64,000 bases of DNA from positions 7,274,501 to 7,338,500 of the forward strand of contig NZ_JARXYJ010000001.1 in NCBI RefSeq assembly GCF_029894425.1, written 5' to 3'. A program made the translations under genes and the position numbers. Position 1 is the stretch's first letter, and each line of letters opens with the position of its first letter. Shown here piece after piece: positions 1 through 64,000 of this stretch. The notes under the pieces were generated by a model, which worked only from the letters and a program-made list of their open reading frames with translations, did not search any database and was not told where the DNA came from. Source of the DNA: Streptomyces sp. SAI-127 (lineage in GTDB: Bacteria > Actinomycetota > Actinomycetes > Streptomycetales > Streptomycetaceae).

Positions 1-1809
1 GGTCACCCAGTGCACCCCCTCCGTGGGCACGCCGAAGGCGAACCGCCTTGGGTGTGCCCGTCCTTGACGGTCAATCAGGTGATATGGCCGCCGGGTGACG
101 TCCAGGCCGCCGGTCTCGTAACCGTCCACGGTGTGCGGGCGGCACTGGCCCGTCTTCAGCAGCCGGGTGAGCAAGTCGTCGGCGGTGCGCCGCAGATCCG
201 GTTCCGGAAGGCGCGCCTCTATGAGGGTCGTCACGTGGACGGCGGACCCTGGTACCTCAGGGGAGCGGGCCACCCACGTGCCCTCTGCCTCGCGGACCTC
301 CAGGCGTGGGCCCAGCACGTCCACGGTGCCCGCTTCGATCAGCGCGGTCAGTTCCTCGATGCGGCGGCGGGGCGGGCCGATGGAGAGGAAGGCGTTGAGA
401 GGGGTGTACCAGCGGTCCAGGTGGTCCCGGCGGGACGGGCCCGGGAGGCCGCCGTGGTCGACGATCTGCCGCAGTTCGTTGCGCAGGTCCCGCAGGACGT
501 CGAGGGCCGCCTTCAGAGGGCCGGCCACATTGCCGAGCGCGGCCTCGGCGGCGTCCTGGCGCAGATGGCCGAGGAGCCAGTGCCGCCAGCTGCCGGGGTC
601 CGTGAAGGTCTGCCCGGTGTACGGCCGTGAAATGCGGTCCCAGGACCAGCGGTTGGCGTGCGGGATGCCGAACTCGTCCAGTACGGCGGCCTCTTCGGGA
701 CCGCGGTGGTCCGTGGCGAGGAAGCGGTCCCTGAACTCCCCGTCCTCGACGAGGGCTTCGTAGTAGACCGTCTCCACCTCCTTCGCGACCAGCGGCCATA
801 TCTCCGTGAGGAAGTCGGGGGCCTCGCCGGAGTCGGCACGTTTGCGGAAGCGGGCGATCGTCTCGTCGGTGAGGACGAGGGGGAGGTGGCGGCCGTAGGG
901 GCCCTTGGCGTTGTCGCCGCGTGCCTGGTACGGGACGCCGCGGCGCGAACCGGCGTACAGGCGCGGTTCGTTGCCGGAGGGCAGATAGCGCAGGGTGCCG
1001 GTGTCCGAGCGGACGAAACGGCCACCGCGGCCGGTGGTCAGCAGGGCCATGTGGTCGAAGAAGTTCAGGCCAAGGCCGCGCAGCAGCACCGGTTCGTGCG
1101 GCCGTATGCGGGACAGGTCCACGTCGGCCGGGTTGGCGGGCGGGACGTGGCGCAGACCGTGGCGTTCGGCGTGGGCGGTGTGGCCGCGCTGGGGCGCGTC
1201 GGCGACGACCGGCAGATGTCCTTGGGCGAGCGCCACGGCCGACAGTCCGTACAGCACGGTCCCGTCGTCCAGCGTCACCGTCTGCCGCCCGTCGACGCCG
1301 TCATCGACCCGCACGGCCCGCGCCGCGTGCACCTCCACACCCACCGCCCCGGGCGCCTGCCGCACGATCCGAGCGAACACCCACTCCAGATAACGCCCGT
1401 ACTGAACACGGCTGGGATAGTCATCGGGCCCGAGCGGGCCGCAGGCGGCCGAGCCCGTGCCGGCCCCCGCCTCCCCCTCGGCCCCGCACCCCGTCCCCCA
1501 CCGCCCGCAAGCCCACTCGTGCAGGCTCGGCCCCCGGCGTATCGGGCCCGCGCAGTCCACGGTCTCGTCGGTGAAGAGGGTGACCTGGGAGGCCACCGTG
1601 TTCATCAGGAGGTCGGGGGACTGAGTGGGGCGCCATACGCGGCCGGGTCCCGGTGGGGACGGGTCGATGACGTGGACCGTCAAGTGGGTGCCGGGCGGAA
1701 GGAGTTCGGGGGCGGAGGCGCAGAGGCGTTCCAGGACGCTGGTGCCGCGAGGCCCCGCGCCGACCAGGGCGACGGAGACGGGCGCGTGGTCCGTGGTCGG
1801 TGCGGGCAA
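1..1809 (-). CDS. FAD/NAD(P)-binding protein, partial (3' end beyond window)
   Basis: The reading frame is open from 1809 to the left edge (603 codons), so the C-terminus is missing. The N-terminus reads MPAPTTDHAPVSVALVGAGP, a Rossmann GxGxxG dinucleotide-binding loop at about residues 13-22. Further in are conserved stretches such as DDYPSRVQYGRYLEW and HVPPANPADVDLSRI. This matches the large actinobacterial FAD-NAD(P)-binding family (NAD_binding_9 type), flavoproteins usually about 600-680 aa long with no defined substrate. I chose the TTG at 1809 because GGGAG lies 8 nt upstream. A GTG at 1860 in the same frame is possible but has no ribosome binding site. It stands alone, running away from the next gene. 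Confidence 0.8.
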   Translation of the reverse strand, partial: MPAPTTDHAPVSVALVGAGPRGTSVLERLCASAPELLPPGTHLTVHVIDPSPPGPGRVWRPTQSPDLLMNTVASQVTLFTDETVDCAGPIRRGPSLHEWACGRWGTGCGAEGEAGAGTGSAACGPLGPDDYPSRVQYGRYLEWVFARIVRQAPGAVGVEVHAARAVRVDDGVDGRQTVTLDDGTVLYGLSAVALAQGHLPVVADAPQRGHTAHAERHGLRHVPPANPADVDLSRIRPHEPVLLRGLGLNFFDHMALLTTGRGGRFVRSDTGTLRYLPSGNEPRLYAGSRRGVPYQARGDNAKGPYGRHLPLVLTDETIARFRKRADSGEAPDFLTEIWPLVAKEVETVYYEALVEDGEFRDRFLATDHRGPEEAAVLDEFGIPHANRWSWDRISRPYTGQTFTDPGSWRHWLLGHLRQDAAEAALGNVAGPLKAALDVLRDLRNELRQIVDHGGLPGPSRRDHLDRWYTPLNAFLSIGPPRRRIEELTALIEAGTVDVLGPRLEVREAEGTWVARSPEVPGSAVHVTTLIEARLPEPDLRRTADDLLTRLLKTGQCRPHTVDGYETGGLDVTRRPYHLIDRQGRAHPRRFAFGVPTEGVHWVT

Positions 1810-1987
1810 GAGCGGGACTCCCGGGCGTGTGGGGCGCGTGGCGGAGCCGTGGAGCTCCACCGGAAGCGGACGGTCCGCCTCATCATGCCGCCGGGAGTAG
1901 GGGGTGCCGAGCCTGGGAGGCCTGGACTGTGGGATGCATCACGCGCATCCCGTGCCACGGGCACAACAAACGGCCGGAAGGGGGCGA

Positions 1988-3658
1988 TTACCGGGCGAGC
2001 CGGGTCGCCTCGCGCCCGCTCCCGCCGGTGAGTTCCGACTCCGAGACCGTCACCAGTCGCGTCCGCCCCTCGCCCGACTCCCGCGCCTGATCCAGCCGCA
2101 GCCGCGCCGAACGCCCGCTCAGCGTCAGCGTCATGAGCTGGTTGCCGAACCACGGGCCGCCCGTGTGCCGCCAGGAGACCGGCGGTTGCTCACAGCCGCC
2201 GTGCCGGGCGAGCAGCCGCCCGAGTGCCCGCGCGGTCGCGCTCCAGCCGAAGCGGAAGCCGAACCGGATATAGCTGGGCACCGAGTTGTGGACGGGGGAG
2301 CAGGTGAGCTGGAGGACGCGGGCCTCGGGTCCGTCGGAGTGCCACTTCGGCTCGGCCACGTACGCGTGGTGCACGTCCCCCGACAGCACCAGAACCGTCG
2401 CCGGCGCCTCGGGCCCCGAGCCCACCTCGGCGATCAGGTCCGCCAGCGCCGCGAAGGACTCCGGGAACGCCGCCCAGTGCTCCAGGTCCGCCTTCCGCCG
2501 CAGATTCTCCCCGAACCGGGCCCAGCGCGCCCCTCGGTCCCCCCGGCACAGCGCGGCGTCCCACGCCTCGGCATGGTGCACCAGATGCGGCAGCAGCCAG
2601 GGCAGCGAGGTGCCGATCAGGAGATGGTCGTAGGAGGCGCGCTCCTCCAGCATTTGTCCGCGCAGCCACTCGGCCTCGCCGGGGTCCAGCATCGAGCGGT
2701 TCTCCTCGTCGAGGACGCGGGCCGCGCGGGAGTCCACCATGAGCAGGCGCACCCGGCCGAAGTCGCGCCGGTAACTCCAGCGCACGGAGGCCGCGTCGGC
2801 CTCGGCCCGGCAGGCGAAGTCGCGCAACTCGTCGGTGCCGTCCGGGGATCGTCGTACGACGGCGTAGAGCGGGTCGGCGGCGAGCTCGGCCGGGGGGAGG
2901 TTGCCCAGGTGCTGGTAGACCCAGTACGACATCAGGCCGCTCAGCAGCCGCTCCCGCCACCAGGAGACTTCGCGCATGTCCTCGACCCAGGAGGCGGAGG
3001 TGTTCCAGTCGTCGATGACGTCGTGGTCGTCGAAGATCATGCAGCTGGGCACGGTGGACAGCAGCCAGCGCACCTCGGGGTCGAGCCAGGACTCGTAGTA
3101 GAGGTGGGTGTACTCCTCGTAGTCCGCCACCTGGTTGCCCGGCGGGTCGCTCAGATCGCGGCGTGCGGCCAGCCAGCTCTGGGTGGACCGTGAGGTCTCG
3201 TCGGCGTAGACCTGGTCGCCCAGCAGCAGGAGGACGTCCGGCCGTTCGCCCTCCGGGTCGGCGGCGATACGGGCCGCGAGGGTGTCCAGGGCGTCGGGGC
3301 CCACGGGGTCCTTCTCGCCCTTCGGGGGCGAGGCCCAGCGGCAGGAGCCGAAGGCGACGCGGACAGTGTCCGTGCCGGCGGGCGTGTGGATGACGGACGC
3401 TGGGAACGGCGACTCGGGCAGGGGCCACACGCGCGTGCCGTCCAGGAACACCTCGTACGACCGCTCGGTGCCCGGCGCCAGGCCGTCGACCGGGACGAGG
3501 GCGTAGTAGTGGCCCGCGATCTGGAAGGTGGGGGCCTCGCCGCCGGTGCCGTCCGAGCAGCGCACCTCGGCGGTGCACGGACGGCTCGTCTCGACCCACA
3601 CGGTCGCGGACGAGCCGTCGACGTACCTGAGCAGTGGTCCCAGCCGCAGTTCGGCCAC
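1988..3658 (-). CDS. PhoD-like alkaline phosphatase / metallophosphoesterase
   Basis: This 556-aa protein belongs to the alkaline phosphatase D (PhoD) family, metal-dependent phosphodiesterases/phosphomonoesterases. An N-terminal Fn3-like domain (about residues 1-95) precedes the catalytic domain. Metal-binding signatures are visible: AFGSCRW near 100, LLGDQVYADE near 145, MIFDDHDVIDDWN near 206 and LSGDVHHAY near 405. It lacks the Tat signal peptide seen in classical secreted PhoD and starts directly at the Fn3-like domain, so a cytoplasmic location is likely. The GTG start has GGAGGAGG 5 nt upstream. It is monocistronic, followed by a short gap to the flavoprotein. The substrate is unknown. 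Confidence 0.88.
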   Translation of the reverse strand: MAELRLGPLLRYVDGSSATVWVETSRPCTAEVRCSDGTGGEAPTFQIAGHYYALVPVDGLAPGTERSYEVFLDGTRVWPLPESPFPASVIHTPAGTDTVRVAFGSCRWASPPKGEKDPVGPDALDTLAARIAADPEGERPDVLLLLGDQVYADETSRSTQSWLAARRDLSDPPGNQVADYEEYTHLYYESWLDPEVRWLLSTVPSCMIFDDHDVIDDWNTSASWVEDMREVSWWRERLLSGLMSYWVYQHLGNLPPAELAADPLYAVVRRSPDGTDELRDFACRAEADAASVRWSYRRDFGRVRLLMVDSRAARVLDEENRSMLDPGEAEWLRGQMLEERASYDHLLIGTSLPWLLPHLVHHAEAWDAALCRGDRGARWARFGENLRRKADLEHWAAFPESFAALADLIAEVGSGPEAPATVLVLSGDVHHAYVAEPKWHSDGPEARVLQLTCSPVHNSVPSYIRFGFRFGWSATARALGRLLARHGGCEQPPVSWRHTGGPWFGNQLMTLTLSGRSARLRLDQARESGEGRTRLVTVSESELTGGSGREATRLAR

Positions 3659-3729
3659 GTGATCCTCCTCCGTCGCCCCGTACGGTACGGAACGGCGGAG
3701 GTCCGCGGGGAGGTTCCGTTACGGAATCG

Positions 3730-4374
3730 TCAGCAGTTGGCGAGGTAGCTCGTGAGCGCGCTCTTCTCCGCCGAGTCGACGGAGAGACCGTAGTAGTACT
3801 TCACCTGGACCCAGGCGCGGACGTAGGTGCAGCGGTACGAGGTGACCGACGGCATCCACGTGGCAGGGTCCTGGTCGCCCTTCGCCTGGTTGACGTTGTC
3901 CGTCACCGCGATGAGCTGCGGGCGGGTCAGGTCGTTGGCGAAGGCCTGGCGCCGGGCCGTGGTCCAGCCACTGGCGCCGGAGTCCCAGGCCTCGGCGAGC
4001 GGGACCAGGTGGTCGATGTCGAGGTCGGAGGCGACGGTCCAGGTGGCGCCGTCGTACACGGAGTACCAGCTGCCGCTGGTCGCGGCACAGGCGGAGTCCT
4101 GGACGACGTTCGTGCCGTCGCGCTTGAGCACGACCTCACGGGTGTTGCAGGTGCCGGACTGGGTGATCCAGTGCGGGAAGAGATCGCGGTCGTAGCCGGT
4201 GCGGTTCTCGGTGGCCACGGTGAGCGAGGCGAGGTAGGTGCGGGCGGTGGCCGCGCTGACCGGCGTGGGAAGGGCGGCGGAGGCGGTCGGGCCGTTGAGG
4301 ACCGCGACGGAGGCTATGAGGGCGGTGAGCGCTCCGAGTATGCTGAGCCGTCGACGCGCGTAGAACTTCGACAT
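3730..4374 (-). CDS. secreted HNH endonuclease family protein (DUF1524)
   Basis: This 214-aa protein has an N-terminal signal peptide: basic MSKFYARRR, a hydrophobic core, and TASAA cleavage at about residue 35. The mature part is a DUF1524/GmrSD-type HNH nuclease domain, with the catalytic stretch DLDIDHLVPLAEAWDSGA (about residues 127-144) and the conserved LTRPQLIAVTDNVNQAKGD. Four Cys in the mature protein could form disulfides, as expected outside the cell. The ATG at 4374 is preceded by AAGGGAG 5 nt away. A longer in-frame start at 4491 would precede the signal peptide and overlap the promoter. Likely an extracellular nuclease used in nutrient scavenging. Confidence 0.88.
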   Translation of the reverse strand: MSKFYARRRLSILGALTALIASVAVLNGPTASAALPTPVSAATARTYLASLTVATENRTGYDRDLFPHWITQSGTCNTREVVLKRDGTNVVQDSACAATSGSWYSVYDGATWTVASDLDIDHLVPLAEAWDSGASGWTTARRQAFANDLTRPQLIAVTDNVNQAKGDQDPATWMPSVTSYRCTYVRAWVQVKYYYGLSVDSAEKSALTSYLANC

Positions 4375-4462
4375 GCGAACTCCCTTGGGGGGCGGGGATG
4401 TTGAAGCGCGAGCGAGGGAATGCTCGCGGCTCCGCGTTGCGGGGAGGTGTGCGTTCGGTAAG

Positions 4463-4491
4463 AAGTTAGTGACGCGTACATGACACGACAA
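4463..4491 (-). promoter_or_regulatory. probable vegetative promoter of the HNH nuclease gene
   Basis: On the minus strand, TTGTCG (4486-4491) and TAACTT (4463-4468) are separated by exactly 17 nt. This fits the Streptomyces HrdB-type -35/-10 consensus. It lies about 90 nt upstream of the nuclease ATG, leaving a leader of roughly 80 nt. Confidence 0.6.
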
Positions 4492-4524
4492 GGTTTACGA
4501 CGAAACGATCACGTACGATGGGGG

Positions 4525-4632
4525 GCGTTGAAGGGGAGTAGCTCTTCGCCGGACCGTCGACATACTGCTCAGCTCGTCTGAGCCGGCGCCCGGAGGCAGG
4601 TCGCGTGCGGCCCGCCAGCGAGACCTTCGGCC
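4525..4632 (+). ncRNA. yybP-ykoY (manganese) riboswitch
   Basis: The conserved loop-1 sequence GGGGAGTAG is at 4533-4541 and the conserved loop-3 sequence CCCGGAGGCAGGTC at 4590-4603. The terminal GCGAGACCTTC segment is at 4618-4628. GAAGG (4530-4534) pairs with CCTTC (4624-4628) to close P1. These are the signature elements of the yybP-ykoY aptamer, which senses Mn2+. The gene 90 nt downstream encodes a TMEM165/MneA-type Mn exporter, a known target class. The expression platform probably lies in 4633-4719, where a GGGGC/GCCCC hairpin (4692-4703) sits just before the ribosome binding site. A -10-like TACGAT at 4514-4519 may serve as its promoter. Confidence 0.85.
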
Positions 4633-4719
4633 AGTAGTGCACTGACTGTGTGCTGCCGTGCCGAGGCGTCGTTTCGCAGGAACACTCTCGGTGGGGCAGC
4701 CCCGACCGATTGAGGACCC

Positions 4720-5301
4720 TTGATCAGCTTCACCGTGACGGCCGTCGTCTTCGGCGTCGTCTTCCTCGCCGAACTGCCGGACAAGACCGCGCTCGCCGGC
4801 CTCGTCCTCGGCACCCGTTACCGCGCCTCCTACGTCTTCGCGGGCGTCGCCGCCGCCTTCGCGCTGCATGTCGCGCTCGCCGTGGCGGCCGGCAGCGTGC
4901 TGACCCTGCTGCCGCAGCAGATCGTGCAGGCGCTGACGGGCGTGCTCTTCCTCGGCGGCGCGGCCGTCCTGCTGCTGAGGAAGGGCGAGGGCGACGAGGA
5001 GATCCGCAGGCCCGAGGACCAGTCGTTCTGGAAGGTCGCCGGGGCCGGGTTCATGCTCATCCTGGTCGCCGAGTTCGGGGACCTGACCCAGATCATGACG
5101 GCGAACCTCGCGGCCCGTTACGACGACCCGCTCTCCGTCGGTCTCGGCGCGGTGCTCGCGCTGTGGGCGGTGGCCGGTCTCGGCATCGTCGGCGGAAAGG
5201 CGCTGATGAAGCGGGTCCCGCTCAAGATCGTCACCAGGGTCGCGGCGCTGCTGATGCTGGGGCTCGGGCTGTGGAGCCTGTGGGAGGCCGTGGCCGGATG
5301 A
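4720..5301 (+). CDS. TMEM165/GDT1 family manganese exporter
   Basis: This 193-aa integral membrane protein (UPF0016) has the family's duplicated cation-binding motif E-x-G/P-D-x-T: ELPDKTALAG near residue 18 and EFGDLTQIM near residue 122. Six transmembrane segments are split by a charged loop around residues 88-105. Bacterial members (MneA) export Mn2+ and protect against Mn excess. The TTG at 4720 is used because GAGGA sits just upstream and no better start exists: the next GTG (4736) is far from any Shine-Dalgarno and would cut into helix 1. The upstream Mn riboswitch strongly supports the function. Confidence 0.9.
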   Translation: MISFTVTAVVFGVVFLAELPDKTALAGLVLGTRYRASYVFAGVAAAFALHVALAVAAGSVLTLLPQQIVQALTGVLFLGGAAVLLLRKGEGDEEIRRPEDQSFWKVAGAGFMLILVAEFGDLTQIMTANLAARYDDPLSVGLGAVLALWAVAGLGIVGGKALMKRVPLKIVTRVAALLMLGLGLWSLWEAVAG

Positions 5302-5492
5302 GCTGAACGGTGGGTGAACTGATCCGGGCGGTTTCCGGGGATGGTGGCGGGAACCCGCCGGATTTTGTACCGTGGAGAAACAAAGTGGCTCCCGCCCGTT
5401 TTCCCTGACCGGCGGGCGGGGCCGCCTTGTCCCTCCGGGGGGTGCGGGGGAGACACCTCCGAAGCCCCACGTCCCGCGTCTTGGAGCTGCCG

Positions 5493-6161
5493 ATGACGGC
5501 CACCGCCGCCCCCACCGTGCTCACCGCCCGCGCCCTCCTGCTCGACATGGACGGCACCCTCGTCAACTCCGACGCCGTCGTGGAGCGCATCTGGCGCCGC
5601 TGGGCCGAACGCCAAGGACTGGACGCCGACGAGGTCATGAAGGTCGTCCACGGCCGCCAGGGGCACGCGTCGATGGCGATCCTGCTGCCCGACCGGCCCA
5701 TGGAGCAGAACCTCGCGGACAACGCGCGCATGCTCGCGGAGGAGACCGCCGACATGGACGGTGTCGTGGCGATACCGGGCGCGCCCGAGTTCCTGGCCTC
5801 CCTGCGGGACCTGCCTCACGCGCTGGTGACCTCGGCCGACGTCCCGCTGTCCACGGCCCGGATGGCGGCCGCGGGGCTGGGGCTGCCCGATGTCCGTGTC
5901 ACCGCCGAGTCCGTGGGGGCGAGCAAGCCGGACCCCGAGGGCTTCCTGAAGGGAGCGGCGGAGCTGGGTGTCGCGCCCGCCGACTGCATCGTCTTCGAGG
6001 ACTCCGGGGCGGGAATCGCCGCCGGCAAGGCGGCCGGGATGAGGGTCGTGGGAGTCGGGGCGCGAGCCGCGGTGCACGGGCCGGATGTGGTGGTGGAGGA
6101 TCTGACGCGGGTGAGGGTGGAAGCGCAGGCAGACGGCATGCTCCGGATCTACGTGAAGTAA
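5493..6161 (+). CDS. HAD superfamily sugar-phosphatase-like hydrolase
   Basis: This 222-aa HAD-IA phosphatase has all four motifs: I, LLDMDGTLVNSD (nucleophile Asp near residue 18); II, VTSAD; III, ASKPDPEGF; IV, VFEDSGAGIAAG. The alpha-helical cap between motifs I and II is the size found in hexitol/sugar-phosphate phosphatases (YfbT/HxpA type). Substrate cannot be told from sequence. The ATG at 5493 has GGAG 6 nt upstream. An upstream in-frame ATG at 5427 adds a basic, low-complexity leader and lacks a ribosome binding site. Confidence 0.85.
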   Translation: MTATAAPTVLTARALLLDMDGTLVNSDAVVERIWRRWAERQGLDADEVMKVVHGRQGHASMAILLPDRPMEQNLADNARMLAEETADMDGVVAIPGAPEFLASLRDLPHALVTSADVPLSTARMAAAGLGLPDVRVTAESVGASKPDPEGFLKGAAELGVAPADCIVFEDSGAGIAAGKAAGMRVVGVGARAAVHGPDVVVEDLTRVRVEAQADGMLRIYVK

Positions 6162-6165
6162 GAGT

Positions 6166-6241
6166 TTTTAGGGGCGCGGGGCTGTGCCTGTCTGCGGCTA
6201 CCGCCGCGTGGGCGCGACCAGCCCCCACCGCCCCGCATCCG
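6166..6241. repeat. Streptomyces intergenic palindromic repeat / terminator
   Basis: The sequence TTTTTAGGGGCGCGGGGCTG ... GCGCGACCAGCCCC ... CGCCCCGC follows the HAD gene and separates it from the convergent peptidoglycan-binding gene. The inner TGCGGCTACCGCCGCG and the outer GGGGC/GCCCC arms form a long hairpin. From memory, this element (GGGGCGCGGGGC...GCGCGACCAGCC) is dispersed between genes in many Streptomyces genomes. Its position suggests a bidirectional terminator. Confidence 0.65.
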
Positions 6242-6250
6242 CAAAATCAC

Positions 6251-7195
6251 CTATGGCTCAGTGGTCTCCGACTCCAGCCGCTCCCGGGTCGCCAGGTCGT
6301 ACACCCCGTGCTCCGGCACCTGAATCCCCCGCTGCCACTGATACGCGGCGACCGCGTCCTCGACCCCCTCGTTGTAGTGCCCGCTCGCCTTGCGCGCGTA
6401 CAGCCCGACCTGGGTGAGCCGCAGCTCGAGCTCGACGACCTCCGGCCCCTCGGACCCGCGCCGCAGAACCTGCGGAGCGACCTCGCGTGCCGCGTCGGAC
6501 CCGGCCGCCGAATCCGTCGCGGCGGAGGCCGTCGGGGTCGCCGAGGGCTCGGCGGACAGTGACGGGCTGGGCGAGGCGCTGGACCTCGACGGGGACGGGG
6601 AGGCCGACGGACTCGCGCTCGCCGTGGCGGACGGGGGCGCGGAGGACGGCCGTACGGACGCCGCTGCCGTGGACGGGGACGCCGACGCCGCGGTCGTCGT
6701 CGCATCCGGGACCGCCGGCCGTACGTTCTTCCGTGCCGCCTCGTCCCGCGACGGCGACTCGTACGTGAACAGCCCGCCGGCGAAGGCGGTCGCGGCGGCG
6801 ACCGTCACGACCGCCCCGGCGGCGGCGAGGAGGACGGTACGGCGTCGGGTGCGGCGCGGCGGCCCGTCGGTGGTCCGGCCGGGTGCGGAGGAGTCCGCCT
6901 CCACCTCGAACAGGTTCAGGTCCGTGCGGCTCGGGGCGGTCGGCGGCGGTGCCGGCACGCGTAACGGCATCGTGGCGTCCGGCGCGGGCGCCTTCGGCAC
7001 CGGTGCGGTCTCGTCGTCCAACTCCACGTACGGCCGTATGCGCAGCGGATCGAAGTCCTCCGCCGCGGCCGCCTCCGCTGTACGCGTGTCCCGCAGTGCG
7101 TCCGACGCGCGCTGGTTGCACCCGCAGGACGGGGTGTTGTCGGTCCCTCTCGGCGCCCCGCACTCCGGGCACAGATGGCCGTTCGACTCCGCCAT
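6251..7195 (-). CDS. membrane-anchored peptidoglycan-binding domain protein
   Basis: 314 aa. The N-terminus carries a short zinc ribbon (CPECGAPRG ... CGC, residues 7-23) on the cytoplasmic side. An acidic/proline linker follows, then one transmembrane helix (TVLLAAAGAVVTVAAATAFA, about 117-136), a Ser/Ala/Pro-rich external spacer, and a C-terminal PG_binding_1 domain (about 240-305, RGSEGPEVVELELRLTQVGLY...YNEGVEDAVAAYQ). This type II layout puts the wall-binding domain outside. The ATG at 7195 has a GAGGGA-like site about 8 nt upstream. It may sense or bind wall peptidoglycan. No catalytic domain is present. Confidence 0.85.
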   Translation of the reverse strand: MAESNGHLCPECGAPRGTDNTPSCGCNQRASDALRDTRTAEAAAAEDFDPLRIRPYVELDDETAPVPKAPAPDATMPLRVPAPPPTAPSRTDLNLFEVEADSSAPGRTTDGPPRRTRRRTVLLAAAGAVVTVAAATAFAGGLFTYESPSRDEAARKNVRPAVPDATTTAASASPSTAAASVRPSSAPPSATASASPSASPSPSRSSASPSPSLSAEPSATPTASAATDSAAGSDAAREVAPQVLRRGSEGPEVVELELRLTQVGLYARKASGHYNEGVEDAVAAYQWQRGIQVPEHGVYDLATRERLESETTEP

Positions 7196-7332
7196 GTGTT
7201 CGTCCCTCCCCTCACAAACTCCAGCGATTATGCAGAACCCCTCCACAGCCGACTCTCGGAAGCCCCCGGAATACCGGCTTCCAACAGGACTCAACAGGCC
7301 ATAACCGGTCACACCGATCACGATGGACGTAA

Positions 7333-9399
<2,067 letters not shown>

Positions 9400-9447
9400 G
9401 GCGGCCTCCCAGGTCATGGCCCGATACCGTCTGCACACATGCGGAGA

Positions 9448-9463
9448 CGGTTTGAACAAACCG
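9448..9463. promoter_or_regulatory. perfect inverted repeat, candidate operator
   Basis: CGGTTTG-AA-CAAACCG is a perfect 16-bp palindrome lying 20 nt before the start of the next gene, with a further overlapping TGAAC/GTTCA pair. TetR-family operators have this form. No dedicated regulator gene is adjacent. Confidence 0.45.
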
Positions 9464-9483
9464 TTCAGGGCAACCCGGCAGAC

Positions 9484-10179
9484 ATGTCAACAGGCCTGAT
9501 CATCGCTCTGATCGTGATCGTGGCGGCCGTCGTAGTCGTGGCGGCCGTCCTGACCCTGCGTGGCCGGGGCCCGCAGCACGGCCGGGGCCTGAAGCGACGC
9601 TTCGGGCCCGAGTACGACCGCGCCGTTGCCCGGCACGACGGGGACGAGAAGGCCGCCGAGCGCGAACTCGCCGAGCGCGTCGAGCGGCATGGATCCCTGC
9701 GCGAGCAGCCACTGGAACCGGCGGAGCGCCAGCGGTACGAGGACCGCTGGGCGGCCGCCCAGGAACGCTTCGTCGACTCTCCTCGGGAGGCCGTCGCCGA
9801 GGCGGACCGGCTGCTCGCCGAGCTCGCCAAGGCCCGGGGCTTCCCGGACGGCGGGCAGTACGAGGAACAGTTCAACGCACTGTCCGTGCACCACGCGGAC
9901 CATGTGCACGGCTACCGGCGGGTGCACGCGGTGGCGGGTGCCCGCACGAACGCCCGGCAGGACGGCGACGGCAGGACGAACACGGAGGAGATGCGCGCCG
10001 CCATGGTGGAGGCGCGGGCCCTCTTCGAGGACCTCGTCCGCCCGGCGCGGAGCCGCGAGGAGTCCCGTACACCCACCGACGAGTCCCACGTGCGCGCGGG
10101 TCAGCCCCGCGACGGTCGCAGTGACGGCCGGGGGCACCTGCCGTGGGCATTCAACAGGCGTCACGCGAAGGGGAGTTGA
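9484..10179 (+). CDS. hypothetical membrane-anchored protein, paralogue of the next gene
   Basis: 231 aa. One N-terminal transmembrane helix (TGLIIALIVIVAAVVVVAAVL) is followed by a highly charged, helical cytoplasmic domain (about 25-205). The part YEDRWAAAQERFVDSPREAVAEADRLLAEL ... EEMRAAMVEARALFEDL aligns with the C-terminus of the following gene, so the two are paralogues. I recognise it only as a conserved Streptomyces hypothetical. The ATG at 9484 directly begins the helix. The ribosome binding site is weak (AGGG 14 nt upstream), and an upstream ATG at 9439 would read through the palindrome. Confidence 0.75.
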   Translation: MSTGLIIALIVIVAAVVVVAAVLTLRGRGPQHGRGLKRRFGPEYDRAVARHDGDEKAAERELAERVERHGSLREQPLEPAERQRYEDRWAAAQERFVDSPREAVAEADRLLAELAKARGFPDGGQYEEQFNALSVHHADHVHGYRRVHAVAGARTNARQDGDGRTNTEEMRAAMVEARALFEDLVRPARSREESRTPTDESHVRAGQPRDGRSDGRGHLPWAFNRRHAKGS

Positions 10180-10184
10180 GTGAC

Positions 10185-10874
10185 ATGACGGATGCCGTGA
10201 GCGGGGCGGGCGAGGAGCGGAGGGGCCGGACCACAGGCGACCCCTCGGGTGCTCGCAGCCCCCTAGTGACTCCCGCCGAGACCGAGGCACCGACCGAGGC
10301 ACCGGACGCCCGGGGGTCCGTGACGGGACGCCCGGCGGGTGTGCCTCGTGGCGCGGAAGAGGACCGTGGGGGCCGTGGGGACCGTCGGGAGTCCGTACCG
10401 GGCGCGATGACGCCTCCCGGGCGGGGTGACGAGGGCGGCTTCGGCGCCGACCCGGTTCCCGGCCGCGACAAGTCCTCCGGTCTCGGTCGTGAGACCGAGC
10501 GGGGGCGGGACGCCGCTTCCGACGCCGTCGGCGGCGTCGGGACCGGCGTGGGCGGGTCCTCGCGCCCCGAGGGCCACGAGGCCCGGCTGCTGCCGCACGA
10601 GGAGTGCGACAAGCTCAGTACGCGGCTCCAGCACGCCGTAGCCGGGTTCGTGGACGAGCCCCGGTCCGCCGTCGAGGAGGCCGACCACGTGCTGGAGGAG
10701 GTCGCCGCCCGGTTCACCGATGCCGTGAAGCAGCGTCGGCGCACGCTGCGCAACTCCTGGCAGACCGGTGACGGCGGCCGGGACGACAAGGCGGTCGGCG
10801 CCGGCGACACCGAGCAACTCCGGCTGGCGCTGCGGGACTACCGTGAGTTGACGGAGCGGCTGCTGCACAGCTGA
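10185..10874 (+). CDS. hypothetical protein, co-transcribed paralogue
   Basis: 229 aa. Residues 1-135 are low-complexity, rich in Gly, Arg, Glu and Pro, and probably disordered. Residues 136-229 form the conserved domain (LSTRLQHAVAGFVDEPRSAV, then EEADHVLEEV, and later ALRDYRELTERLL) shared with the preceding membrane-anchored protein. The gene starts 6 nt after the upstream stop, with GGGGAG about 10 nt before the ATG, so the two form an operon. A strong hairpin terminator follows. The function is unknown. Paired membrane and soluble copies suggest a complex. Confidence 0.75.
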   Translation: MTDAVSGAGEERRGRTTGDPSGARSPLVTPAETEAPTEAPDARGSVTGRPAGVPRGAEEDRGGRGDRRESVPGAMTPPGRGDEGGFGADPVPGRDKSSGLGRETERGRDAASDAVGGVGTGVGGSSRPEGHEARLLPHEECDKLSTRLQHAVAGFVDEPRSAVEEADHVLEEVAARFTDAVKQRRRTLRNSWQTGDGGRDDKAVGAGDTEQLRLALRDYRELTERLLHS

Positions 10875-10893
10875 CGCATCGTTCATGCGTACG

Positions 10894-10929
10894 ACCGGCC
10901 TGTCGCCCGGAGTCGGGCGGCAGGCCGGT
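10894..10929 (+). terminator. strong GC hairpin terminator
   Basis: ACCGGCCTGTCGCCCG / CGGGCGGCAGGCCGGT form a near-perfect 16-bp stem with the loop GAGT, 20 nt after the preceding stop codon. TCTT follows. Confidence 0.75.
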
Positions 10930-11028
10930 CTTGGGTGCCTTGCACCGGACACGACCGTGCCGGGCGATTTATCATGCGGCGGCGGTGGGCCAACGGGGCT
11001 GCCGCGCAAGGACCCAGGAGGAGCGCAC

Positions 11029-11421
11029 GTGCTCGAACTCACCATGGCCGTCGTCACCGCGGCGGAGGAGGGTGCCACGGCCGGGATGCAGATGGCCGAC
11101 GCGCCCAGTGACCCGGGCACCGTGCTGCGGGTGGGCCGGGACAAGTCCGTGTGCCGGCTCGCGACGCCCGACGACTGGCTGTTCGTCTCCCGGGTGCACC
11201 TGGAGTTCCTGTGCGGGCCCGAGGGCGTCTGGCAGGTGACCTGGCTCCAGGGCTCGCAGCCCGATCCCTCGTCCGAGGTACAGCTGGTGGCCGGGGCTTA
11301 CGCGCAGCCGCTGGTCTACGGCGGCTCCGTGACGCTGCCCAGGGGCGGCAACGGCGAGATCGTCATCCGTGACCGCACCGCCCCGCGCAGCGTCAACGTC
11401 GGCTTCTACCACGAGGTGTGA
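11029..11421 (+). CDS. small FHA-like domain protein
   Basis: 130 aa. The core GTVLRVGRDKSVCRL ... DWLFVSRVHLEFLC matches the FHA pattern G-x-V-x-x-V-G-R and S-R-x-H, the phosphothreonine-binding loops. The domain fills nearly the entire protein, giving a stand-alone phosphopeptide reader with an atypical long loop after the first strand. The GTG at 11029 has AGGAGGAG 5 nt upstream, one of the best sites in the window. It is convergent with the O-methyltransferase. The partner kinase is not in the window. Confidence 0.75.
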   Translation: MLELTMAVVTAAEEGATAGMQMADAPSDPGTVLRVGRDKSVCRLATPDDWLFVSRVHLEFLCGPEGVWQVTWLQGSQPDPSSEVQLVAGAYAQPLVYGGSVTLPRGGNGEIVIRDRTAPRSVNVGFYHEV

Positions 11422-11431
11422 GCGTGCCGGG

Positions 11432-12103
11432 TCACGGCAGCACGCGCGCCAGCGCGAAGCCGTCGTAGCCCTTGCTGCCCACCGTCTGGATCGCCGTGGC
11501 GCTCAGCCTCGGGTGCTGTCCGATCAGTTCGAGCGCGGTGCGGGTGCCCTGGACGTCGGAGGCGGGGTTGCCGGGATCGGCGACCCGGCCGCCCCGTACG
11601 ACGTTGTCCACCACGATCAGGCTGCCCGCGCTGGTGAGCTTGAGCGCCCACTCCACGTAGTGCGGGTTGTTGCCCTTGTCGGCGTCGATGAAGACCAGGT
11701 CGAAGGGGGGCGGGTTCTCGTCGGCCAGCTGGGGCAGGGACTCCAGGGCCGGGCCCACCCGCACCTCGGCGATCTTGTCGAGGCCCGCGCGGGCGATGTT
11801 GCGGTTCGCGACCTCGGCGTTGACCGGGCTGTACTCCAGTGAGACCAGACGGCCGTCGGCGGGCAGGGCGCGGGCCAGCCAGATCGTGCTGTAGCCGCCG
11901 AGCGTGCCGAGCTCCAGGACCGTGCGGGCGCCCTGGATCTGGGCCAGGAGCTGAAGAAGCTTGCCCTGTGGTGCCGTCACGGCGATGGACGGCAGGCCGG
12001 CGGCCTCGCTGTCGCGCAAGGCCGCCCGGAGTGCATCGTCCTCCGGGGCCAGATGGGTGGTGAAGTAGTCGTCGACGTCGTCCCAGAGCTTCGACTCGCT
12101 CAT
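11432..12103 (-). CDS. SAM-dependent O-methyltransferase (catechol/caffeoyl-CoA type)
   Basis: This 223-aa class I methyltransferase of family 3 carries SAM-binding motif I LELGTLGGYSTIWLA (about residues 64-78), acidic residue E at the end of beta-2 (VSLEYSP), and the metal-binding DADKGNNPHY and VVDNVVRGG segments typical of cation-dependent catechol/caffeoyl-CoA O-methyltransferases. The likely substrate is a small catechol. The ATG has AAAGG 9 nt upstream. A perfect inverted repeat sits 22 nt before the start, so the gene is probably repressor-controlled. Confidence 0.88.
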   Translation of the reverse strand: MSESKLWDDVDDYFTTHLAPEDDALRAALRDSEAAGLPSIAVTAPQGKLLQLLAQIQGARTVLELGTLGGYSTIWLARALPADGRLVSLEYSPVNAEVANRNIARAGLDKIAEVRVGPALESLPQLADENPPPFDLVFIDADKGNNPHYVEWALKLTSAGSLIVVDNVVRGGRVADPGNPASDVQGTRTALELIGQHPRLSATAIQTVGSKGYDGFALARVLP

Positions 12104-12124
12104 GCACCTGTGCCTTTCATATGT

Positions 12125-12145
12125 CTAGTTAGAGCAGCTAACTAG
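12125..12145. promoter_or_regulatory. perfect inverted repeat operator before the O-methyltransferase
   Basis: CTAGTTAG-AGCAG-CTAACTAG forms 8-bp arms with a 5-nt spacer. It lies between a TATATT -10-like element (12157-12162, minus strand) and the start codon, a position suited to repression. AT-rich symmetric sites of this size are typical of MarR or TetR regulators. Confidence 0.6.
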
Positions 12146-12189
12146 TTGCGCTAACGAATATAGTCCGGCACCCGGTCTCTGTCAGCGGA

Positions 12190-13554
12190 TTACCGCTGCG
12201 GCGGCGAGCCCGGCAGTGGCCGGCCCGCAGACTCCGTCATGAACCACACCGCCACGCCGCCGATCACGGCCGCGGCCATCATGTAGTAGGCGGGCATCAT
12301 CATGTTCCCGGTCGCGCCGATCAGGGCCGTCACCACCAGCGGGGTCGTGCCGCCGAAGAGGGACACCGAGATGTTGAAGCCCACCGAGAGGGAGCCGTAG
12401 CGCACCCGGGTCGGGAAGAGGGCCGGGAGGGCCGAGGGCATCGCCGCCGTGAAGCAGACCAGGAGCAGGCCCAGCGCGCCCATGCCGAGCGCGATCGCGA
12501 ACAGGCTGCCCTGACGGATCAGCAGCAGGGCCGGTACCGAGAGCAGCAGGAAGCCCGCGCAGCCCGCGGCGATCACCGGGCGGCGGCCGACGCGGTCGCT
12601 CAGGGCGCCCGCGAAGGGCTGGACGACCATCATCAGCGCCATCACCGCGAGGACGACGAGCAGGCCGTGTGTCTCGTCGTACTTCAGCTCGCTGGTCAGA
12701 TAGCTCGGCATGTACGACAGCAGCATGTAGTCGGTGACGTTGAAGACCAGGACCAGACCCACGCAGAGCAGCAGGGCCTGCCACTGGCCGGTGATCATCT
12801 CGCGCAGCGGGACCTTCGGGCGGCTCGACTCGGCCTTCTCGGCCTCCGCCGCGAACGCCGGGGTCTCCTCCAGGCGCAGCCGCAGATAGAGGCCGATGAC
12901 GCCCATCGGGCCCGCGATCAGGAACGGGATCCGCCAGCCCCAGGACACCAGGTCCTCGGTGGACAGCAGGGCCGTCATCAGCGTGACCAGACCGGCGCCG
13001 GCGATGTAACCGGCCAGCGTGCCGAACTCCAGCCAGCTGCCGAGGAAGCCGCGCTTCTTGTCGGGCGCGTACTCGGCGATGAAGGTGGACGCGCCCGCGT
13101 ACTCGCCGCCGGTGGAGAAGCCCTGGACCAGGCGGGCGGCCAGGAGCAGCAGCGGGGCGCCGACGCCGATCGTGGCGTACGACGGGATCAGGCCGATGGC
13201 GAAGGTGCCGGCCGCCATCATGATCATGGTCACGGCGAGGACCTTCTGGCGGCCCACCCGGTCGCCCAGCGGGCCGAAGACCAGGCCGCCGAGCGGGCGG
13301 ACGAGGAAGGCCGCGGCGAAGGCGCCGAACGTCGACAGGAGCTGGGCGGTCGGATCGCCGGACGGGAAGAAGACCTTGCCCAGGGTGACGGCGATGTAGC
13401 TGTAGACGCCGAAGTCGAACCACTCCATGGCGTTGCCCAGTGCGGCGGCCTTGACGGCACGCTTCACGAGGGCCGGATCGACGACGACGGCATCGGGGGT
13501 GTCGGGGTCGCGAGGGGCGTGGACGGGATGGGTGAGGGCTGGGGCACTCGGCAA
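12190..13554 (-). CDS. MFS transporter, metabolite:H+ symporter (MHS, ProP-like)
   Basis: This 454-aa protein has 12 predicted transmembrane segments. MHS hallmarks are visible: GNAMEWFDFGVYSYIA in TM1, GPLGDRVGRQKVL (motif A), the RLVQGFSTGGEYAGASTFIAEYAPDKKRG block and SDRVGRRP in the second half. The family takes up osmolytes and carboxylates (proline/betaine, alpha-ketoglutarate, shikimate). The substrate is undetermined, with ProP-type closest. The start is TTG at 13554 with an AGGCGAG-like site about 9 nt upstream. It is separated from the O-methyltransferase by 86 nt. Confidence 0.85.
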   Translation of the reverse strand: MPSAPALTHPVHAPRDPDTPDAVVVDPALVKRAVKAAALGNAMEWFDFGVYSYIAVTLGKVFFPSGDPTAQLLSTFGAFAAAFLVRPLGGLVFGPLGDRVGRQKVLAVTMIMMAAGTFAIGLIPSYATIGVGAPLLLLAARLVQGFSTGGEYAGASTFIAEYAPDKKRGFLGSWLEFGTLAGYIAGAGLVTLMTALLSTEDLVSWGWRIPFLIAGPMGVIGLYLRLRLEETPAFAAEAEKAESSRPKVPLREMITGQWQALLLCVGLVLVFNVTDYMLLSYMPSYLTSELKYDETHGLLVVLAVMALMMVVQPFAGALSDRVGRRPVIAAGCAGFLLLSVPALLLIRQGSLFAIALGMGALGLLLVCFTAAMPSALPALFPTRVRYGSLSVGFNISVSLFGGTTPLVVTALIGATGNMMMPAYYMMAAAVIGGVAVWFMTESAGRPLPGSPPQR

Positions 13555-13651
13555 AACTTCGCTCGCCTGCCTTTCGACGGGGACAAGGGCAAAAAGCGAC
13601 CATAGGTGGACTTGCCGGGTTCACGTACTGCTCGGTTCCGGTCGCGGAGCG

Positions 13652-13672
13652 TGCATAAATGTGCTGTATGCA
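13652..13672. promoter_or_regulatory. inverted repeat in the divergent MHS/GT87 promoter region
   Basis: TGCATA-N9-TATGCA lies in the 311-bp gap between the divergent transporter and GT87-PAP2 genes, 98 nt from the TTG and 194 nt from the GTG. It is a candidate GntR/IclR-like site. The rest of the gap shows only a -10-like TATCGT near 13762 on the plus strand. Confidence 0.35.
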
Positions 13673-13865
13673 GGTATCCCGTGCCTGGTCAGGGGCGTGT
13701 CTTCCCGGAGCGCATGTGATCCATCTCGCGCCTGGCTGAGCGACGGCACTCGCGGCGGACTATCGTCATTCGGACAAATGGAGGCGGACGTCAGGTGAAG
13801 CCGGGGTTGCCTGCGTCCTTCCTCTCGGACGCATGGCACGACCGGAATTGAGAGGCCGACGAGGC

Positions 13866-15900
13866 GTGGCGAATGCGGAGCACAGTGGGACTACGGAGGT
13901 CCAGGCGCGGCTGCGCGCGGCCAGGCTGGCCCTGTGGCTGGTGGCCGCGTTCCTCGCCGTCAGACAGGTGGCCGTCGTCCTCAGTACCCCCAGAGGCGAG
14001 CGGCTGACGGACCTGGAGACCTGGGTCGGCCCGGACGGCGTCCTGCATGTGAAGGGTTCGCTGTACGACTCGACGCAGTTCACCGGTACCCCGTTCGGGG
14101 GACTCGTCCTGAAGCCGCTCACCCGTGCCGCCGAACAGGCTCTCGGCTGGGGCTGGACCTTCGGCACCCTGCTCCTGGTCGTCGCCCTCGGCCTCGTCGC
14201 CGCCCGCGCTCTCCCCCAGCCGGTCGACCGCCGCACCTCCCTGCTCGCCGCGCCGGTCGCGATCAGCCTTCTCATGCTGTCGCTGCCCGTGCGCAACACG
14301 CTCTACCTCGGGCAGACCAGCATCATGCCCGTCCTGCTGGTCCTGGTCGCCTGCTTCGTCGTACGAGGTGAGCGGCTCAGCGGCCTGCTCATCGGTCTCG
14401 CCGCCGCCCTCCAGCCCACGGTCCTGCTCTTCGCGCCCCTGCTCTGGTTCACCGGCCGCCGCCGGGGCGCCCTGACCACGGGCGCGACCTTCGCCGCCGG
14501 CACCGCGCTGGCCTGGGCCGCGATGCCGCACGACTCGTACACCTACTGGGTGCACCACATCGCGGGCACCGGACTCGGCGGTCCCGCCGACGACCTCTCC
14601 AACCAGTCACTGCACGGCCTGCTGCTGCGTCTGGGTGTGGCCGGACCGCTGGAGATCTCCCTCTTCCTGGTCCTGGGTGTGGCCGTCGCCGCGCTGGGCG
14701 TGCGGCGGGCCGTGCGCTACGCCCGTGACGGCCAGCTGCTGCTCGCCGTCGCGATCACCGGGTGCGCGGCGATCGCCGTCTCGCCGACCACCTGGCAGCA
14801 CCAGCTGCTGTGGGTGCTGCTCGCGGTCGTCGGGCGGGTCGGCAAGCGCGCCTCCGACCGGTACGTGTGGCCCGTGGCCGTCGTCGTGGTGATGACCCTC
14901 CCGGCGTCGATGATGCTGCCGCACATCTCGGCGCTGTACACCCTGCGGGACAACGTGGTGCTGCTGGCCGCGCTCGCCGCCGCCACGGTGATTCCCTTCC
15001 TGTCGCGGACCTCGCCGTACTACCAGGCGCCGATCCCCACGGACTACGCCGCGCCGGTACCCGCGCGGCTGCGGCGGGTGCCGCTGCTGCCGTTCCTGCG
15101 GCGGGTGCTGACCCGGCCGAATCTGCTCCTCGAGCTGCTGCTGATTCGTGTCACCTACGCCGCCTACCAGCAGGTCAGACTCGCGGCCACCGGCGGAAGC
15201 AACTCCGCGGGGCGGGCCACCGCCGAGGAGCACGGCCGGCAGATCCTCGACCTCGAGCAGTGGCTGCACATCGACATCGAGCACTGGGCCAACCACGCGG
15301 TCGTCAAGGTCGACTGGCTGCGGAACTTCTTCGACTTCTACTACGAGTCCTTCCACTTCGTGGTGCCGCTGAGCGTGCTGGCCGTCCTGTACTGGCGGCG
15401 GCCGGGGGACTACCGGTGGGCCCGGGCCTCGCTCGGCTTCACGACCCTGCTGGCCCTCGTCGGGTTCTGGCTCTATCCGCTGGCACCGCCGCGGCTCATG
15501 CCGGGGCTGGGGGTCATCGACACCGTGCACGGCGTACAGGACTTCTCCAAGCCGGACTACGGGACCTTGACCGCCCTGACCAACCAGTACGCGGCGATGC
15601 CCTCGCTGCACTTCGGGTGGTCGCTGTGGTGCGGGGTCGTCATCGCGATCATCGCGCCCCGGTGGTGGATGAAGGGGCTCGGGCTGCTGCACCCGCTGTT
15701 CACCGTTTCGGCGATCGTGGCCACCGGTAACCACTGGGTGCTGGATGCGGCGGGGGGCGCGGCGGTCGTCGCCGGTGGGTTCGGGCTGTCGTATCTGTTC
15801 CAGGGGCCGCGGGCCCGGGTGGTGGCCGTTGCCGCGGAGGCCGACGCGGAGCGGGCCGACCGCCTGGTGAAGCGGTCGGCCCGGAACACCGGGACAGGAG

Positions 15901-15914
<14 letters not shown>
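13866..15914 (+). CDS. bifunctional GT87 glycosyltransferase / PAP2 phosphatase family protein
   Basis: About 682 aa with many transmembrane segments. The N-terminal half (about 15-400) is a GT87-like polyprenyl-phosphomannose-dependent mannosyltransferase, with YDSTQFTGTPFGGLVLKPL in the first large external loop and the LPVRNTLYLGQTSIMPVLL segment. The C-terminal half (about 430-660) is a PAP2/inositol-phosphotransferase-like domain with AMPSLHFGWSLW and GNHWVLDAAGG, the catalytic histidines. Such fusions may link lipid-linked mannosylation to phospho-head-group transfer. I used the GTG at 13866 (GAGAGG 10 nt upstream). An ATG at 13833 in frame has no ribosome binding site. It overlaps the convergent P450 gene by 14 nt. 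Confidence 0.85.
15852..15883. terminator. hairpin inside the 3' end of the GT87-PAP2 gene
   Basis: CGGGCCGACCGC / GCGGTCGGCCCG form a perfect 12-bp stem with an 8-nt loop just before two convergent stop codons. It probably terminates transcription from both sides although it is coding. Confidence 0.6.
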
Positions 15915-18696
<2,782 letters not shown>

Positions 18697-18716
<20 letters not shown>

Positions 18717-19524
18717 AGCGGTCCTCCATCGCGCGCCGGATCAACTCCGCCGAGTCCTTGAGGGATAGAGCGGCGGCTCGAAGATGATCGTAACGGAGCG
18801 AGCAGTCCTTGACGGTGTCCGGATTCGCGGTCGGATGTCCGCTGCCGTATCCCTCCGTGTAGACGATGGTGTGGTCGCCGCCGAATCGGTAGAGGTTGAA
18901 CGAGCCAGTCAGTCCGGCGTGCGCCCCTGCGGAGAACGGCAGCACCTGGATGTTGATCCGGGGATCGCTCTCGAAGGACAACAGATGGGTCAGTTGGCCA
19001 CGCATCGTTTCCTCGTCGCCGATCTCCTGGTACAGCGCGGCCTCGCTGATGACCATCCAGAAGACCGGTGGCTCTTCCTTTTCGAAGATCCGCTGACGAG
19101 CCAGTCGTACGGCGGTGCGGTCGTCGAGGTTGTTCCGTCGGAGTGCGCTGAGTGTGGCGCGGGCGTAGGCGGGGGTCTGCAGCAGTCCGTGGATCATGGT
19201 GGCCTGGAAGGTGCAGATCTCGGTCGCCCGTGCCTCCAGTTCGGCAACCTGCTGAAACCAGGCGGGAAGTTGGCTGCGCAGCACCAGGTCGACGAGACGG
19301 GTCAGCAGCCCGTCCGACCCCAGCGCCGCGTCCGCCCGCTCGCTGAACTCCGGTGTCGGGACCTTCCTCGCCGTCTCGATCTGGCCGACCAGTGAGCCGG
19401 TGTAGCTGAGGATGTCGCCGAGTTGACGCTGGGTCAGGTGGGCGGCTTCTCGGAGTCGGCGCAGCTCGAAACCGTAGTAGTCGCCGGGTGAGGCGCCGGG
19501 GTCGAGGGAGTGAATGCCGGTCAC
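18697..19524 (-). CDS. XRE-family regulator with DUF5753 domain (WhiJ-like)
   Basis: 275 aa. An N-terminal helix-turn-helix (about 15-72, LRRLREAAHLTQRQLGDILSYTGSLVGQIETARKVP) precedes a DUF5753 domain (about 90-265, AWFQQVAELEARATEICTFQATMIHGLLQTPAYARA ... IQVLPFSAGAHAGLTGSFNLY). This is the standard layout of WhiJ/BldB-associated Streptomyces regulators. The GTG at 19524 has AGGGGA 8 nt upstream. It forms a three-gene unit with DUF397 (overlapping) and the divergent ATP-binding protein. Confidence 0.88.
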
Positions 19525-19596
19525 GCGAAGGTCCCCTCTCGGGTAACTGGGTCCACGGCTCAACCAGTTGTGTCCGTTCGATAGCCCAGCGTAGTC

Positions 19597-20097
19597 ATGC
19601 GAGGTCACGCTCGTCCCGTGAACTCCTACATTCCCCAGTGGCGCCTGTCCCTCACCGCGGGCGAACACTCCGCCCGACACATCCGCCGGATCGTCCGCTC
19701 GCTGCTGGACGAGTGGGGGCTGACCCCGCTGTGCGACGCCGCCGAGCTCGGCGTGACGGAGCTGGTCGCCAATGTCGTACGCCATGTGCCGGACCGTCGG
19801 TGTGTGGTGCTCGTGCTGCGGCTGGAGTCCGGTGTTCGGGTGGAGGTCGCGGACGGGGTGCCCGAACTCCCGCTGCCGGCGTCCGAGTCGGACGCGGAGG
19901 CCGAACACGGCCGCGGCCTCGCGCTGCTGGACGCCGTCGTGGACAAGTGGGGCGTGGGACCGAGATCTGGTGGCGGAAAAGTTGTCTGGTTCGAGTGTGT
20001 GAAGAACCCGGCATCCACAAACTCCGCTGGGTGTCCTTCGCCGTCACGCCCCTGCTCCGGCGACTCGGTGCCCGGCGCGAGTCCGTCTTTCCGCTGA
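19597..20097 (+). CDS. ATP-binding protein, anti-sigma (RsbW/HATPase_c_2) family
   Basis: 166 aa. The N-box LGVTELVANVVRHVP and G-box EHGRGLALLDAVVDKWG place it in the HATPase_c_2 serine-kinase-like family common next to XRE/DUF397 genes. The domain ends at VVWFECV (about residue 135), the usual family end. The remaining 31 residues are low-complexity and may be an abnormal extension. The start could be the ATG at 19597 or the GTG at 19618 (reading VNSYIPQWRL); neither has a strong ribosome binding site. It is divergent from the XRE gene. Confidence 0.8.
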   Translation: MRGHARPVNSYIPQWRLSLTAGEHSARHIRRIVRSLLDEWGLTPLCDAAELGVTELVANVVRHVPDRRCVVLVLRLESGVRVEVADGVPELPLPASESDAEAEHGRGLALLDAVVDKWGVGPRSGGGKVVWFECVKNPASTNSAGCPSPSRPCSGDSVPGASPSFR

Positions 20098-20240
20098 CCC
20101 GGCACGAGGCCCAGGGGGCCGTGGCGGAACTCGGATTCCTGCGGCGCTCGATGGACGCGGTGGTGCGGGCCGGGTCGATCGAGGGCTGGGCCTTCGCCGT
20201 CCAGGTCTCCACGTCGTACGTCTCGGCGGTTAACCACCTC
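19995..20240 (+). other. possible small overlapping or decayed coding segment
   Basis: In the frame starting at GTG 19995 (or GTG 20031), codons keep the G/C third-position pattern of true genes and read WVSFAVTPLLRRLGARR, then PLTRHEAQGAVAELGF, then IEGWAFAVQVSTSYVSAVNHL. After about 20240 the pattern is lost and no stop follows in that frame until 20604-20606, deep inside the next gene. The frame overlaps the 3' part of the ATP-binding gene. It may be a small conserved protein whose end was lost by frameshift. I do not recognise it. Confidence 0.35.
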
Positions 20241-20337
20241 CCCGCGCTCTCCTCCGGCAGGGGTGGGCGGCGGGCCTGTCGACCCACCGATGACTTCGGC
20301 CCTCCTGTGCGGTCATCACTGCGAGGAGGTGTTCGCG

Positions 20338-20794
20338 ATGGGCGCGACGGTACGGCAGGAGGCTCTGGAGCGGCTGCGGGTTCTGGTCGGGGAGTGGGTG
20401 GTGGAGGCGGAGTTTCCCCGGCAGGCGGTGGGGGGTCGGGCGGAGTGAGTTCGAGTGGGCGCTGGACGGGCAGTTCCTGGTGCAGCGGACCGAGGCGCCG
20501 GACCCCGCGCCGGACAGTACGTCGATCGTGTCGGTCGAGCCGGAGACGGGGGCGTACACGCAGCATTACTTCGACGCGCGGGGGGTTGTACGCCTGTACG
20601 GGATGACCTTCGACGGCGAGGTGTGGCAGTTGCTGCGAGAGGAGGAGGACTTCTCCCCGCTGTCCTTCCGGCAGCGTTTCACCGGGCGGCTGAGCGCGGA
20701 CGGCGACAGCATCCACGGCGTCTGGGAGCAGTCGAAGGACGGGTCGGCGCAGTGGGAGACGGACTTCGCGCTGACGTACCGAAGGAGCCGCTGA
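20338..20794 (+). pseudogene. DUF1579-like protein gene split by a frameshift
   Basis: The ATG at 20338 with AGGAGG 8 nt upstream opens MGATVRQEALERLRVLVGEW, then VVEAEFPRQAV, and stops at 20446-20448. The +1 frame continues RSEFEWALDGQFLVQRTEAP, later YTQHYFDARGVVRLYGMTFD and SFRQRFTGRLSADGDSIHGVW, to a stop at 20794. The two halves form one protein of about 151 aa if one G is removed from the G6 run at 20430-20435. It resembles the small lipocalin-like DUF1579 proteins common in Streptomyces. A true frameshift mutation, a sequencing error or phase variation are all possible. The next gene starts 1 nt after the stop. Confidence 0.75.
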
Positions 20795-20795
20795 C

Positions 20796-21260
20796 ATGAG
20801 GCCTACGGCGGAGAACGCACGAGGGATCGTCGACGCGAGCCGGTACCTGGTGCTGGCCACGGCGGACGCGGAGGGGCGGCCCTGGAGTACGCCGGTCTAC
20901 TTCGCGCATGTGGGGTGCCGGGAGTTCTTCTGGGTGTCCTCGCCGGAGGCGGTTCACTCGCGGAACATCGCGGTGCGGCCCGAGGTGGGGATCGCGGTCT
21001 TCGACTCGTCGGTGGAGATCGGCACCGGGCAGGGTGTGTACATGCCCGCCGCCGCGTCCGAGGTAGTGGAGGGGACGGCGGCAATCAACGCGCTGGAGGT
21101 CTTCTCCCGGCGGTCGCTGGAGCACGGCGGGCGGGTCTGGACCCTCGACGACGTGCGCGGCGACTCCGGGATGCGGCTCTACCGGGCGGTGGCCGAGGCG
21201 CACTCGATGCTGGCGAAGGACGGGCGCCCGGATCACCGGGTGGCGGTGGATCCGGGCTGA
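20796..21260 (+). CDS. pyridoxamine 5'-phosphate oxidase family protein
   Basis: This 154-aa split-beta-barrel FMN/F420-binding protein reads YLVLATADAEGRPWSTPVYFAHVGCREFFWVSSPEAVHSRNIAVRP, the typical PPOX-like start. Many actinobacterial members are flavin- or F420-dependent reductases or heme binders. The exact role is unknown. The ATG at 20796 has AAGGAG 9 nt upstream inside the preceding gene, so it is probably co-transcribed with the frameshifted DUF1579-like gene. Confidence 0.85.
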   Translation: MRPTAENARGIVDASRYLVLATADAEGRPWSTPVYFAHVGCREFFWVSSPEAVHSRNIAVRPEVGIAVFDSSVEIGTGQGVYMPAAASEVVEGTAAINALEVFSRRSLEHGGRVWTLDDVRGDSGMRLYRAVAEAHSMLAKDGRPDHRVAVDPG

Positions 21261-21337
21261 GCGTCCAGCGGGCTGCACCCGGCATTCGGGAGTGCGGTCC
21301 ATCGTGGCGGCGGCCCGGCGGAGGCAGCGGACGGCGC

Positions 21338-21670
21338 CGGCCATGGCGAGGGCGGTCGCCGGTGGCTCGCGGTTCGGCGGAGGCGGGCGTGGGGGGACGG
21401 GTCTGCCCGAGGCGCTTGATCGCCTCGGGGTGGCGGGCCGAGAGGGCGCCGGAGGACGACGCGGACGGTGCCGCCATAGCGAGGGTGGTCGTTGGTGGCT
21501 TGCGGTGCGGTGCGGGCGTGGGGGGACGGGTCTGTCCGAGGCGCTTGATCGCCTCGGGGTGGCGGGCCGAGAGGGCGCCGGTCATGGCGAGGGCGGTCGT
21601 CGGCCGCTCGCTTCGGTGGAGGTGGGCGCGGGGTCGCCGAGCTACCCGAGGCGCTCGATCGTCGTCGCCG
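21338..21670. repeat. tandem ~129-bp repeats at the 3' end of the NB-ARC regulator gene
   Basis: A 70-bp block starting GCGGGCGTGGGGGGACGGGT at 21383-21452 recurs nearly identically at 21512-21581 (offset 129). Weaker flanking homology (ATGGCGAGGGCGGTCGTCGG-like) is at about 21342, 21473 and 21584. The third, diverged copy runs into the last codons of the minus-strand regulator gene, whose IERLG-stop ends there. In the repeats the same reading gives IKRLGQTRPP with the stop lost. The 381-bp gap between genes (21261-21641) is almost wholly this array. Confidence 0.8.
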
Positions 21671-23912
21671 TCTCCGCTGCCGACGCCGTGTCGCCGGCCG
21701 CTGTGAACAGTTCGTGTGCCCGGGTGAGGTGTTCGCGGGCCTCGGGGAGTTCGCCGCAGTGGCGCAGGGCCGTGGCGAGGCCGGTGAGGGCCTGGGCCTG
21801 GAAGCGGTCGAGGTCGCCGCGGGCGAGGGGCGTGGTGACGGTGCGGTAGGCCGCCACCGCCTCGGGCCATCGTTCGAGGGCCAGCAGGTCGTTCGCGATC
21901 TCGTGGCGGAGCAGGGTCTGGACGAACTCGGTCAGGCCGGGGACATCCCCGGCGGAGGTGTCGAGCAGGGCCCGGTGCAGGGCCAGCGCCTCCTCGGCAC
22001 GGCCGGATTCGCGCAGCGCCTTGCCGAGGACCCGCTGGGAGACCGCCTTCCCGGCGTTGTCGCCGACGGACTCGAAGAGCCGGATGGCCTTCGCGGCGGC
22101 CTCCGCGGCCTCCGCGGGCCGCTCCAGGCTCAGCCGGGCCCCGGTGATGTACGACCACGCCCAGGCCTGCTGGCCCTCGTCACCGGTCTCGATCGCCAAC
22201 TCCAGGGCCCTGCGGGCGAGTTGTTCGGCCCGTTCGTACTGGGACGCGCCGACCCCGTGGGCCCAGGCGAGGCAGTTCAGCTGGTGGGCCTCGGCCGCCC
22301 GGTCCCCCACGGCGGCCGCGGACCGGGCGCCGTACGAGAAGAGGGTTTGCCACTCGGGCCACTGGGGCCAGCGGTCGGAGAACCAGTACAGGGTGCGTGA
22401 GGTGTGCAGGATCTCCGCGTGCCGGCCCGCCGCGGACATCAGGGGCAGGGCGCCCGCCCAGTGGGAGCGTTCGGCGATCAGCCACTCCTCCGCATCCGCG
22501 GCGGACTCCGGGACGGAGGCGGCGGGTTCGCCCGCCCACGGCTCCGGCGCGCCCGGCGCCTCGAACATCCGGCCCGCCGCCGAGGCCGACCGCAACAACC
22601 AATCCGCCAGGCGCAGTTGGACTTCCCGGGCCGCCGACTCGGGCTCCTCGCCGTCGAGTCGCTCGCGAGCGAAGAGCCGCACGAGATCATGGAGGGCGTA
22701 CCGGCCGGGTGCGATCTCCTCCAGCAGGCCCCGGTCGACCAGGACGTCGAGAGCGTCCCCGGTGGTGAGCGGGTCGTCGCCGGTCAGGACGGCGGCGAGG
22801 TCGGGGCCGGTGTCATGGCCGGGGATGAGCGAGAGCCGGCGCAGCAGCAGCCGGTGCGGTTCGGTGAGTTGGCCGTAGGAGAGGGCGAGGGCGCCGCGTA
22901 CGGCGAGGTCGCCCGCGACCAGTCCGCTCAACCGGCGTTCCTCGTCCGCGAGGTGGCCCACCAGGCGGGCCGGGGTCCAGCTCGGGCGGCTGGAGAGGCG
23001 GTTGCCGACGATGCGCAGGGCCAGCGGGAGGTGTCCGCACAGCTCGGTCAGCCGGGTGATCGCCTCGGACTGCCCGTCGGTGCGCGGGGCGCCGAGGATC
23101 CGCTCCAGGAGGGTCGCCGACTCCCCGCCGCTGAGCCCGCCGAGCCTGATCCGGCGTACGCCTTCGAGACCGGCCAGCGGCCGTCTGCTGGTGACCAGCA
23201 CGAAACTGCCCTCGGCGTCCGGCAGCAGCGGCCTGGTCTGGGTCTCGTCGGCCGCGTCGTCGAGGACGACCAGCGCCCGCCGGGTCGCGAGCGTGGCCCG
23301 GTAGACGGCCTCCCGGGCCACCGGGTCGACCGGGATCCGGTCGGGCGGGTGGCCGAGCGCCACGAGCAGGAGGACCAGCGCCTCGGCGGCCGGCAGCGGG
23401 GAGTCGCTCATGCCGTGCAGCTGGACGCAGACGCTGCCGTCCGGGAAGGAGCCGGACAGGCGTCGTAGCGTTTCCGCGGCGAGCGTGGTCTTGCCCTGTC
23501 CGCCCGGCCCGAAGAGCACCACGGCACGCGTACGCGTGCCGGTGGCCAGGGACTCCAGCTCCGCGAGCTCCGGCTCCCGGCCGGTGAAGTCCGGGACGGT
23601 GCGCAGGAGATACGGCGGGGCCGGCGGGCCCCCGCGTTCCCGGCCGGCGTCGGCAAGCCGCTGGAGGCGCTCGCGCTGCTCGGTGTCGAGCCGGAGGGCG
23701 GCGGCGAGCGCGTCGACCGTACGGCGCTGTGGTCCCCGGCTGCGGCCGCGCTCCAGGTCGCCGAGGGCGCGGACGCTGACCCCGGACGCCCCGGACAGGT
23801 CCTCCAGGGTGAGCCGGGCGGTCCGGCGCAGGGAGCGCAGCATGACGCCGAAGGCGGTGCCGCCGTGCGGGATCTCGGTCTGCGGGACTTCAGGAGGGTG
23901 ACTGGTCATCAC
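21642..23912 (-). CDS. XRE HTH - NB-ARC ATPase - TPR regulator
   Basis: 756 aa. Order: XRE helix-turn-helix (about 20-75, LRSLRRTARLTLEDLSGASGVSVRALGDLERGRSRGP), NB-ARC/STAND ATPase (P-loop FGPGGQGKTT near 135, Walker B ALVVLDDAADET near 216, GLPLALR-like GHLPLALRIVGNRL), a helical region, and C-terminal TPRs (about 530-750, ending ETATTIERLG). This is AfsR-like architecture with XRE replacing the SARP domain. Such proteins are signal-responsive regulators of secondary metabolism. The start is GTG 23912 or ATG 23909. No Shine-Dalgarno is evident, and a leaderless transcript is possible. The 3' end abuts tandem repeats. Confidence 0.88.
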   Translation of the reverse strand: MMTSHPPEVPQTEIPHGGTAFGVMLRSLRRTARLTLEDLSGASGVSVRALGDLERGRSRGPQRRTVDALAAALRLDTEQRERLQRLADAGRERGGPPAPPYLLRTVPDFTGREPELAELESLATGTRTRAVVLFGPGGQGKTTLAAETLRRLSGSFPDGSVCVQLHGMSDSPLPAAEALVLLLVALGHPPDRIPVDPVAREAVYRATLATRRALVVLDDAADETQTRPLLPDAEGSFVLVTSRRPLAGLEGVRRIRLGGLSGGESATLLERILGAPRTDGQSEAITRLTELCGHLPLALRIVGNRLSSRPSWTPARLVGHLADEERRLSGLVAGDLAVRGALALSYGQLTEPHRLLLRRLSLIPGHDTGPDLAAVLTGDDPLTTGDALDVLVDRGLLEEIAPGRYALHDLVRLFARERLDGEEPESAAREVQLRLADWLLRSASAAGRMFEAPGAPEPWAGEPAASVPESAADAEEWLIAERSHWAGALPLMSAAGRHAEILHTSRTLYWFSDRWPQWPEWQTLFSYGARSAAAVGDRAAEAHQLNCLAWAHGVGASQYERAEQLARRALELAIETGDEGQQAWAWSYITGARLSLERPAEAAEAAAKAIRLFESVGDNAGKAVSQRVLGKALRESGRAEEALALHRALLDTSAGDVPGLTEFVQTLLRHEIANDLLALERWPEAVAAYRTVTTPLARGDLDRFQAQALTGLATALRHCGELPEAREHLTRAHELFTAAGDTASAAETATTIERLG

Positions 23913-23986
23913 GACAATTAGAACAAGCGCTTCCCACTTAGTTTCGCCTGTCCTTCTGCCTGGTGCTGAGCGGTCACTCCTGGTGA

Positions 23987-24853
<867 letters not shown>

Positions 24854-24872
24854 TTCCTGGAGAAGAGGGGGC

Positions 24873-25571
24873 TCACTCACGCCCCGAGGCGGTCACCGCC
24901 AGCACCGCCACCAGCCCCGCCGCGATCGCCAGCGGAATCCCGAGGCCGTGATGGAGCACCAGCCACGCGCCCAGCGTGGCCCCGGCGACCATCGCGATCA
25001 CGGACGCCGTACGGCGGGGCGAACGGATGCTGGCGCCGCCGCCGGCCCGGGAGTCGGCGGCGAGGCCGGTCAGCGTCATGGTCAGCACGGTCGTCGTCAG
25101 GTCAGGGACGCCGAGCTTGCGGACCGTGGCGTTGCGCAGGCCCATGGCGAAGGCCGTGACGGCGATGAGGGTGTAGGCGGTGGCCGTGGCGCCGGGCGCG
25201 GCGAAGGCGACCACCGCCGAGATCCCCAGCAGCACCGCCTCGGCGGCGAGCGTGAGCCGGACCCAGGTGCGCCGGGAGCCACCGCCGAGCCGTACGGCGC
25301 CCCGGCCACCCGCCGCCGCGCCCACGACGAAGGACCCCAGCGAGGTCAGCGTGTGCGCCACCGAGAAGCCGGGCGCCCCGGCCGCGGCGAACCCGAGCAC
25401 GACCACGTTGCCGGTCATGTTCGCGGTGAAGACGTGCTCCAGGCCCAGATAGCTGACCGCGTCGATCAGTCCGCTGACCACCGTCAGCCCCAACAGCACG
25501 GGCACCAGGCGCAGTCCTCGCGCCTCGGGATCGCCGGCCGTCTTGGGGTCGGTGCTGCTCTGTTCGCTCAT
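24873..25571 (-). CDS. YoaK family (DUF1275) membrane protein
   Basis: 232 aa with about six transmembrane helices. It carries the family signatures GLIDAVSYLGLEHVFTANMTGN (about 34-55) and GLRNATVRKLGVPDLTTTVLTMTLTGL (about 143-169). The function of the family is unknown; small-molecule transport or stress response is suspected. The ATG at 25571 has GGAG 5 nt upstream. It converges with the hydrolase gene. Confidence 0.88.
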   Translation of the reverse strand: MSEQSSTDPKTAGDPEARGLRLVPVLLGLTVVSGLIDAVSYLGLEHVFTANMTGNVVVLGFAAAGAPGFSVAHTLTSLGSFVVGAAAGGRGAVRLGGGSRRTWVRLTLAAEAVLLGISAVVAFAAPGATATAYTLIAVTAFAMGLRNATVRKLGVPDLTTTVLTMTLTGLAADSRAGGGASIRSPRRTASVIAMVAGATLGAWLVLHHGLGIPLAIAAGLVAVLAVTASGRE

Positions 25572-25674
25572 CGAGTCTCCGGGCGGCCGGACGGGCAGGG
25601 TGCACTCAAGTCCACCACGGATGCGGGGGACTCTCGGATGTCGGCATGACCTGCGCGTCCCTAGCGTCGAGGAC

Positions 25675-26922
25675 ATGAGTGATGAGACGCGCACATCCCA
25701 GGTGACACGGGCGAGTTGGCGTACGCGGCGGGGGCTCGCCGGAGCGGCGGCCCTGTTGCTCGCCGCCCTCGCCGCGGCCCCGGTGGCAGCTGCCGGTGAG
25801 CAGGCGCACCGGACGGGGCGCGGGGAGCTGGTCTCCGTCACCCCGGTCGCCGACCGGGACGCGGGGGCCGTCCGGGCGTTCCTGGACGGGCGGGGCGTCG
25901 CCACCGACTCCGTGCGGTACGGCGTACGGGCATACCGGCTGACGTACCGGACTGTCGACCCGCAGGGCGCACCCACCACCGCGACCGGGCTGCTGACGCT
26001 CCCCAAGGGCGGCGGCCACCGCCTCGACCTGGTCTCCGACACCCACGGCACGATGGTCCACCGCGACTACGCGCCCTCCGCGAGCGAGGACTTCGGGCGG
26101 GTGCCGTCGTATCTGAACGCGAGCGCGGGCCGTGCCGTGGCCGCGCCCGACTACCTCGGCCTCGGCAGGGGTCCGGGCCGGCATCCGTACATGGACACCG
26201 TCTCGTCGGTGACCGCCTCCCTCGACATGCTGCGCGCCGCCCGGACGGCCGCGGACCGGCTCGCGCGTCCGCTCACGGGGGACGTGTACGCGACGGGCTT
26301 CTCGCAGGGCGGCCAGGTCGCGATGGCGCTCGGCAAGGCGCTGGACGGGGGCGCCGACCGGCACTTCCGGTTGAAGGCGCTGGCGCCGGTCAGCGGCCCG
26401 TACGACGGCGAGGGCCAGGAGATGCCCGCGCTGTTCGACGGCCGCGTCAACGACATCAGCGGGGTCCTCTACATCTCCTACTGGCTGGTCGCGCAGAACC
26501 GACTGCACCCCTTCTACAAGGACCCGTCCGAGGTCTTCCGCGCGCCGTACGCGAGCCGGGTCGAGGGCCTCTTCGACGGAGACCACGAGGAGGAGGACGT
26601 CCTCGGGGGACTCGCGCCCTCGGTGAAGCAGCTGCTCACGCCCGCCTTCTACGAGCGTCTGCGGCACCCGTCCGGCGCCGTGCTGGACGCGATGCGCGCC
26701 GCCGACCACACCTGCGACTGGAAGCCGGAGGTGCCGGTGCGGCTGTACGCCGCTGCCGGCGACACCGACGTGCCCATCGGCAACACCCGGACATGCGCCC
26801 GCACCCTCGCAGGTCAGGGAGCGAGGGTGCGGGTGGTCGAGCAGGGAGCCGTGGATCACTTCGGCTCCCTCGCCGTGTCGGCACCGCAGGTGGTGCGGTT
26901 CTTCGACGGCGTCCGGGGGTGA
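25675..26922 (+). CDS. secreted lipase / alpha-beta hydrolase
   Basis: 415 aa with an N-terminal signal peptide (RRGLAGAAALLLAALAAAPVAAAGEQ, cleavage near residue 42). The hydrolase domain has the nucleophile elbow ATGFSQGGQVAM (about residues 202-213), and a late Asp/His pair in AAGDTDVPIGNT and AVDHFGSL. It resembles the secretory lipase (LIP)/prolyl-oligopeptidase-like lipases of actinomycetes. The ATG at 25675 follows GAGGAC closely. An upstream reading frame start lies inside the divergent YoaK gene and is unlikely. Confidence 0.85.
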   Translation: MSDETRTSQVTRASWRTRRGLAGAAALLLAALAAAPVAAAGEQAHRTGRGELVSVTPVADRDAGAVRAFLDGRGVATDSVRYGVRAYRLTYRTVDPQGAPTTATGLLTLPKGGGHRLDLVSDTHGTMVHRDYAPSASEDFGRVPSYLNASAGRAVAAPDYLGLGRGPGRHPYMDTVSSVTASLDMLRAARTAADRLARPLTGDVYATGFSQGGQVAMALGKALDGGADRHFRLKALAPVSGPYDGEGQEMPALFDGRVNDISGVLYISYWLVAQNRLHPFYKDPSEVFRAPYASRVEGLFDGDHEEEDVLGGLAPSVKQLLTPAFYERLRHPSGAVLDAMRAADHTCDWKPEVPVRLYAAAGDTDVPIGNTRTCARTLAGQGARVRVVEQGAVDHFGSLAVSAPQVVRFFDGVRG

Positions 26923-26935
26923 TGCGTGCGGCGGC

Positions 26936-27355
26936 TCAGTACCAGCCGTTGGCCTGCCAGAAGGCCCAGGCGGCGGTCGGGCTGCCGTAGCGGGAGTTCA
27001 TGTAGTCCAGGCCCCACTTGATCTGGGTCTTGGCGTTGGTCTTCCAGTCCGAGCCGGCGGCGGCCATCTTCGAACCGGGCAGGGCCTGGACCAGGCCGTA
27101 GGCGCCGGAGGAGGAGTTCATGGCGTCGACGTCCCAGCCGCTCTCGTGCTCGACGATCTTGCTGAACGCGGCGTACTGCGCGGCGTTCGGGATCATCTTG
27201 TGCGCGATGGCCTTGGCCTGGGCGGGCGAGTTGGTGGTGGCCGCCTGAGCCGGCGCCGCGGTCAGGACCAGGCCGGCGGTGGCGGCGGCCATCGCGACGG
27301 TGGTGATGGCCTTCTTCGGGGAAGAGATGCGGCGGGCGATACGGGAGACGGACAC
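26936..27355 (-). CDS. secreted lytic-transglycosylase-like wall protein
   Basis: 139 aa. The signal peptide (AITTVAMAAATAGLVLTAAPAQAA, cleavage near 39) precedes a compact SLT/aggregation-promoting-factor-like domain: FSKIVEHESGWDVDAMNSSSGAYGLVQALPGSKMAAAGSDW ... WGLDYMNSRYGSPTAAWAFWQANGWY. The Glu in HESGW is the presumed catalytic acid. Short single-domain enzymes like this remodel peptidoglycan. The GTG at 27355 has AAAGG 7 nt upstream. It converges with the lipase gene, only 13 nt apart. The 285-bp upstream gap shows no riboswitch I can support. Confidence 0.87.
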   Translation of the reverse strand: MSVSRIARRISSPKKAITTVAMAAATAGLVLTAAPAQAATTNSPAQAKAIAHKMIPNAAQYAAFSKIVEHESGWDVDAMNSSSGAYGLVQALPGSKMAAAGSDWKTNAKTQIKWGLDYMNSRYGSPTAAWAFWQANGWY

Positions 27356-27640
27356 GGAGAACCTTTTCTTCGGGGACGTGGCTGCCGCTCGCAGACCCGG
27401 GGGACGTGCGTCGGCGCCGAGGCCCGTGGGCTTGTCGGCGCCGTGCGACGTGGTCCAGAGAAACAGGCTCGGAAGACGTCCGCAATGACCCCTTTTACTA
27501 GTTGTGGTCGAATCGCCGGGAAAGGGTACCCGTGTGACTTGGCTCTCAAAGCGCAGGTCAGAGGGGGTGCAGAGTGGGCGTTATGTCTGAAATATTCCTA
27601 CTGCTCCCGCTAGTAGGTGAGCTGCGTCATGTGGGGTGGT

Positions 27641-28450
27641 TCACCGCTCGGACGCCTCGAATGTGACCTGGGCCTCGAAGGCGGCGCGCCGGGTGGCCCG
27701 GCGGAGCGCCCTGAGGAGGGCCGGGCCGAGGGTGAGCGTCAGGACGACGGTCACCAGGGCCCGGCCGAGGTCCCAGCCGAGGGACGTGGCCAGGCAGTAC
27801 GTGACGAAACGGGCCAGGTTGGCGGGGACGCCGGCGTGCGGGTCGAAGGCGATGTTCGAGGCCAGGGCGCCCATGAACGGCCAGCCGGCCATGTTCATGG
27901 CGGTGCCATAGGCGAAGGCGGCGAAAAAGCCGTACACCGCGAGGAGGCGGACCTCGGCGCGGCCCCTGGTGCGGTCGGGGCCCGGCAGCAGGCCCGCGCC
28001 CATCGTGAACCAGCCCATCGCCAGCATCTGGAACGGCATCCACGGACCCACCCCGCCCGTGAGCAGGGCGGACGCGAACATCGTGACGTTGCCGAGCACG
28101 AAGCCGAAGCCGGGGCCGAGAACCCGGCCGCTGAGCACCATCAGGAAGAACATCGGCTCGATGCCGGCGGTACCCGCGCCGATCGGTCTGAGTGCGGCAC
28201 CGGTCGCGGCGAGCACCCCGAGCATGGCCACGGCCTTGGGGCCAAGCCCCGACTCCGCGATCGCCGCCGCGACCACCGCGACGAGCAGGACGAGCAGTCC
28301 GGCGAAGAGCCAGGGGGCGTCCTGGGCGTGAGTGCCGACCCGGGAGGTGGGCGGGGCGAGGAAGGGCCAGCCGAAGGCGACCACACCCACGGCGCTGACC
28401 AGGGCGAGGGTGAGGAGGGAGCGGGGTCCGAGGCGCACGGCCCGGGTCAT
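27641..28450 (-). CDS. ECF transporter S component (probable cobalamin, CbrT-like)
   Basis: This 269-aa membrane protein has about seven transmembrane helices and an S-component core (GAALRPIGAGTAGIEPMFFLMVLSGRVLGPGFGFVLG ... GPWMPFQMLAMGWFTMGAGLLP). It would bind the vitamin in the membrane and partner with the T and A proteins encoded just upstream. Its ATG at 28450 overlaps the ATPase stop (ATGA), with GAGGAAGG upstream. It is the last gene of a five-gene operon led by a cobalamin riboswitch, so B12 or a corrinoid is the best substrate guess. Confidence 0.85.
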   Translation of the reverse strand: MTRAVRLGPRSLLTLALVSAVGVVAFGWPFLAPPTSRVGTHAQDAPWLFAGLLVLLVAVVAAAIAESGLGPKAVAMLGVLAATGAALRPIGAGTAGIEPMFFLMVLSGRVLGPGFGFVLGNVTMFASALLTGGVGPWMPFQMLAMGWFTMGAGLLPGPDRTRGRAEVRLLAVYGFFAAFAYGTAMNMAGWPFMGALASNIAFDPHAGVPANLARFVTYCLATSLGWDLGRALVTVVLTLTLGPALLRALRRATRRAAFEAQVTFEASER

Positions 28451-30192
28451 GGCAGGGCCTTCCTCACCTGGGTCACCGTGAGCCACCGCTGAGGGGCGAG
28501 GATCTTGCTGACCTGCGGGGCGAAGGAGGGTGAGGCCGTGATGACGTCCGCCGCCGGGCCGTCGGCGATCACCTCGCCCTCGGCCAGCAGGATCACCCGG
28601 TGGGCGAGCTCGGCGGCGAGTTCCACGTCGTGGGTGGCCAGCATGATCGCGTGGCCGGTGGCGGCGAGTTCCCTCAGCAGGCCGACGAGACGGGCCTTCG
28701 CGGCGTAGTCCAGGCCGCGGGTCGGTTCGTCGAGGAGCAGGAGGGGCGGGCGGGCGGCCAGGACCACGGCGAGGGCGAGCGCGAGCCGCTGTCCTTCGGA
28801 GAGATCGCGGGGGTGGGTGTCGTCGGTCACGCCGGGGAGGAGGTCGTCGACGAGTGCGCGGCAGGTGCCTGGTGTTGTTTGGGCGTCGGTGTCCGCGGCT
28901 CGGCATTCTGCGGCGACCGTGTCGGCGTACAGGAGGTCGCGGGGTTCCTGGGGTACGAGGCCCACGCGGCGTACGAGGTCCTGCGGGGCGGTGCTGTGGG
29001 GCTGGGCGCCGCCTACGTGGACGGTGCCGGTGGAGGGCTCGACGAGGCCTACCAGGGTGTTGAGGAGGGTGGACTTTCCGGCGCCGTTGCGGCCCATGAG
29101 GGCGATGGTCTCGCCGGGGCGGACGGTGAGGTCGATGTGGCGCAGGGCCTGGACGCGGGCTCTTCGGACGGAGAGGGCCTGGACTTCGGCGGTGAGGGGG
29201 GTCGTGCTGGGCGTGGGGCGACTGCGGCGGGGACGCCAACGACGGAATGCCCGGCCTTCGGCCGGGATGCTGTTCCCACCCGCACCACCCGTGCGGCTTT
29301 CGTCGCCGGGTGCGGGTGGCCCCTGTGGGGCGGTCTCGCCGTTGGCGGCTGCGGGTGCGTTGTCCATGGGCGTGCGCCCGGACAGCCGCTCCCGCAGTTC
29401 GCCCGCCCTGCGCCGCGCGTCCCGCACCGTCAGCGGCAGGGGAGCCCAGCCCGCCAGCCGGCCCAGGTCCACCACCGGCGGATATACCGGGGATACGGCC
29501 ATCATCTCGGCCGGGGTGCCGAAGACCGGTGCTTCCCCGCGGGCGGGCAGGAGGGCGACCTGGTCGGCGTACTGGATGACACGTTCCAGGCGGTGTTCGG
29601 CCATGAGGACCGTGGTGCCCAGATCGTGGACCAGCCGTTGGAGGACGGCGAGGACCTCCTCCGCCGCCGCGGGGTCCAGGGCCGACGTCGGCTCGTCCAG
29701 GACCAGGACCCGGGGATGCGGGGTGAGCACCGAGCCGATCGCCACGCGTTGCTGCTGGCCGCCGGAGAGGGTGGCCAGCGGGCGGTCGCGCAGGGGCGCC
29801 AGGCCCAGCAGGTCCAGGGTCTCCTCCACCCGGCGGCGCATCACCGTCGGCGACAGTCCCAACGACTCCATGCCGTAGGCGAGTTCGTCCTCCACGGTGT
29901 CCGTCACGAAGTGGGACAGCGGATCCTGGCCCACCGTGCCGACCACATCGGCCAGTTCGCGCGGCTTGTGGGTACGGGTGTCGCGGCCGGCCACCGTGAC
30001 CCGGCCGCGCAAGGTGCCGCCGGTGAAATGCGGGACGAGCCCGCTGACCGCGCCGAGGATCGTGGACTTGCCGACCCCCGACGGGCCCACGAGCAGCACG
30101 AGTTCCCCCTCCGGCACCTCGAAGTCGACACCCTGGACGGTGGGTTCGGATGCCCCGTCGTACGTCACGGAGACATCCTCGAAGCGGATCAC
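28447..30192 (-). CDS. ECF transporter ATPase, two fused ABC domains
   Basis: 581 aa. Domain 1 (about 1-230): Walker A GPSGVGKST, signature LSGGQQQR, Walker B VLVLDEPTSALD. Domain 2 (about 335-570): Walker A GRNGAGKST, signature LSEGQRL, Walker B LLLLDEPTRGLD. A ~90-residue, probably flexible linker joins them. Both sites look intact, so it replaces separate EcfA1/EcfA2 subunits. The GTG at 30192 overlaps the EcfT stop (GTGA), with AAGGAG 8 nt upstream. It energises the corrinoid ECF transporter. Confidence 0.92.
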   Translation of the reverse strand: MIRFEDVSVTYDGASEPTVQGVDFEVPEGELVLLVGPSGVGKSTILGAVSGLVPHFTGGTLRGRVTVAGRDTRTHKPRELADVVGTVGQDPLSHFVTDTVEDELAYGMESLGLSPTVMRRRVEETLDLLGLAPLRDRPLATLSGGQQQRVAIGSVLTPHPRVLVLDEPTSALDPAAAEEVLAVLQRLVHDLGTTVLMAEHRLERVIQYADQVALLPARGEAPVFGTPAEMMAVSPVYPPVVDLGRLAGWAPLPLTVRDARRRAGELRERLSGRTPMDNAPAAANGETAPQGPPAPGDESRTGGAGGNSIPAEGRAFRRWRPRRSRPTPSTTPLTAEVQALSVRRARVQALRHIDLTVRPGETIALMGRNGAGKSTLLNTLVGLVEPSTGTVHVGGAQPHSTAPQDLVRRVGLVPQEPRDLLYADTVAAECRAADTDAQTTPGTCRALVDDLLPGVTDDTHPRDLSEGQRLALALAVVLAARPPLLLLDEPTRGLDYAAKARLVGLLRELAATGHAIMLATHDVELAAELAHRVILLAEGEVIADGPAADVITASPSFAPQVSKILAPQRWLTVTQVRKALP

Positions 30193-31364
30193 GACGACGG
30201 CTCCTTGGGCGTGGGGGAGAGGAAGGCCGGCAGCAGGCCGAGCAGGACGGCCGCGGCGGGCAGGAGTGGCAGGGTGGGGGCGACGAGCGGCACCACGCCC
30301 GGATGCAGGGCCGCAGGATCGGTGGCGCCCGCGAGGAACATCGCCGCCGCCACGGCCGCGCCGGAACCGGCGACCAGGAAGGACCGGACGTCCCAGCGGT
30401 CCGGGCGGTAACGGGTGCGCGGGGTACGGCGCCCGCCCAGCCGCAGACCCGCCAGGGCGGCGGCGAGGCCGGCGAGCAGGACGGGGATGCCGTACGTGCC
30501 GCCCTCGGCGGTGAGGAGTCCGTACGTTCCCGCGCAGACACCGAGCAGGCCACCGAGGGTGAGCGCGGTGGTCGTACGGCGGACTCGGGGCGGGACCTCG
30601 GCCGTACGGCCGTAGCCGCGGGCGTCCATTGCCGCGGCGAGGGCGACCGAGCGCTCCAACGCGCCCTCCAGCACCGGGAGTCCGACCTGGAGGAGACCGC
30701 GGATGCCGGTGTCCGGGCGGCCTCGGAGGCGGCGGGCGGAGCGGAGGCGCTGGACGTCGGCGATGAGATGGGGGGCGAAGGTCAGGGCCACCACCACGGC
30801 GACGCCGAGTTCGTAGAGGGCGCCGGGGAGGGACTTGAGGAGGCGGTGCGGGTTGGCGAGGGCGTTCGCCGCGCCCACGCAGATGAGGAGGGTCGCCAGT
30901 TTCAGGCCGTCGTAGAGGGCGAAGACGAGGGACTCCGCGGTGACCCTGCCGCCCAGCCGGATGCCCTGCGCCCAGTCGGGGAGGGGGAGTTCGGGGAGGG
31001 TGACGAGCACATGCGTGCCGGGTATGGGGGAGCCCAGGGTGATCGCGAAGAGGAGGCGGACCAGGAGGACGGCGAGGGCGAGTTTGACGAAGGCGGCGTA
31101 GGAGTGGGACCAGGGCGTGGGGCGGCGGCAGGTCGCCACCACGTACGCGGAGGTGGCGATGAGGAGGGCGAGGAGGAGGGGGTTGGTGGTGCGGGTCGCC
31201 GCTATCCCGAGGGAGAGGGACCACAGCCACCAGGCGCCGGGGTGCAGGGGCGCGGGGCGGTGGACCTGGGCCGGGGTGGGTGCGCTCGCCGGTGCCGGTA
31301 GGGTGCCGCCCGTTTTCGCGGCGGCGGCACGACCGCCGGCAGGCCGCGCGGGTGCGTTACGCAT
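30189..31364 (-). CDS. ECF transporter T component (CbiQ/EcfT)
   Basis: 391 aa, longer than the usual ~260 because of an N-terminal ~45-residue Ala/Pro-rich extension and extra C-terminal helices. The coupling motif region is visible (ALERSVALAAAMDARGYGRT, the EcfT Ala-Arg-Gly helix that docks on the ATPase), as is the conserved ANPHRLLKSLPGALYELGVAVVVALTFAPHLI. It starts at ATG 31364, overlapping the upstream SCO2322-like gene by 8 nt, and ends overlapping the ATPase gene. It forms the energising module of the operon. Confidence 0.9.
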   Translation of the reverse strand: MRNAPARPAGGRAAAAKTGGTLPAPASAPTPAQVHRPAPLHPGAWWLWSLSLGIAATRTTNPLLLALLIATSAYVVATCRRPTPWSHSYAAFVKLALAVLLVRLLFAITLGSPIPGTHVLVTLPELPLPDWAQGIRLGGRVTAESLVFALYDGLKLATLLICVGAANALANPHRLLKSLPGALYELGVAVVVALTFAPHLIADVQRLRSARRLRGRPDTGIRGLLQVGLPVLEGALERSVALAAAMDARGYGRTAEVPPRVRRTTTALTLGGLLGVCAGTYGLLTAEGGTYGIPVLLAGLAAALAGLRLGGRRTPRTRYRPDRWDVRSFLVAGSGAAVAAAMFLAGATDPAALHPGVVPLVAPTLPLLPAAAVLLGLLPAFLSPTPKEPSS

Positions 31365-31986
31365 GCCGGCGGCGCCTCGCCTGCCATACTGCCGCCGCGC
31401 CCAACGCCACCACGCCCGCTGCTCCCACCCACAGGCCCACCGACGGGCCGCCGTCCTGCTTTTTCTCGGCGGGCGCCGGCCTCGTCGCTCCCGTCACCTG
31501 CTCCCCGCACCCCGTCTGCGGATACCCCGCGATCGCGCACAGCAGGGCGTTGGTGTTGTAGCGCAGCGGCTTGGCGGCAGTTGCCAGGGCCTCCGCGGTC
31601 GTCGCGTCGCGGGGTACCACCGCGCACTCGGTGCGCCGGGCCGGGGGTGTCTCGCCGGACGGGGCGTCCGAAGCCGTACCGAAGTCGATGACCAACGCCA
31701 CGCGCTTACGGCCGTCCCGTGCCGCCGTGTCCCCGCAGATCGCCGTGAACGAGGCCGGCCCGCGGGGCGTGTCCGCGTCCGCCGAGTCCTCGCTCACCGC
31801 GAAGCGGAAGCCCTGGACGTCGCCGTCGGAGGGGACCGTCGTCGAGGGGCCCTCGGTGGCGTAGGTCCAGGTCGAGCCGGTGCGGTCCCAGAAGGACCAG
31901 TAGCGGTACCCGGCGGCGTGGGCCGGGCTCGCGGTGGCCAGGAGGAGGCCCGCCAGGAGGGAGAGGAGGAGTGCCCGCCGGGTCAC
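31357..31986 (-). CDS. SCO2322-family secreted, C-terminally anchored protein
   Basis: 209 aa. Signal peptide (ALLLSLLAGLLLATASPAHAA, cleavage near 25), an exported domain (YRYWSFWDRTGSTWTYATEG ... GFRFAVSEDSADADTPRG ... ALLCAIAGYPQTGCGEQ) and a C-terminal transmembrane helix with a basic tail (VGLWVGAAGVVALGAAAVWQ, then ARRRRHA). Cysteines could form external disulfides. The GTG at 31986 overlaps the stop of the upstream toroid gene (GTGA). No function is assigned to this family. The operon position suggests a surface component of corrinoid capture. Confidence 0.85.
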   Translation of the reverse strand: MTRRALLLSLLAGLLLATASPAHAAGYRYWSFWDRTGSTWTYATEGPSTTVPSDGDVQGFRFAVSEDSADADTPRGPASFTAICGDTAARDGRKRVALVIDFGTASDAPSGETPPARRTECAVVPRDATTAEALATAAKPLRYNTNALLCAIAGYPQTGCGEQVTGATRPAPAEKKQDGGPSVGLWVGAAGVVALGAAAVWQARRRRHA

Positions 31987-33158
31987 GGCTGCTTCCTCTT
32001 GTTGCGGCTGCTGAGCAGGAAGCCGACGCCCGCGCCGGCGGCGAGTCCCGCGCCGACCATCCACCACACGGAGGTGTCGGAGTCGTCCTGGGACGCGGTG
32101 ACCGGCGCCGGTCCCGTCGCGGTCAGCTGCTTGACCAGGTCCGTGCCGCCGAAGTCGCTCGGGTCGGCGCCACCCGCCTCGGCGGCGAGGATCAGCTGGG
32201 CGTATGCCGCCGGGCCGCTCTGCTCGGCCCACTTCGCGGAGTTCCGCTCCAGCCAGCGCAGCGGACCCGTGGCCGCCGCCGTACCGCCCCGCGCGGCCAG
32301 CGCCACGACCGCGTCGGCCGTGTTGCCGTAGTCGGGCTGGTTCTCGGAGCCGGGCAGGGCGGAGGTCAGGTGGCCGTCCTTCGCGACGGCCTTCGCCAGG
32401 TAGGCCGAGCCGTTGGCCGCCGCGTCCTCCGGGGTGGGGCGGGCCGCGTCGGTGCAGGCGGCGTTCTTCTTGTCGCCGGCCTTCACCGAGACCATGCCCT
32501 GGCCCAGCGCACCGACGACGGCCGCCGCGGTCGCGTCCGCGTTGGCCGTGAGCTTGCCCTTCTTGTCCGGCTGGTAGGCGAACGCACCTCCGTCGGCACA
32601 CGGCAGGGACAGCTTCAGCAAGGCGTCGTAGGGCGACTTGCCGTATTTGGCGATCCGCGAGATGTCGGCACCCGAGGCGTTGAGCGCACCGATCACCACG
32701 GACGTCGAGTTGGCGTCGCTGGCCCCGCCGGGGGTGTAGCCCCAGCCGCCGTCCTTGTTCTGGACGGACTTGAGCCAGGTCACCGCCTTCGTGACCGCGG
32801 TGCCGTGCCCGCCGACCGCGGACAGGGCCTGCGCGGCGGCGGCCGTGCTGTTGGTGTCGACCATCAGTTTGGCGTCGCAGGCCTTGGCCGGGTTCGCGCG
32901 GAACGCCGGGAACGCCCCGCTCTCGCACTGCTGCCCGGCCAGCCAGTCGACGGCCGCGTCGGCGGGTTCCACGTCCACCCGGTGCAGGGCGATCAGGGCG
33001 AGGGACTGGCGCCAGACCCCGTCGTAGGTGGGATCCGTGCTGCCGTACAGCCCGGAGGGGGACGAGGGAGACGGGGACGGCGAGGCGGCCACGGCGGGTG
33101 TGGCCGTGCCGAAGGCGACGGTGGCGGCCAGGACCGCGGCGCTGCGGCGGACGTTCAT
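31983..33158 (-). CDS. secreted alpha/alpha-toroid protein (prenyltransferase/squalene-oxidase repeats), transcobalamin-like
   Basis: 391 aa. Signal peptide (residues 1-25), a Ser/Pro linker, then about five alpha/alpha-barrel repeats recognisable by their G-G-W/F turns (WLAGQQCESGAFPAF, WLKSVQNKDGGWGYTPGG, YLAKAVAKDGHLTSALPG). A C-terminal transmembrane anchor with a basic tail follows (WWMVGAGLAAGAGVGFLLSS). This barrel is the fold of the cobalamin-binding alpha domain of transcobalamin/intrinsic factor. With a cobalamin riboswitch upstream and an ECF transporter downstream, a cell-surface B12 capture role is inferred. The ATG at 33158 is preceded by AGAAGGG 13 nt away. Confidence 0.85.
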   Translation of the reverse strand: MNVRRSAAVLAATVAFGTATPAVAASPSPSPSSPSGLYGSTDPTYDGVWRQSLALIALHRVDVEPADAAVDWLAGQQCESGAFPAFRANPAKACDAKLMVDTNSTAAAAQALSAVGGHGTAVTKAVTWLKSVQNKDGGWGYTPGGASDANSTSVVIGALNASGADISRIAKYGKSPYDALLKLSLPCADGGAFAYQPDKKGKLTANADATAAAVVGALGQGMVSVKAGDKKNAACTDAARPTPEDAAANGSAYLAKAVAKDGHLTSALPGSENQPDYGNTADAVVALAARGGTAAATGPLRWLERNSAKWAEQSGPAAYAQLILAAEAGGADPSDFGGTDLVKQLTATGPAPVTASQDDSDTSVWWMVGAGLAAGAGVGFLLSSRNKRKQP

Positions 33159-33224
33159 GATCGGCGGATGCCCTTCTCCCTGCGGGGAGCCGGGCAGCGC
33201 GGGAGGACCCCGGGCGGCTCGGCT

Positions 33225-33345
33225 CCGTATATCTCGACGGTGCCGCGCACCGGCCGGTCTCCCAGGCCCTTGAGGCACTGGGCGAGGGGCAGCGCCGGAA
33301 TTGCACCGGCTTCCCCCCGTACGGCATCTGATGACGACCTGGCTA
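33225..33345 (-). ncRNA. cobalamin (B12) riboswitch
   Basis: On the minus strand the core reads GGGAAGCCGGTGCAATTCCGG followed by CGCTGCCC, the conserved receptor and B12-box segment of cobalamin riboswitches, at about 33286-33317. Downstream comes GGGAGACCGGCC (33250-33261 region), another family signature. Upstream is the GCCAGG...GATGCC P2 region. It lies 67-190 nt before the toroid gene and overlaps no CDS. GC-rich sequence between 33159 and 33225 could form the regulatory hairpin. It should repress the operon when B12 is plentiful. Confidence 0.85.
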
Positions 33346-33401
33346 CTGTACTCGCCCGTAGGAAAGCGACTGAGAGCCGCCCAAGGGAGCCTCCGTCCGG
33401 G

Positions 33402-34427
33402 CTAGACGGCCACGTACGTCACCGGATCGCTCCCCGTCACCGCCTCCGCGCGGCCCAACTTCACCAGTCGCCGCAGATGCGCCTCGGCCTCCGAGACCGC
33501 GATGTTGCGTGATCCGTAGGGGATCTGCTCCCAGGGGCGGTTCCACTCCATGCGCTCGGCGAGCTGCCAGGGGGTGAGGGGCTCGGCCAGGAGGGAGCGC
33601 AGGTCGGTGAGGCGTTCCTCGTGGTGGGCGAGCAACTGCCCTACGCGGGCGCTCGCGTCGGTGAAGACGTGCTGGTGGGCGGGGAGGACCTCGGCGGGGG
33701 CGAGCCGCCCGACGCGTTCCAGGGAGTCGAGGTAGTCGCCGAGGGGGTCGGTGACGGTGGCGTCGTCGGGGTCCTCGTACAGGCCGATGTGCGGGGTGAT
33801 CTCGGGGAGCAGATGATCGCCGGAGAACAGCCGTCCGTGGCCCGGCAGTCCGGAGGGGTGCTCCTCCTCCAGGTGCAGGCAGACATGGCCGGGCGTGTGT
33901 CCCGGGGTCCAGATGGCGCGGAGCCTGCGGCCGGGGAGGTCGAGGAGTTCGCCGGGGACGATCTCGCGGTCGGGCAACGCGGGCGAGAATCCGGGCAGTT
34001 CGCGGCGCCGCGCGGTGCGCAGGGGGGCCACGTGGTCCTCGGGGGCGCCCGCGGCCACCAACTTGGCCGTCATATAGGTGAACCAGCGCTCGGCACGGGT
34101 CTCGCGGGTGCGCCGCACGATCGCGGAGTCCGCCGCGTGCATCGCGATCCAGGCCCCGGACGCCTCCCGCACCTTGCCGGAGAGGCCGTGGTGGTCGGGG
34201 TGGTGGTGGGTGATGACCACGCCGTGGATCCCGCCCACGTCGGTCCCGCACGCGGTCAGCCCCTCGGCGAGGGTGTCCCAGGAGTCCGGGTCGTCCCAGC
34301 CGGTGTCGACCAGCACCGGTCCTCGGTCGGTCTCGACGACGTACACCAGGGTGTGGCCGAGCGGATTGTCGGGGATGGGCACCTGAACGGACCGGACGCC
34401 GCCACCATGGTCGTACACCTGCGCCAT
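33402..34427 (-). CDS. MBL-fold metallo-hydrolase
   Basis: 341 aa. The metallo-beta-lactamase signature THHHPDHHG (about residues 75-83) and later zinc ligands in TPGHTPGHVCLHL and FSGDHLLPEI are all present. A C-terminal winged-helix-like tail (about 265-341) is typical of the glyoxalase II/LACTB2-like subgroup, several of which are thioesterases or lactonases. The start is probably ATG 34427 (GGGGAG just upstream). GTG 34442 is possible. It is divergent from the aldehyde dehydrogenase, with a KstR-like site 36 bp before its ATG. It may hydrolyse an acyl-CoA or lactone in the same pathway. Confidence 0.85.
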   Translation of the reverse strand: MAQVYDHGGGVRSVQVPIPDNPLGHTLVYVVETDRGPVLVDTGWDDPDSWDTLAEGLTACGTDVGGIHGVVITHHHPDHHGLSGKVREASGAWIAMHAADSAIVRRTRETRAERWFTYMTAKLVAAGAPEDHVAPLRTARRRELPGFSPALPDREIVPGELLDLPGRRLRAIWTPGHTPGHVCLHLEEEHPSGLPGHGRLFSGDHLLPEITPHIGLYEDPDDATVTDPLGDYLDSLERVGRLAPAEVLPAHQHVFTDASARVGQLLAHHEERLTDLRSLLAEPLTPWQLAERMEWNRPWEQIPYGSRNIAVSEAEAHLRRLVKLGRAEAVTGSDPVTYVAV

Positions 34428-34462
34428 GAGCTCCCCAATCACCGCGTTCCCAGCATGATAAC

Positions 34463-34476
34463 TAGAACGAGTTTCG
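34463..34476. promoter_or_regulatory. KstR-like operator between MBL and aldehyde dehydrogenase genes
   Basis: TAGAACGAGTTTCG, preceded by AAC, gives AACTAGAACGAGTT. The left half is a perfect match to the KstR consensus; only the last base of TnnAACnnGTTnnA differs. It sits between divergent genes, 120 bp before the dehydrogenase start. Confidence 0.6.
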
Positions 34477-34532
34477 ACGGTAGCCCGAGGTCACCAACAG
34501 TCGTGGTGTGCGGGCCGTGGACTCCTCCCAGT

Positions 34533-34550
34533 GGAACTGGTATCAGTTCC
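34533..34550. promoter_or_regulatory. inverted repeat before the aldehyde dehydrogenase gene
   Basis: GGAACTG-GTAT-CAGTTCC is a perfect palindrome with 7-bp arms, 46 bp before the start codon. It may be a second operator or part of the promoter region. Confidence 0.45.
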
Positions 34551-34595
34551 GTATCTGATGGATCGTCAGTAAGCCGCCCCGGGGAGGCAGTCGCC

Positions 34596-36053
34596 ATGAC
34601 CGAGCTCGTGGAACACGGACAGCTGTTCATCGGCGGGGAGTTGACCGACCCCCTGGGCAAGGACGTCATCGAGGTGATCTCCCCGCACACCGAGGAGGTC
34701 ATCGGACGCGTGCCGCACGCCTCGCGCGCGGACGTGGACGCGGCGGTCGCCGCCGCACGCACCGCCTTCGACGAGGGACCCTGGCCGCGGATGTCGCTCG
34801 ACGAGCGCATCGAGGTCGTCACCAGGATCAAGGACGCGATCGCGGTCCGGCACGAGGAGATCGCCCGCGTGATCTCCTCCGAGAACGGCTCCCCGTACTC
34901 CTGGAGCGTCCTCGCACAGGCCCTCGGCGCGATGATGGTCTGGGACTCGGCGATCACGGTCGCACGCGGCTTCACGTACGAGGAGACACGCGACGGAGTG
35001 CTCGGCCGCATCCTCGTGCGCCGCGAGCCGGTCGGGGTCGTGGCGGCCGTGGTGCCCTGGAACGTCCCGCAGTTCGTCGCCGCCGCCAAGCTCGCCCCCG
35101 CGCTGCTCACCGGCTGCACGGTGGTGCTCAAGCCGTCGCCCGAGTCACCGCTGGACGCGTACATCCTGGCCGAGATCACCAAGGAGGCCGGGCTGCCGGA
35201 CGGCGTCCTGTCCATCCTCCCGGCCGACCGTGAGGTGAGCGAGTACCTGGTCGGGCATCCGGGGATCGACAAGGTCTCCTTCACCGGATCGGTGGGCGCG
35301 GGCAAGCGCGTGATGGAGGTCGCCGCCCGCAATCTCACGCGCGTGACCCTGGAGCTGGGCGGCAAGTCGGCGGCCGTGGTCCTCCCGGACGCGGACGTCG
35401 AGACGGCCGTCGCCGGGATCGTCCCGTCCGCCTGGATGAACAACGGCCAGGCCTGCGTGGCCCAGACCCGCATCCTGCTGCCCCGCTCCCGCTACGACGA
35501 GTTCGCCGAGGCCCTTGCCGCGGCGGCGAGTGCACTGGTCGTCGGCGACCCGCTCGACCCGGCCACCCAGGTCGGCCCGCTGGTCGCCGAACGCCAGCAG
35601 CGCCGCAACCTCGACTACATCCGCATCGGCCAGGAGGAGGGCGCCAAGATCCTCACCGGCGGCGGGCGTCCGGCGGGCCTGGAGCGCGGCTGGTACGTCG
35701 AGCCGACGCTCTTCGGCGACGTCGACAACTCGATGCGGATCGCGCGCGAGGAGATCTTCGGACCGGTGATCTGCCTCCTTCCCTACGGCGACGAGTCCGA
35801 GGCGGTGAAGATCGCCAACGACTCGGACTACGGACTGTCGGGCAGCGTGTGGACGGCCGACGTCGAGCGCGGCATCGAGGTCGCCCGCCAGGTCCGTACC
35901 GGCACCTACAACGTCAACACCTTCAGCCTCGACATGCTCGGCCCCTTCGGCGGCTACAAGAGCTCCGGCCTGGGAAGGGAGTTCGGCCCCGAGGGCTACG
36001 GCGAGTACCTGGAGCACAAGATGATCCATCTGCCGGCCGGCTGGGAGGCGTGA
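34596..36053 (+). CDS. NAD(P)-dependent aldehyde dehydrogenase
   Basis: 485 aa, standard family length. The catalytic pair is visible: Glu in TLELGGKSAAV (about residue 252) and Cys in NNGQACVAQTRI (about 286). The NAD-binding PWNVPQFVAAAKLAPALLTGCTVVLKPSPESP and FTGSVGAGKRV blocks are intact. It oxidises an aldehyde to the acid. In context it may finish oxidation of the terminal carbon after P450 attack. The ATG at 34596 has GGGGAGG 9 nt upstream. It is co-transcribed with a ferredoxin. Confidence 0.9.
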   Translation: MTELVEHGQLFIGGELTDPLGKDVIEVISPHTEEVIGRVPHASRADVDAAVAAARTAFDEGPWPRMSLDERIEVVTRIKDAIAVRHEEIARVISSENGSPYSWSVLAQALGAMMVWDSAITVARGFTYEETRDGVLGRILVRREPVGVVAAVVPWNVPQFVAAAKLAPALLTGCTVVLKPSPESPLDAYILAEITKEAGLPDGVLSILPADREVSEYLVGHPGIDKVSFTGSVGAGKRVMEVAARNLTRVTLELGGKSAAVVLPDADVETAVAGIVPSAWMNNGQACVAQTRILLPRSRYDEFAEALAAAASALVVGDPLDPATQVGPLVAERQQRRNLDYIRIGQEEGAKILTGGGRPAGLERGWYVEPTLFGDVDNSMRIAREEIFGPVICLLPYGDESEAVKIANDSDYGLSGSVWTADVERGIEVARQVRTGTYNVNTFSLDMLGPFGGYKSSGLGREFGPEGYGEYLEHKMIHLPAGWEA

Positions 36054-36059
36054 GCGGCG

Positions 36060-36293
36060 ATGGGAGACCGCTGGCACGTCGAGGTCGACCGCTCCCTGTG
36101 CATCGGCTCCGCGCAGTGCGTGCACACCGCCCCCGACGGCTTCCGCCTGGACACCGCCCGCCAGTCCCACCCCGCCGACCCGGAGAGCGACGCCAACGAG
36201 AAGATCCTGGCGGCGGCGGAGAACTGCCCGGTGGAGGCCATCATGATCACGCTGCTGGGGAGCGGGGAGCCGGTGTTCCCGCCGGAGGAGTAG
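36060..36293 (+). CDS. [3Fe-4S] ferredoxin, P450 redox partner type
   Basis: 77 aa. The cysteine pattern CIGSAQC (first and second ligands, with the third position replaced as in 3Fe-4S ferredoxins) and distal NCPVEAI match small Streptomyces ferredoxins such as SuaB/SoyB that feed electrons to P450s. It begins 6 nt after the dehydrogenase stop. No P450 is adjacent, so it may serve the CYP125-like enzyme at 15901-17139, which shares a KstR-like operator. Confidence 0.88.
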   Translation: MGDRWHVEVDRSLCIGSAQCVHTAPDGFRLDTARQSHPADPESDANEKILAAAENCPVEAIMITLLGSGEPVFPPEE

Positions 36294-36357
36294 GAGCCGA
36301 GAAAATCATGGTTTGAGAGGGTTCATTCCCGGACGAGGGTTCTATTCTGGACATAGG

Positions 36358-36534
36358 CCTACGAGGCGAGTGAGGGAGTCCCACCGAAGTAGCCGACTCA
36401 GGCGAGATGCGAAGGCTTCCGCCAGGGCCGACGTCGACGGTAGGGCTGAGAGGCCGAAGAGCAGCGGGAAGGCTCGACGGCGACCCCCAGAACCTGATCC
36501 GGACCATACCGGCGAAGGGAACCCGTCTCGTAGG
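36358..36534 (+). ncRNA. TPP (thiamine pyrophosphate) riboswitch with extended P3
   Basis: The 3' half is canonical: AACCTGATCCGGACC, ATACCGGCGAAGGGA (36491-36520). TGAGA is at 36447-36451. P1 is a perfect 8-bp helix, CCTACGAG (36358-36365) with CTCGTAGG (36527-36534). P2 uses GAGGG (36373-36376 region) with CCCCC (36484-36488). P3 pairs CCCACCG (36380-36386) with CGGTAGGG (36438-36445) and carries a ~50-nt insertion. A second small hairpin sits after TGAGA. CCCTCAC/GTGAGGG just downstream (36536-36564) may be the switching terminator. A -10-like TATTCT lies at 36343. Confidence 0.82.
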
Positions 36535-36611
36535 TCCCTCACGTGCTCCCCGCCGGTGTGAGGGCTTACGCTCCTGCGGTCGTCGTCAGCGCATCGCGGG
36601 AGTGGGGAAGC

Positions 36612-37475
36612 GTGGAGAAGTCCGAGGCCAAGAAGCTGATCAAGCAGGCACGGGTCGCTTGGGACGCCGAGGACTGGCTGCGCGCCGCCGAGCTGTACGA
36701 GCAGGTGCTCGCACACTTCCCGGACCTGAAGGCAAGCGCCGTGTGGTGGTACGACGCCGCGCTCGCCCACAAGTTCCTGCGGAACTGGGCCAAGGCGTAT
36801 GAGCTGGGCCGGGAGGCCGCGGCCCGCTCCCCGCGCGGCGAGGGCGACCCGGCGTACTGGAACCTCGGCATCGCGGCCACGATCCAGCGGGACTGGGCGA
36901 CGGCACGGGACGCGTGGAGCGGCTTCGGCATCGAACTCCCCGACGGGGAAGGGCAGATCGACGCGCGCTTCGGGTACGCCTGCGTGCGCCTCGACACCGG
37001 CGGCGAGCGCGAGGTCGTCTGGATCGAGCGGCTGTGCCCCACCCGCGGCCGGGTCGTCAGCGTGCCCGTCACGGGCGGACGGCGCTACGGCGAGATCGTC
37101 GTCCACGACGGCGAACCGAAGGGCGAGCGGGTCGTCGAGGGCTCGACGTACCCCGTCTTCGAGGAACTCCTGCTCTTCGAGGCGTCCGAACTGCCCACCC
37201 TGGAGGTCACGGTGGCCGCGGGCGAGAAGGCCGACCTGGAGGCCCTCCTGGAGCTGTTCACCGACCACGGCTTCGGCGCCGAGCCGGCGAGCAGCGTCCG
37301 CATGATGTGCGCCTGCTGCAGCGAGGGCACCCACGAACAGGAGCGCGCCGTCGACGCCGGCGCCCAGCAGGTCTCCCTCGCGGCCCCCGAGACGGAGGCC
37401 CGACGCCTGCTGGAACGGTGGGCGGGGGAGACGGCGACGGGACGGAGCTGGAGCGGACTGGCGGCCGTCGGCTAG
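36612..37475 (+). CDS. tetratricopeptide repeat protein
   Basis: 287 aa. Residues 1-95 contain two to three TPRs (ARVAWDAEDWLRAAELYEQVLAHFPD; WWYDAALAHKFLRNWAKAYELGREAAARSP; YWNLGIAATIQRDWATARDAWSGFG). The rest is a beta-rich domain with CVRLDTGGEREVVWIERLCP and a late CACCSEGTHE cysteine cluster. I do not recognise the C-terminal domain. The GTG at 36612 is preceded by GGGAGTGGGGAAG. It follows the TPP riboswitch by 78 nt, yet has no thiamine-related motif, so its regulation is unexpected. Confidence 0.85.
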   Translation: MEKSEAKKLIKQARVAWDAEDWLRAAELYEQVLAHFPDLKASAVWWYDAALAHKFLRNWAKAYELGREAAARSPRGEGDPAYWNLGIAATIQRDWATARDAWSGFGIELPDGEGQIDARFGYACVRLDTGGEREVVWIERLCPTRGRVVSVPVTGGRRYGEIVVHDGEPKGERVVEGSTYPVFEELLLFEASELPTLEVTVAAGEKADLEALLELFTDHGFGAEPASSVRMMCACCSEGTHEQERAVDAGAQQVSLAAPETEARRLLERWAGETATGRSWSGLAAVG

Positions 37476-37562
37476 CGCCGGGGCGGTGGGGCCGGGGCGC
37501 CAGGACCGGGGCGGTCGGACCGGGGCGCCAGGACCGGGGCGCCAGGACCGGGATGCTAGGAC
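37475..37562. repeat. short GC-rich direct repeats between convergent genes
   Basis: GGGGCGCCAGGACC-like units occur about four times between the TPR gene stop and the TetR stop. No hairpin stands out. It may be a simple-repeat expansion. Confidence 0.5.
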
Positions 37563-38236
37563 GGCGGTTCCGTGAGGTCGATCAGTCGGCACACCGTCTC
37601 GATGTCGATCTTCACCTGGGCGATGGAGGCCCGGCCCGAGAGCCAGGTGATCAGGGCCGAGTGCCAGGTGTGCTCGATGACGCGGACCGCGGAGAGCTGC
37701 TCGGGCGTCGGGTCCTCGAGCCCCATGGCGTCCAGGATGATCAGCGTGGTCTGGTGGGAGACCTGGTCGACCTCCGGGCTCACACTGCGGTCCGCGAAGG
37801 TCAACGCGCGGACCATCGCGTCCGCCAGATGCGGCTCGCGCTGGAGCGCCCGGAAGGCCCGCATCAGGGTCTCCGCGACCCGCTCGGCCGCCGTCTCGCC
37901 CTGCGGCGGCTTCTTGCGGAGCGTGCCGTGCATGTGTTCCAGCTGGTCCTGCATGGTGGCGACCAGCAGATGGATCTTGGAGGGGAAGTACCGGTAAAGG
38001 GTGCCGAGCGCCACCTGTGAGGACTCCGCGACCTCCCGCATCTGCACCGCGTCGAACCCGCCGCGGCTCGCCAGCTGCGCGCTCGCGTGCAGGATGCGGC
38101 GGCGCCGCGCCTCCTGTCGCTCGGTCAGCGGCGGTGTGTCGGGTCGTACGGTGCTGGCTTCCACTCTGGCCGGCTTGGCCACCTTGTCCACCTTGGGTTC
38201 CGTGACAGTCCGTGAGGATGTGTGATCACTCAGCAT
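37556..38236 (-). CDS. TetR-family regulator, KstR-like
   Basis: 226 aa. After a ~45-residue polar leader, the TetR DNA-binding domain reads EARRRRILHASAQLASRGGF, DAVQMREVAESSQVALGTLY and RYFPSKIHLLVATM. As I remember it, mycobacterial KstR, the repressor of cholesterol catabolism, has nearly the same sequence there (RRKRILDATMAIASKGGYEA, VQMRAVADRADVAVGTLYRY, FPSKVHLL). The C-terminal half also aligns (MVRALTFADRSVSPEVDQV ... LITWLSGRAS). A perfect KstR-consensus site lies upstream, implying autoregulation. The ATG at 38236 has a poor ribosome binding site. An upstream start to 38326 is possible. Confidence 0.85.
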   Translation of the reverse strand: MLSDHTSSRTVTEPKVDKVAKPARVEASTVRPDTPPLTERQEARRRRILHASAQLASRGGFDAVQMREVAESSQVALGTLYRYFPSKIHLLVATMQDQLEHMHGTLRKKPPQGETAAERVAETLMRAFRALQREPHLADAMVRALTFADRSVSPEVDQVSHQTTLIILDAMGLEDPTPEQLSAVRVIEHTWHSALITWLSGRASIAQVKIDIETVCRLIDLTEPPS

Positions 38237-38329
38237 GCCAGGGTGCCGGTCGTGGCGTGAATCACCTGATCCACCGCTCACAGGACCCCTACCTGCCGGT
38301 AGATTCAGAGCCTCCTGAACGATCAAGTC

Positions 38330-38343
38330 TGAAACTTGTTCTA
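38330..38343. promoter_or_regulatory. KstR-like operator, TetR / GT4 divergent region
   Basis: TGAAACTTGTTCTA matches TnnAACnnGTTnnA at every fixed position. It is 94 bp before the TetR start and 55 bp before the glycosyltransferase start, overlapping a TAGATT -10-like element (38342-38347) for the latter. Confidence 0.7.
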
Positions 38344-38397
38344 GATTACCTTCTCGTCGTAATCTCGCGGGACAGTGCAGGCAGAAGGGGGCCCAGA

Positions 38398-39828
38398 GTG
38401 ACCGCTGAGGCCAGTCAGGCAGGGGCCTTTGAGGGCCCGGCCGCCGACGGCGAGCGACCGCTCCGTATCGCGCTCCTCACCTACAAAGGGAACCCGTTCT
38501 GCGGCGGCCAGGGTGTCTACACACGCCACCTCTCACGCGAACTGGCCCGCCTCGGCCACCGTGTCGAGGTCATAGGCTCCCAGCCCTACCCCGTTCTCGA
38601 TCCGGGCTACGACGGCCTGAGCCTGACCGAGCTGCCCAGCCTGGACCTCTACCGCTCTCCGGATCCCTTCCGCACCCCGAAACGCGACGAGTACCGCGAC
38701 TGGATAGACGCCCTGGAAGTCGCCACGATGTGGACCGGCGGCTTCCCCGAGCCGCTCACCTTCTCCCTGCGGGCCCGACGTCATCTCCGGGCCCGCAGCG
38801 GTGAGTTCGACGTGATTCACGACAACCAGACCCTCGGTTACGGCCTGTTGGGCGATGTCGGCGCTCCGCTGGTGACCACCATCCACCACCCCATCACCGT
38901 GGACCGGCAGTTGGAGCTGGACGCGGCCGAGGGATGGCGGCAGCGGCTGTCCAAGCGCCGCTGGTACGCCTTCACCCGTATGCAGAAGCGCGTGGCCCGC
39001 CGCGTGCCGTCCGTGCTCACCGTCTCCGGCACCTCCCGCCAGGAGATCGTCGACCACCTCGGCGTGCGCGACGACCGCATCCACGTCGTCCACATCGGCG
39101 CCGACACCGACCAGTTCTCGCCGGATCCGTCGGTGCGCGTGGTGCCGGGCCGGATCGTCACGACCTCCAGCGCGGACGTCCCCCTCAAGGGCCTCGTCTT
39201 CCTCGTCGAGGCGCTCGCGAAGGTCCGCACGGAACACCCCGGGGCGCACCTCATAGTTGTGGGCAAGCGACCGGCCGAGGGCCCGGTCGCCCAGGCCATG
39301 GAGCGCTACGGCCTCGAAGGCGCCGTCGACTTCGTCAAGGGCATCACGGACGCCGAACTGGTCGACCTCGTCCGCTCGGCGGAGGTCGCCTGCGTGCCCT
39401 CGCTCTACGAAGGCTTCTCACTCCCGGCGGCGGAAGCCATGGCCACGGGCACCCCGCTGGTCGCCACGACGGGCGGCGCCATCCCCGAGGTCGCCGGGCG
39501 CGACGGCGAGACATGCCTGGCGGTACCGCCGGGGGACCCGGGCGCACTGGCGACCGCCCTGAGCCGTCTCCTGGGCGACCCGGACCTGAGGGCGCGACTC
39601 GGCCGGGCCGGACGTGAGCGGGTACTGGCGAAGTTCACCTGGGCGAAAGCCGCGGAGGGCACCGTGGCCCGGTACCGCGAGGCGATCGCCGGACCCGCCG
39701 CCGAGGCCACGCCCCGTTCCGCGGCCAAGCACCCCGACCGCTCCACGGCCTCAGCGACGGGCGTACCACTGACCGCCCCACGAGTGACCGACGCCGATCT
39801 CAACCCCGAAAGCAGGGCCACGTGCTGA
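38398..39828 (+). CDS. GT4-family glycosyltransferase
   Basis: 476 aa, GT-B fold. The N-terminal domain begins PLRIALLTYKGNPFCGGQGVYTRHLSRELARLGH (acceptor side). The C-terminal donor site has YEGFSLPAAEAMATGTPLVATTGGAIPEVAG with the E-x7-E motif typical of GT4 (nucleotide-sugar donors, retaining). The GTG at 38398 has AAGGGGG 7 nt upstream. It is the first gene of an operon with a methyltransferase and a toroid protein (overlapping stops/starts), facing the KstR-like gene. The acceptor is unknown. Confidence 0.87.
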   Translation: MTAEASQAGAFEGPAADGERPLRIALLTYKGNPFCGGQGVYTRHLSRELARLGHRVEVIGSQPYPVLDPGYDGLSLTELPSLDLYRSPDPFRTPKRDEYRDWIDALEVATMWTGGFPEPLTFSLRARRHLRARSGEFDVIHDNQTLGYGLLGDVGAPLVTTIHHPITVDRQLELDAAEGWRQRLSKRRWYAFTRMQKRVARRVPSVLTVSGTSRQEIVDHLGVRDDRIHVVHIGADTDQFSPDPSVRVVPGRIVTTSSADVPLKGLVFLVEALAKVRTEHPGAHLIVVGKRPAEGPVAQAMERYGLEGAVDFVKGITDAELVDLVRSAEVACVPSLYEGFSLPAAEAMATGTPLVATTGGAIPEVAGRDGETCLAVPPGDPGALATALSRLLGDPDLRARLGRAGRERVLAKFTWAKAAEGTVARYREAIAGPAAEATPRSAAKHPDRSTASATGVPLTAPRVTDADLNPESRATC

Positions 39829-40556
39829 CCGTCGACTTCTCCCGGTTCCCACTCGCGCCGGGCGACCGCGTACTGGACCTCGGCTGCGGGGCCGGCCGGC
39901 ACGCGTTCGAGTGCTACCGGCGCGGCGCGCAGGTCGTGGCGCTGGACCAGAACGCCGAGGAGATCCGCGAGGTCGCGAAGTGGTTCACGGCGATGAAGGA
40001 GGCCGGTGAGGCACCGGAAGGGGCCACCGCCACCGCGATGGAGGGCGACGCCCTGGCCCTCCCCTTCCCCGACGAGTCCTTCGACGTCGTGATCATCTCC
40101 GAGGTGATGGAACACATCCCGGACGACAAGGGCGTACTCGCCGAGATGGTCCGGGTGCTCAAGCCGGGTGGGCGGATCGCCATCACCGTCCCGCGCTACG
40201 GCCCCGAAAAGGTCTGCTGGGCGCTGTCCGACGCCTACCACGAGGTCGAGGGCGGCCACATCCGCATCTACAAGGCGGACGAGCTGCTCGCGAAGATCCG
40301 CGAGGCCGGCCTCAAGCCGTACGGCACCCACCACGCGCACGCCCTGCACTCCCCGTACTGGTGGCTCAAGTGCGCGTTCGGCGTCGACAACGACAAGGCG
40401 CTGCCGGTGCAGGCGTACCACAAGCTGCTGGTCTGGGACATCATGAAGAAGCCGCTGGCCACCCGGGTCGCCGAGCAGGCACTGAACCCGCTGATCGGCA
40501 AGAGCTTCGTGGCGTACGCGACCAAGCCGCACCTTCCGCAGGTGGCCACCTCGTGA
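39822..40556 (+). CDS. class I SAM-dependent methyltransferase
   Basis: 244 aa. SAM-binding motif I is VLDLGCGAGRHAFEC (residues 17-31), followed by ALDQN and the post-motif region FDVVIISEVMEHIPDDKGVLAEMVRVLKPGGRI. This is the Methyltransf_11 pattern of small-molecule methylases. The C-terminus HALHSPYWWLKCAFG is distinctive of this operon type. Its GTG overlaps the GT4 stop by 7 nt, so translation is coupled. It should modify the same product as the glycosyltransferase. Confidence 0.87.
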   Translation: MLTVDFSRFPLAPGDRVLDLGCGAGRHAFECYRRGAQVVALDQNAEEIREVAKWFTAMKEAGEAPEGATATAMEGDALALPFPDESFDVVIISEVMEHIPDDKGVLAEMVRVLKPGGRIAITVPRYGPEKVCWALSDAYHEVEGGHIRIYKADELLAKIREAGLKPYGTHHAHALHSPYWWLKCAFGVDNDKALPVQAYHKLLVWDIMKKPLATRVAEQALNPLIGKSFVAYATKPHLPQVATS

Positions 40557-41623
40557 CCACTCCCCGGACAGAACACCTCGTCCTGCCCGGGGTCCTCACC
40601 GCCGAGCAGGCCGCCGCGACCGTCGCCGGGATCCTGGCCGCGCAGCGGGAGGACGGGGCGATCCCGTGGTTCCGCGGGCACCACCTCGACCCGTGGGACC
40701 ACACCGAGGCCGCGATGGCGCTGGACGCGGCGGGCGAGCACGAGGCGGCCGAGCGGGCCTACGAATGGCTCGCACGCCACCAGAACGAGGACGGATCCTG
40801 GTACGCGGCGTACCAGGACGGGGACTTCACGCAGGTCACCGACCGGGGCCGGGAGACGAACTTCGTCGCCTACATAGCCGTAGGAGTGTGGCACCACTAC
40901 CTCTCCACCGGCGACGACATGTTCCTCGACCGGATGTGGCCGACGGTGTACGCGGCGATGGAGTTCGTACTGGAACTCCAGCAGCCGGGCGGGCAGATCG
41001 GGTGGAAGCGGGAGGACGACGGCAGCGCCCTCACCGACGGGCTGCTCACCGGATCCTCCTCGATCCACCACGCGCTGCGATGCGCCCTCGCGATCGCCGA
41101 ACAGCGCGAAGAGGCCCAGCCGGACTGGGAGTTGGCGGTCGGTGCGCTGCGCCATGCGATCCGCCGGCACCCCGAACGCTTCCTCGACAAGGACCGCTAC
41201 TCGATGGACTGGTACTACCCGGTCCTGGGCGGGGCGTTGACCGGCGCGGAGGCCAAGTCCCGTATCGAGGAGGGCTGGGAGCGGTTCGTCGTGCCCGCTC
41301 TCGGAGTGCGCTGTGTCGTCCCCAACCCGTGGGTCACGGGCGGGGAGTCGGCCGAACTCGCCCTGGCCCTGTGGGCGACGGGCGAGTCCGACCGGGCGCT
41401 GGAGATCCTCCAGTCGATCCAGCATCTGCGGGACCCGCAGAGCGGGCTGTACTGGACCGGGTACGTGTTCGAGGACGGGGCGGTGTGGCCACGGGAGCTG
41501 ACCACGTGGACGGCGGGGTCACTGCTGCTGGCCGTCGCCGCGCTGGGTGGCCATGAGGCCACCTGCGTGGTGTTCGGCGGGGAGCGCCTGCCGCTGGGCC
41601 TTGACCCGGACTGCTGCGCCTGA
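40553..41623 (+). CDS. alpha/alpha-toroid protein annotated as prenyltransferase-like
   Basis: 356 aa. Repeats with aromatic/Gly turns (ILAAQREDGAIPWFRGHHLDPWDHTEAAMAL; WLARHQNEDGSWYAAYQDGD; ETNFVAYIAVGVWHHYLSTGD; DWYYPVLGGALTG) indicate an alpha/alpha-barrel, as in terpene cyclases, prenyltransferases and six-hairpin glycosidases. No DxDD or zinc-ligand set is evident. The acidic residues PWDHTEAAMA may suggest glycosidase-like chemistry. Its GTG overlaps the methyltransferase stop (GTGA). Function unknown; last gene of the GT4 operon. Confidence 0.8.
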   Translation: MTTPRTEHLVLPGVLTAEQAAATVAGILAAQREDGAIPWFRGHHLDPWDHTEAAMALDAAGEHEAAERAYEWLARHQNEDGSWYAAYQDGDFTQVTDRGRETNFVAYIAVGVWHHYLSTGDDMFLDRMWPTVYAAMEFVLELQQPGGQIGWKREDDGSALTDGLLTGSSSIHHALRCALAIAEQREEAQPDWELAVGALRHAIRRHPERFLDKDRYSMDWYYPVLGGALTGAEAKSRIEEGWERFVVPALGVRCVVPNPWVTGGESAELALALWATGESDRALEILQSIQHLRDPQSGLYWTGYVFEDGAVWPRELTTWTAGSLLLAVAALGGHEATCVVFGGERLPLGLDPDCCA

Positions 41624-41664
41624 GCGCTCGGTCGGGTCTCAGAGGCGGTGGGCGCGGTCAGGTC

Positions 41665-41958
41665 TCAGTGACGGTGGGCGCGGTTGGCGATGGCGTGGCC
41701 CACGAACAGGTAGACGACCGCTGCCAGGCCGTAGCCCGCGACCACCCGGGCCCAGGCCTCGTCGAAGGTGAACAGGTCGTAGGACCAGCCGGCGAGCCAG
41801 CGGGCGGCGTCGTGGATGAACTGCACGAAGTCGTTCGCCCGGTTGGCGTCCAGCAGGTACATCAGGATCCACAGGCCCAGAATGAGGGCCATGATGTCGG
41901 CGACGATCGCTATGACCGTCCCGGCGGAGTTGGCACCGCGGCGAGATTCAGTGGACAT
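41665..41958 (-). CDS. small membrane protein
   Basis: 97 aa with two transmembrane helices (VIAIVADIMALILGLWILMYLLDA, about 15-38; VVAGYGLAAVVYLFVGHAIANRA, about 72-94) and an amphipathic stretch between them. Conserved-looking in Streptomyces but without known function. The ATG at 41958 lacks a strong ribosome binding site. It lies between the toroid gene (convergent) and the F420 oxidoreductase gene, which reads the same way. Confidence 0.75.
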   Translation of the reverse strand: MSTESRRGANSAGTVIAIVADIMALILGLWILMYLLDANRANDFVQFIHDAARWLAGWSYDLFTFDEAWARVVAGYGLAAVVYLFVGHAIANRAHRH

Positions 41959-41998
41959 GGTGTTCGAATGGCCCCGAATTCCTTGACGAAACCTGGCG

Positions 41999-43009
41999 TC
42001 ACGCGTTGACCTCCGCCAGCACCCGCAGCGACTCCCGGTCCGGGGCCAGCGCCAGCAGGTCCGTCACCGGCCCCTTGCGCCACGACTCCAGCCGCTCGGC
42101 GATACGTTCGCGCGGTCCGACCAGGGAGATCTCGTCGGCGAAGGCGTCCGGCACGGCGAGCACGGCCTCCTCGCGGCGGCCCTCGAGGAACAGCCGCTGG
42201 ATCCTGCGCGCCTGCTCCTCGTATCCCATGCGGGCCATCAGGTCGGCGTGGAAGTTGCGGGCCGCGTGGCCCATTCCGCCGATGTAGAAGCCCAGCATCG
42301 TCTTGACCGGCAGCAGTCCTTCGGTCACGTCGTCGCAGACCCGCACCTGGGCCATGGGGGCGACGAGGAAGCCCTCCGGAGCCTCGGCGAGCGAGGCCTC
42401 GTAGACCTCGGGCCGGTTCGGCGACCAGTACAACGGCAGCCAGCCGTCCGCGATCCGGGTCGTCTGGGCGATGTTCTTCGGCCCCTCGGCGCCCAGCAGG
42501 ATGGGCAGTTCGGCGCGCAGGGGGTGGGTGATGGGCTTGAGCGCCTTGCCGAGCCCGGTGCCGTCCGGGCCCCGGTAGGGGTGGGAGTGGAAGCGGCCGT
42601 CCAGCTCGACCGGCGCCTGCCTCCTGAGGACCTGCCGTACGACGTCGACGTACTCCCTAGTCGCGGTCAGCGGCGACTTGGGGAACGGGCGGCCGTACCA
42701 GCCCTCGACGACCTGCGGCCCGGACAGCCCGAGGCCCAGCATGACCCGTCCGCCGGAGAGGTGGTCCAGGGTGAGGGCGTGCATGGCGGTCGTGGTGGGG
42801 GAGCGGGCGGCCATCTGGGCAACGGCCGTACCCAGCCTGATCGTCGACGTCTGAGCCGCGATCCAGGTGAGCGGTGTGAAAACGTCCGACCCCCACGACT
42901 CGGCCGTCCACACCGAGTGATAGCCGAGCCGCTCGGCCTCCTGGGCCAGCGGCACATGGCGGGGGTCGGGGCCGCGGCCCCAGTAGCCGAGCGCAAGACC
43001 GAGTCGCAC
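41999..43009 (-). CDS. LLM-class F420-dependent oxidoreductase (Rv3520c-like)
   Basis: 336 aa. TIM-barrel luciferase-like fold: LGLALGYWGRGPDPRHVPLAQEAERLGYHSVWTAESWGSDVFTPL, IRLGTAVAQMAARSPTTTAMHALTLDHLSGGRVMLGLGLSGPQV. This resembles the F420-dependent Rv3520c family, whose mycobacterial member lies in the cholesterol-catabolism gene set. The GTG at 43009 has AGGAGG 5 nt upstream. A CTGAC-GGTAT-GTCAG inverted repeat (43019-43033) overlaps the leader and may be an operator. No KstR consensus is present here. Confidence 0.88.
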   Translation of the reverse strand: MRLGLALGYWGRGPDPRHVPLAQEAERLGYHSVWTAESWGSDVFTPLTWIAAQTSTIRLGTAVAQMAARSPTTTAMHALTLDHLSGGRVMLGLGLSGPQVVEGWYGRPFPKSPLTATREYVDVVRQVLRRQAPVELDGRFHSHPYRGPDGTGLGKALKPITHPLRAELPILLGAEGPKNIAQTTRIADGWLPLYWSPNRPEVYEASLAEAPEGFLVAPMAQVRVCDDVTEGLLPVKTMLGFYIGGMGHAARNFHADLMARMGYEEQARRIQRLFLEGRREEAVLAVPDAFADEISLVGPRERIAERLESWRKGPVTDLLALAPDRESLRVLAEVNA

Positions 43010-43113
43010 GACGCCTCCTGACGGTATGTCAGATGTTCGGGAGCGCTCGCGAATGTACGGCAACGGCCCCCCGCCCGGAAGGGGCGAGGGGCCGTCCTAC
43101 GACCTCGAAGGGC

Positions 43114-43956
43114 TCAGCCGCGCTGGATGCCGCTCGTGTCCTGCAGCACGCCACGACGGCCGTCCTGCGTCTGGGCGACCAGACCCGGACCGCGCTGCTC
43201 GACGGCCAGGTACCAGGTGCCCGGCGCGAGTTCGGCGATCGGCGTCGGCGAACCGTCCTCCGCGAACAGCGGGCGCGGCACCGGCACGGCGAACCAGAAC
43301 GGCGAGAACTCCGCCGCCGGCGGCTGCGGGGCCTGCGCCTGCGGCTGGGGCTGCGCGCCGAACGGCTGCCCCGGCTGCGGCTGACCGCCGTAGGGCTGCT
43401 GACCCTGCGGCCCGGGCTGCTGCCCCGGCTGCTGGGCGCCCGGGTAGCCGTAACCACCGGGCGGCTGGGCGCCGTAGGGCTGCGGCTGGGGCGGCTTGGG
43501 GGCCGGGACGAGGCCGGCCTGCAGGGCGGGGACGAGCGGGGTGGCGACGGCGGCCCCGGCCATGACCAGGGTGGCGACGAGAGCGAGGATCAGACCGATG
43601 CCGGCGCTGACCGTGTCCGAACTGGAGCCGTAGTCCGCGGCGCTCAGCGGGTCGAACACGTTCCCGAGCGCGCTCCAGGCGGCGAACACCGTGAACGCGA
43701 CGCCGACTTGGCCGAGGTCGAGTCCCGCCACCTTGGGAACCTGCGGCAGGCCGCGCGACACGACGACGAGTGCGGCGCCGATGATGCCCGCGAGGACGAC
43801 CCCCATCACGACCGGGCCGCTCGCCCAGGCGCTGGGGAGGTCGGCGTCGTCGGGGGCTCCGTCGACCGAGTAGAGATCAAGGAACGACGCGATGAACAGC
43901 AACACCGCTGCACCGATCACCACGCCGTCGCCTCGAGTGAGGGAGCGGATATTCAC
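43114..43956 (-). CDS. DUF5336 membrane protein with Pro/Gln/Gly-rich linker
   Basis: 280 aa. Four N-terminal transmembrane helices (about 12-150) are followed by a PQPYGAQPPGGYGYPGAQQP-type low-complexity segment (about 160-215). A compact C-terminal domain closes it (FSPFWFAVPVPRPLFAEDGSPTPIAELAPGTWYLAVEQRGPGLVAQTQDGRRGVLQD). The layout is common in actinobacterial membrane proteins; the final domain resembles an SH3-like or WYL-type small beta fold. Function unknown. The GTG at 43956 has AAGGA 7 nt upstream. Its own transcript, next to the amidase. Confidence 0.8.
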   Translation of the reverse strand: MNIRSLTRGDGVVIGAAVLLFIASFLDLYSVDGAPDDADLPSAWASGPVVMGVVLAGIIGAALVVVSRGLPQVPKVAGLDLGQVGVAFTVFAAWSALGNVFDPLSAADYGSSSDTVSAGIGLILALVATLVMAGAAVATPLVPALQAGLVPAPKPPQPQPYGAQPPGGYGYPGAQQPGQQPGPQGQQPYGGQPQPGQPFGAQPQPQAQAPQPPAAEFSPFWFAVPVPRPLFAEDGSPTPIAELAPGTWYLAVEQRGPGLVAQTQDGRRGVLQDTSGIQRG

Positions 43957-44027
43957 TTCAAGTCCTTCGTAGGTCGTCTCGTCGTCGGTAGACCCTATCG
44001 TCCGCCCGGGCGGAGTGTATGTCGGGA

Positions 44028-44945
44028 TCAGCGCGCAGATCGTTGCTCGTGCAGGAAACTCACGATTCCTTCAGAGATTCCCTGCGCCGCCTTCTGCCGC
44101 CAGGCCGCGCTGGTGAGCAGGGCCGCGTCCTTGCTGTCGCGCATGTTGCCGCATTCGATGAACACCTTGGGAACCGTCGAGAGGTTGAGGCCGCCGAGGT
44201 CTGTGCGGGTGTCCAGGCCGGTGCCGTCGCCGATGTAGTTGGAGGGGGCGGTGCCCGTCGCGCGTCCGAAGTCGTGCGCGATGCGCTCGCCGAGTCGGGC
44301 GGAGGGGGCGACGATCCGGCGGGTGTCGGCGATGCCCTGGTGGACGCGGCCCGGAAGGATCACGTGGTAGCCGCGCTGCCCTGCGCTCGCGCCGTCCGCG
44401 TGGATCGACACCACCGCGTCGGCCTTCGCGCTGTTGCCGATCCTGGCGCGCTCGTCCACACAGGGGCCGTAGGGCCGGTCGCCGTCCTGGGTCAGTCTCA
44501 CCGTCGCGCCCCGCTTCTCCAGCAGCGTGCGCAGCCGGTGGGCGACGTCGAGTGTGAACTTCGCCTCCGCGTAACCGGAGTTGGTCGACGTCCCCGTCGT
44601 GTCGCACTCCTTGCGGTTCGTACCGATGTCCACCTTGCGGTTGATCTCGGCCGTGTGCCGGAAGTTGGTGAGGTTGTGCCCCGGGTCGATGACGACGACC
44701 TTGCCCGCGAGCGAGCCGAGCGGCTTCTTGTCCTCGACGGTGGTGGAGGAGACGGTCGGCGGAGCGCTCGCCCGCGGACTCGCCGCGGCCGTCGTCCCGC
44801 CGCCGTCGGCCGCTCCGCTCACCCCCGCGTACACCAGCCACCCGAGCAGCGCGCCCGGCACGAGCACGGCGAGGGCGAGGGTCAGCGGTCGGCGCCGGGG
44901 GCGGCGGGGCTGGGGGGAACCGAATTCAGGGCCTGCGTACGACAC
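44028..44945 (-). CDS. N-acetylmuramoyl-L-alanine amidase (Amidase_3)
   Basis: 305 aa. One N-terminal transmembrane/signal segment (LTLALAVLVPGALLGWLVYAGV) and a Thr/Ser/Ala linker precede the Amidase_3 domain (about 85-300). Zinc ligands are His in VVIDPGHN, Glu in TAEINRKVD and His in SIHADGA; the catalytic Glu is in VFIECGNMRDSKDA. It cleaves the lactyl-amide bond between MurNAc and the stem peptide. The GTG at 44945 has only a weak ribosome binding site. The frame remains open far upstream but that part overlaps the next gene. Confidence 0.88.
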   Translation of the reverse strand: MSYAGPEFGSPQPRRPRRRPLTLALAVLVPGALLGWLVYAGVSGAADGGGTTAAASPRASAPPTVSSTTVEDKKPLGSLAGKVVVIDPGHNLTNFRHTAEINRKVDIGTNRKECDTTGTSTNSGYAEAKFTLDVAHRLRTLLEKRGATVRLTQDGDRPYGPCVDERARIGNSAKADAVVSIHADGASAGQRGYHVILPGRVHQGIADTRRIVAPSARLGERIAHDFGRATGTAPSNYIGDGTGLDTRTDLGGLNLSTVPKVFIECGNMRDSKDAALLTSAAWRQKAAQGISEGIVSFLHEQRSAR

Positions 44946-44967
44946 GTCTGCGACTCTAACCGCGCTC

Positions 44968-45621
44968 TCAGATCCCCGCCCGCACCCGCCGCAACACCCG
45001 CAGCGAGTCGGTCGCCGAGACCTCGGTGAAGGCGCCGGAGGCGAGGGCCCGGAGATAGACTCGGTAGGGCGCCTGGCCGGTGAACTCGTCCTCCGGCTCG
45101 GGGAACACGTCGTGGATGACGAGCAGCCCGCCCTCGGCCACGTGGGGGGCCCAGCCCTCGTAGTCGGCGTTCGCGTGCTCGTCGGTGTGACCGCCGTCGA
45201 TGAAGACCAGGCCGAGAGGCGAGCCCCAGACCTTCGCGATCTGGGGAGAACGACCGACAAGTGCGACCACGTGGTCTTCCAGCCCGGCCCGGTGCAGGGT
45301 CCTGCGGAAGGTGGGCAGCGTGTCCATCAGTCCGAGTTCGGCATCCACCGTCTCCGGATCGTGGAAGTCCCACCCCGGCTGCTGCTCCTCGCTGCCGCGG
45401 TGATGATCGACGGTCAGCGCGGTGACCCCAGCCTCACGGGCCGCGTCGGCCAGCAGGATCGCGGAGCGGCCACAGTACGTACCGACCTCCAGCAGCGGCA
45501 GCCCGAGCCGCCCGGCGTCCAGAGCGGCCTCATGGAGGGCCAGCCCCTCGCTCAGGGGCATGAACCCCTTGGCGGCCTCGAAGGCGGCGAGGATCTCGGG
45601 CTTGGGTGCGGCCGCGGCCAT
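44968..45621 (-). CDS. class I SAM methyltransferase (Methyltransf_24)
   Basis: 217 aa. Motif I LPLLEVGTYCGRSAILLADAA (about 41-61), TALTVDHHRGSEEQQPGW after beta-2, and the acidic LVFIDGGHTDEHANADYEGWAPHVAEGGLLVIHDVF match the macrocin-O-methyltransferase-like/Methyltransf_24 family. The substrate is unknown. The ATG at 45621 has AGAGGA 6 nt upstream. It precedes the amidase by 22 nt and is probably co-transcribed with it. Confidence 0.88.
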   Translation of the reverse strand: MAAAAPKPEILAAFEAAKGFMPLSEGLALHEAALDAGRLGLPLLEVGTYCGRSAILLADAAREAGVTALTVDHHRGSEEQQPGWDFHDPETVDAELGLMDTLPTFRRTLHRAGLEDHVVALVGRSPQIAKVWGSPLGLVFIDGGHTDEHANADYEGWAPHVAEGGLLVIHDVFPEPEDEFTGQAPYRVYLRALASGAFTEVSATDSLRVLRRVRAGI

Positions 45622-45814
45622 GCGGTTCCTCTCGGTCGTCGGTCGTGCGTGCGGGCAGACGTCGTACGACCGCGCTGGCGCCGTACGCCCTCTCCGGACG
45701 GTCCATGCTGCCGCACCCCTCTGCCCGACGGGGGACAGGGGGGTGGGAACGTGCTGCGGGCGCATGGTGCGGGTTGCCGCGAAGGACGCGCGCGATGGGC
45801 GTGCCGTGCGGGTT

Positions 45815-45990
45815 CCGGTGGGGCCCGGCGCCAGGTTGGCAGACAGCTGACGCGTACGCCGAGGCCGGGTTCACGGTCGTCGATCAGGACGTGGTGCTGG
45901 GCGAGGACCTGACGGCGTACGTCGGGCTGATCCGGACCCGGCCGCTGTAGGTCGTCGTCCTGCACTGGACGCGGCGCGGGCGTCTGTCGG
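45815..45990 (+). pseudogene. remnant of a P-loop phosphotransferase-like NTPase gene
   Basis: The frame reads RWGPAPGWQTADAYAEAGFTVV, then DQDVVLGEDLTAYVGLIRTRPL, a TAG stop (45948-45950), and VVVLH beyond it. This matches an internal part of a small kinase/phosphotransferase-like NTPase family, where the phrase normally continues RPLYVVVLAPR. The TAG thus replaces a Tyr codon. No P-loop or C-terminus is found on either side. It is a decayed fragment beside short repeats. Confidence 0.5.
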
Positions 45991-46140
45991 ATGGGCGCCT
46001 GTCCTGGTCGGCCGGGCAGTAGTGCGGGCCTGGGCCCGTACGTCGTCGTCCGGGCGCCGGGCGCCGGGCGGTCGTCGGTCGGATGGGCGCCTGTCTTGGT
46101 CGGCCCGCCCGTCGTGCGGGCCCGGGCCGAGGCCCGGCGT
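45976..46140. repeat. direct repeat, about 92-bp period
   Basis: GTCGGATGGGCGCCTGTC with following CTGGTCGGCC... is present near 45986-46010 and again near 46078-46102, both followed by a TGCGGGCC-rich stretch. GTCGTCGTCC motifs recur between them. It fills much of the gap between the pseudogene and the convergent MFS gene (45951-46267). Confidence 0.6.
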
Positions 46141-46267
46141 CGCGGCTGCTTCCGAGGGCGCTGCAGAGTGCGGCTGTGGGTTCGGTCCTACGTCCTTCCG
46201 GGCGCCCCCGACGCGACACATCCCCGCCCGTGGGGCGGGGCGGGGATGCGGTCCGGCTGCGTGTCGG

Positions 46268-48001
46268 TCAGGCCGTGACCGTCTCGCCCGGCAGGGCCAG
46301 GTCGAGGTCGATCGCGCGGTCGTCGCCCGCGTGGGTGGCCGAGGAGGCCAGGGGGCCGTGGCCGGTGGCGCGGGCGGCGAGGACGTAGGCGCCCTGGGTG
46401 GGGACGGTGAGGACGTACGTGCCGTCGTCACCGGAGAGCGTCGCGCCCGCCTGGCGCCCCCGCCGGTCGATCAGCGTGACCTTGGCCCGGGGGACCGGCG
46501 TGCCCGCGGCGTCCAGGACGCGGCCACGGAAGCCACGCAGCACCTCGTCGGCCCGCTCGATCACAGCGTCCTCCTCGCTGCTCGCGCGCAGCTGCGGCGC
46601 CCGGTTCGGCTTCGGCAGGAACAGGGCCATCAGCAGCCCGACCGCCACCGCGCCGGTCGCGATCAGGAACGACACCCGGAAGCCGTGCATGGTCGGTATC
46701 GCGACGCCCCCGACATTGTTCGCCGTGTTCGCCAGCACCATGCCGATCACGGCGCTCGACACGGACGTACCGATGGACCGCATCAGCGTGTTGAGCCCGT
46801 TCGCCGCCCCCGTCTCCGAGGCCGGGACCGCGCCCACGATCAGTGCGGGCAGGGAGGAGTAGGCGAGCCCGATGCCCGCGCCGAGGACCACCGCGATGAC
46901 GAGGCTCTGCCAGGCCGCGCTCATGAGGCCCAGTCCGGCGCCGTAGCCGATCGCGATGATCAGCATGCCGAGGATGAGGGTGAACTTGGGGCCGTACTTC
47001 GCCGACAGCCGTGCGTAGACGGGGGCCGTGATCATCATCGTCAGGCCCAGCGGAGCGACCAGCAGGCCCGCGACGACCATGGACTGGCCGAGGCCGTAGC
47101 CGGTCGCCTTCGGGAGCTGGAGCAGCTGGGGGAGGACGAGTGAGACGACGTAGAAGGAGACGCCCACCATGATCGACGCCAGGTTGGTGAAGAGGACCGC
47201 CGGGCGGGCGGTGGTGCGCAGGTCGACCAGGGGGGCCTTGACGCGCAGTTCCATGACGCCCCACAGGAGGAGGACGACGGCCGACGCGGCGAACAGGCCG
47301 AGCGTGGTGCCGGAGGACCAGCCCCAGTCGCTGCCCTTGGTGATCGGCAGGAGGAAGAGGACCAGGCCGGCGGAGAGGCCGATCGCGCCCAGGACGTCGA
47401 AGGTGCCCTCGGCGCGGGCCGGGGACTCGGGGACGACGAGGAGGGTGAGGACGATGGCGAGCGCGCCGATGCCCGCGGCGCCGTAGAAGAGGGCGTGCCA
47501 GTCGGCGTGCTGGGCGATCAGTGCCGCGAGGGGCAGCGCCAGGCCGCCGCCGACGCCGATCGAGGAGCTCATCAGGGCCATGGCCGAGCCGAGCTTCTCG
47601 CGGGGCAGCATGTCCCGCATGAGGCCGATGCCGAGGGGGATCGCGCCCATCGCGAAGCCCTGGAGGGTGCGGCCGGCGATCATCGTGAGCAGGTCGCTGG
47701 TGAGGGCGCTGACCAGGGCGCCCACGACCATCACGGCGAGGCTGAGGATCAGCATGCGGCGCTTGCCGTACAGGTCGCCGAGGCGGCCCATGATCGGGGT
47801 GGCGACGGCGCCGGAGAGCAGGGTGGATGTCAGGACCCAGGTGGCGTTGCTGGGCGCGGTGTCCAGCAGTTCCGGCAGGTCCTTGATGACCGGGACGAGC
47901 AGGGTCTGCATCACCGCGACCACGATGCCCGCGAAGGCGAGCACCGGGACGACAGCGCCGGACGCTCTCCGGGTGGGCTGGTCGGTCGGCGTGTGCGTCA
48001 T
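46268..48001 (-). CDS. MFS exporter with C-terminal carboxypeptidase-regulatory (Ig-like) domain
   Basis: 577 aa. A 14-TM DHA2-type MFS (about 15-475; PIMGRLGDLYGKRRML motif A) is followed by residues about 500-577: VLRGFRGRVLDAAGTPVPRAKVTLIDRRGRQAGATLSGDDGTYVLTVPTQGAYVLAARATGH. That is a typical CarboxypepD_reg/CnaB-like beta-sandwich. A soluble Ig-like domain on an efflux pump is unusual. It starts at ATG 48001, divergent from another MFS gene. The AT-rich 136-bp gap probably holds both promoters. Confidence 0.88.
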   Translation of the reverse strand: MTHTPTDQPTRRASGAVVPVLAFAGIVVAVMQTLLVPVIKDLPELLDTAPSNATWVLTSTLLSGAVATPIMGRLGDLYGKRRMLILSLAVMVVGALVSALTSDLLTMIAGRTLQGFAMGAIPLGIGLMRDMLPREKLGSAMALMSSSIGVGGGLALPLAALIAQHADWHALFYGAAGIGALAIVLTLLVVPESPARAEGTFDVLGAIGLSAGLVLFLLPITKGSDWGWSSGTTLGLFAASAVVLLLWGVMELRVKAPLVDLRTTARPAVLFTNLASIMVGVSFYVVSLVLPQLLQLPKATGYGLGQSMVVAGLLVAPLGLTMMITAPVYARLSAKYGPKFTLILGMLIIAIGYGAGLGLMSAAWQSLVIAVVLGAGIGLAYSSLPALIVGAVPASETGAANGLNTLMRSIGTSVSSAVIGMVLANTANNVGGVAIPTMHGFRVSFLIATGAVAVGLLMALFLPKPNRAPQLRASSEEDAVIERADEVLRGFRGRVLDAAGTPVPRAKVTLIDRRGRQAGATLSGDDGTYVLTVPTQGAYVLAARATGHGPLASSATHAGDDRAIDLDLALPGETVTA

Positions 48002-48137
48002 GTGAGCGAGGCCTCCGGGCCTGGAAGATCGGGTTACGTGTGGCTTGAACTACGTATGCATGGGCAACTATTCCGATGCTTCGGCGTACTAACGATTTCT
48101 TTATATTCTCTTGGGGAAGTGGAGCCGGGTTGAGAGC

Positions 48138-49571
48138 ATGACGACCATGCTCGAAGCCGCTGAAGTCGCCCATAGACCCCGCCGTCCCCGGTCGGCTCCG
48201 CCCGCCTGGCTGGTGGTGGCGCTGGCGTGCGCGGGCCAGTTCCTGGTCGTGCTCGACGTGTCCGTCGTCAATGTGGCGCTGCCGTCCATGCGCACCGACC
48301 TGGGGATGAGCGAGTCCGGCCTGCAGTGGGTCGTGAACGCCTACTCCATCGCCTTCGCCGGGTTCATGCTCCTCGGCGGCCGAGCGGGTGACCTGTATGG
48401 CCGCAAGCGGATGTTCCTGGTCGGCCTCGGCCTGTTCACGGCGGCCTCGCTGGCCGGCGGGCTGGCCCAGGGGGACGCCGAGCTGCTGATCGCGCGGGCC
48501 GTGCAGGGGCTGGGCGCGGCGGTGCTGGCGCCCGCGACGCTGACCATTGTCACGTCGGCCGTCCCGGAGGGGGCCGCGCGGGCCCGGGCCATCGCCACCT
48601 GGACGGCCGTGGGCGCGGGTGGCGGCGCCGCGGGCGGATTCGTCGGCGGACTTCTGGTGGACACCCTGTCCTGGCGCTGGGTGCTGCTGATCAACGTGCC
48701 CGTCGGCGCGCTGGTCCTGCTGGGTTCGCTGCTGTGGCTGACGGAGAGCCGCAGCGGGGACGGGCGGCGCCTCGACCTGCCGGGAGCGCTGCTGGTCACC
48801 GGGGGACTGGCGGTATTGGCGTACGGCATCTCGCAGACCGAGGCCGAGGGGTGGACGGCGGCGGCCACCCTGCTCCCGCTGGCCGCCGGGCTCGCGCTGG
48901 TAGGGGGCTTCCTCCTCGTCGAGTCCCGTACGGCGGCCCCGCTGATGCCCCTCGGGCTGCTGAGGGTGCGGGCGGTGGCGTCGGCGAACGCGGCGATGTT
49001 CCTGAGCGGCTCCGCGATGTTCTCCATGTGGTTCTTCATGACGCTCTACGCCCAGAACGTCCTCGGCTACTCACCCCTGGCCGCCGGAGCCGCACTGATC
49101 CCGACCTCGCTGGCGATCGTGGTCGGCTCGAAACTCGCCCCGCGCTTCATGCGCCGGCTCGGGGCGCGGTGGGTGGCGGTGCTCGGCACGACGGTCGCGG
49201 TCGCCGGGTTCGGCTGGCAGTCGACGATGACCGCGGACGGCGGCTATGTGACCGCGATCATGTGCCCCGGGATCCTGATGATGCTGGGCGCCGGCCTCGC
49301 GGTGACCCCGCTCGCCTCGCTGGCCCTCTCCGGGGCGGCGCCGGGGGAGGCCGGGCTGGTGTCCGGACTGGTCAACACCTCGCGCACGATGGGCGGCTCG
49401 CTCGGGCTCGCGGTCCTGTCGACGCTGGCGGCGGCCCGGACGGGGGGTGTGACGTCGCCGGAGGCGCTGACGGAGGGGTACGCCCTGGCGTTCCGGGTGG
49501 GGACGGGAGTGCTGCTCTGCGGGGTGGCGCTGATGCTGGCATGGCTGCCGAGAAAGATCTCCGCGAACTGA
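48138..49571 (+). CDS. DHA2-type MFS drug exporter (EmrB/QacA)
   Basis: 477 aa with 14 predicted transmembrane helices. Features: FLVVLDVSVVNVALPSMRTDLGM in TM1, GGRAGDLYGRKRMFLVG (motif A), and motif C-like GAGGGAAGGFVGGLLVD. A proton-driven multidrug exporter, substrate unknown. The ATG at 48138 has a weak GAGAG site; ATG 48147 is an alternative. Divergent from the MFS-Ig gene, the two pumps may be controlled together. Confidence 0.88.
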   Translation: MTTMLEAAEVAHRPRRPRSAPPAWLVVALACAGQFLVVLDVSVVNVALPSMRTDLGMSESGLQWVVNAYSIAFAGFMLLGGRAGDLYGRKRMFLVGLGLFTAASLAGGLAQGDAELLIARAVQGLGAAVLAPATLTIVTSAVPEGAARARAIATWTAVGAGGGAAGGFVGGLLVDTLSWRWVLLINVPVGALVLLGSLLWLTESRSGDGRRLDLPGALLVTGGLAVLAYGISQTEAEGWTAAATLLPLAAGLALVGGFLLVESRTAAPLMPLGLLRVRAVASANAAMFLSGSAMFSMWFFMTLYAQNVLGYSPLAAGAALIPTSLAIVVGSKLAPRFMRRLGARWVAVLGTTVAVAGFGWQSTMTADGGYVTAIMCPGILMMLGAGLAVTPLASLALSGAAPGEAGLVSGLVNTSRTMGGSLGLAVLSTLAAARTGGVTSPEALTEGYALAFRVGTGVLLCGVALMLAWLPRKISAN

Positions 49572-49622
49572 GGCAACGGTCCGGACGGCTCATGGACTCC
49601 TTCAGACATCTAGGAGGTGCCC

Positions 49623-50162
49623 ATGGGGGATCGGAAACAGGCTCGGGACGAGGAGTTCCAGAGCTTTGTCATCGGCCGCTGGCCACGGCTGATGCGGACG
49701 GCATTTCTCCTCACGGGGGAACAGCACGCCGCGGAGGACCTGGTCCAGTCGACGCTCGAACAGGCCTACGTGGCCTGGCGCAGGGTCGGCTCGGCGGACG
49801 ATCCGGAGGCGTATGTACGGCGCGTGATGATCAACGCGCACGCACGCAAGCACCGCAGGAAGCTCAGGGAGTTCCTGGCGCGGGGGGACGACTCGGGCCT
49901 GGTGCGCGAGATCGCCGACACCGGTGACCGCATCGCCCAGGCCGACGACCGCAGCGCCCTGCTGACGGCGCTGGCCCAACTGCCGCCCAGGCAGCGGGAG
50001 GCGGTGGTCCTGCGGTACTGGGAGGACCTGACCGAGACACAGACGGCCGAGGCGATGGGCTGCTCGGTCGGCTCGGTGAAGAGCAACGCGGCCAAGGGAA
50101 TCGCCAAACTTCGCGCCATACCCGGACTGGCCGACATGGCGACGCAGGGAGGGCGGAAGTGA
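49623..50162 (+). CDS. SigE-family ECF-type sigma factor
   Basis: 179 aa. Region 2 (PRLMRTAFLLTGEQHAAEDLVQSTLEQAYVAWRRV, about 18-52) and region 4 (ALAQLPPRQREAVVLRYWEDLTETQTAEAMGCSVGSVKSNAAKGIAKLR, about 118-166) are intact. This is the SigE-family group of short actinobacterial sigma factors. The ATG at 49623 has AGGAGG 5 nt upstream. Its TGA overlaps the start of the next gene, which encodes a membrane protein likely to act as its anti-sigma factor. Confidence 0.9.
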   Translation: MGDRKQARDEEFQSFVIGRWPRLMRTAFLLTGEQHAAEDLVQSTLEQAYVAWRRVGSADDPEAYVRRVMINAHARKHRRKLREFLARGDDSGLVREIADTGDRIAQADDRSALLTALAQLPPRQREAVVLRYWEDLTETQTAEAMGCSVGSVKSNAAKGIAKLRAIPGLADMATQGGRK

Positions 50163-50968
50163 TGAGCGCGGACCGGGAGAAGAGCCACGACATGAGCGAC
50201 AGCGACATCGCCCTCCTGCTGGCCGACGCCGCCGACGAGGTGGAGATCGGCATAGCCCCCTACCAGGCGGTGCTCCGCGGTGGCCGCAGGCGCCGGGCCC
50301 GCCGCTGGGCGGTGGCCGCGGCCACGGCACTGGTGCTCGCGGGGTCCTCGGCGACCCTCGCGGTGGCGGGTCTGCCGGGTGGGGACGGGGACGGGGGCCA
50401 GGTGGCGACCCAGCCGCTCGTCCCGGCCGACGCCGACCCGTCCCGGGTCCTGCAGACCACCCTGGCCTCCGGCACCGACCAGGGCACCAAGTGGCGGGTC
50501 CTGATCAACGTGTGGTCGGCCCCGCACGACGAGAAGCAGGCCGAGGCCCAGCGCGCCGCCATGGCCCTGCGCAGTGAGACCCCGCCGGACGCCCACGATG
50601 CCTCCGACCTCATCGGCAAGATCACGTACTTCGTGTACCGCGACTACGGCGGCAAGTCGACGAAGGTCATGGAGAACACGGTCCCCAAGACGGACCGGCT
50701 CACCGGCACGGACCTCATGTCCGGCTCCCTCCCCCTCGAACCCGGCGACACGAAGGACGTCCGTCTCGTCATCGGCTACGTCGCCAAGACCGCCCAGCGC
50801 GTCAACTGCACCTGGACGAACGGGACGGCGACGGTGGTGGAGAAGGCCGGCTCCGCGACCGGCACCGACGTCCCGGCGATCCGGTCGGCGGATGGCTCCC
50901 CCTACAACTGGTTCGTGTGCGTGGCACCGAAGGGCACCGAGTACGAGACGGCGGAGGTGATCGAGTAG
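50162..50968 (+). CDS. single-pass membrane protein, putative cognate anti-sigma factor
   Basis: 268 aa. A cytoplasmic N-terminus (about 1-45, including SDIALLLADAADEVEIGIAPYQAVLRGGRRRR) precedes one transmembrane helix (AVAAATALVLAGSSATLAVAG) and an external domain with paired Cys (NCTWTNG ... WFVCVAP). The coupled start (TGATG) directly after the sigma gene supports an anti-sigma or sensor role, though no ZAS zinc motif is present. Similar genes often follow SigE-family sigma genes in Streptomyces. Confidence 0.78.
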   Translation: MSADREKSHDMSDSDIALLLADAADEVEIGIAPYQAVLRGGRRRRARRWAVAAATALVLAGSSATLAVAGLPGGDGDGGQVATQPLVPADADPSRVLQTTLASGTDQGTKWRVLINVWSAPHDEKQAEAQRAAMALRSETPPDAHDASDLIGKITYFVYRDYGGKSTKVMENTVPKTDRLTGTDLMSGSLPLEPGDTKDVRLVIGYVAKTAQRVNCTWTNGTATVVEKAGSATGTDVPAIRSADGSPYNWFVCVAPKGTEYETAEVIE

Positions 50969-50981
50969 GGAGCCGCCGGGC

Positions 50982-51623
50982 TCACAGCCACCCCTGTTGT
51001 CGGGCCGCCCGTACGGCCTCCATCCGGTTGCGGGTGCCCGTCTTGCCGATGGCGGAGGAGAGGTAGTTGCGGACGGTGGACTCGGAGAGGTGGAGCCTGC
51101 CCGCGATGTCGGCGACCGTCGCGCCGTCCGTGGACGCCTTGAGGACATCGCACTCGCGGGCGGTGAGGGGGTTCGGGCCGGCGCTCAGGGCGGCCGCGGC
51201 GAGGGCGGGGTCGATCACGGTCTCGCCGGTCAGCACCCGGCGGATCGAGGCCGCCAGCTCCTCCACGGGACCGTCCTTGACGAGGAAACCGGCGGCACCC
51301 GCCTCCATGGCCCGGCGGAGGTAGCCGGGGCGTCCGAAGGTGGTCAGGATCAGCACCCGGCAGTCCGGCGCCTGGTCGCGCAGTTCGGCGGCGGCGTCCA
51401 GACCGCTCATCCCCGGCAGCTCGATGTCGAGCAGCGCCACGTCGGGGCGGTGGACGAGGGCCGCGTCCACGATCGCGTCCCCGGCCGCGACCTGGGCCAC
51501 GACCTCGATGTCCGCCTCCATCCCGAGCAGCAGCGCGAGCGCCCCACGCATCATGCCCTGGTCCTCGGCGAGCAGCACGCGGATGGACTTGGCGGCCCGG
51601 TGCTCCCGGGGCATCTCGTTCAC
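50982..51623 (-). CDS. NarL/LuxR-type response regulator
   Basis: About 213 aa. Receiver domain: acidic pocket in VLLAEDQGMM, phospho-acceptor Asp in DVALLDIELPGMSGLDAA (about residue 66), Lys in FLVKDG. C-terminal LuxR HTH: NPLTARECDVLKASTDGATVADIAGRLHLSESTVRNYLSSAIGKTGTRNRMEAV. It pairs with the histidine kinase 130 nt upstream on the same strand, DesK/DesR style. The start is GTG 51623 or ATG 51614; neither has a clear ribosome binding site. Confidence 0.88.
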   Translation of the reverse strand: MNEMPREHRAAKSIRVLLAEDQGMMRGALALLLGMEADIEVVAQVAAGDAIVDAALVHRPDVALLDIELPGMSGLDAAAELRDQAPDCRVLILTTFGRPGYLRRAMEAGAAGFLVKDGPVEELAASIRRVLTGETVIDPALAAAALSAGPNPLTARECDVLKASTDGATVADIAGRLHLSESTVRNYLSSAIGKTGTRNRMEAVRAARQQGWL

Positions 51624-51753
51624 GGCCCAAGAGTAGGGCGCGTCGGCGGGAGCGGTGGGGGTGCGACGACGTTGCGCCGACGCGCAGGATCCTTGAGAAC
51701 AGAAGAATCCCTGAAAACAGGAAGAACCGAAGAGGGGACGGCCCCGTACGGCG

Positions 51754-53121
51754 TCACCCGGCCACCTCGCCGATCCGGGCCCCGCGCACCGCCCCCGCAG
51801 GTTCCCCGGACGGCTCCGGCGCCACCGATTCGACCGGCAGCTCGGCCCGCACCACGAACCCGCCCCGTGACCCCGGGCCCGCCTCCAACCACCCACCGGC
51901 CGCGGCCAGCCGCTCCGCGAGCCCCTTGAGACCGGTGCCGCCGACGACCGGGACGGGCACCGTGCCGGCGTTCTCAGGGGTGCACTCATCCACGCACTCA
52001 CCCACGGTCGGCGCCGTGCCCGCCGCCGTCCCCCGGCCGTCGTCCCAGACCCGCAGCCGTACCCGTTCCGCCGAGCCCTGCACGGAGATCTCGCAGCGCT
52101 CCGCCCCGCTGTGCCGTACCGCGTTGGTGACCGCCTCGCGGACCACCCAGCCCAGCAGGGCCTCGGTCTGGGCGGCGAGCGGCTGGCCGGAGCGGTGGAC
52201 GACCGGCTCGATGCCCGCGGCGCGCAGGGCCGAGGAGGCCCGGTCGAGGTCGGTGCTGAGGCTGCCCTCGCGGTAGCCGGTCACCGCCTCGCGGATCTCG
52301 GTGAGCGCCTGGCGGCCCACCGACTCGATGTCGGAGACCTGGACGAGCGCCGCGTCCAGATCGCGGGGGGCGAGGCGCCGGGCCGCCTCCGACTTCACCA
52401 CGATCACCGACAGCGTGTGCCCGAGCAGGTCGTGCAGATCGCGGGAGAACCGCAGCCGCTCCTCCTCGACCGCACGCCGGGCCAGTTCCTCGCGGGCCTC
52501 CCGCAACTGCCGTACCGCCTCGGAGAGGGACATGATCGCGGCCGTCACCATCGTGGAGATCCACGTGGCGTATGCGGTGTCGAGTCCGCCCCAGCCGTCG
52601 CGGTAGACGGAGGCCGCGCCGGCGACCACGGCCACCAGCGCACCCACCCACCGCAGGTGCGGCAGCCGCACGACCGCGCCCGTCGCGAGCCCGAACAGGG
52701 GGAAGAACAGCAGCCAGTTGCCGCCGTACCCCATCGCCAGACCGCAGGTGACCAGTCCCATCAGCACCAGTGCCACCCGTGTGGAAACCGCGTCCCGGGT
52801 CTGCTGGTGGAAGGCGCGGAAGGCGACGTAGATGTAGAGCGAGTTGAACGTGAGCAGCCCCAGGCCGCCGATCCACGGGTTGGAGGCCTCGCCCTGGAAG
52901 AGGTTGGAGAAGGCGCCCATCCCCAACAGCAGCCACGGCAGCAGACCGAAGCCGCTGCCCAGGCCCGCGTTCGCGGGGACCTCGCCCGCCTTCTGCGCGG
53001 CCTTGCACTCGGCGTTGAGGCGCTTCTTGTTCGCCTTGTAGTACCGCTGGTGCTTCCGGGCCTCGCGGACCTTCTCGCGGATCTCGTCCACGCGGCACGA
53101 GAGCTTGTCCCCTGTTGTCAT
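51754..53121 (-). CDS. DesK-like sensor histidine kinase
   Basis: 455 aa. A charged N-terminal coiled segment (EIREKVREARKHQRYYKANKKRLNAE, about 12-38) is followed by five to six transmembrane helices (about 60-205). Then come a HisKA_3 dimerisation domain with phospho-acceptor His in RFSRDLHDLLGHTLSVIVVKSEAA, and an HATPase with VVREAVTNAVRHSGA and GTGLKGLAERLAAAGG. The sensor is entirely in the membrane, suggesting a membrane or cell-envelope signal. The ATG at 53121 lacks a strong ribosome binding site. Confidence 0.88.
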   Translation of the reverse strand: MTTGDKLSCRVDEIREKVREARKHQRYYKANKKRLNAECKAAQKAGEVPANAGLGSGFGLLPWLLLGMGAFSNLFQGEASNPWIGGLGLLTFNSLYIYVAFRAFHQQTRDAVSTRVALVLMGLVTCGLAMGYGGNWLLFFPLFGLATGAVVRLPHLRWVGALVAVVAGAASVYRDGWGGLDTAYATWISTMVTAAIMSLSEAVRQLREAREELARRAVEEERLRFSRDLHDLLGHTLSVIVVKSEAARRLAPRDLDAALVQVSDIESVGRQALTEIREAVTGYREGSLSTDLDRASSALRAAGIEPVVHRSGQPLAAQTEALLGWVVREAVTNAVRHSGAERCEISVQGSAERVRLRVWDDGRGTAAGTAPTVGECVDECTPENAGTVPVPVVGGTGLKGLAERLAAAGGWLEAGPGSRGGFVVRAELPVESVAPEPSGEPAGAVRGARIGEVAG

Positions 53122-53252
53122 ACCGACGACGCTACGGATCGCGGAGTCCGCGCGGCAGATGTGCGTGTACGGACTTGGGCAGTACAAATGTCACGGTCCC
53201 GGAACCCGGGCGAGACTGCCCCGACGACCAACCTGACACCCCGTCAGGAGTC

Positions 53253-53281
53253 TTCACAACTGAGGTGGGCTCGGCTATACA
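53253..53281 (+). promoter_or_regulatory. probable promoter of the MaoC operon
   Basis: TTCACA (53253-53258) and TATACA (53276-53281) are separated by 17 nt, placing the transcription start near 53288, immediately upstream of the KstR-like operator. The rest of the 284-bp gap (53122-53405) shows nothing else clear. Confidence 0.6.
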
Positions 53282-53294
53282 GAGGGCGCCGGAC

Positions 53295-53308
53295 TGGAAC
53301 GCGTTCTA
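53295..53308. promoter_or_regulatory. KstR-like operator before the MaoC operon
   Basis: TGGAACGCGTTCTA matches TnnAACnnGTTnnA at every fixed position. It lies just downstream of the predicted transcription start, where a bound repressor would block the polymerase. Confidence 0.72.
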
Positions 53309-53405
53309 GATCGGCCCGCGACGACCTCGGTGCGGCCGACGGTGCGGACGGCTGTACCGAGGTCTTGACTCCGCCACGGTCGGATCCGCCACTGTCAGGA
53401 GCCGT

Positions 53406-54281
53406 ATGCCCATCGACGCAGCCAAGGCCCTCGCCGCCGAGCCCCGGACCGGCGAGATCTCCTGGAACTCCAAGGACGTCCAGCTCTACCACCTCGGCAT
53501 CGGGGCGGGCTCGCATCCTGACAAACCCAGCCCCGCCACCGATCCCGACGAACTGCGCTACACCCTCGAATCCCGGCTGCACGTCCTGCCGAGCTTCGCC
53601 ACGGTGGCCGGCTCGGGGTCGCCGGGAGTGATCAGCGGTCTGTCCATGCCCGGCATCGACGTCGATCTCGCCAAGGTCCTGCATGGCGGCCAGGCGCTGA
53701 CCATCCACCGTCCCCTCCCCGCCCAGGGCACCGCGACCGCCACCAACCGCATCGCCGCCGTGTACGACAAGGGCAAGGCGGCCGTCCTGGTCATGCGGAC
53801 CGACGTCGCGGACGCCGAGGGCCCGTTGTGGACCAACGACGCCCAGATCTTCGTCCGGGGAGAAGGCGGCTGGGGTGGCGACCGAGGCCCCTCCGCCCGC
53901 CTCGACCCCCCGTCCGGCGAGCCCGACCGGACCGTGCAGCGCCCCATCCGCGAGGACCAGGCCCTGCTCTACCGCCTCTCCGGCGACTGGAACCCGCTGC
54001 ACGCCGACCCGGAGTTCGCCAAGGTCGCCGGGTTCGAACGGCCCATCCTGCACGGGCTCTGCACCTACGGCATCACGCTCAAGGCGGTCGTCGACACGCT
54101 GCTCGGCGGGGACGTGACCCGGGTGCGGTCGTACGTCACCCGGTTCGCCGGGGTCGTGTACCCGGGGGAGACCCTGCGGATCCGTATGTGGCACACGCCG
54201 CAGTCCACCCGGGTCGCCGTCGGCGCGGTCGAGCGGGACGACGCGCCCGTCCTCGCCGACACCATCGTCGAACACTCCTGA
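53406..54281 (+). CDS. MaoC-family (R)-enoyl-CoA hydratase 2, Hsd4B-like
   Basis: 291 aa. A double hot-dog protein: the N-terminal MaoC-like half (about 10-140, LRYTLESRLHVLPSFATVAG) and the catalytic C-terminal half with the hydratase 2 motif LLYRLSGDWNPLHADPEFAKVAGFERPILHGLCTYG (catalytic Asp and His). It is equivalent to the mycobacterial Hsd4B and the hydratase domain of peroxisomal MFE-2, acting on branched or steroid acyl-CoA. The ATG at 53406 has AGGAG 6 nt upstream. First gene of an operon with a Zn-ADH and an SDR. Confidence 0.9.
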   Translation: MPIDAAKALAAEPRTGEISWNSKDVQLYHLGIGAGSHPDKPSPATDPDELRYTLESRLHVLPSFATVAGSGSPGVISGLSMPGIDVDLAKVLHGGQALTIHRPLPAQGTATATNRIAAVYDKGKAAVLVMRTDVADAEGPLWTNDAQIFVRGEGGWGGDRGPSARLDPPSGEPDRTVQRPIREDQALLYRLSGDWNPLHADPEFAKVAGFERPILHGLCTYGITLKAVVDTLLGGDVTRVRSYVTRFAGVVYPGETLRIRMWHTPQSTRVAVGAVERDDAPVLADTIVEHS

Positions 54282-54312
54282 ACCCAGAACGCCGTACGAG
54301 GGGAGCCGCACC

Positions 54313-55389
54313 ATGCGCGCAGCCGTACTGCACGAGATCGGCCAGGAAAAACTCGAAGTCCTCGATGACGTCGAGGCGGTGGGCTTCGGGCCCGGCAGGG
54401 TGCGGATCCGGGTCCGGGCCACCGGACTGTGCCACTCGGACCTGTCCGCGATGGCCGGGGTCCTCCCGCAGCCCGCGCCCTTCGTCCCCGGCCACGAAGG
54501 CGCGGGCGAGATCCTCGAAGTCGGGGAAGGTGTCGGCCACTTGAAGGCCGGCGACCGGGTCGTCGTGTGCTGGCTGCCCGCCTGCGGGGCCTGTCCCGCC
54601 TGCAAGCGCGGCCAGACCGAGCTGTGCCTGGCCGGGTTCATGAACGCGGGCACCCCCAACTTCCGGCGCCCCGGCGGCGATGTGTTCGGCTTCGCGGGCA
54701 CCGGCACCTTCACCGAGGAGGTCGTCGTCGACGCGGGCTGCGCGGTGCCGATACCCGACGACGTGCCCTTCGACATCGCGGCACTGATCGGCTGCGGGGT
54801 CACCACCGGACTCGGCGCCGCGCTCAACACCGCGGACGTGGAGGCCGGTTCGTCGGTCGCCGTCATCGGCTGCGGCGGCGTCGGCATCTCCGCCATCCAG
54901 GGGGCCCGGCTCAAGGGTGCCGCCGAGATCGTCGCCGTCGACCCCGTCGCCTCACGCCGCGAGGCCGCCCTCGAGTTCGGCGCCACCCGGGCCGTCTCCC
55001 CGGACGAACTGGCCGACGCCAAACAGCAGGTGACCGCGGGCGAGGGCTTCGACTACGTCTTCGAGGTCGTCGGCAAGTCGGCGACCGCCAGGACGGCGTA
55101 CGAGACCACCCGGCGCGGCGGCACCCTCGTCGTCGTCGGCGCGGGTGCCATGGACGACTTCCTCCAGCTCAACATGTTCGAGCTGTTCTTCGACGAGAAG
55201 CGCATCCTGCCGTCCATGTACGGCGGCGGGGACGTCCTGCGCTCCTACGAGCGGACCATCGCCCTGTGGCGGGCCGGCCGCATCGACCTGGACCGTCTGA
55301 TCACCCACCGGGTGCCGCTGAGCGGGATCAACGAGGCGCTCGACCAGATGCGCACGGGGGTCTCGCTCCGTACGTGCATCGAGATCTGA
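54313..55389 (+). CDS. zinc-dependent alcohol dehydrogenase (MDR)
   Basis: 358 aa. Catalytic zinc ligands: Cys in TGLCHSD and the GHEGAGEI motif. The structural zinc cluster is CGACPACKRGQTELC. The Rossmann fold reads VAVIGCGGVGISAIQGARLKGA. This is the class III/mycothiol-like MDR type. It oxidises an alcohol to an aldehyde, in context perhaps the P450-derived terminal alcohol. The ATG at 54313 has GGGGAG 8 nt upstream. Confidence 0.9.
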   Translation: MRAAVLHEIGQEKLEVLDDVEAVGFGPGRVRIRVRATGLCHSDLSAMAGVLPQPAPFVPGHEGAGEILEVGEGVGHLKAGDRVVVCWLPACGACPACKRGQTELCLAGFMNAGTPNFRRPGGDVFGFAGTGTFTEEVVVDAGCAVPIPDDVPFDIAALIGCGVTTGLGAALNTADVEAGSSVAVIGCGGVGISAIQGARLKGAAEIVAVDPVASRREAALEFGATRAVSPDELADAKQQVTAGEGFDYVFEVVGKSATARTAYETTRRGGTLVVVGAGAMDDFLQLNMFELFFDEKRILPSMYGGGDVLRSYERTIALWRAGRIDLDRLITHRVPLSGINEALDQMRTGVSLRTCIEI

Positions 55390-55397
55390 GGGCCGCG

Positions 55398-56342
55398 ATG
55401 ACCGAGCCACTGCCCCTCGAAGGGCTCACGGCGATCGTCACCGGCGCCGGCCGGGGGCTGGGCCGGGCCGAGGCGCTGGAGCTGGCCCGACTCGGCGCGG
55501 CCGTGGTCGTCAACGACTACGGACAGCCGGGCCGGGACGGTTCCGGCGAGGCCTCCGCGGGCCCCGCGGAGCAGGTCGCCGACGAGATCCGGGCCGCGGG
55601 CGGACAGGCCGTCGCCCACACCGGGGACGTGGCCGACCACCAACAGGCCGGTCGGCTCGTCGAGTTGGCGATCGACGAGTTCGGCCGGCTCGACATCCTC
55701 GTCAACAACGCGGGCATCCTGCGCGACCGCATGGTCTTCTCCATGACCGAGGGCGAGTGGGACGCGGTGATCCGGGTCCACCTCAAGGGTCACTTCAACA
55801 CGACCCGGTTCGCGGCCGCCCACTGGCGGGAGCGGTCCAAGGCGGCGGGTGAGCCGGTGTACGGCCGTATCGTGAACACCTCCTCGGAGGCGTTCCTCGC
55901 CGGGTCCGCCGGGCAGCCCAACTACGCGGCCGCCAAAGGCGGAATCGTCGGGCTCACCACCTCGACGGCCCTCGCGCTCGCCAAGTACGGCGTGACGGCC
56001 AACGCCATCTGCCCGCGCGCCCGCACCCGGATGACCGAGGACGTCTTCGCCGGTCTCGAGCAGCCCGAGTCGGGGCTCGACCCCCTCGCCCCCGAGCATG
56101 TCGCCCCGCTCGTCGGCTACTTGGCCTCACCGGCGGCCGAGCGCGTCAACGGCCAGCTGATGGTCGTCCACGGAGGGATGGTCGTGGTCGTCGAACGACC
56201 CCGGGTGCAGGCCAAGTTCGACAGCAAGCAGGACACCTTCACCTACGACGAACTGGACGCCCTGCTCACCCCGCACTACGCGCGACGGCCGGCGGAGGAG
56301 ACGTTCGCGGCGGCCGAAGTGCTGGGACTCAAGAGGGAGTAA
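55398..56342 (+). CDS. short-chain dehydrogenase, Hsd4A-like hydroxyacyl-CoA dehydrogenase
   Basis: 314 aa. SDR motifs: TGAGRGLGRAEAL (cofactor), ILVNNAGILRD, catalytic YAAAK with Ser in NTSSEAF. It is longer than a minimal SDR and resembles the dehydrogenase domain of MFE-2 and mycobacterial Hsd4A (Rv3502c), with GDGSGE-like loop DYGQPGRDGSGEASAGPAEQVADEI. It would oxidise the 3-hydroxyacyl-CoA made by the MaoC hydratase. The ATG at 55398 has GAGGG 6 nt upstream. Gene ends in GGGAGTAA-type short repeats. Confidence 0.9.
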   Translation: MTEPLPLEGLTAIVTGAGRGLGRAEALELARLGAAVVVNDYGQPGRDGSGEASAGPAEQVADEIRAAGGQAVAHTGDVADHQQAGRLVELAIDEFGRLDILVNNAGILRDRMVFSMTEGEWDAVIRVHLKGHFNTTRFAAAHWRERSKAAGEPVYGRIVNTSSEAFLAGSAGQPNYAAAKGGIVGLTTSTALALAKYGVTANAICPRARTRMTEDVFAGLEQPESGLDPLAPEHVAPLVGYLASPAAERVNGQLMVVHGGMVVVVERPRVQAKFDSKQDTFTYDELDALLTPHYARRPAEETFAAAEVLGLKRE

Positions 56343-56381
56343 GGGAGTAAGGGAGTAGGGGGTAAGGGGAGTAGACGCGCA

Positions 56382-56413
56382 ACGGCCCGCTCCTAGGACA
56401 AGGAGCGGGCCGT
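56382..56413. terminator. bidirectional hairpin terminator
   Basis: ACGGCCCGCTCCT-AGGACA-AGGAGCGGGCCGT is a perfect 13-bp stem with a 6-nt loop, between the SDR gene (plus) and the 50-aa gene (minus). It probably ends both transcripts. Short GGGAGTAA repeats (56335-56373) precede it. Confidence 0.85.
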
Positions 56414-56429
56414 GTGTCGTCGTCTGCCC

Positions 56430-56582
56430 TCAGGCCGCGGCCTCGGTCTGCTCGACCGACTTGCGGTGACGGCCACGCGGGGCCGTCTCGCTGTCCTGGA
56501 CCGAGACCGGACCCCGGTGCTTACCGTGGCCCGTGGACTCCTGGACGTCTGCAGTCGACTGGTTCGTGCTGGCGTCGCTCAT
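56430..56582 (-). CDS. small hypothetical protein (50 aa)
   Basis: Reads MSDASTNQSTADVQESTGHG, then KHRGPVSVQDSETAPRGRHR, then KSVEQTEAAA, then stop. It is hydrophilic, Gly/His/Arg-rich and probably disordered, with two GxxRGRHRK-like basic clusters. Small proteins with a GHGKHRG motif recur in Streptomyces genomes as far as I recall, with no known function. The codon pattern is normal for the organism. The leader has a GGGGTG stretch 12 nt before the ATG and an AT-rich upstream. It ends at the bidirectional hairpin. Confidence 0.72.
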   Translation of the reverse strand: MSDASTNQSTADVQESTGHGKHRGPVSVQDSETAPRGRHRKSVEQTEAAA

Positions 56583-56679
56583 GGAAGAAATTCACCCCGT
56601 CAACATGATCTTTCTTTACAGCGGGGCGAGTTTAACCGGCGCACCACGGGCCGAATCCAGGCGGCCGGGCCAACCGGCA

Positions 56680-57960
56680 CTACTTCGTTACAAGATTGCC
56701 CAACGGGGCTTGCTGCAAGGGCACAGGACGTGCCACGGCAGGCTCCGGAGGACCCGATTCGGGCGACCGCGCGGCCGTACCGCCGCCGCCCTCCGGATCC
56801 TCCGGGCCCGCGTCCCCCGCCCCCGTTCCCCCCGTTCCCCCCGGGCCCTCCGCCTCCCCGGTGAGGGCCCCGCTCCTCGGTGCCGCCGCCCACCGCGCCA
56901 CCCCGCACGGCGCGTCCGCCGTCGCGTACGGCAGGAGCAGTTCACCGGCCTCGGTCCACAGCCCGGAACCCGCCAACCACCCCTCGGGCCCCGCCAGATG
57001 CTGGACGTGCCGTGCGGCCGGCCGCCACACCCCCACCCAGCCGCCCGTCGGGCCGTCGATCCGCAGTGCCACCCCGCAGCTCTCCGGCGTCAGCACCTGC
57101 CCGGGCTGGATCGCGAACGGCGTCACCGTGCAGTCCGGCACCCGCAGGCACTCCGGGAACCGCACCGGCAACGTGCTGCCCAGCACCCCCCAGCCCAGCC
57201 GCGCGCGCCCCGGAGAGGGCGCGTCCGAGGAGATCAGCAGCAGCCCGCTGTCCGGGTCGGCCAGCAGCAGCCGGTCATCGCTGCCGTCGGCGATCTGCAG
57301 CAGCGGCGACACCTCCCCGCCGCGCCCCAGATCGACCACGACCGCCTTGGTCCGCCCGCCGAGCTCCCGGTCCAGGGCCAGCATCCGCCCGGTCCGGTCC
57401 AGCCACACCCCGCCCGAGCAGCGCCCCGGGATCTCCGCGAGGTGCTCAGGCCCGAAGGCACCGCCCGCCACCAGCCACACGGCACTGGAGCGCGCGCCCA
57501 CGGCGAGGGCGTACGCCTTCTCGCCGCACGGCGCAGGCGGCAGCAGCCGTAGGACCGCCCCCTCCTCCGGGCACTCGACCGCGCCCAGTGGCAGCTCGCC
57601 GGTGGTCGGGCCGGTCGGGTAGAGCAGCGAGAAGTTGTGCCGCCCGTCCGCGAACCGCCTGATCAGCACCCGTCCGTCACCCATCGGCTGCACCTCGGTG
57701 CCGGGCTCCTCGGGCTGGTTGCCCGGCAGCGGCACCGCGTAGGGCTCCGGGCCGTCCAGCGTCCAGCGCTCCGGGAACCAGGAGCCGCCGTCCTGGGCGA
57801 GACGGGCCGCGTAGGAGCCGTCGACGGTGATCACGCACCCGGTCCGCGGCGTCTTCCCGTTCTCGTTCCCGTTCTCGGCGATCGCGCACTCCGTCCGCGG
57901 GGGCTCCCCGTCCTCGTTCTCGTCGTTCGCCGCCGCGGGTTCGATGGCACAGGCCGTCAT
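56680..57960 (-). CDS. hypothetical protein, possibly beta-propeller-like
   Basis: 426 aa. The N-terminal 35 residues are acidic with two similar NENGxxPRTxCxI segments (about 11-42), an internal duplication. The middle repeats short Gly-turn strands (GRVLIRRFADGRHNFSLLYP; LRLLPPAPCGEKAYALAVG; GGVWLDRTGRMLALDRELGG; LLLADPDSGLLLISSDAP), suggesting a beta-propeller-like fold. A Gly/Pro/Glu-rich C-terminal tail is probably disordered. No signal peptide. The function is unknown. The ATG at 57960 has GGAGG 10 nt upstream. Confidence 0.75.
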   Translation of the reverse strand: MTACAIEPAAANDENEDGEPPRTECAIAENGNENGKTPRTGCVITVDGSYAARLAQDGGSWFPERWTLDGPEPYAVPLPGNQPEEPGTEVQPMGDGRVLIRRFADGRHNFSLLYPTGPTTGELPLGAVECPEEGAVLRLLPPAPCGEKAYALAVGARSSAVWLVAGGAFGPEHLAEIPGRCSGGVWLDRTGRMLALDRELGGRTKAVVVDLGRGGEVSPLLQIADGSDDRLLLADPDSGLLLISSDAPSPGRARLGWGVLGSTLPVRFPECLRVPDCTVTPFAIQPGQVLTPESCGVALRIDGPTGGWVGVWRPAARHVQHLAGPEGWLAGSGLWTEAGELLLPYATADAPCGVARWAAAPRSGALTGEAEGPGGTGGTGAGDAGPEDPEGGGGTAARSPESGPPEPAVARPVPLQQAPLGNLVTK

Positions 57961-58147
57961 CGTCCGGTCACCTCCGGCCACGAAGGTAGTTTTCGCACGC
58001 ACAGGCGTGGGACGGCCGCGCTTCCCCTTCACACAAAGGGGTGGCCCAGGAACGATTCGCCTGAGGAAACCGAGGCGACTGTGCTGAGCGGGACACCCGT
58101 GGGCAGCTCGGGTTCAGTGGGACAGACCAGGCAGGTAGCCTTTCCCC

Positions 58148-58996
58148 GTGCCCCGTCTGTCTGAAGTCATCGCCGCGCTGGAGAACCTGTGGCCCGCCGA
58201 GCGGGCCGAGTCCTGGGACGCGGTCGGCACCGTCGTGGGCGAACCCGACCAGGAGGTCACGCGGGTCCTCTTCGCCGTCGACCCGGTCCAGGAGATCGTC
58301 GACGAGGCGGTGAAGCTGGGCGCGGACCTGCTGGTCACCCACCACCCCCTCTATCTGCGCGGTACGACGACCGTGGCGGCCTCGCACTTCAAGGGCCGGG
58401 TCGTCCACACCCTCATCAAGAACGACATCGCGCTGCACGTCGCCCACACCAACGCGGACACCGCCGACCCGGGCGTCTCGGACGCGCTCGCGGGCGCGCT
58501 CGACCTCCGGGTCGTAGGCCCGCTGGTGCCCGACCCGACGGACACGTCGGGGCGCCGGGGGCTGGGCCGCGTGTGCGAGGTCGACCCCCCGATGACCGTC
58601 CGCGAGCTCGCCGCGCGGGCCGCCGAGCGCCTGCCCGCCACCGCGCAGGGCATCCGCGTGGCCGGCGACCCCGAGGCCACGGTCCGCACGATCGCCGTCA
58701 GCGGCGGCTCCGGCGACAGCCTCTTCGACCAGGTCCGCGCGTCCGGCGTCGACGCCTTCCTCACCGCGGACCTGCGCCACCACCCGGTGTCAGAGTTCAT
58801 CGCGGATCGCGCCCACAGTCCTCTCGCGCTGCTCGACGCGGCGCACTGGGCCACCGAGTGGCCCTGGTGCGAGCTGGCCGCCGCCCAGCTCGACGAGATC
58901 TCCGACCGCCACGGCTGGGACCTGCGCGTGCACGTCTCCAGGACGGTCACCGACCCCTGGACCAGCCACTCCCCTTCACCTGGAGCCCCCAACTGA
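58148..58996 (+). CDS. Nif3-like dinuclear metal-centre protein
   Basis: 282 aa. The family's metal ligands are visible: HHP in LLVTHHPLYLRGTTT (about 60), HTN in VAHTNADTADPGVSDALAG (about 99), and DAAHWATE near 238. Nif3/GTP cyclohydrolase I type 2 proteins form metal-binding hexamers of uncertain function. The GTG at 58148 is chosen because homologues begin at PRLSEVIAALE. Ribosome binding site weak. Its stop overlaps the next gene's start, and it forms a conserved cluster with the zinc-ribbon and RNase H genes. Confidence 0.9.
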   Translation: MPRLSEVIAALENLWPAERAESWDAVGTVVGEPDQEVTRVLFAVDPVQEIVDEAVKLGADLLVTHHPLYLRGTTTVAASHFKGRVVHTLIKNDIALHVAHTNADTADPGVSDALAGALDLRVVGPLVPDPTDTSGRRGLGRVCEVDPPMTVRELAARAAERLPATAQGIRVAGDPEATVRTIAVSGGSGDSLFDQVRASGVDAFLTADLRHHPVSEFIADRAHSPLALLDAAHWATEWPWCELAAAQLDEISDRHGWDLRVHVSRTVTDPWTSHSPSPGAPN

Positions 58997-59736
58997 ACGC
59001 CGCGCCCGCCGACCAGATCCGACTTCTCGACGTCCAGGACCTCGACGTCCGCCTCCAGCAGCTCGCCCACAAGCGCAGGTCGCTGCCCGAGCACGCCGAG
59101 ATCGAGTCGCTCACCAAGGACGCCACCCAGCTGCGCGACCTCCTCGTGGCCGCCCAGACCGAGGAGAGCGACACCGCCCGCGAGCAGACCAAGGCCGAGC
59201 AGGACGTGGACCAGGTGCGCCAGCGCGCCACCCGCGACCAGCAGCGCCTGGACTCCGGAGCCGCGACCTCGCCCAAGGACCTGGAGAACCTCCAGCGCGA
59301 GATCACCTCCCTCGCCAAGCGACAGGGCGACCTCGAGGACATCGTCCTGGAGGTCATGGAGCGCCTGGAGTCCGCGCAGGAGCGGGTGGCCGAGCTGACC
59401 GAGCGGGTCTCCTCCGTCCAGTCGAAGATCGAGGACGCCACCGCCCGCCGGGACGCGGCCCTCGAGTCGCTGGACGGCGAGATCGCCTCGGTGACCAAGG
59501 AGCGCGAGGTCATCTCCGCTTCCGTCCCCGCCGACCTGCTCAAGCTCTACGACAAGCTCCGCGCGCAGCAGGGCGGCATCGGCGCGGCCAAGCTGTACCA
59601 GCGCACCTGCCAGGGCTGCCGCCAGGAGCTGGCCATCACCGACATCAACGAGATCCGCGCGGCCGCGCCCGACACCGTGGTCCGCTGCGAGAACTGCCGC
59701 CGGATCCTGGTGCGCACGTCCGAGTCCGGCCTGTAA
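58993..59736 (+). CDS. C4-type zinc ribbon protein with coiled coil, CTG start
   Basis: 247 aa. A long coiled coil (about 10-180, LQQLAHKRRSLPEHAEIESL ... LERVAELTERVSSVQ-like) leads to a C-terminal zinc ribbon, CQGCRQEL ... CENCRRIL. The first in-frame initiator is CTG at 58993, with TGGAG 7 nt upstream; no ATG/GTG/TTG occurs nearby that would keep the conserved N-terminus NAAPADQIRLLDVQ. CTG overlaps the Nif3 stop as CTGA, mimicking the common ATGA coupling. Function unknown, perhaps nucleic-acid or tRNA related. Confidence 0.88.
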   Translation: MNAAPADQIRLLDVQDLDVRLQQLAHKRRSLPEHAEIESLTKDATQLRDLLVAAQTEESDTAREQTKAEQDVDQVRQRATRDQQRLDSGAATSPKDLENLQREITSLAKRQGDLEDIVLEVMERLESAQERVAELTERVSSVQSKIEDATARRDAALESLDGEIASVTKEREVISASVPADLLKLYDKLRAQQGGIGAAKLYQRTCQGCRQELAITDINEIRAAAPDTVVRCENCRRILVRTSESGL

Positions 59737-59748
59737 GGAGCGTTGGAC

Positions 59749-60888
59749 GTGCGGGAGTTCATCGTCGAGGCCGACGGAGGCTCGCGGGGCAACCCCGGCC
59801 CCGCCGGCTACGGCTGCGTGGTGCTGGACGCGGCGACGGGGGAGACGCTGGTCGAGACGTACGAGTACCTCGGCGTCGTCACGAACAACGTCGCCGAGTA
59901 CCGGGGCCTGCTGGCCGGCCTACGCGCCGCGCACGACCTGGACCCGTCCGCCACCGTGCACGTCCGCATGGACTCCAAGCTCGTCGTCGAGCAGATGTCG
60001 GGCCGCTGGAAGATCAAGCATCCGGACATGAAGCCGCTCGCCCTGGAGGCTGGGCGGGTGTTTCCGCCGGGGCGGGTGACGTACGAGTGGATCCCGCGCG
60101 AGGAGAACAAGCGGGCGGATCGGTTGGCGAACGAGGCGATGGACTCGGGGGCGTCGGCGAGTTCGGTACGGCAGCCGTCGCCGGACGCCGATGCCAAGTC
60201 CGAGGCGGACCGGCGTGCTGCCAAGGCGGTCGCTGCCCCCGCGTGGGCGCCGGCCGACATGGGGGCGCCCGCCACTTTCGTACTCCTGCGGCACGGTGAG
60301 ACGCCCCTGACCCCCCAGAAGCGGTTCTCGGGAAGCGGCGGTACGGATCCCTCTCTTTCCGCGGTGGGCAGGGAACAGGCCGAGCGGGCCGCCGAAGCCC
60401 TGGCCAGGCGGGGCACGATCCAGCACATCCTCGCCTCGCCGCTCACCCGGACCAGGCAGACCGCCGCCGCCGTGGCGGAACGTCTGGGCATCGAGGTCAC
60501 CATCGAGGACGGCCTGATCGAGACCGACTTCGGCGCCTGGGAGGGCCTGACCTTCGGCGAGGTGCGCGAGCGCTACCCGGACGACCTGAACACCTGGCTG
60601 TCCGACCCGGAGGCCGAACCCACCGGCGGCGGCGAGAGCTTCGCGGCCACGGCGACCCGGATCGCGGCGACCAGGGACAAGCTCGTCGCGGCGTACGCGG
60701 GCCGCACGGTCCTGCTCGTCACCCACGTCACCCCGATCAAGACGTTCGTCCGTCTCGCCCTCGGCGCCCCGCCCGAGTCCCTGTTCCGCATGGAACTCTC
60801 AGCGGCCTCCATGTCGGCGGTCGCGTACTACGCCGACGGCAACGCGAGCGTGCGGCTCCTCAACGACACCTCACACCTGCGCCCGTAG
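59749..60888 (+). CDS. bifunctional RNase HI / acid phosphatase (SCO2299-like)
   Basis: 379 aa. RNase HI domain (about 1-135): catalytic acids in VEADGGSRGNPGPAG, VTNNVAEYRGL, VRMDSKLVVEQM and NKRADRLANEAMD. A linker is followed by a histidine phosphatase domain (about 175-379): LLRHGETPLT, SPLTRTRQTA, TDFGAWEGL, LVTHVTPI. It matches S. coelicolor SCO2299 and M. tuberculosis Rv2228c, with CobC-like phosphatase activity. The GTG at 59749 has AAGGAG 8 nt upstream; TTG 59743 is too close. Third gene of the Nif3 cluster. Confidence 0.93.
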   Translation: MREFIVEADGGSRGNPGPAGYGCVVLDAATGETLVETYEYLGVVTNNVAEYRGLLAGLRAAHDLDPSATVHVRMDSKLVVEQMSGRWKIKHPDMKPLALEAGRVFPPGRVTYEWIPREENKRADRLANEAMDSGASASSVRQPSPDADAKSEADRRAAKAVAAPAWAPADMGAPATFVLLRHGETPLTPQKRFSGSGGTDPSLSAVGREQAERAAEALARRGTIQHILASPLTRTRQTAAAVAERLGIEVTIEDGLIETDFGAWEGLTFGEVRERYPDDLNTWLSDPEAEPTGGGESFAATATRIAATRDKLVAAYAGRTVLLVTHVTPIKTFVRLALGAPPESLFRMELSAASMSAVAYYADGNASVRLLNDTSHLRP

Positions 60889-61521
60889 CGTCTTCAGCCC
60901 GGCGGCCTCGCGGGCCAGCGCCTCCACCCGCCCCCAGTCCCGCGCGGTGATCGCATCCGCCGGAAGCATCCAAGTGCCGCCCACGCAGCCGACGTTGGGG
61001 AGGGCCAGGTAGTCGGGCGCGTTGGCGGAACCTATGCCCCCCGTCGGGCAGAACCGCGCCTGCGGCAACGGCCCGGCAAGCGACTTCAGATACGCCGTAC
61101 CTCCGGCGGCCTCGGCCGGGAAGAACTTCATCTCGGTGACGCCCCGCTCCAGCAGCGCCACGACCTCCGAGGTGGTCGACACCCCGGGCAGGAACGGCAC
61201 CCCGGACGCCTGCATCGCCTCCAGGAGTACGTCCGTCCAGCCCGGGCTGACGAGAAAGCGCGCACCGGCGGCCACCGAGTCCTTCACCTGCTGCGGCGTG
61301 ATGACGGTCCCCGCACCCACCACCGCGTCCGGCACCTCCTCCGCGATCGCCCGGATCGCGTCCAACGCGGCCGGCGTCCGGAGCGTCACCTCGATCGCGG
61401 GCAGCCCTCCGGCGACCAGGGCGCGGGCGAGCGGCACGGCGTCGGAGGCGTCTTGGAGGACGACGACGGGGACGACGGGCGCGATGCCGAGCAGCGAGGA
61501 GTGCGGCGAGGAGGAGGCCAT
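60871..61521 (-). CDS. eda: 2-keto-3-deoxy-6-phosphogluconate aldolase
   Basis: 216 aa, class I KDPG/KHG aldolase. The key residues are Glu in LPAIEVTLRTPAAL, GAGTVI, the Schiff-base Lys in GVTEMKFFPAEAAGG and the phosphate-binding FCPTGGIGSANAPDYLALPN. It cleaves KDPG to pyruvate and glyceraldehyde-3-phosphate. The ATG at 61521 has AGGATGAGG upstream. Its end overlaps the convergent RNase H gene by 18 nt. Confidence 0.92.
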   Translation of the reverse strand: MASSSPHSSLLGIAPVVPVVVLQDASDAVPLARALVAGGLPAIEVTLRTPAALDAIRAIAEEVPDAVVGAGTVITPQQVKDSVAAGARFLVSPGWTDVLLEAMQASGVPFLPGVSTTSEVVALLERGVTEMKFFPAEAAGGTAYLKSLAGPLPQARFCPTGGIGSANAPDYLALPNVGCVGGTWMLPADAITARDWGRVEALAREAAGLKTLRAQV

Positions 61522-61585
61522 GGCCTCATCCTGCCGATGCGGTGCGGTGTGCGCAAAGGCCATTGCATCCTGTGCAATGGCGTCG

Positions 61586-62368
61586 TTAGTGGATCTCGTC
61601 CACCAGCACATCCAGCGCCCACGCCTGCCCGGCCTTCGCGGGCGCCGACGCCTCCACCACGTACCCGAGCCCCCGCAGGGCCTCCACCAGCTCGGCGGGG
61701 TCCTTGGGCGCGATCCCCGCCGACAGCAGACTCCGCACCATCCGCCCCTTGGTCGCCTTGTTGAAGTGGCTGACGACCTTCCGTGTCGGCGCGTGCAGCA
61801 CCCGTACGGTCGCCGTCCGCCCCGCGACCTCACCCTTCGGCTTCCACGCGGCCGCGTACGCGGAGGACCGCAGATCGAGCACGAGCCCGTCCCCCGCGGC
61901 CTCGGTGAGCACGGAGGCCATCGGCGCACGCCAGTGCGCGCCCAGCGCTCCGAGCCCCGGCAGCTTCACCCCCATTGAGCACCGGTACGACGGAATCCGG
62001 TCCGTCACCCGGACCGCTCCCCAAAGCCCCGAGAACACGAGCAACGAACGCCCGGCGCGCTTCTTCGCGGCCGCGTCCAGGGAGGCCAGGTCGAGGGCGT
62101 CGTAGAGCACGCCTGTGTAGATCTGCCCGGCCGGCCGGGCCCCCGCCGTCCTGAGCTCGGTGTTCTTCGCGATCTCGCCGCGCAGTCCCTCACTCAGACC
62201 GAGCACCTCGCGGGCCTTCTCCTCGTCCCCGGCGCACAGCTCGACGAGTTCCTCGAGGATCGCCGCACGGGCCTCGGTGAGCCCCGGCAGCGACAGCGTC
62301 TCCAGCTTCAGCGGGGCGCCACGACCGGAGGACGCCTTGCCTTCGGAGGGAGGCAGCAGGACAAGCAC
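61586..62368 (-). CDS. yaaA: YaaA family peroxide-stress protein
   Basis: 260 aa. Starts with MLVLLPPSEGKASSGRG, the family signature, with KNTELRTAGARPAGQIYTGVLYDAL and FSGLWGAVRVTDRIPSYRCSMGVKLPGLG. It is the DUF328/YaaA family, which limits intracellular iron and protects against H2O2 in E. coli and has a DNA-binding fold. The GTG at 62368 has AAGGAG 9 nt upstream. It is divergent from the RNB gene and 64 nt upstream of the aldolase gene. Confidence 0.92.
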   Translation of the reverse strand: MLVLLPPSEGKASSGRGAPLKLETLSLPGLTEARAAILEELVELCAGDEEKAREVLGLSEGLRGEIAKNTELRTAGARPAGQIYTGVLYDALDLASLDAAAKKRAGRSLLVFSGLWGAVRVTDRIPSYRCSMGVKLPGLGALGAHWRAPMASVLTEAAGDGLVLDLRSSAYAAAWKPKGEVAGRTATVRVLHAPTRKVVSHFNKATKGRMVRSLLSAGIAPKDPAELVEALRGLGYVVEASAPAKAGQAWALDVLVDEIH

Positions 62369-62445
62369 GGGATCGATCTCCTTCGGTTGAGCTCCGAGAC
62401 AGCGTACGGCGTGCCCCTCGGTGGTCCCGGTCCTACGCTCGCTGT

Positions 62446-63873
62446 ATGCCCCGCCGCCGCATACGCGTGACCGACGCCGCCTTCAGGAGCGCCTTCACGG
62501 CCCTGCGCACCGAACTCGGCGTGCCGTCGGACTTCCCGCCCGAGGTGACGGCCGAGGCGGAACGGCCGCCTCTCCTCAAGGCGTACGACGACGCCACCGA
62601 CATCCCCCTCTTCACCATCGACCCACCCGGCTCCACCGACCTCGACCAGGCGATGCACCTGACTCGACGGGGCACCGGCTACCGCGTCCGGTACGCCATC
62701 GCCGACGTCGCCGCCTTCGTCGTACCGGGATCGGCGCTGGACGCGGAGACGCACCGACGCGTGCTGACCCTGTACTTCCCTGACACCCGGATTCCGTTGC
62801 ATCCGCCGGTACTGAGTGAGGGCGCCGCGAGCCTGCTCCCGGACCAGGTCCGCCCGGCCGCCCTCTGGACGATCGACCTCGACGCGGACGGCCGTACGAC
62901 TGCCGCCGACGTCCGCCGCGCCCTCGTCCGCAGCCGGGCCAGGCTCGACTACGAGGGTGTGCAGAAGGCGATCGACTCGGGCACCGCCGAGGAGCCGCTT
63001 TTCTTGCTGAAGGAGGTCGGTGAGCTCCGGGAACGGCTGGAGGTGGAGCGCGGCGGCATCTCACTGAACGTGCCGGAGCAGGAGATAGTCCAGCGGAACG
63101 GCACGTACGAACTGACGTACCGCGCCGGGGTTCCCGCCGACGGCTGGAACGCCCAGATCTCCCTGCTCACCGGCATGACGGCGGCCGACCTGATGCTCGC
63201 CTACGGCACGGGCGTCCTCCGCACCCTGCCCGCCGCCCCGGACGGCGCGGTGGGACGGCTGCGCCGTACCGCCCACGCCCTGCACATCGACTGGCCGCAC
63301 CATGTGTCGTACGCGGCGCTGGTGCGTTCCCTGGACCCACGGATCCCCCACCACGCGGCCTTCCTCCAGGAGTGCACGACCCTGCTGCGCGGCGCCGGTT
63401 ACACGGTCTTCCGGGACGGGGTCCTGCCGGCCATCACCACGCATGCGGCTGTGGCGTCCCCCTACGCCCATTGCACGGCGCCCCTGCGCCGCCTCGCCGA
63501 CCGGTACGCATCGGAGATCTGCCTGGCGGCGGTGGCGGGGAAGGCCGTACCGGACTGGGTGCTCGCGGCTTTCGAGGCGTTGCCCCGCGAGATGGCCGAG
63601 GGAGGTCGGCTCGCCGCGAAGGCCGAACGGGAGTGCGTCGACATCGTGGAGGCGGCGCTGCTGAAGGACCGGGTGGGGGAGGTGTTCGACGGCTGCGTGG
63701 TGGACGTGGAGGAAAGCCGACCGACCGTCGGGACCGTGCAGTTGGAGACACCGGCGGTGATCGGGCGGGTGGAGGGGGCGGGGCTTGAGTTGGGGGAGCG
63801 GCTGAGGGTGCGGCTGACGGAGGCGGATCCGGTGGGTTCGGGAGGGGCGAAGGTGCGGTTCGCGCCTGCCTGA
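62446..63873 (+). CDS. RNB-domain ribonuclease (RNase II/R family)
   Basis: 475 aa. RNB catalytic block FTIDPPGSTDLDQAMHLTRRGTGYRVRYAIADVAAFV (about 50-90) with the four conserved Asp, plus SPYAHCTAPLRRLADRY (about 343). It lacks the N-terminal cold-shock domains of full RNase R, as is usual for this short actinobacterial form. A 3'-5' exoribonuclease is expected. No Shine-Dalgarno is present. TACGCT ends 6 nt before the ATG, so the mRNA may be leaderless. Confidence 0.9.
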   Translation: MPRRRIRVTDAAFRSAFTALRTELGVPSDFPPEVTAEAERPPLLKAYDDATDIPLFTIDPPGSTDLDQAMHLTRRGTGYRVRYAIADVAAFVVPGSALDAETHRRVLTLYFPDTRIPLHPPVLSEGAASLLPDQVRPAALWTIDLDADGRTTAADVRRALVRSRARLDYEGVQKAIDSGTAEEPLFLLKEVGELRERLEVERGGISLNVPEQEIVQRNGTYELTYRAGVPADGWNAQISLLTGMTAADLMLAYGTGVLRTLPAAPDGAVGRLRRTAHALHIDWPHHVSYAALVRSLDPRIPHHAAFLQECTTLLRGAGYTVFRDGVLPAITTHAAVASPYAHCTAPLRRLADRYASEICLAAVAGKAVPDWVLAAFEALPREMAEGGRLAAKAERECVDIVEAALLKDRVGEVFDGCVVDVEESRPTVGTVQLETPAVIGRVEGAGLELGERLRVRLTEADPVGSGGAKVRFAPA

Positions 63874-63948
63874 GTCGATGTCCTGTCGCGTGTACGAGGG
63901 TGCCGGCGTTATATAAGGCAGCGGGCTCGTCGACTGACGTCGCTCATG

Positions 63949-63979
63949 ATCGTGTGCCACGATCGAGGGAACGGTTCCC
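63949..63979. promoter_or_regulatory. two adjacent palindromes at the right edge
   Basis: ATCGTG-TGC-CACGAT (63949-63963) and GGGAAC-G-GTTCCC (63967-63979) are both perfect and lie 34 nt downstream of a TATATA -10-like box (63910-63915). They look like an operator region for a gene beyond the window. No start codon can be assigned with confidence in 63874-64000. Confidence 0.5.
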
Positions 63980-64000
63980 GATCTCTCGGACAGGTGATCT

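Follow-up and report, generated by a model that had tools for sequence, protein, structure and literature searches.

The window, a 64,000-nucleotide stretch of Streptomyces sp. SAI-127 (assembly GCF_029894425.1, contig NZ_JARXYJ010000001.1, positions 7,274,501-7,338,500 of the forward strand), contains five minus-strand genes that overlap successively by 4, 8, 4, and 4 bases. In gene order they encode a toroid protein of the SCO2321 family (31983-33158; SCO2321_fam, 580 bits, over cut-off), an SCO2322-family protein (31357-31986; NF040672 (SCO2322_fam), 228 bits, and NF040681, over cut-off), an EcfT-type transmembrane coupling protein (30189-31364; PF02361 CbiQ, 36.1 bits, cut-off 25), a double-ATPase EcfA with two ECF ATPases in one chain (28447-30192; PF00005 ABC_tran matched twice, over cut-off), and an ECF S component (27641-28450; PF12822 ECF_trnsprt, 30.4 bits, cut-off 30.7). 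A preliminary description of this DNA had named the same five overlapping genes, and the family matches bear it out. The toroid protein has a signal peptide, an alpha/alpha toroid at about residues 34-350, and a C-terminal membrane segment with a basic tail; read by eye, these features suggest that it is exported and anchored in the membrane. The SCO2322-family protein has a signal peptide (by eye), a permuted DUF4430-related domain, and a GPS-CTERM anchor (over cut-off). Four cysteines are invariant in each family (65 aligned SCO2321-family and 61 aligned SCO2322-family proteins).

Comparison of the best 80 of 514 Streptomyces loci showed the complete operon, with unchanged gene order, in 64. 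Among the 16 incomplete loci, 14 stop within 360 bases past the last gene found, and in the other two (L168 and L171) the missing genes were not found despite 6-8 kb more sequence. SCO2321-family matches over cut-off were present in 59 of the 61 genomes of the genus searched. A search of plasmids for SCO2322 gave no match.

Upstream of the toroid gene lies a cobalamin-riboswitch-like aptamer (33235-33354, minus strand; RF00174, clan CL00101), which scored 28.1 bits (E = 2.9e-5 for the 601 bases searched, E = 1.2e-4 for the whole genome). A plain RF00174 scan of the window returned nothing, because the gathering score is higher, at 31.5. The B12 riboswitch core placed at 33225-33345 by the preliminary description was recovered by the covariance model, but its own score falls short. 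In leaders from 16 of 30 Streptomyces loci, with cobalamin-clan matches counted at E up to 1, 15 matched the clan (one weakly, E = 0.85) and nine exceeded the RF00174 gathering score. A strict aptamer-core pattern (one error or one substitution permitted, at most 450 nt upstream of the operon) was found in all 79 usable loci of the best 80 of 514, one locus being too short, vs. 4 of 718 control windows taken from other parts of the same loci. It replaced a looser pattern with three errors permitted, which gave doubtful positions in several loci. A candidate -10 element of the TAnnnT type (33345-33350, minus strand) lies immediately upstream of the core; an alignment of 36 Streptomyces leaders shows no variation at its positions 1 (T), 2 (A), and 6 (T), and the S. 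lividans -10 motif has been reported as TAnnnT (PMC8079986). The folding energy of the window's own aptamer was no more than moderately low (z = -1.69; 10 of 200 shuffles were equally stable). RNAalifold analysis of the 36 leaders found covariation in none of 8 predicted pairs, in a core that hardly varies.

Three other RF00174 sites in the genome, at a NicT/NiCoT gene, at cbiB with cobQ behind it, and at nrdA, form a normal B12 regulon. PMC4991794 cites Borovok 2006 for eight additional B12 riboswitch sites in S. coelicolor. These may include the present leader, and we assert no novelty for the riboswitch.

The SCO2322 family was connected to DUF4430 in two steps. With its halves swapped, SCO2322 matches a domain (hereafter the beta domain) of distant relatives, and this distant family aligned with DUF4430 by HHalign at 96.1% (E = 3e-9, 102 columns), vs. 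at most 1.0% for 30 shuffled controls. The link is drawn through the distant relatives because swapped SCO2322 alone reached only 61.8% (E = 7.7e-5, 67 columns). Direct searches with Pfam PF14478 (DUF4430) gave no match in the SCO2322-like protein at an E limit of 1, nor in six distant beta-domain proteins at an E limit of 10. Those six include a fused protein (L076:5569-7881) which combines toroid, beta domain, and CWB2 cell-wall repeats behind a riboswitch match. The toroid and the DUF4430-type domain occur either in adjacent genes or, in that protein, in one chain. DUF4430 is described as the C-terminal domain of transcobalamins (TCN proteins, PMC4350170).

The S component, EcfT, and ATPases share one operon, which is the arrangement of group I ECF transporters. 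ECF ATPase family models matched the double ATPase, all under their cut-offs. Within an alignment of 23 S components, 20 matched PF12822 at E up to 0.1, 12 matched the riboflavin-type PF07155 (best E = 4.7e-8), and eight the folate-type TIGR04518 (best E = 2.8e-5); the protein at 27641-28450 was the sole match in the genome. The S-component profile matched no solved S component among PDB sequences, CbrT included. We predict that the S component is corrinoid-specific, and by position the double ATPase, EcfT, and S component are CbrU-, CbrV-, and CbrT-like.

The distribution of the beta domain was compared with B12 synthesis and use in sampled genomes outside Streptomyces, the domain being called at E up to 0.001. 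CobJ was present in 3 of the 42 genomes with the domain and the MCM C-terminal domain, a domain of B12-dependent mutases, in 40, vs. 92 and 194 of the 342 genomes without it. The MCM domain in the absence of CobJ was found in 37/42 vs. 131/342 genomes, counts that take no account of shared ancestry. By gene content, Streptomyces sp. SAI-127 itself does not depend on import, as it has CobJ and CobQ.

The operon is best read as serving corrinoid import. The B12-controlled capture-and-import operon of the preliminary description is well supported by the leader, the synteny, the B12 regulon, and the distribution, and we consider that this is probably a corrinoid (vitamin B12) salvage operon with a surface clamp and an ECF importer, under the control of a cobalamin riboswitch. 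An abundance of AdoCbl would cause the riboswitch to repress the operon. The toroid and the DUF4430-related beta protein, both predicted to be exported and anchored in the membrane, would form at the cell surface a clamp like the one that transcobalamin and intrinsic factor build from two domains, bind B12 between them, and hand it over to the S component, whose substrate would be a corrinoid. The dedicated EcfT and double-ATPase module would power import. If this is correct, the operon is a candidate B12 route for Actinomycetota that lack corrin-ring synthesis.

The part assigned to the two surface proteins was weighed against the possibility that they are envelope or assembly factors without ligand contact and that the ECF part alone imports B12. 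The characterised B12 importer ECF-CbrT of Lactobacillus delbrueckii is described as consisting of an S component and an ECF module (PMC5997447), and in 20 distant actinomycetotal loci, picked by presence of the beta-domain gene, the toroid was detected in 14, plus a fifteenth via a family scan, and not detected in five (L065, L067, L069, L075, and L080, the contig of the last ending within the operon). However, the EcfT, EcfA, and S genes adjoin the beta gene in 19 of these 20 loci, albeit loci chosen by that gene, with EcfT orthologues in order and both the N- and the C-half of the double ATPase matched in 19 each. Together with the DUF4430 relationship and the fused toroid-beta architecture, this makes a mere envelope role unlikely. 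RF00174 exceeded its gathering score upstream of the operon genes in 11 of the 20 loci, and in seven no RF00174 match at the operon was among those listed at the gathering threshold.

The ligand might also be cobalt, or a precursor or part of B12 (cobinamide, cobyrinate diamide, alpha-ribazole/dimethylbenzimidazole), rather than B12 itself. Cobalamin riboswitches control cobalt transport too (PMC8079986), one RF00174 site in this genome precedes a NiCoT gene, B12 ECF transporters also accept cobinamide (PMC6593275), a review notes "cobyrinate diamide uptake" for cbrUVT (PMC8123684), and no solved structure is closely related to the S component. Yet of 21 genomes tested only five had CobJ and six CobQ over cut-off, and the rest could do little with cobalt or early precursors; all 21 had the MCM C-terminal domain. 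Large paired surface domains of the transcobalamin type would likewise suit a large ligand, and we regard a ligand other than B12 as decidedly unlikely. To our knowledge the binder and permease of the BtuFCD system are unrelated to those of the Streptomyces operon. BtuFCD resembles the proposed importer in that an ABC machine takes up B12 with the help of a binder outside the cytoplasm (PMC2667541, PMC5997447), and differs in that 12 of the 21 genomes gave no over-cut-off match to FecCD, the family of BtuC-type permeases. All 12 were without CobJ and CobQ over cut-off and carried the MCM domain.

The statement in the preliminary description that such a system had not been described in Gram-positive bacteria was too strong. 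Besides ECF-CbrT, CbrUVT is a named predicted B12 ECF system (PMC6593275, PMC5997447, PMC8123684), and both resemble the present operon as ECF importers of B12 with ATPases, EcfT, and S component. In Lacticaseibacillus rhamnosus a DUF4430 protein is encoded near rtpR, and the same source gives the lactobacillus annotation "Additional lipoprotein component of putative cobalamin ECF transporter" (PMC9963975); we infer that both entries refer to a single protein. Unlike ECF-CbrT, the Streptomyces operon has a dedicated module and two exported partner proteins, and its S-component profile does not find the solved CbrT; unlike the L. rhamnosus component, annotated as a lipoprotein, SCO2322 has a GPS-CTERM anchor instead. 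Searches of the open-licence literature found no functional study of SCO2321 or SCO2322 and, among the matches listed, no description of a toroid/SCO2322/ECF system; for SCO2320-SCO2325 the one match listed concerns a skin-delivery peptide. Both NCBIfam families have placeholder names only and would gain a function if B12 capture is confirmed.

Both surface proteins are circularly permuted. When the starting residue was rotated, the SCO2322 score rose to a single peak at start residues 75-85 (147 vs. 78.5 as written), and that of SCO2321 to a single peak at start 234 (318 vs. 217 as written). The beta domain is permuted relative to distant relatives in Streptomyces and in one other sampled genome (G062), and the toroid SCO2321 is permuted in Streptomyces too. 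Alpha/alpha toroids are internally repetitive and some first-half matches were weak (E = 0.58 in L066 and 0.023 in L068), which could mean that the apparent swap of halves comes from misalignment of repeated folds and not from circular permutation. This is very improbable given the single smooth score peak in both proteins, the reversed half order in every distant toroid with matches to both halves (14 of 14), and a beta alignment without evident internal repeat (by eye). The permutation may have moved the chain ends such that C-terminal anchoring became possible for both proteins. Two partner proteins both permuted in one lineage would be, we believe, a rare case.

Transcobalamin, intrinsic factor, and haptocorrin contain a toroid. 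They resemble the Streptomyces pair in combining it with a DUF4430 C-terminal domain, and L076:5569-7881 holds both kinds in one chain; they differ from the pair in that Streptomyces uses two genes, both permuted against distant bacterial relatives. We tentatively suggest that the pair is a two-chain surface analogue of transcobalamin, both chains permuted in Streptomyces, and that the vertebrate carriers share with it an ancient toroid-plus-DUF4430 clamp. Such a bacterial transcobalamin relative would be available for purification and study.

The comparison of structures with transcobalamin that had been suggested earlier carries no weight either way. The SCO2322 AF2 model was poor (pLDDT 61.4), too poor for this comparison, and structure searches with it matched nothing. 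A PDB sequence search with the beta profile returned two chance-level nanobody-type matches only, and transcobalamin gave no direct sequence match among PDB sequences. By fold as well as by sequence, the nearest matches of the toroid were terpene cyclases (drimenyl diphosphate synthase and squalene-hopene cyclase); fold searches also gave complement C3d and others, and the matches listed did not include a transcobalamin chain. The earlier equation of the toroid with the transcobalamin fold is therefore weak taken alone, and the stronger link, one that the preliminary description had not drawn, runs through SCO2322 and DUF4430. The catalytic motif of class II terpene cyclases is DxDD. A role for the toroid as a lipid binder or a terpene-cyclase-like enzyme, in an operon that handles an isoprenoid under B12 control, is scarcely credible, because in spite of these top matches and a DxDD in three of the 14 distant toroid stretches, each time at a different place, the motif is absent from the toroid in all 65 aligned SCO2321-family proteins, and the four invariant cysteines and the neighbouring ECF importer and cobalamin-type leader also speak against it. 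In 10 of the 65 proteins DxDD occurs only at residues 358-374, in an acidic linker near the C-terminus.

The five genes of what the preliminary description had claimed to be a cobalamin capture-and-import operon, together with their leader, were borne out on the minus strand by gene calls and family matches. They encode a toroid protein of the SCO2321 family (31983-33158; NCBIfam SCO2321, 580 bits), an SCO2322-like protein (31357-31986; NCBIfam SCO2322, 228 bits, with a GPS-CTERM anchor), EcfT (30189-31364; Pfam CbiQ/EcfT over cut-off), a double ATPase (28447-30192; two Pfam ABC domains over cut-off) and an S component (27641-28450; Pfam score 0.3 bits below cut-off). From toroid to S component, successive genes overlap by 4, 8, 4 and 4 bases. 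The NCBIfam names SCO2321 and SCO2322 have no function attached, and Streptomyces canus proteins are among the nearest named matches. Reading by eye gave a signal peptide in each protein of the surface pair and a C-terminal membrane segment in the toroid. Four cysteines per protein are invariant in the aligned sequences (65/65 for SCO2321, 61/61 for SCO2322), as would be expected if the surface pair were exported as disulphide proteins.

The leader (33235-33354, minus strand) matched RF00174 over the full model length at 28.1 bits (E 2.9e-5, 601 bases searched). It lies where the preliminary description had placed a B12 riboswitch. Its score is under the curated 31.5, so that a plain RF00174 scan misses it. 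Among orthologous Streptomyces leaders, 16 of 30 loci were scanned; nine of the 16 exceeded the RF00174 gathering score and 15 gave cobalamin-clan matches at E up to 1, one of them weak (E 0.85). An aptamer core was present upstream in all 79 loci with sufficient upstream DNA (80 fetched, the best 80 of 514), and of 718 control windows taken from other parts of these loci, 4 contained the pattern. Upstream of the core lies a TAnnnT element (33345-33350, minus strand), whose T, A and T are invariant in 36/36 aligned leaders. Two observations count against a riboswitch: no covarying pairs were found in the leader alignment, and the folding z-score (-1.69) is unremarkable. The orthologous leaders settle the riboswitch identity better than the lone score of the window. 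By eye, the 36 aligned Streptomyces leaders appear to show two or more sequence subtypes in the 3' half of the aptamer (33235-33345), the window having the rarer one.

Three more RF00174 sites over cut-off were found in the same genome, one each at nrdA, at a NiCoT/NicT gene and at cbiB, which is followed by cobQ. The operon fits this conventional B12 regulon. The genome also carries two full-length metH genes over cut-off (G000:C1:8303502 and 5824348).

Of 396 genomes from the phylum that were searched with SCO2322, 54 gave a match at E up to 0.001, and 13 of these were over the family cut-off. In four distant genomes (G134, G284, G366 and G390) the halves of the SCO2322 model matched in reversed order. 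Altogether 24 distant domains were found, some sharing a locus; the L065 copy, with Streptomyces-like order, was left out, and a profile of the remaining 23 matched 37 DUF4430 domains with a probability of 96.1% (E 3e-9, 102 columns), against at most 1.0% for 30 column-shuffled controls. Swapping the halves of SCO2322 (38 of 61 sequences cuttable) extended its alignment with the distant profile from 49 columns (E 1.1e-13) to 114 (E 2e-26), and raised the direct match to DUF4430 from 24.6% to 61.8%. When the full alignment was rotated in ten-residue steps, the score rose smoothly to a single peak for starts at residues 75-85. SCO2322 is, on these profile comparisons, a predicted circularly permuted relative of DUF4430, the transcobalamin C-terminal domain (PMC4350170).

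The toroid behaved likewise. The part matching approximately SCO2321 residues 235-350 comes first in all 14 distant toroids for which each half gave a match, some first-half matches being weak (E 0.58 in L066, 0.023 in L068). Swapped SCO2321 (28 of 65 sequences cuttable) aligned over 283 columns, compared with 179 as written, and rotation of all 65 sequences in twenty-residue steps peaked with the start at residue 234. The SCO2321 toroid is by this evidence also a predicted circular permutant. Its fold was predicted well, the nearest folds being squalene-hopene and drimenyl cyclases; DxDD was found inside the toroid in 0/65 aligned family members, and in 3 of 14 distant toroid stretches at differing places.

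Neighbourhoods were compared at 20 loci, each from a different genome among the 54. In 19 of them the beta-domain gene has EcfT, double ATPase and S component beside it; at the exception, L080, the contig ends inside the operon. A toroid was found in 14 loci, and in a fifteenth (L076) by NCBIfam. RF00174 exceeded the gathering score upstream of operon genes in 11 loci and matched more weakly in L065 and L084; there was no match at that score in the remaining seven. One chain, L076:5569-7881, joins a toroid and a beta domain to CWB2 cell-wall repeats, and there is a riboswitch match at 5373-5502. The L082 toroid has SLH domains. Given these CWB2 repeats and SLH domains, the toroid and beta proteins most likely work as a pair at the cell surface. 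At L083:12335-14803 (minus strand), metE, encoding the B12-independent methionine synthase, lies behind an RF00174 match and adjoins two toroid/beta gene pairs.

Outside Streptomyces, genomes with the beta domain had a methylmalonyl-CoA-mutase-type B12 domain (MCM) in 40/42 cases and CobJ over cut-off in 3/42; for genomes without it the figures were 194/342 and 92/342. MCM without CobJ occurred in 37/42 versus 131/342 (Fisher p 5.5e-10, ancestry ignored). In the window's genus, all 12 sampled genomes have both MCM and CobJ. Among 21 genomes examined further, all had the MCM domain, five CobJ over cut-off and six CobQ. FecCD, the BtuC-type permease family, gave no match over cut-off in 12, and all 12 were also without CobJ and CobQ over cut-off. 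With the operon and FecCD as the importer families covered, and in drafts that may miss genes, this operon is the only putative B12 importer found in these 12 genomes.

We propose that the leader would allow expression when AdoCbl is low. The toroid and beta proteins, presumably both exported and anchored by their C-termini, would form a clamp around a corrinoid and pass it to the S component, for import by the dedicated ECF module. Permutation of both chains would shift their ends, and may have allowed anchoring of both beside the transporter. The preliminary description regarded such a system as apparently undescribed in Gram-positive bacteria, where it named ECF-CbrT alone as known. In L. 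delbrueckii, ECF-CbrT takes up both B12 and cobinamide (PMC5997447, PMC6593275). A predicted transporter named CbrUVT is assigned to B12 (PMC6593275) or to cobyrinate diamide (PMC8123684). A Lacticaseibacillus proteome paper includes one protein annotated 'Additional lipoprotein component of putative cobalamin ECF transporter', as well as a DUF4430 protein with its gene adjoining rtpR (PMC9963975). An extra surface part on a B12 ECF transporter is therefore not a new idea; a transcobalamin-like pair that is split over two genes and permuted in both chains appears to be new. Among the matches listed in open-licence literature there was no study of what SCO2321 or SCO2322 does. An Rfam-based annotation of S. 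lividans gives two cobalamin riboswitches, neither at a toroid/ECF operon judging by gene names (PMC8079986).

Several loci showed further variation. One frame in L072 (4897-7779) carries a tandem pair of beta domains. A further beta-domain gene, separate from the longer one, sits next to it in L072 as well as in L076; these are possibly multi-valent binders. In L168 and L171 (Streptomyces), the missing ECF genes were not detected in the 6-8 kb of sequence that follow the last operon gene found, reflecting either broken frames or real loss. L084 (genome G171, of the window's genus) holds a second operon copy in canonical half order, with a toroid that is LPxTG-like by eye and placed after the S component. 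This copy faces an oligopeptide/nickel-type ABC permease gene, with RF00174 matches on both strands in between, the one on the operon strand under gathering score. In L070 and L081, the ECF end of the operon is close to a gene for RNase P RNA (RF00010). In the window, the gene immediately 3' of the operon (26936-27355, minus strand) encodes a small protein that has a transglycosylase SLT-like domain.
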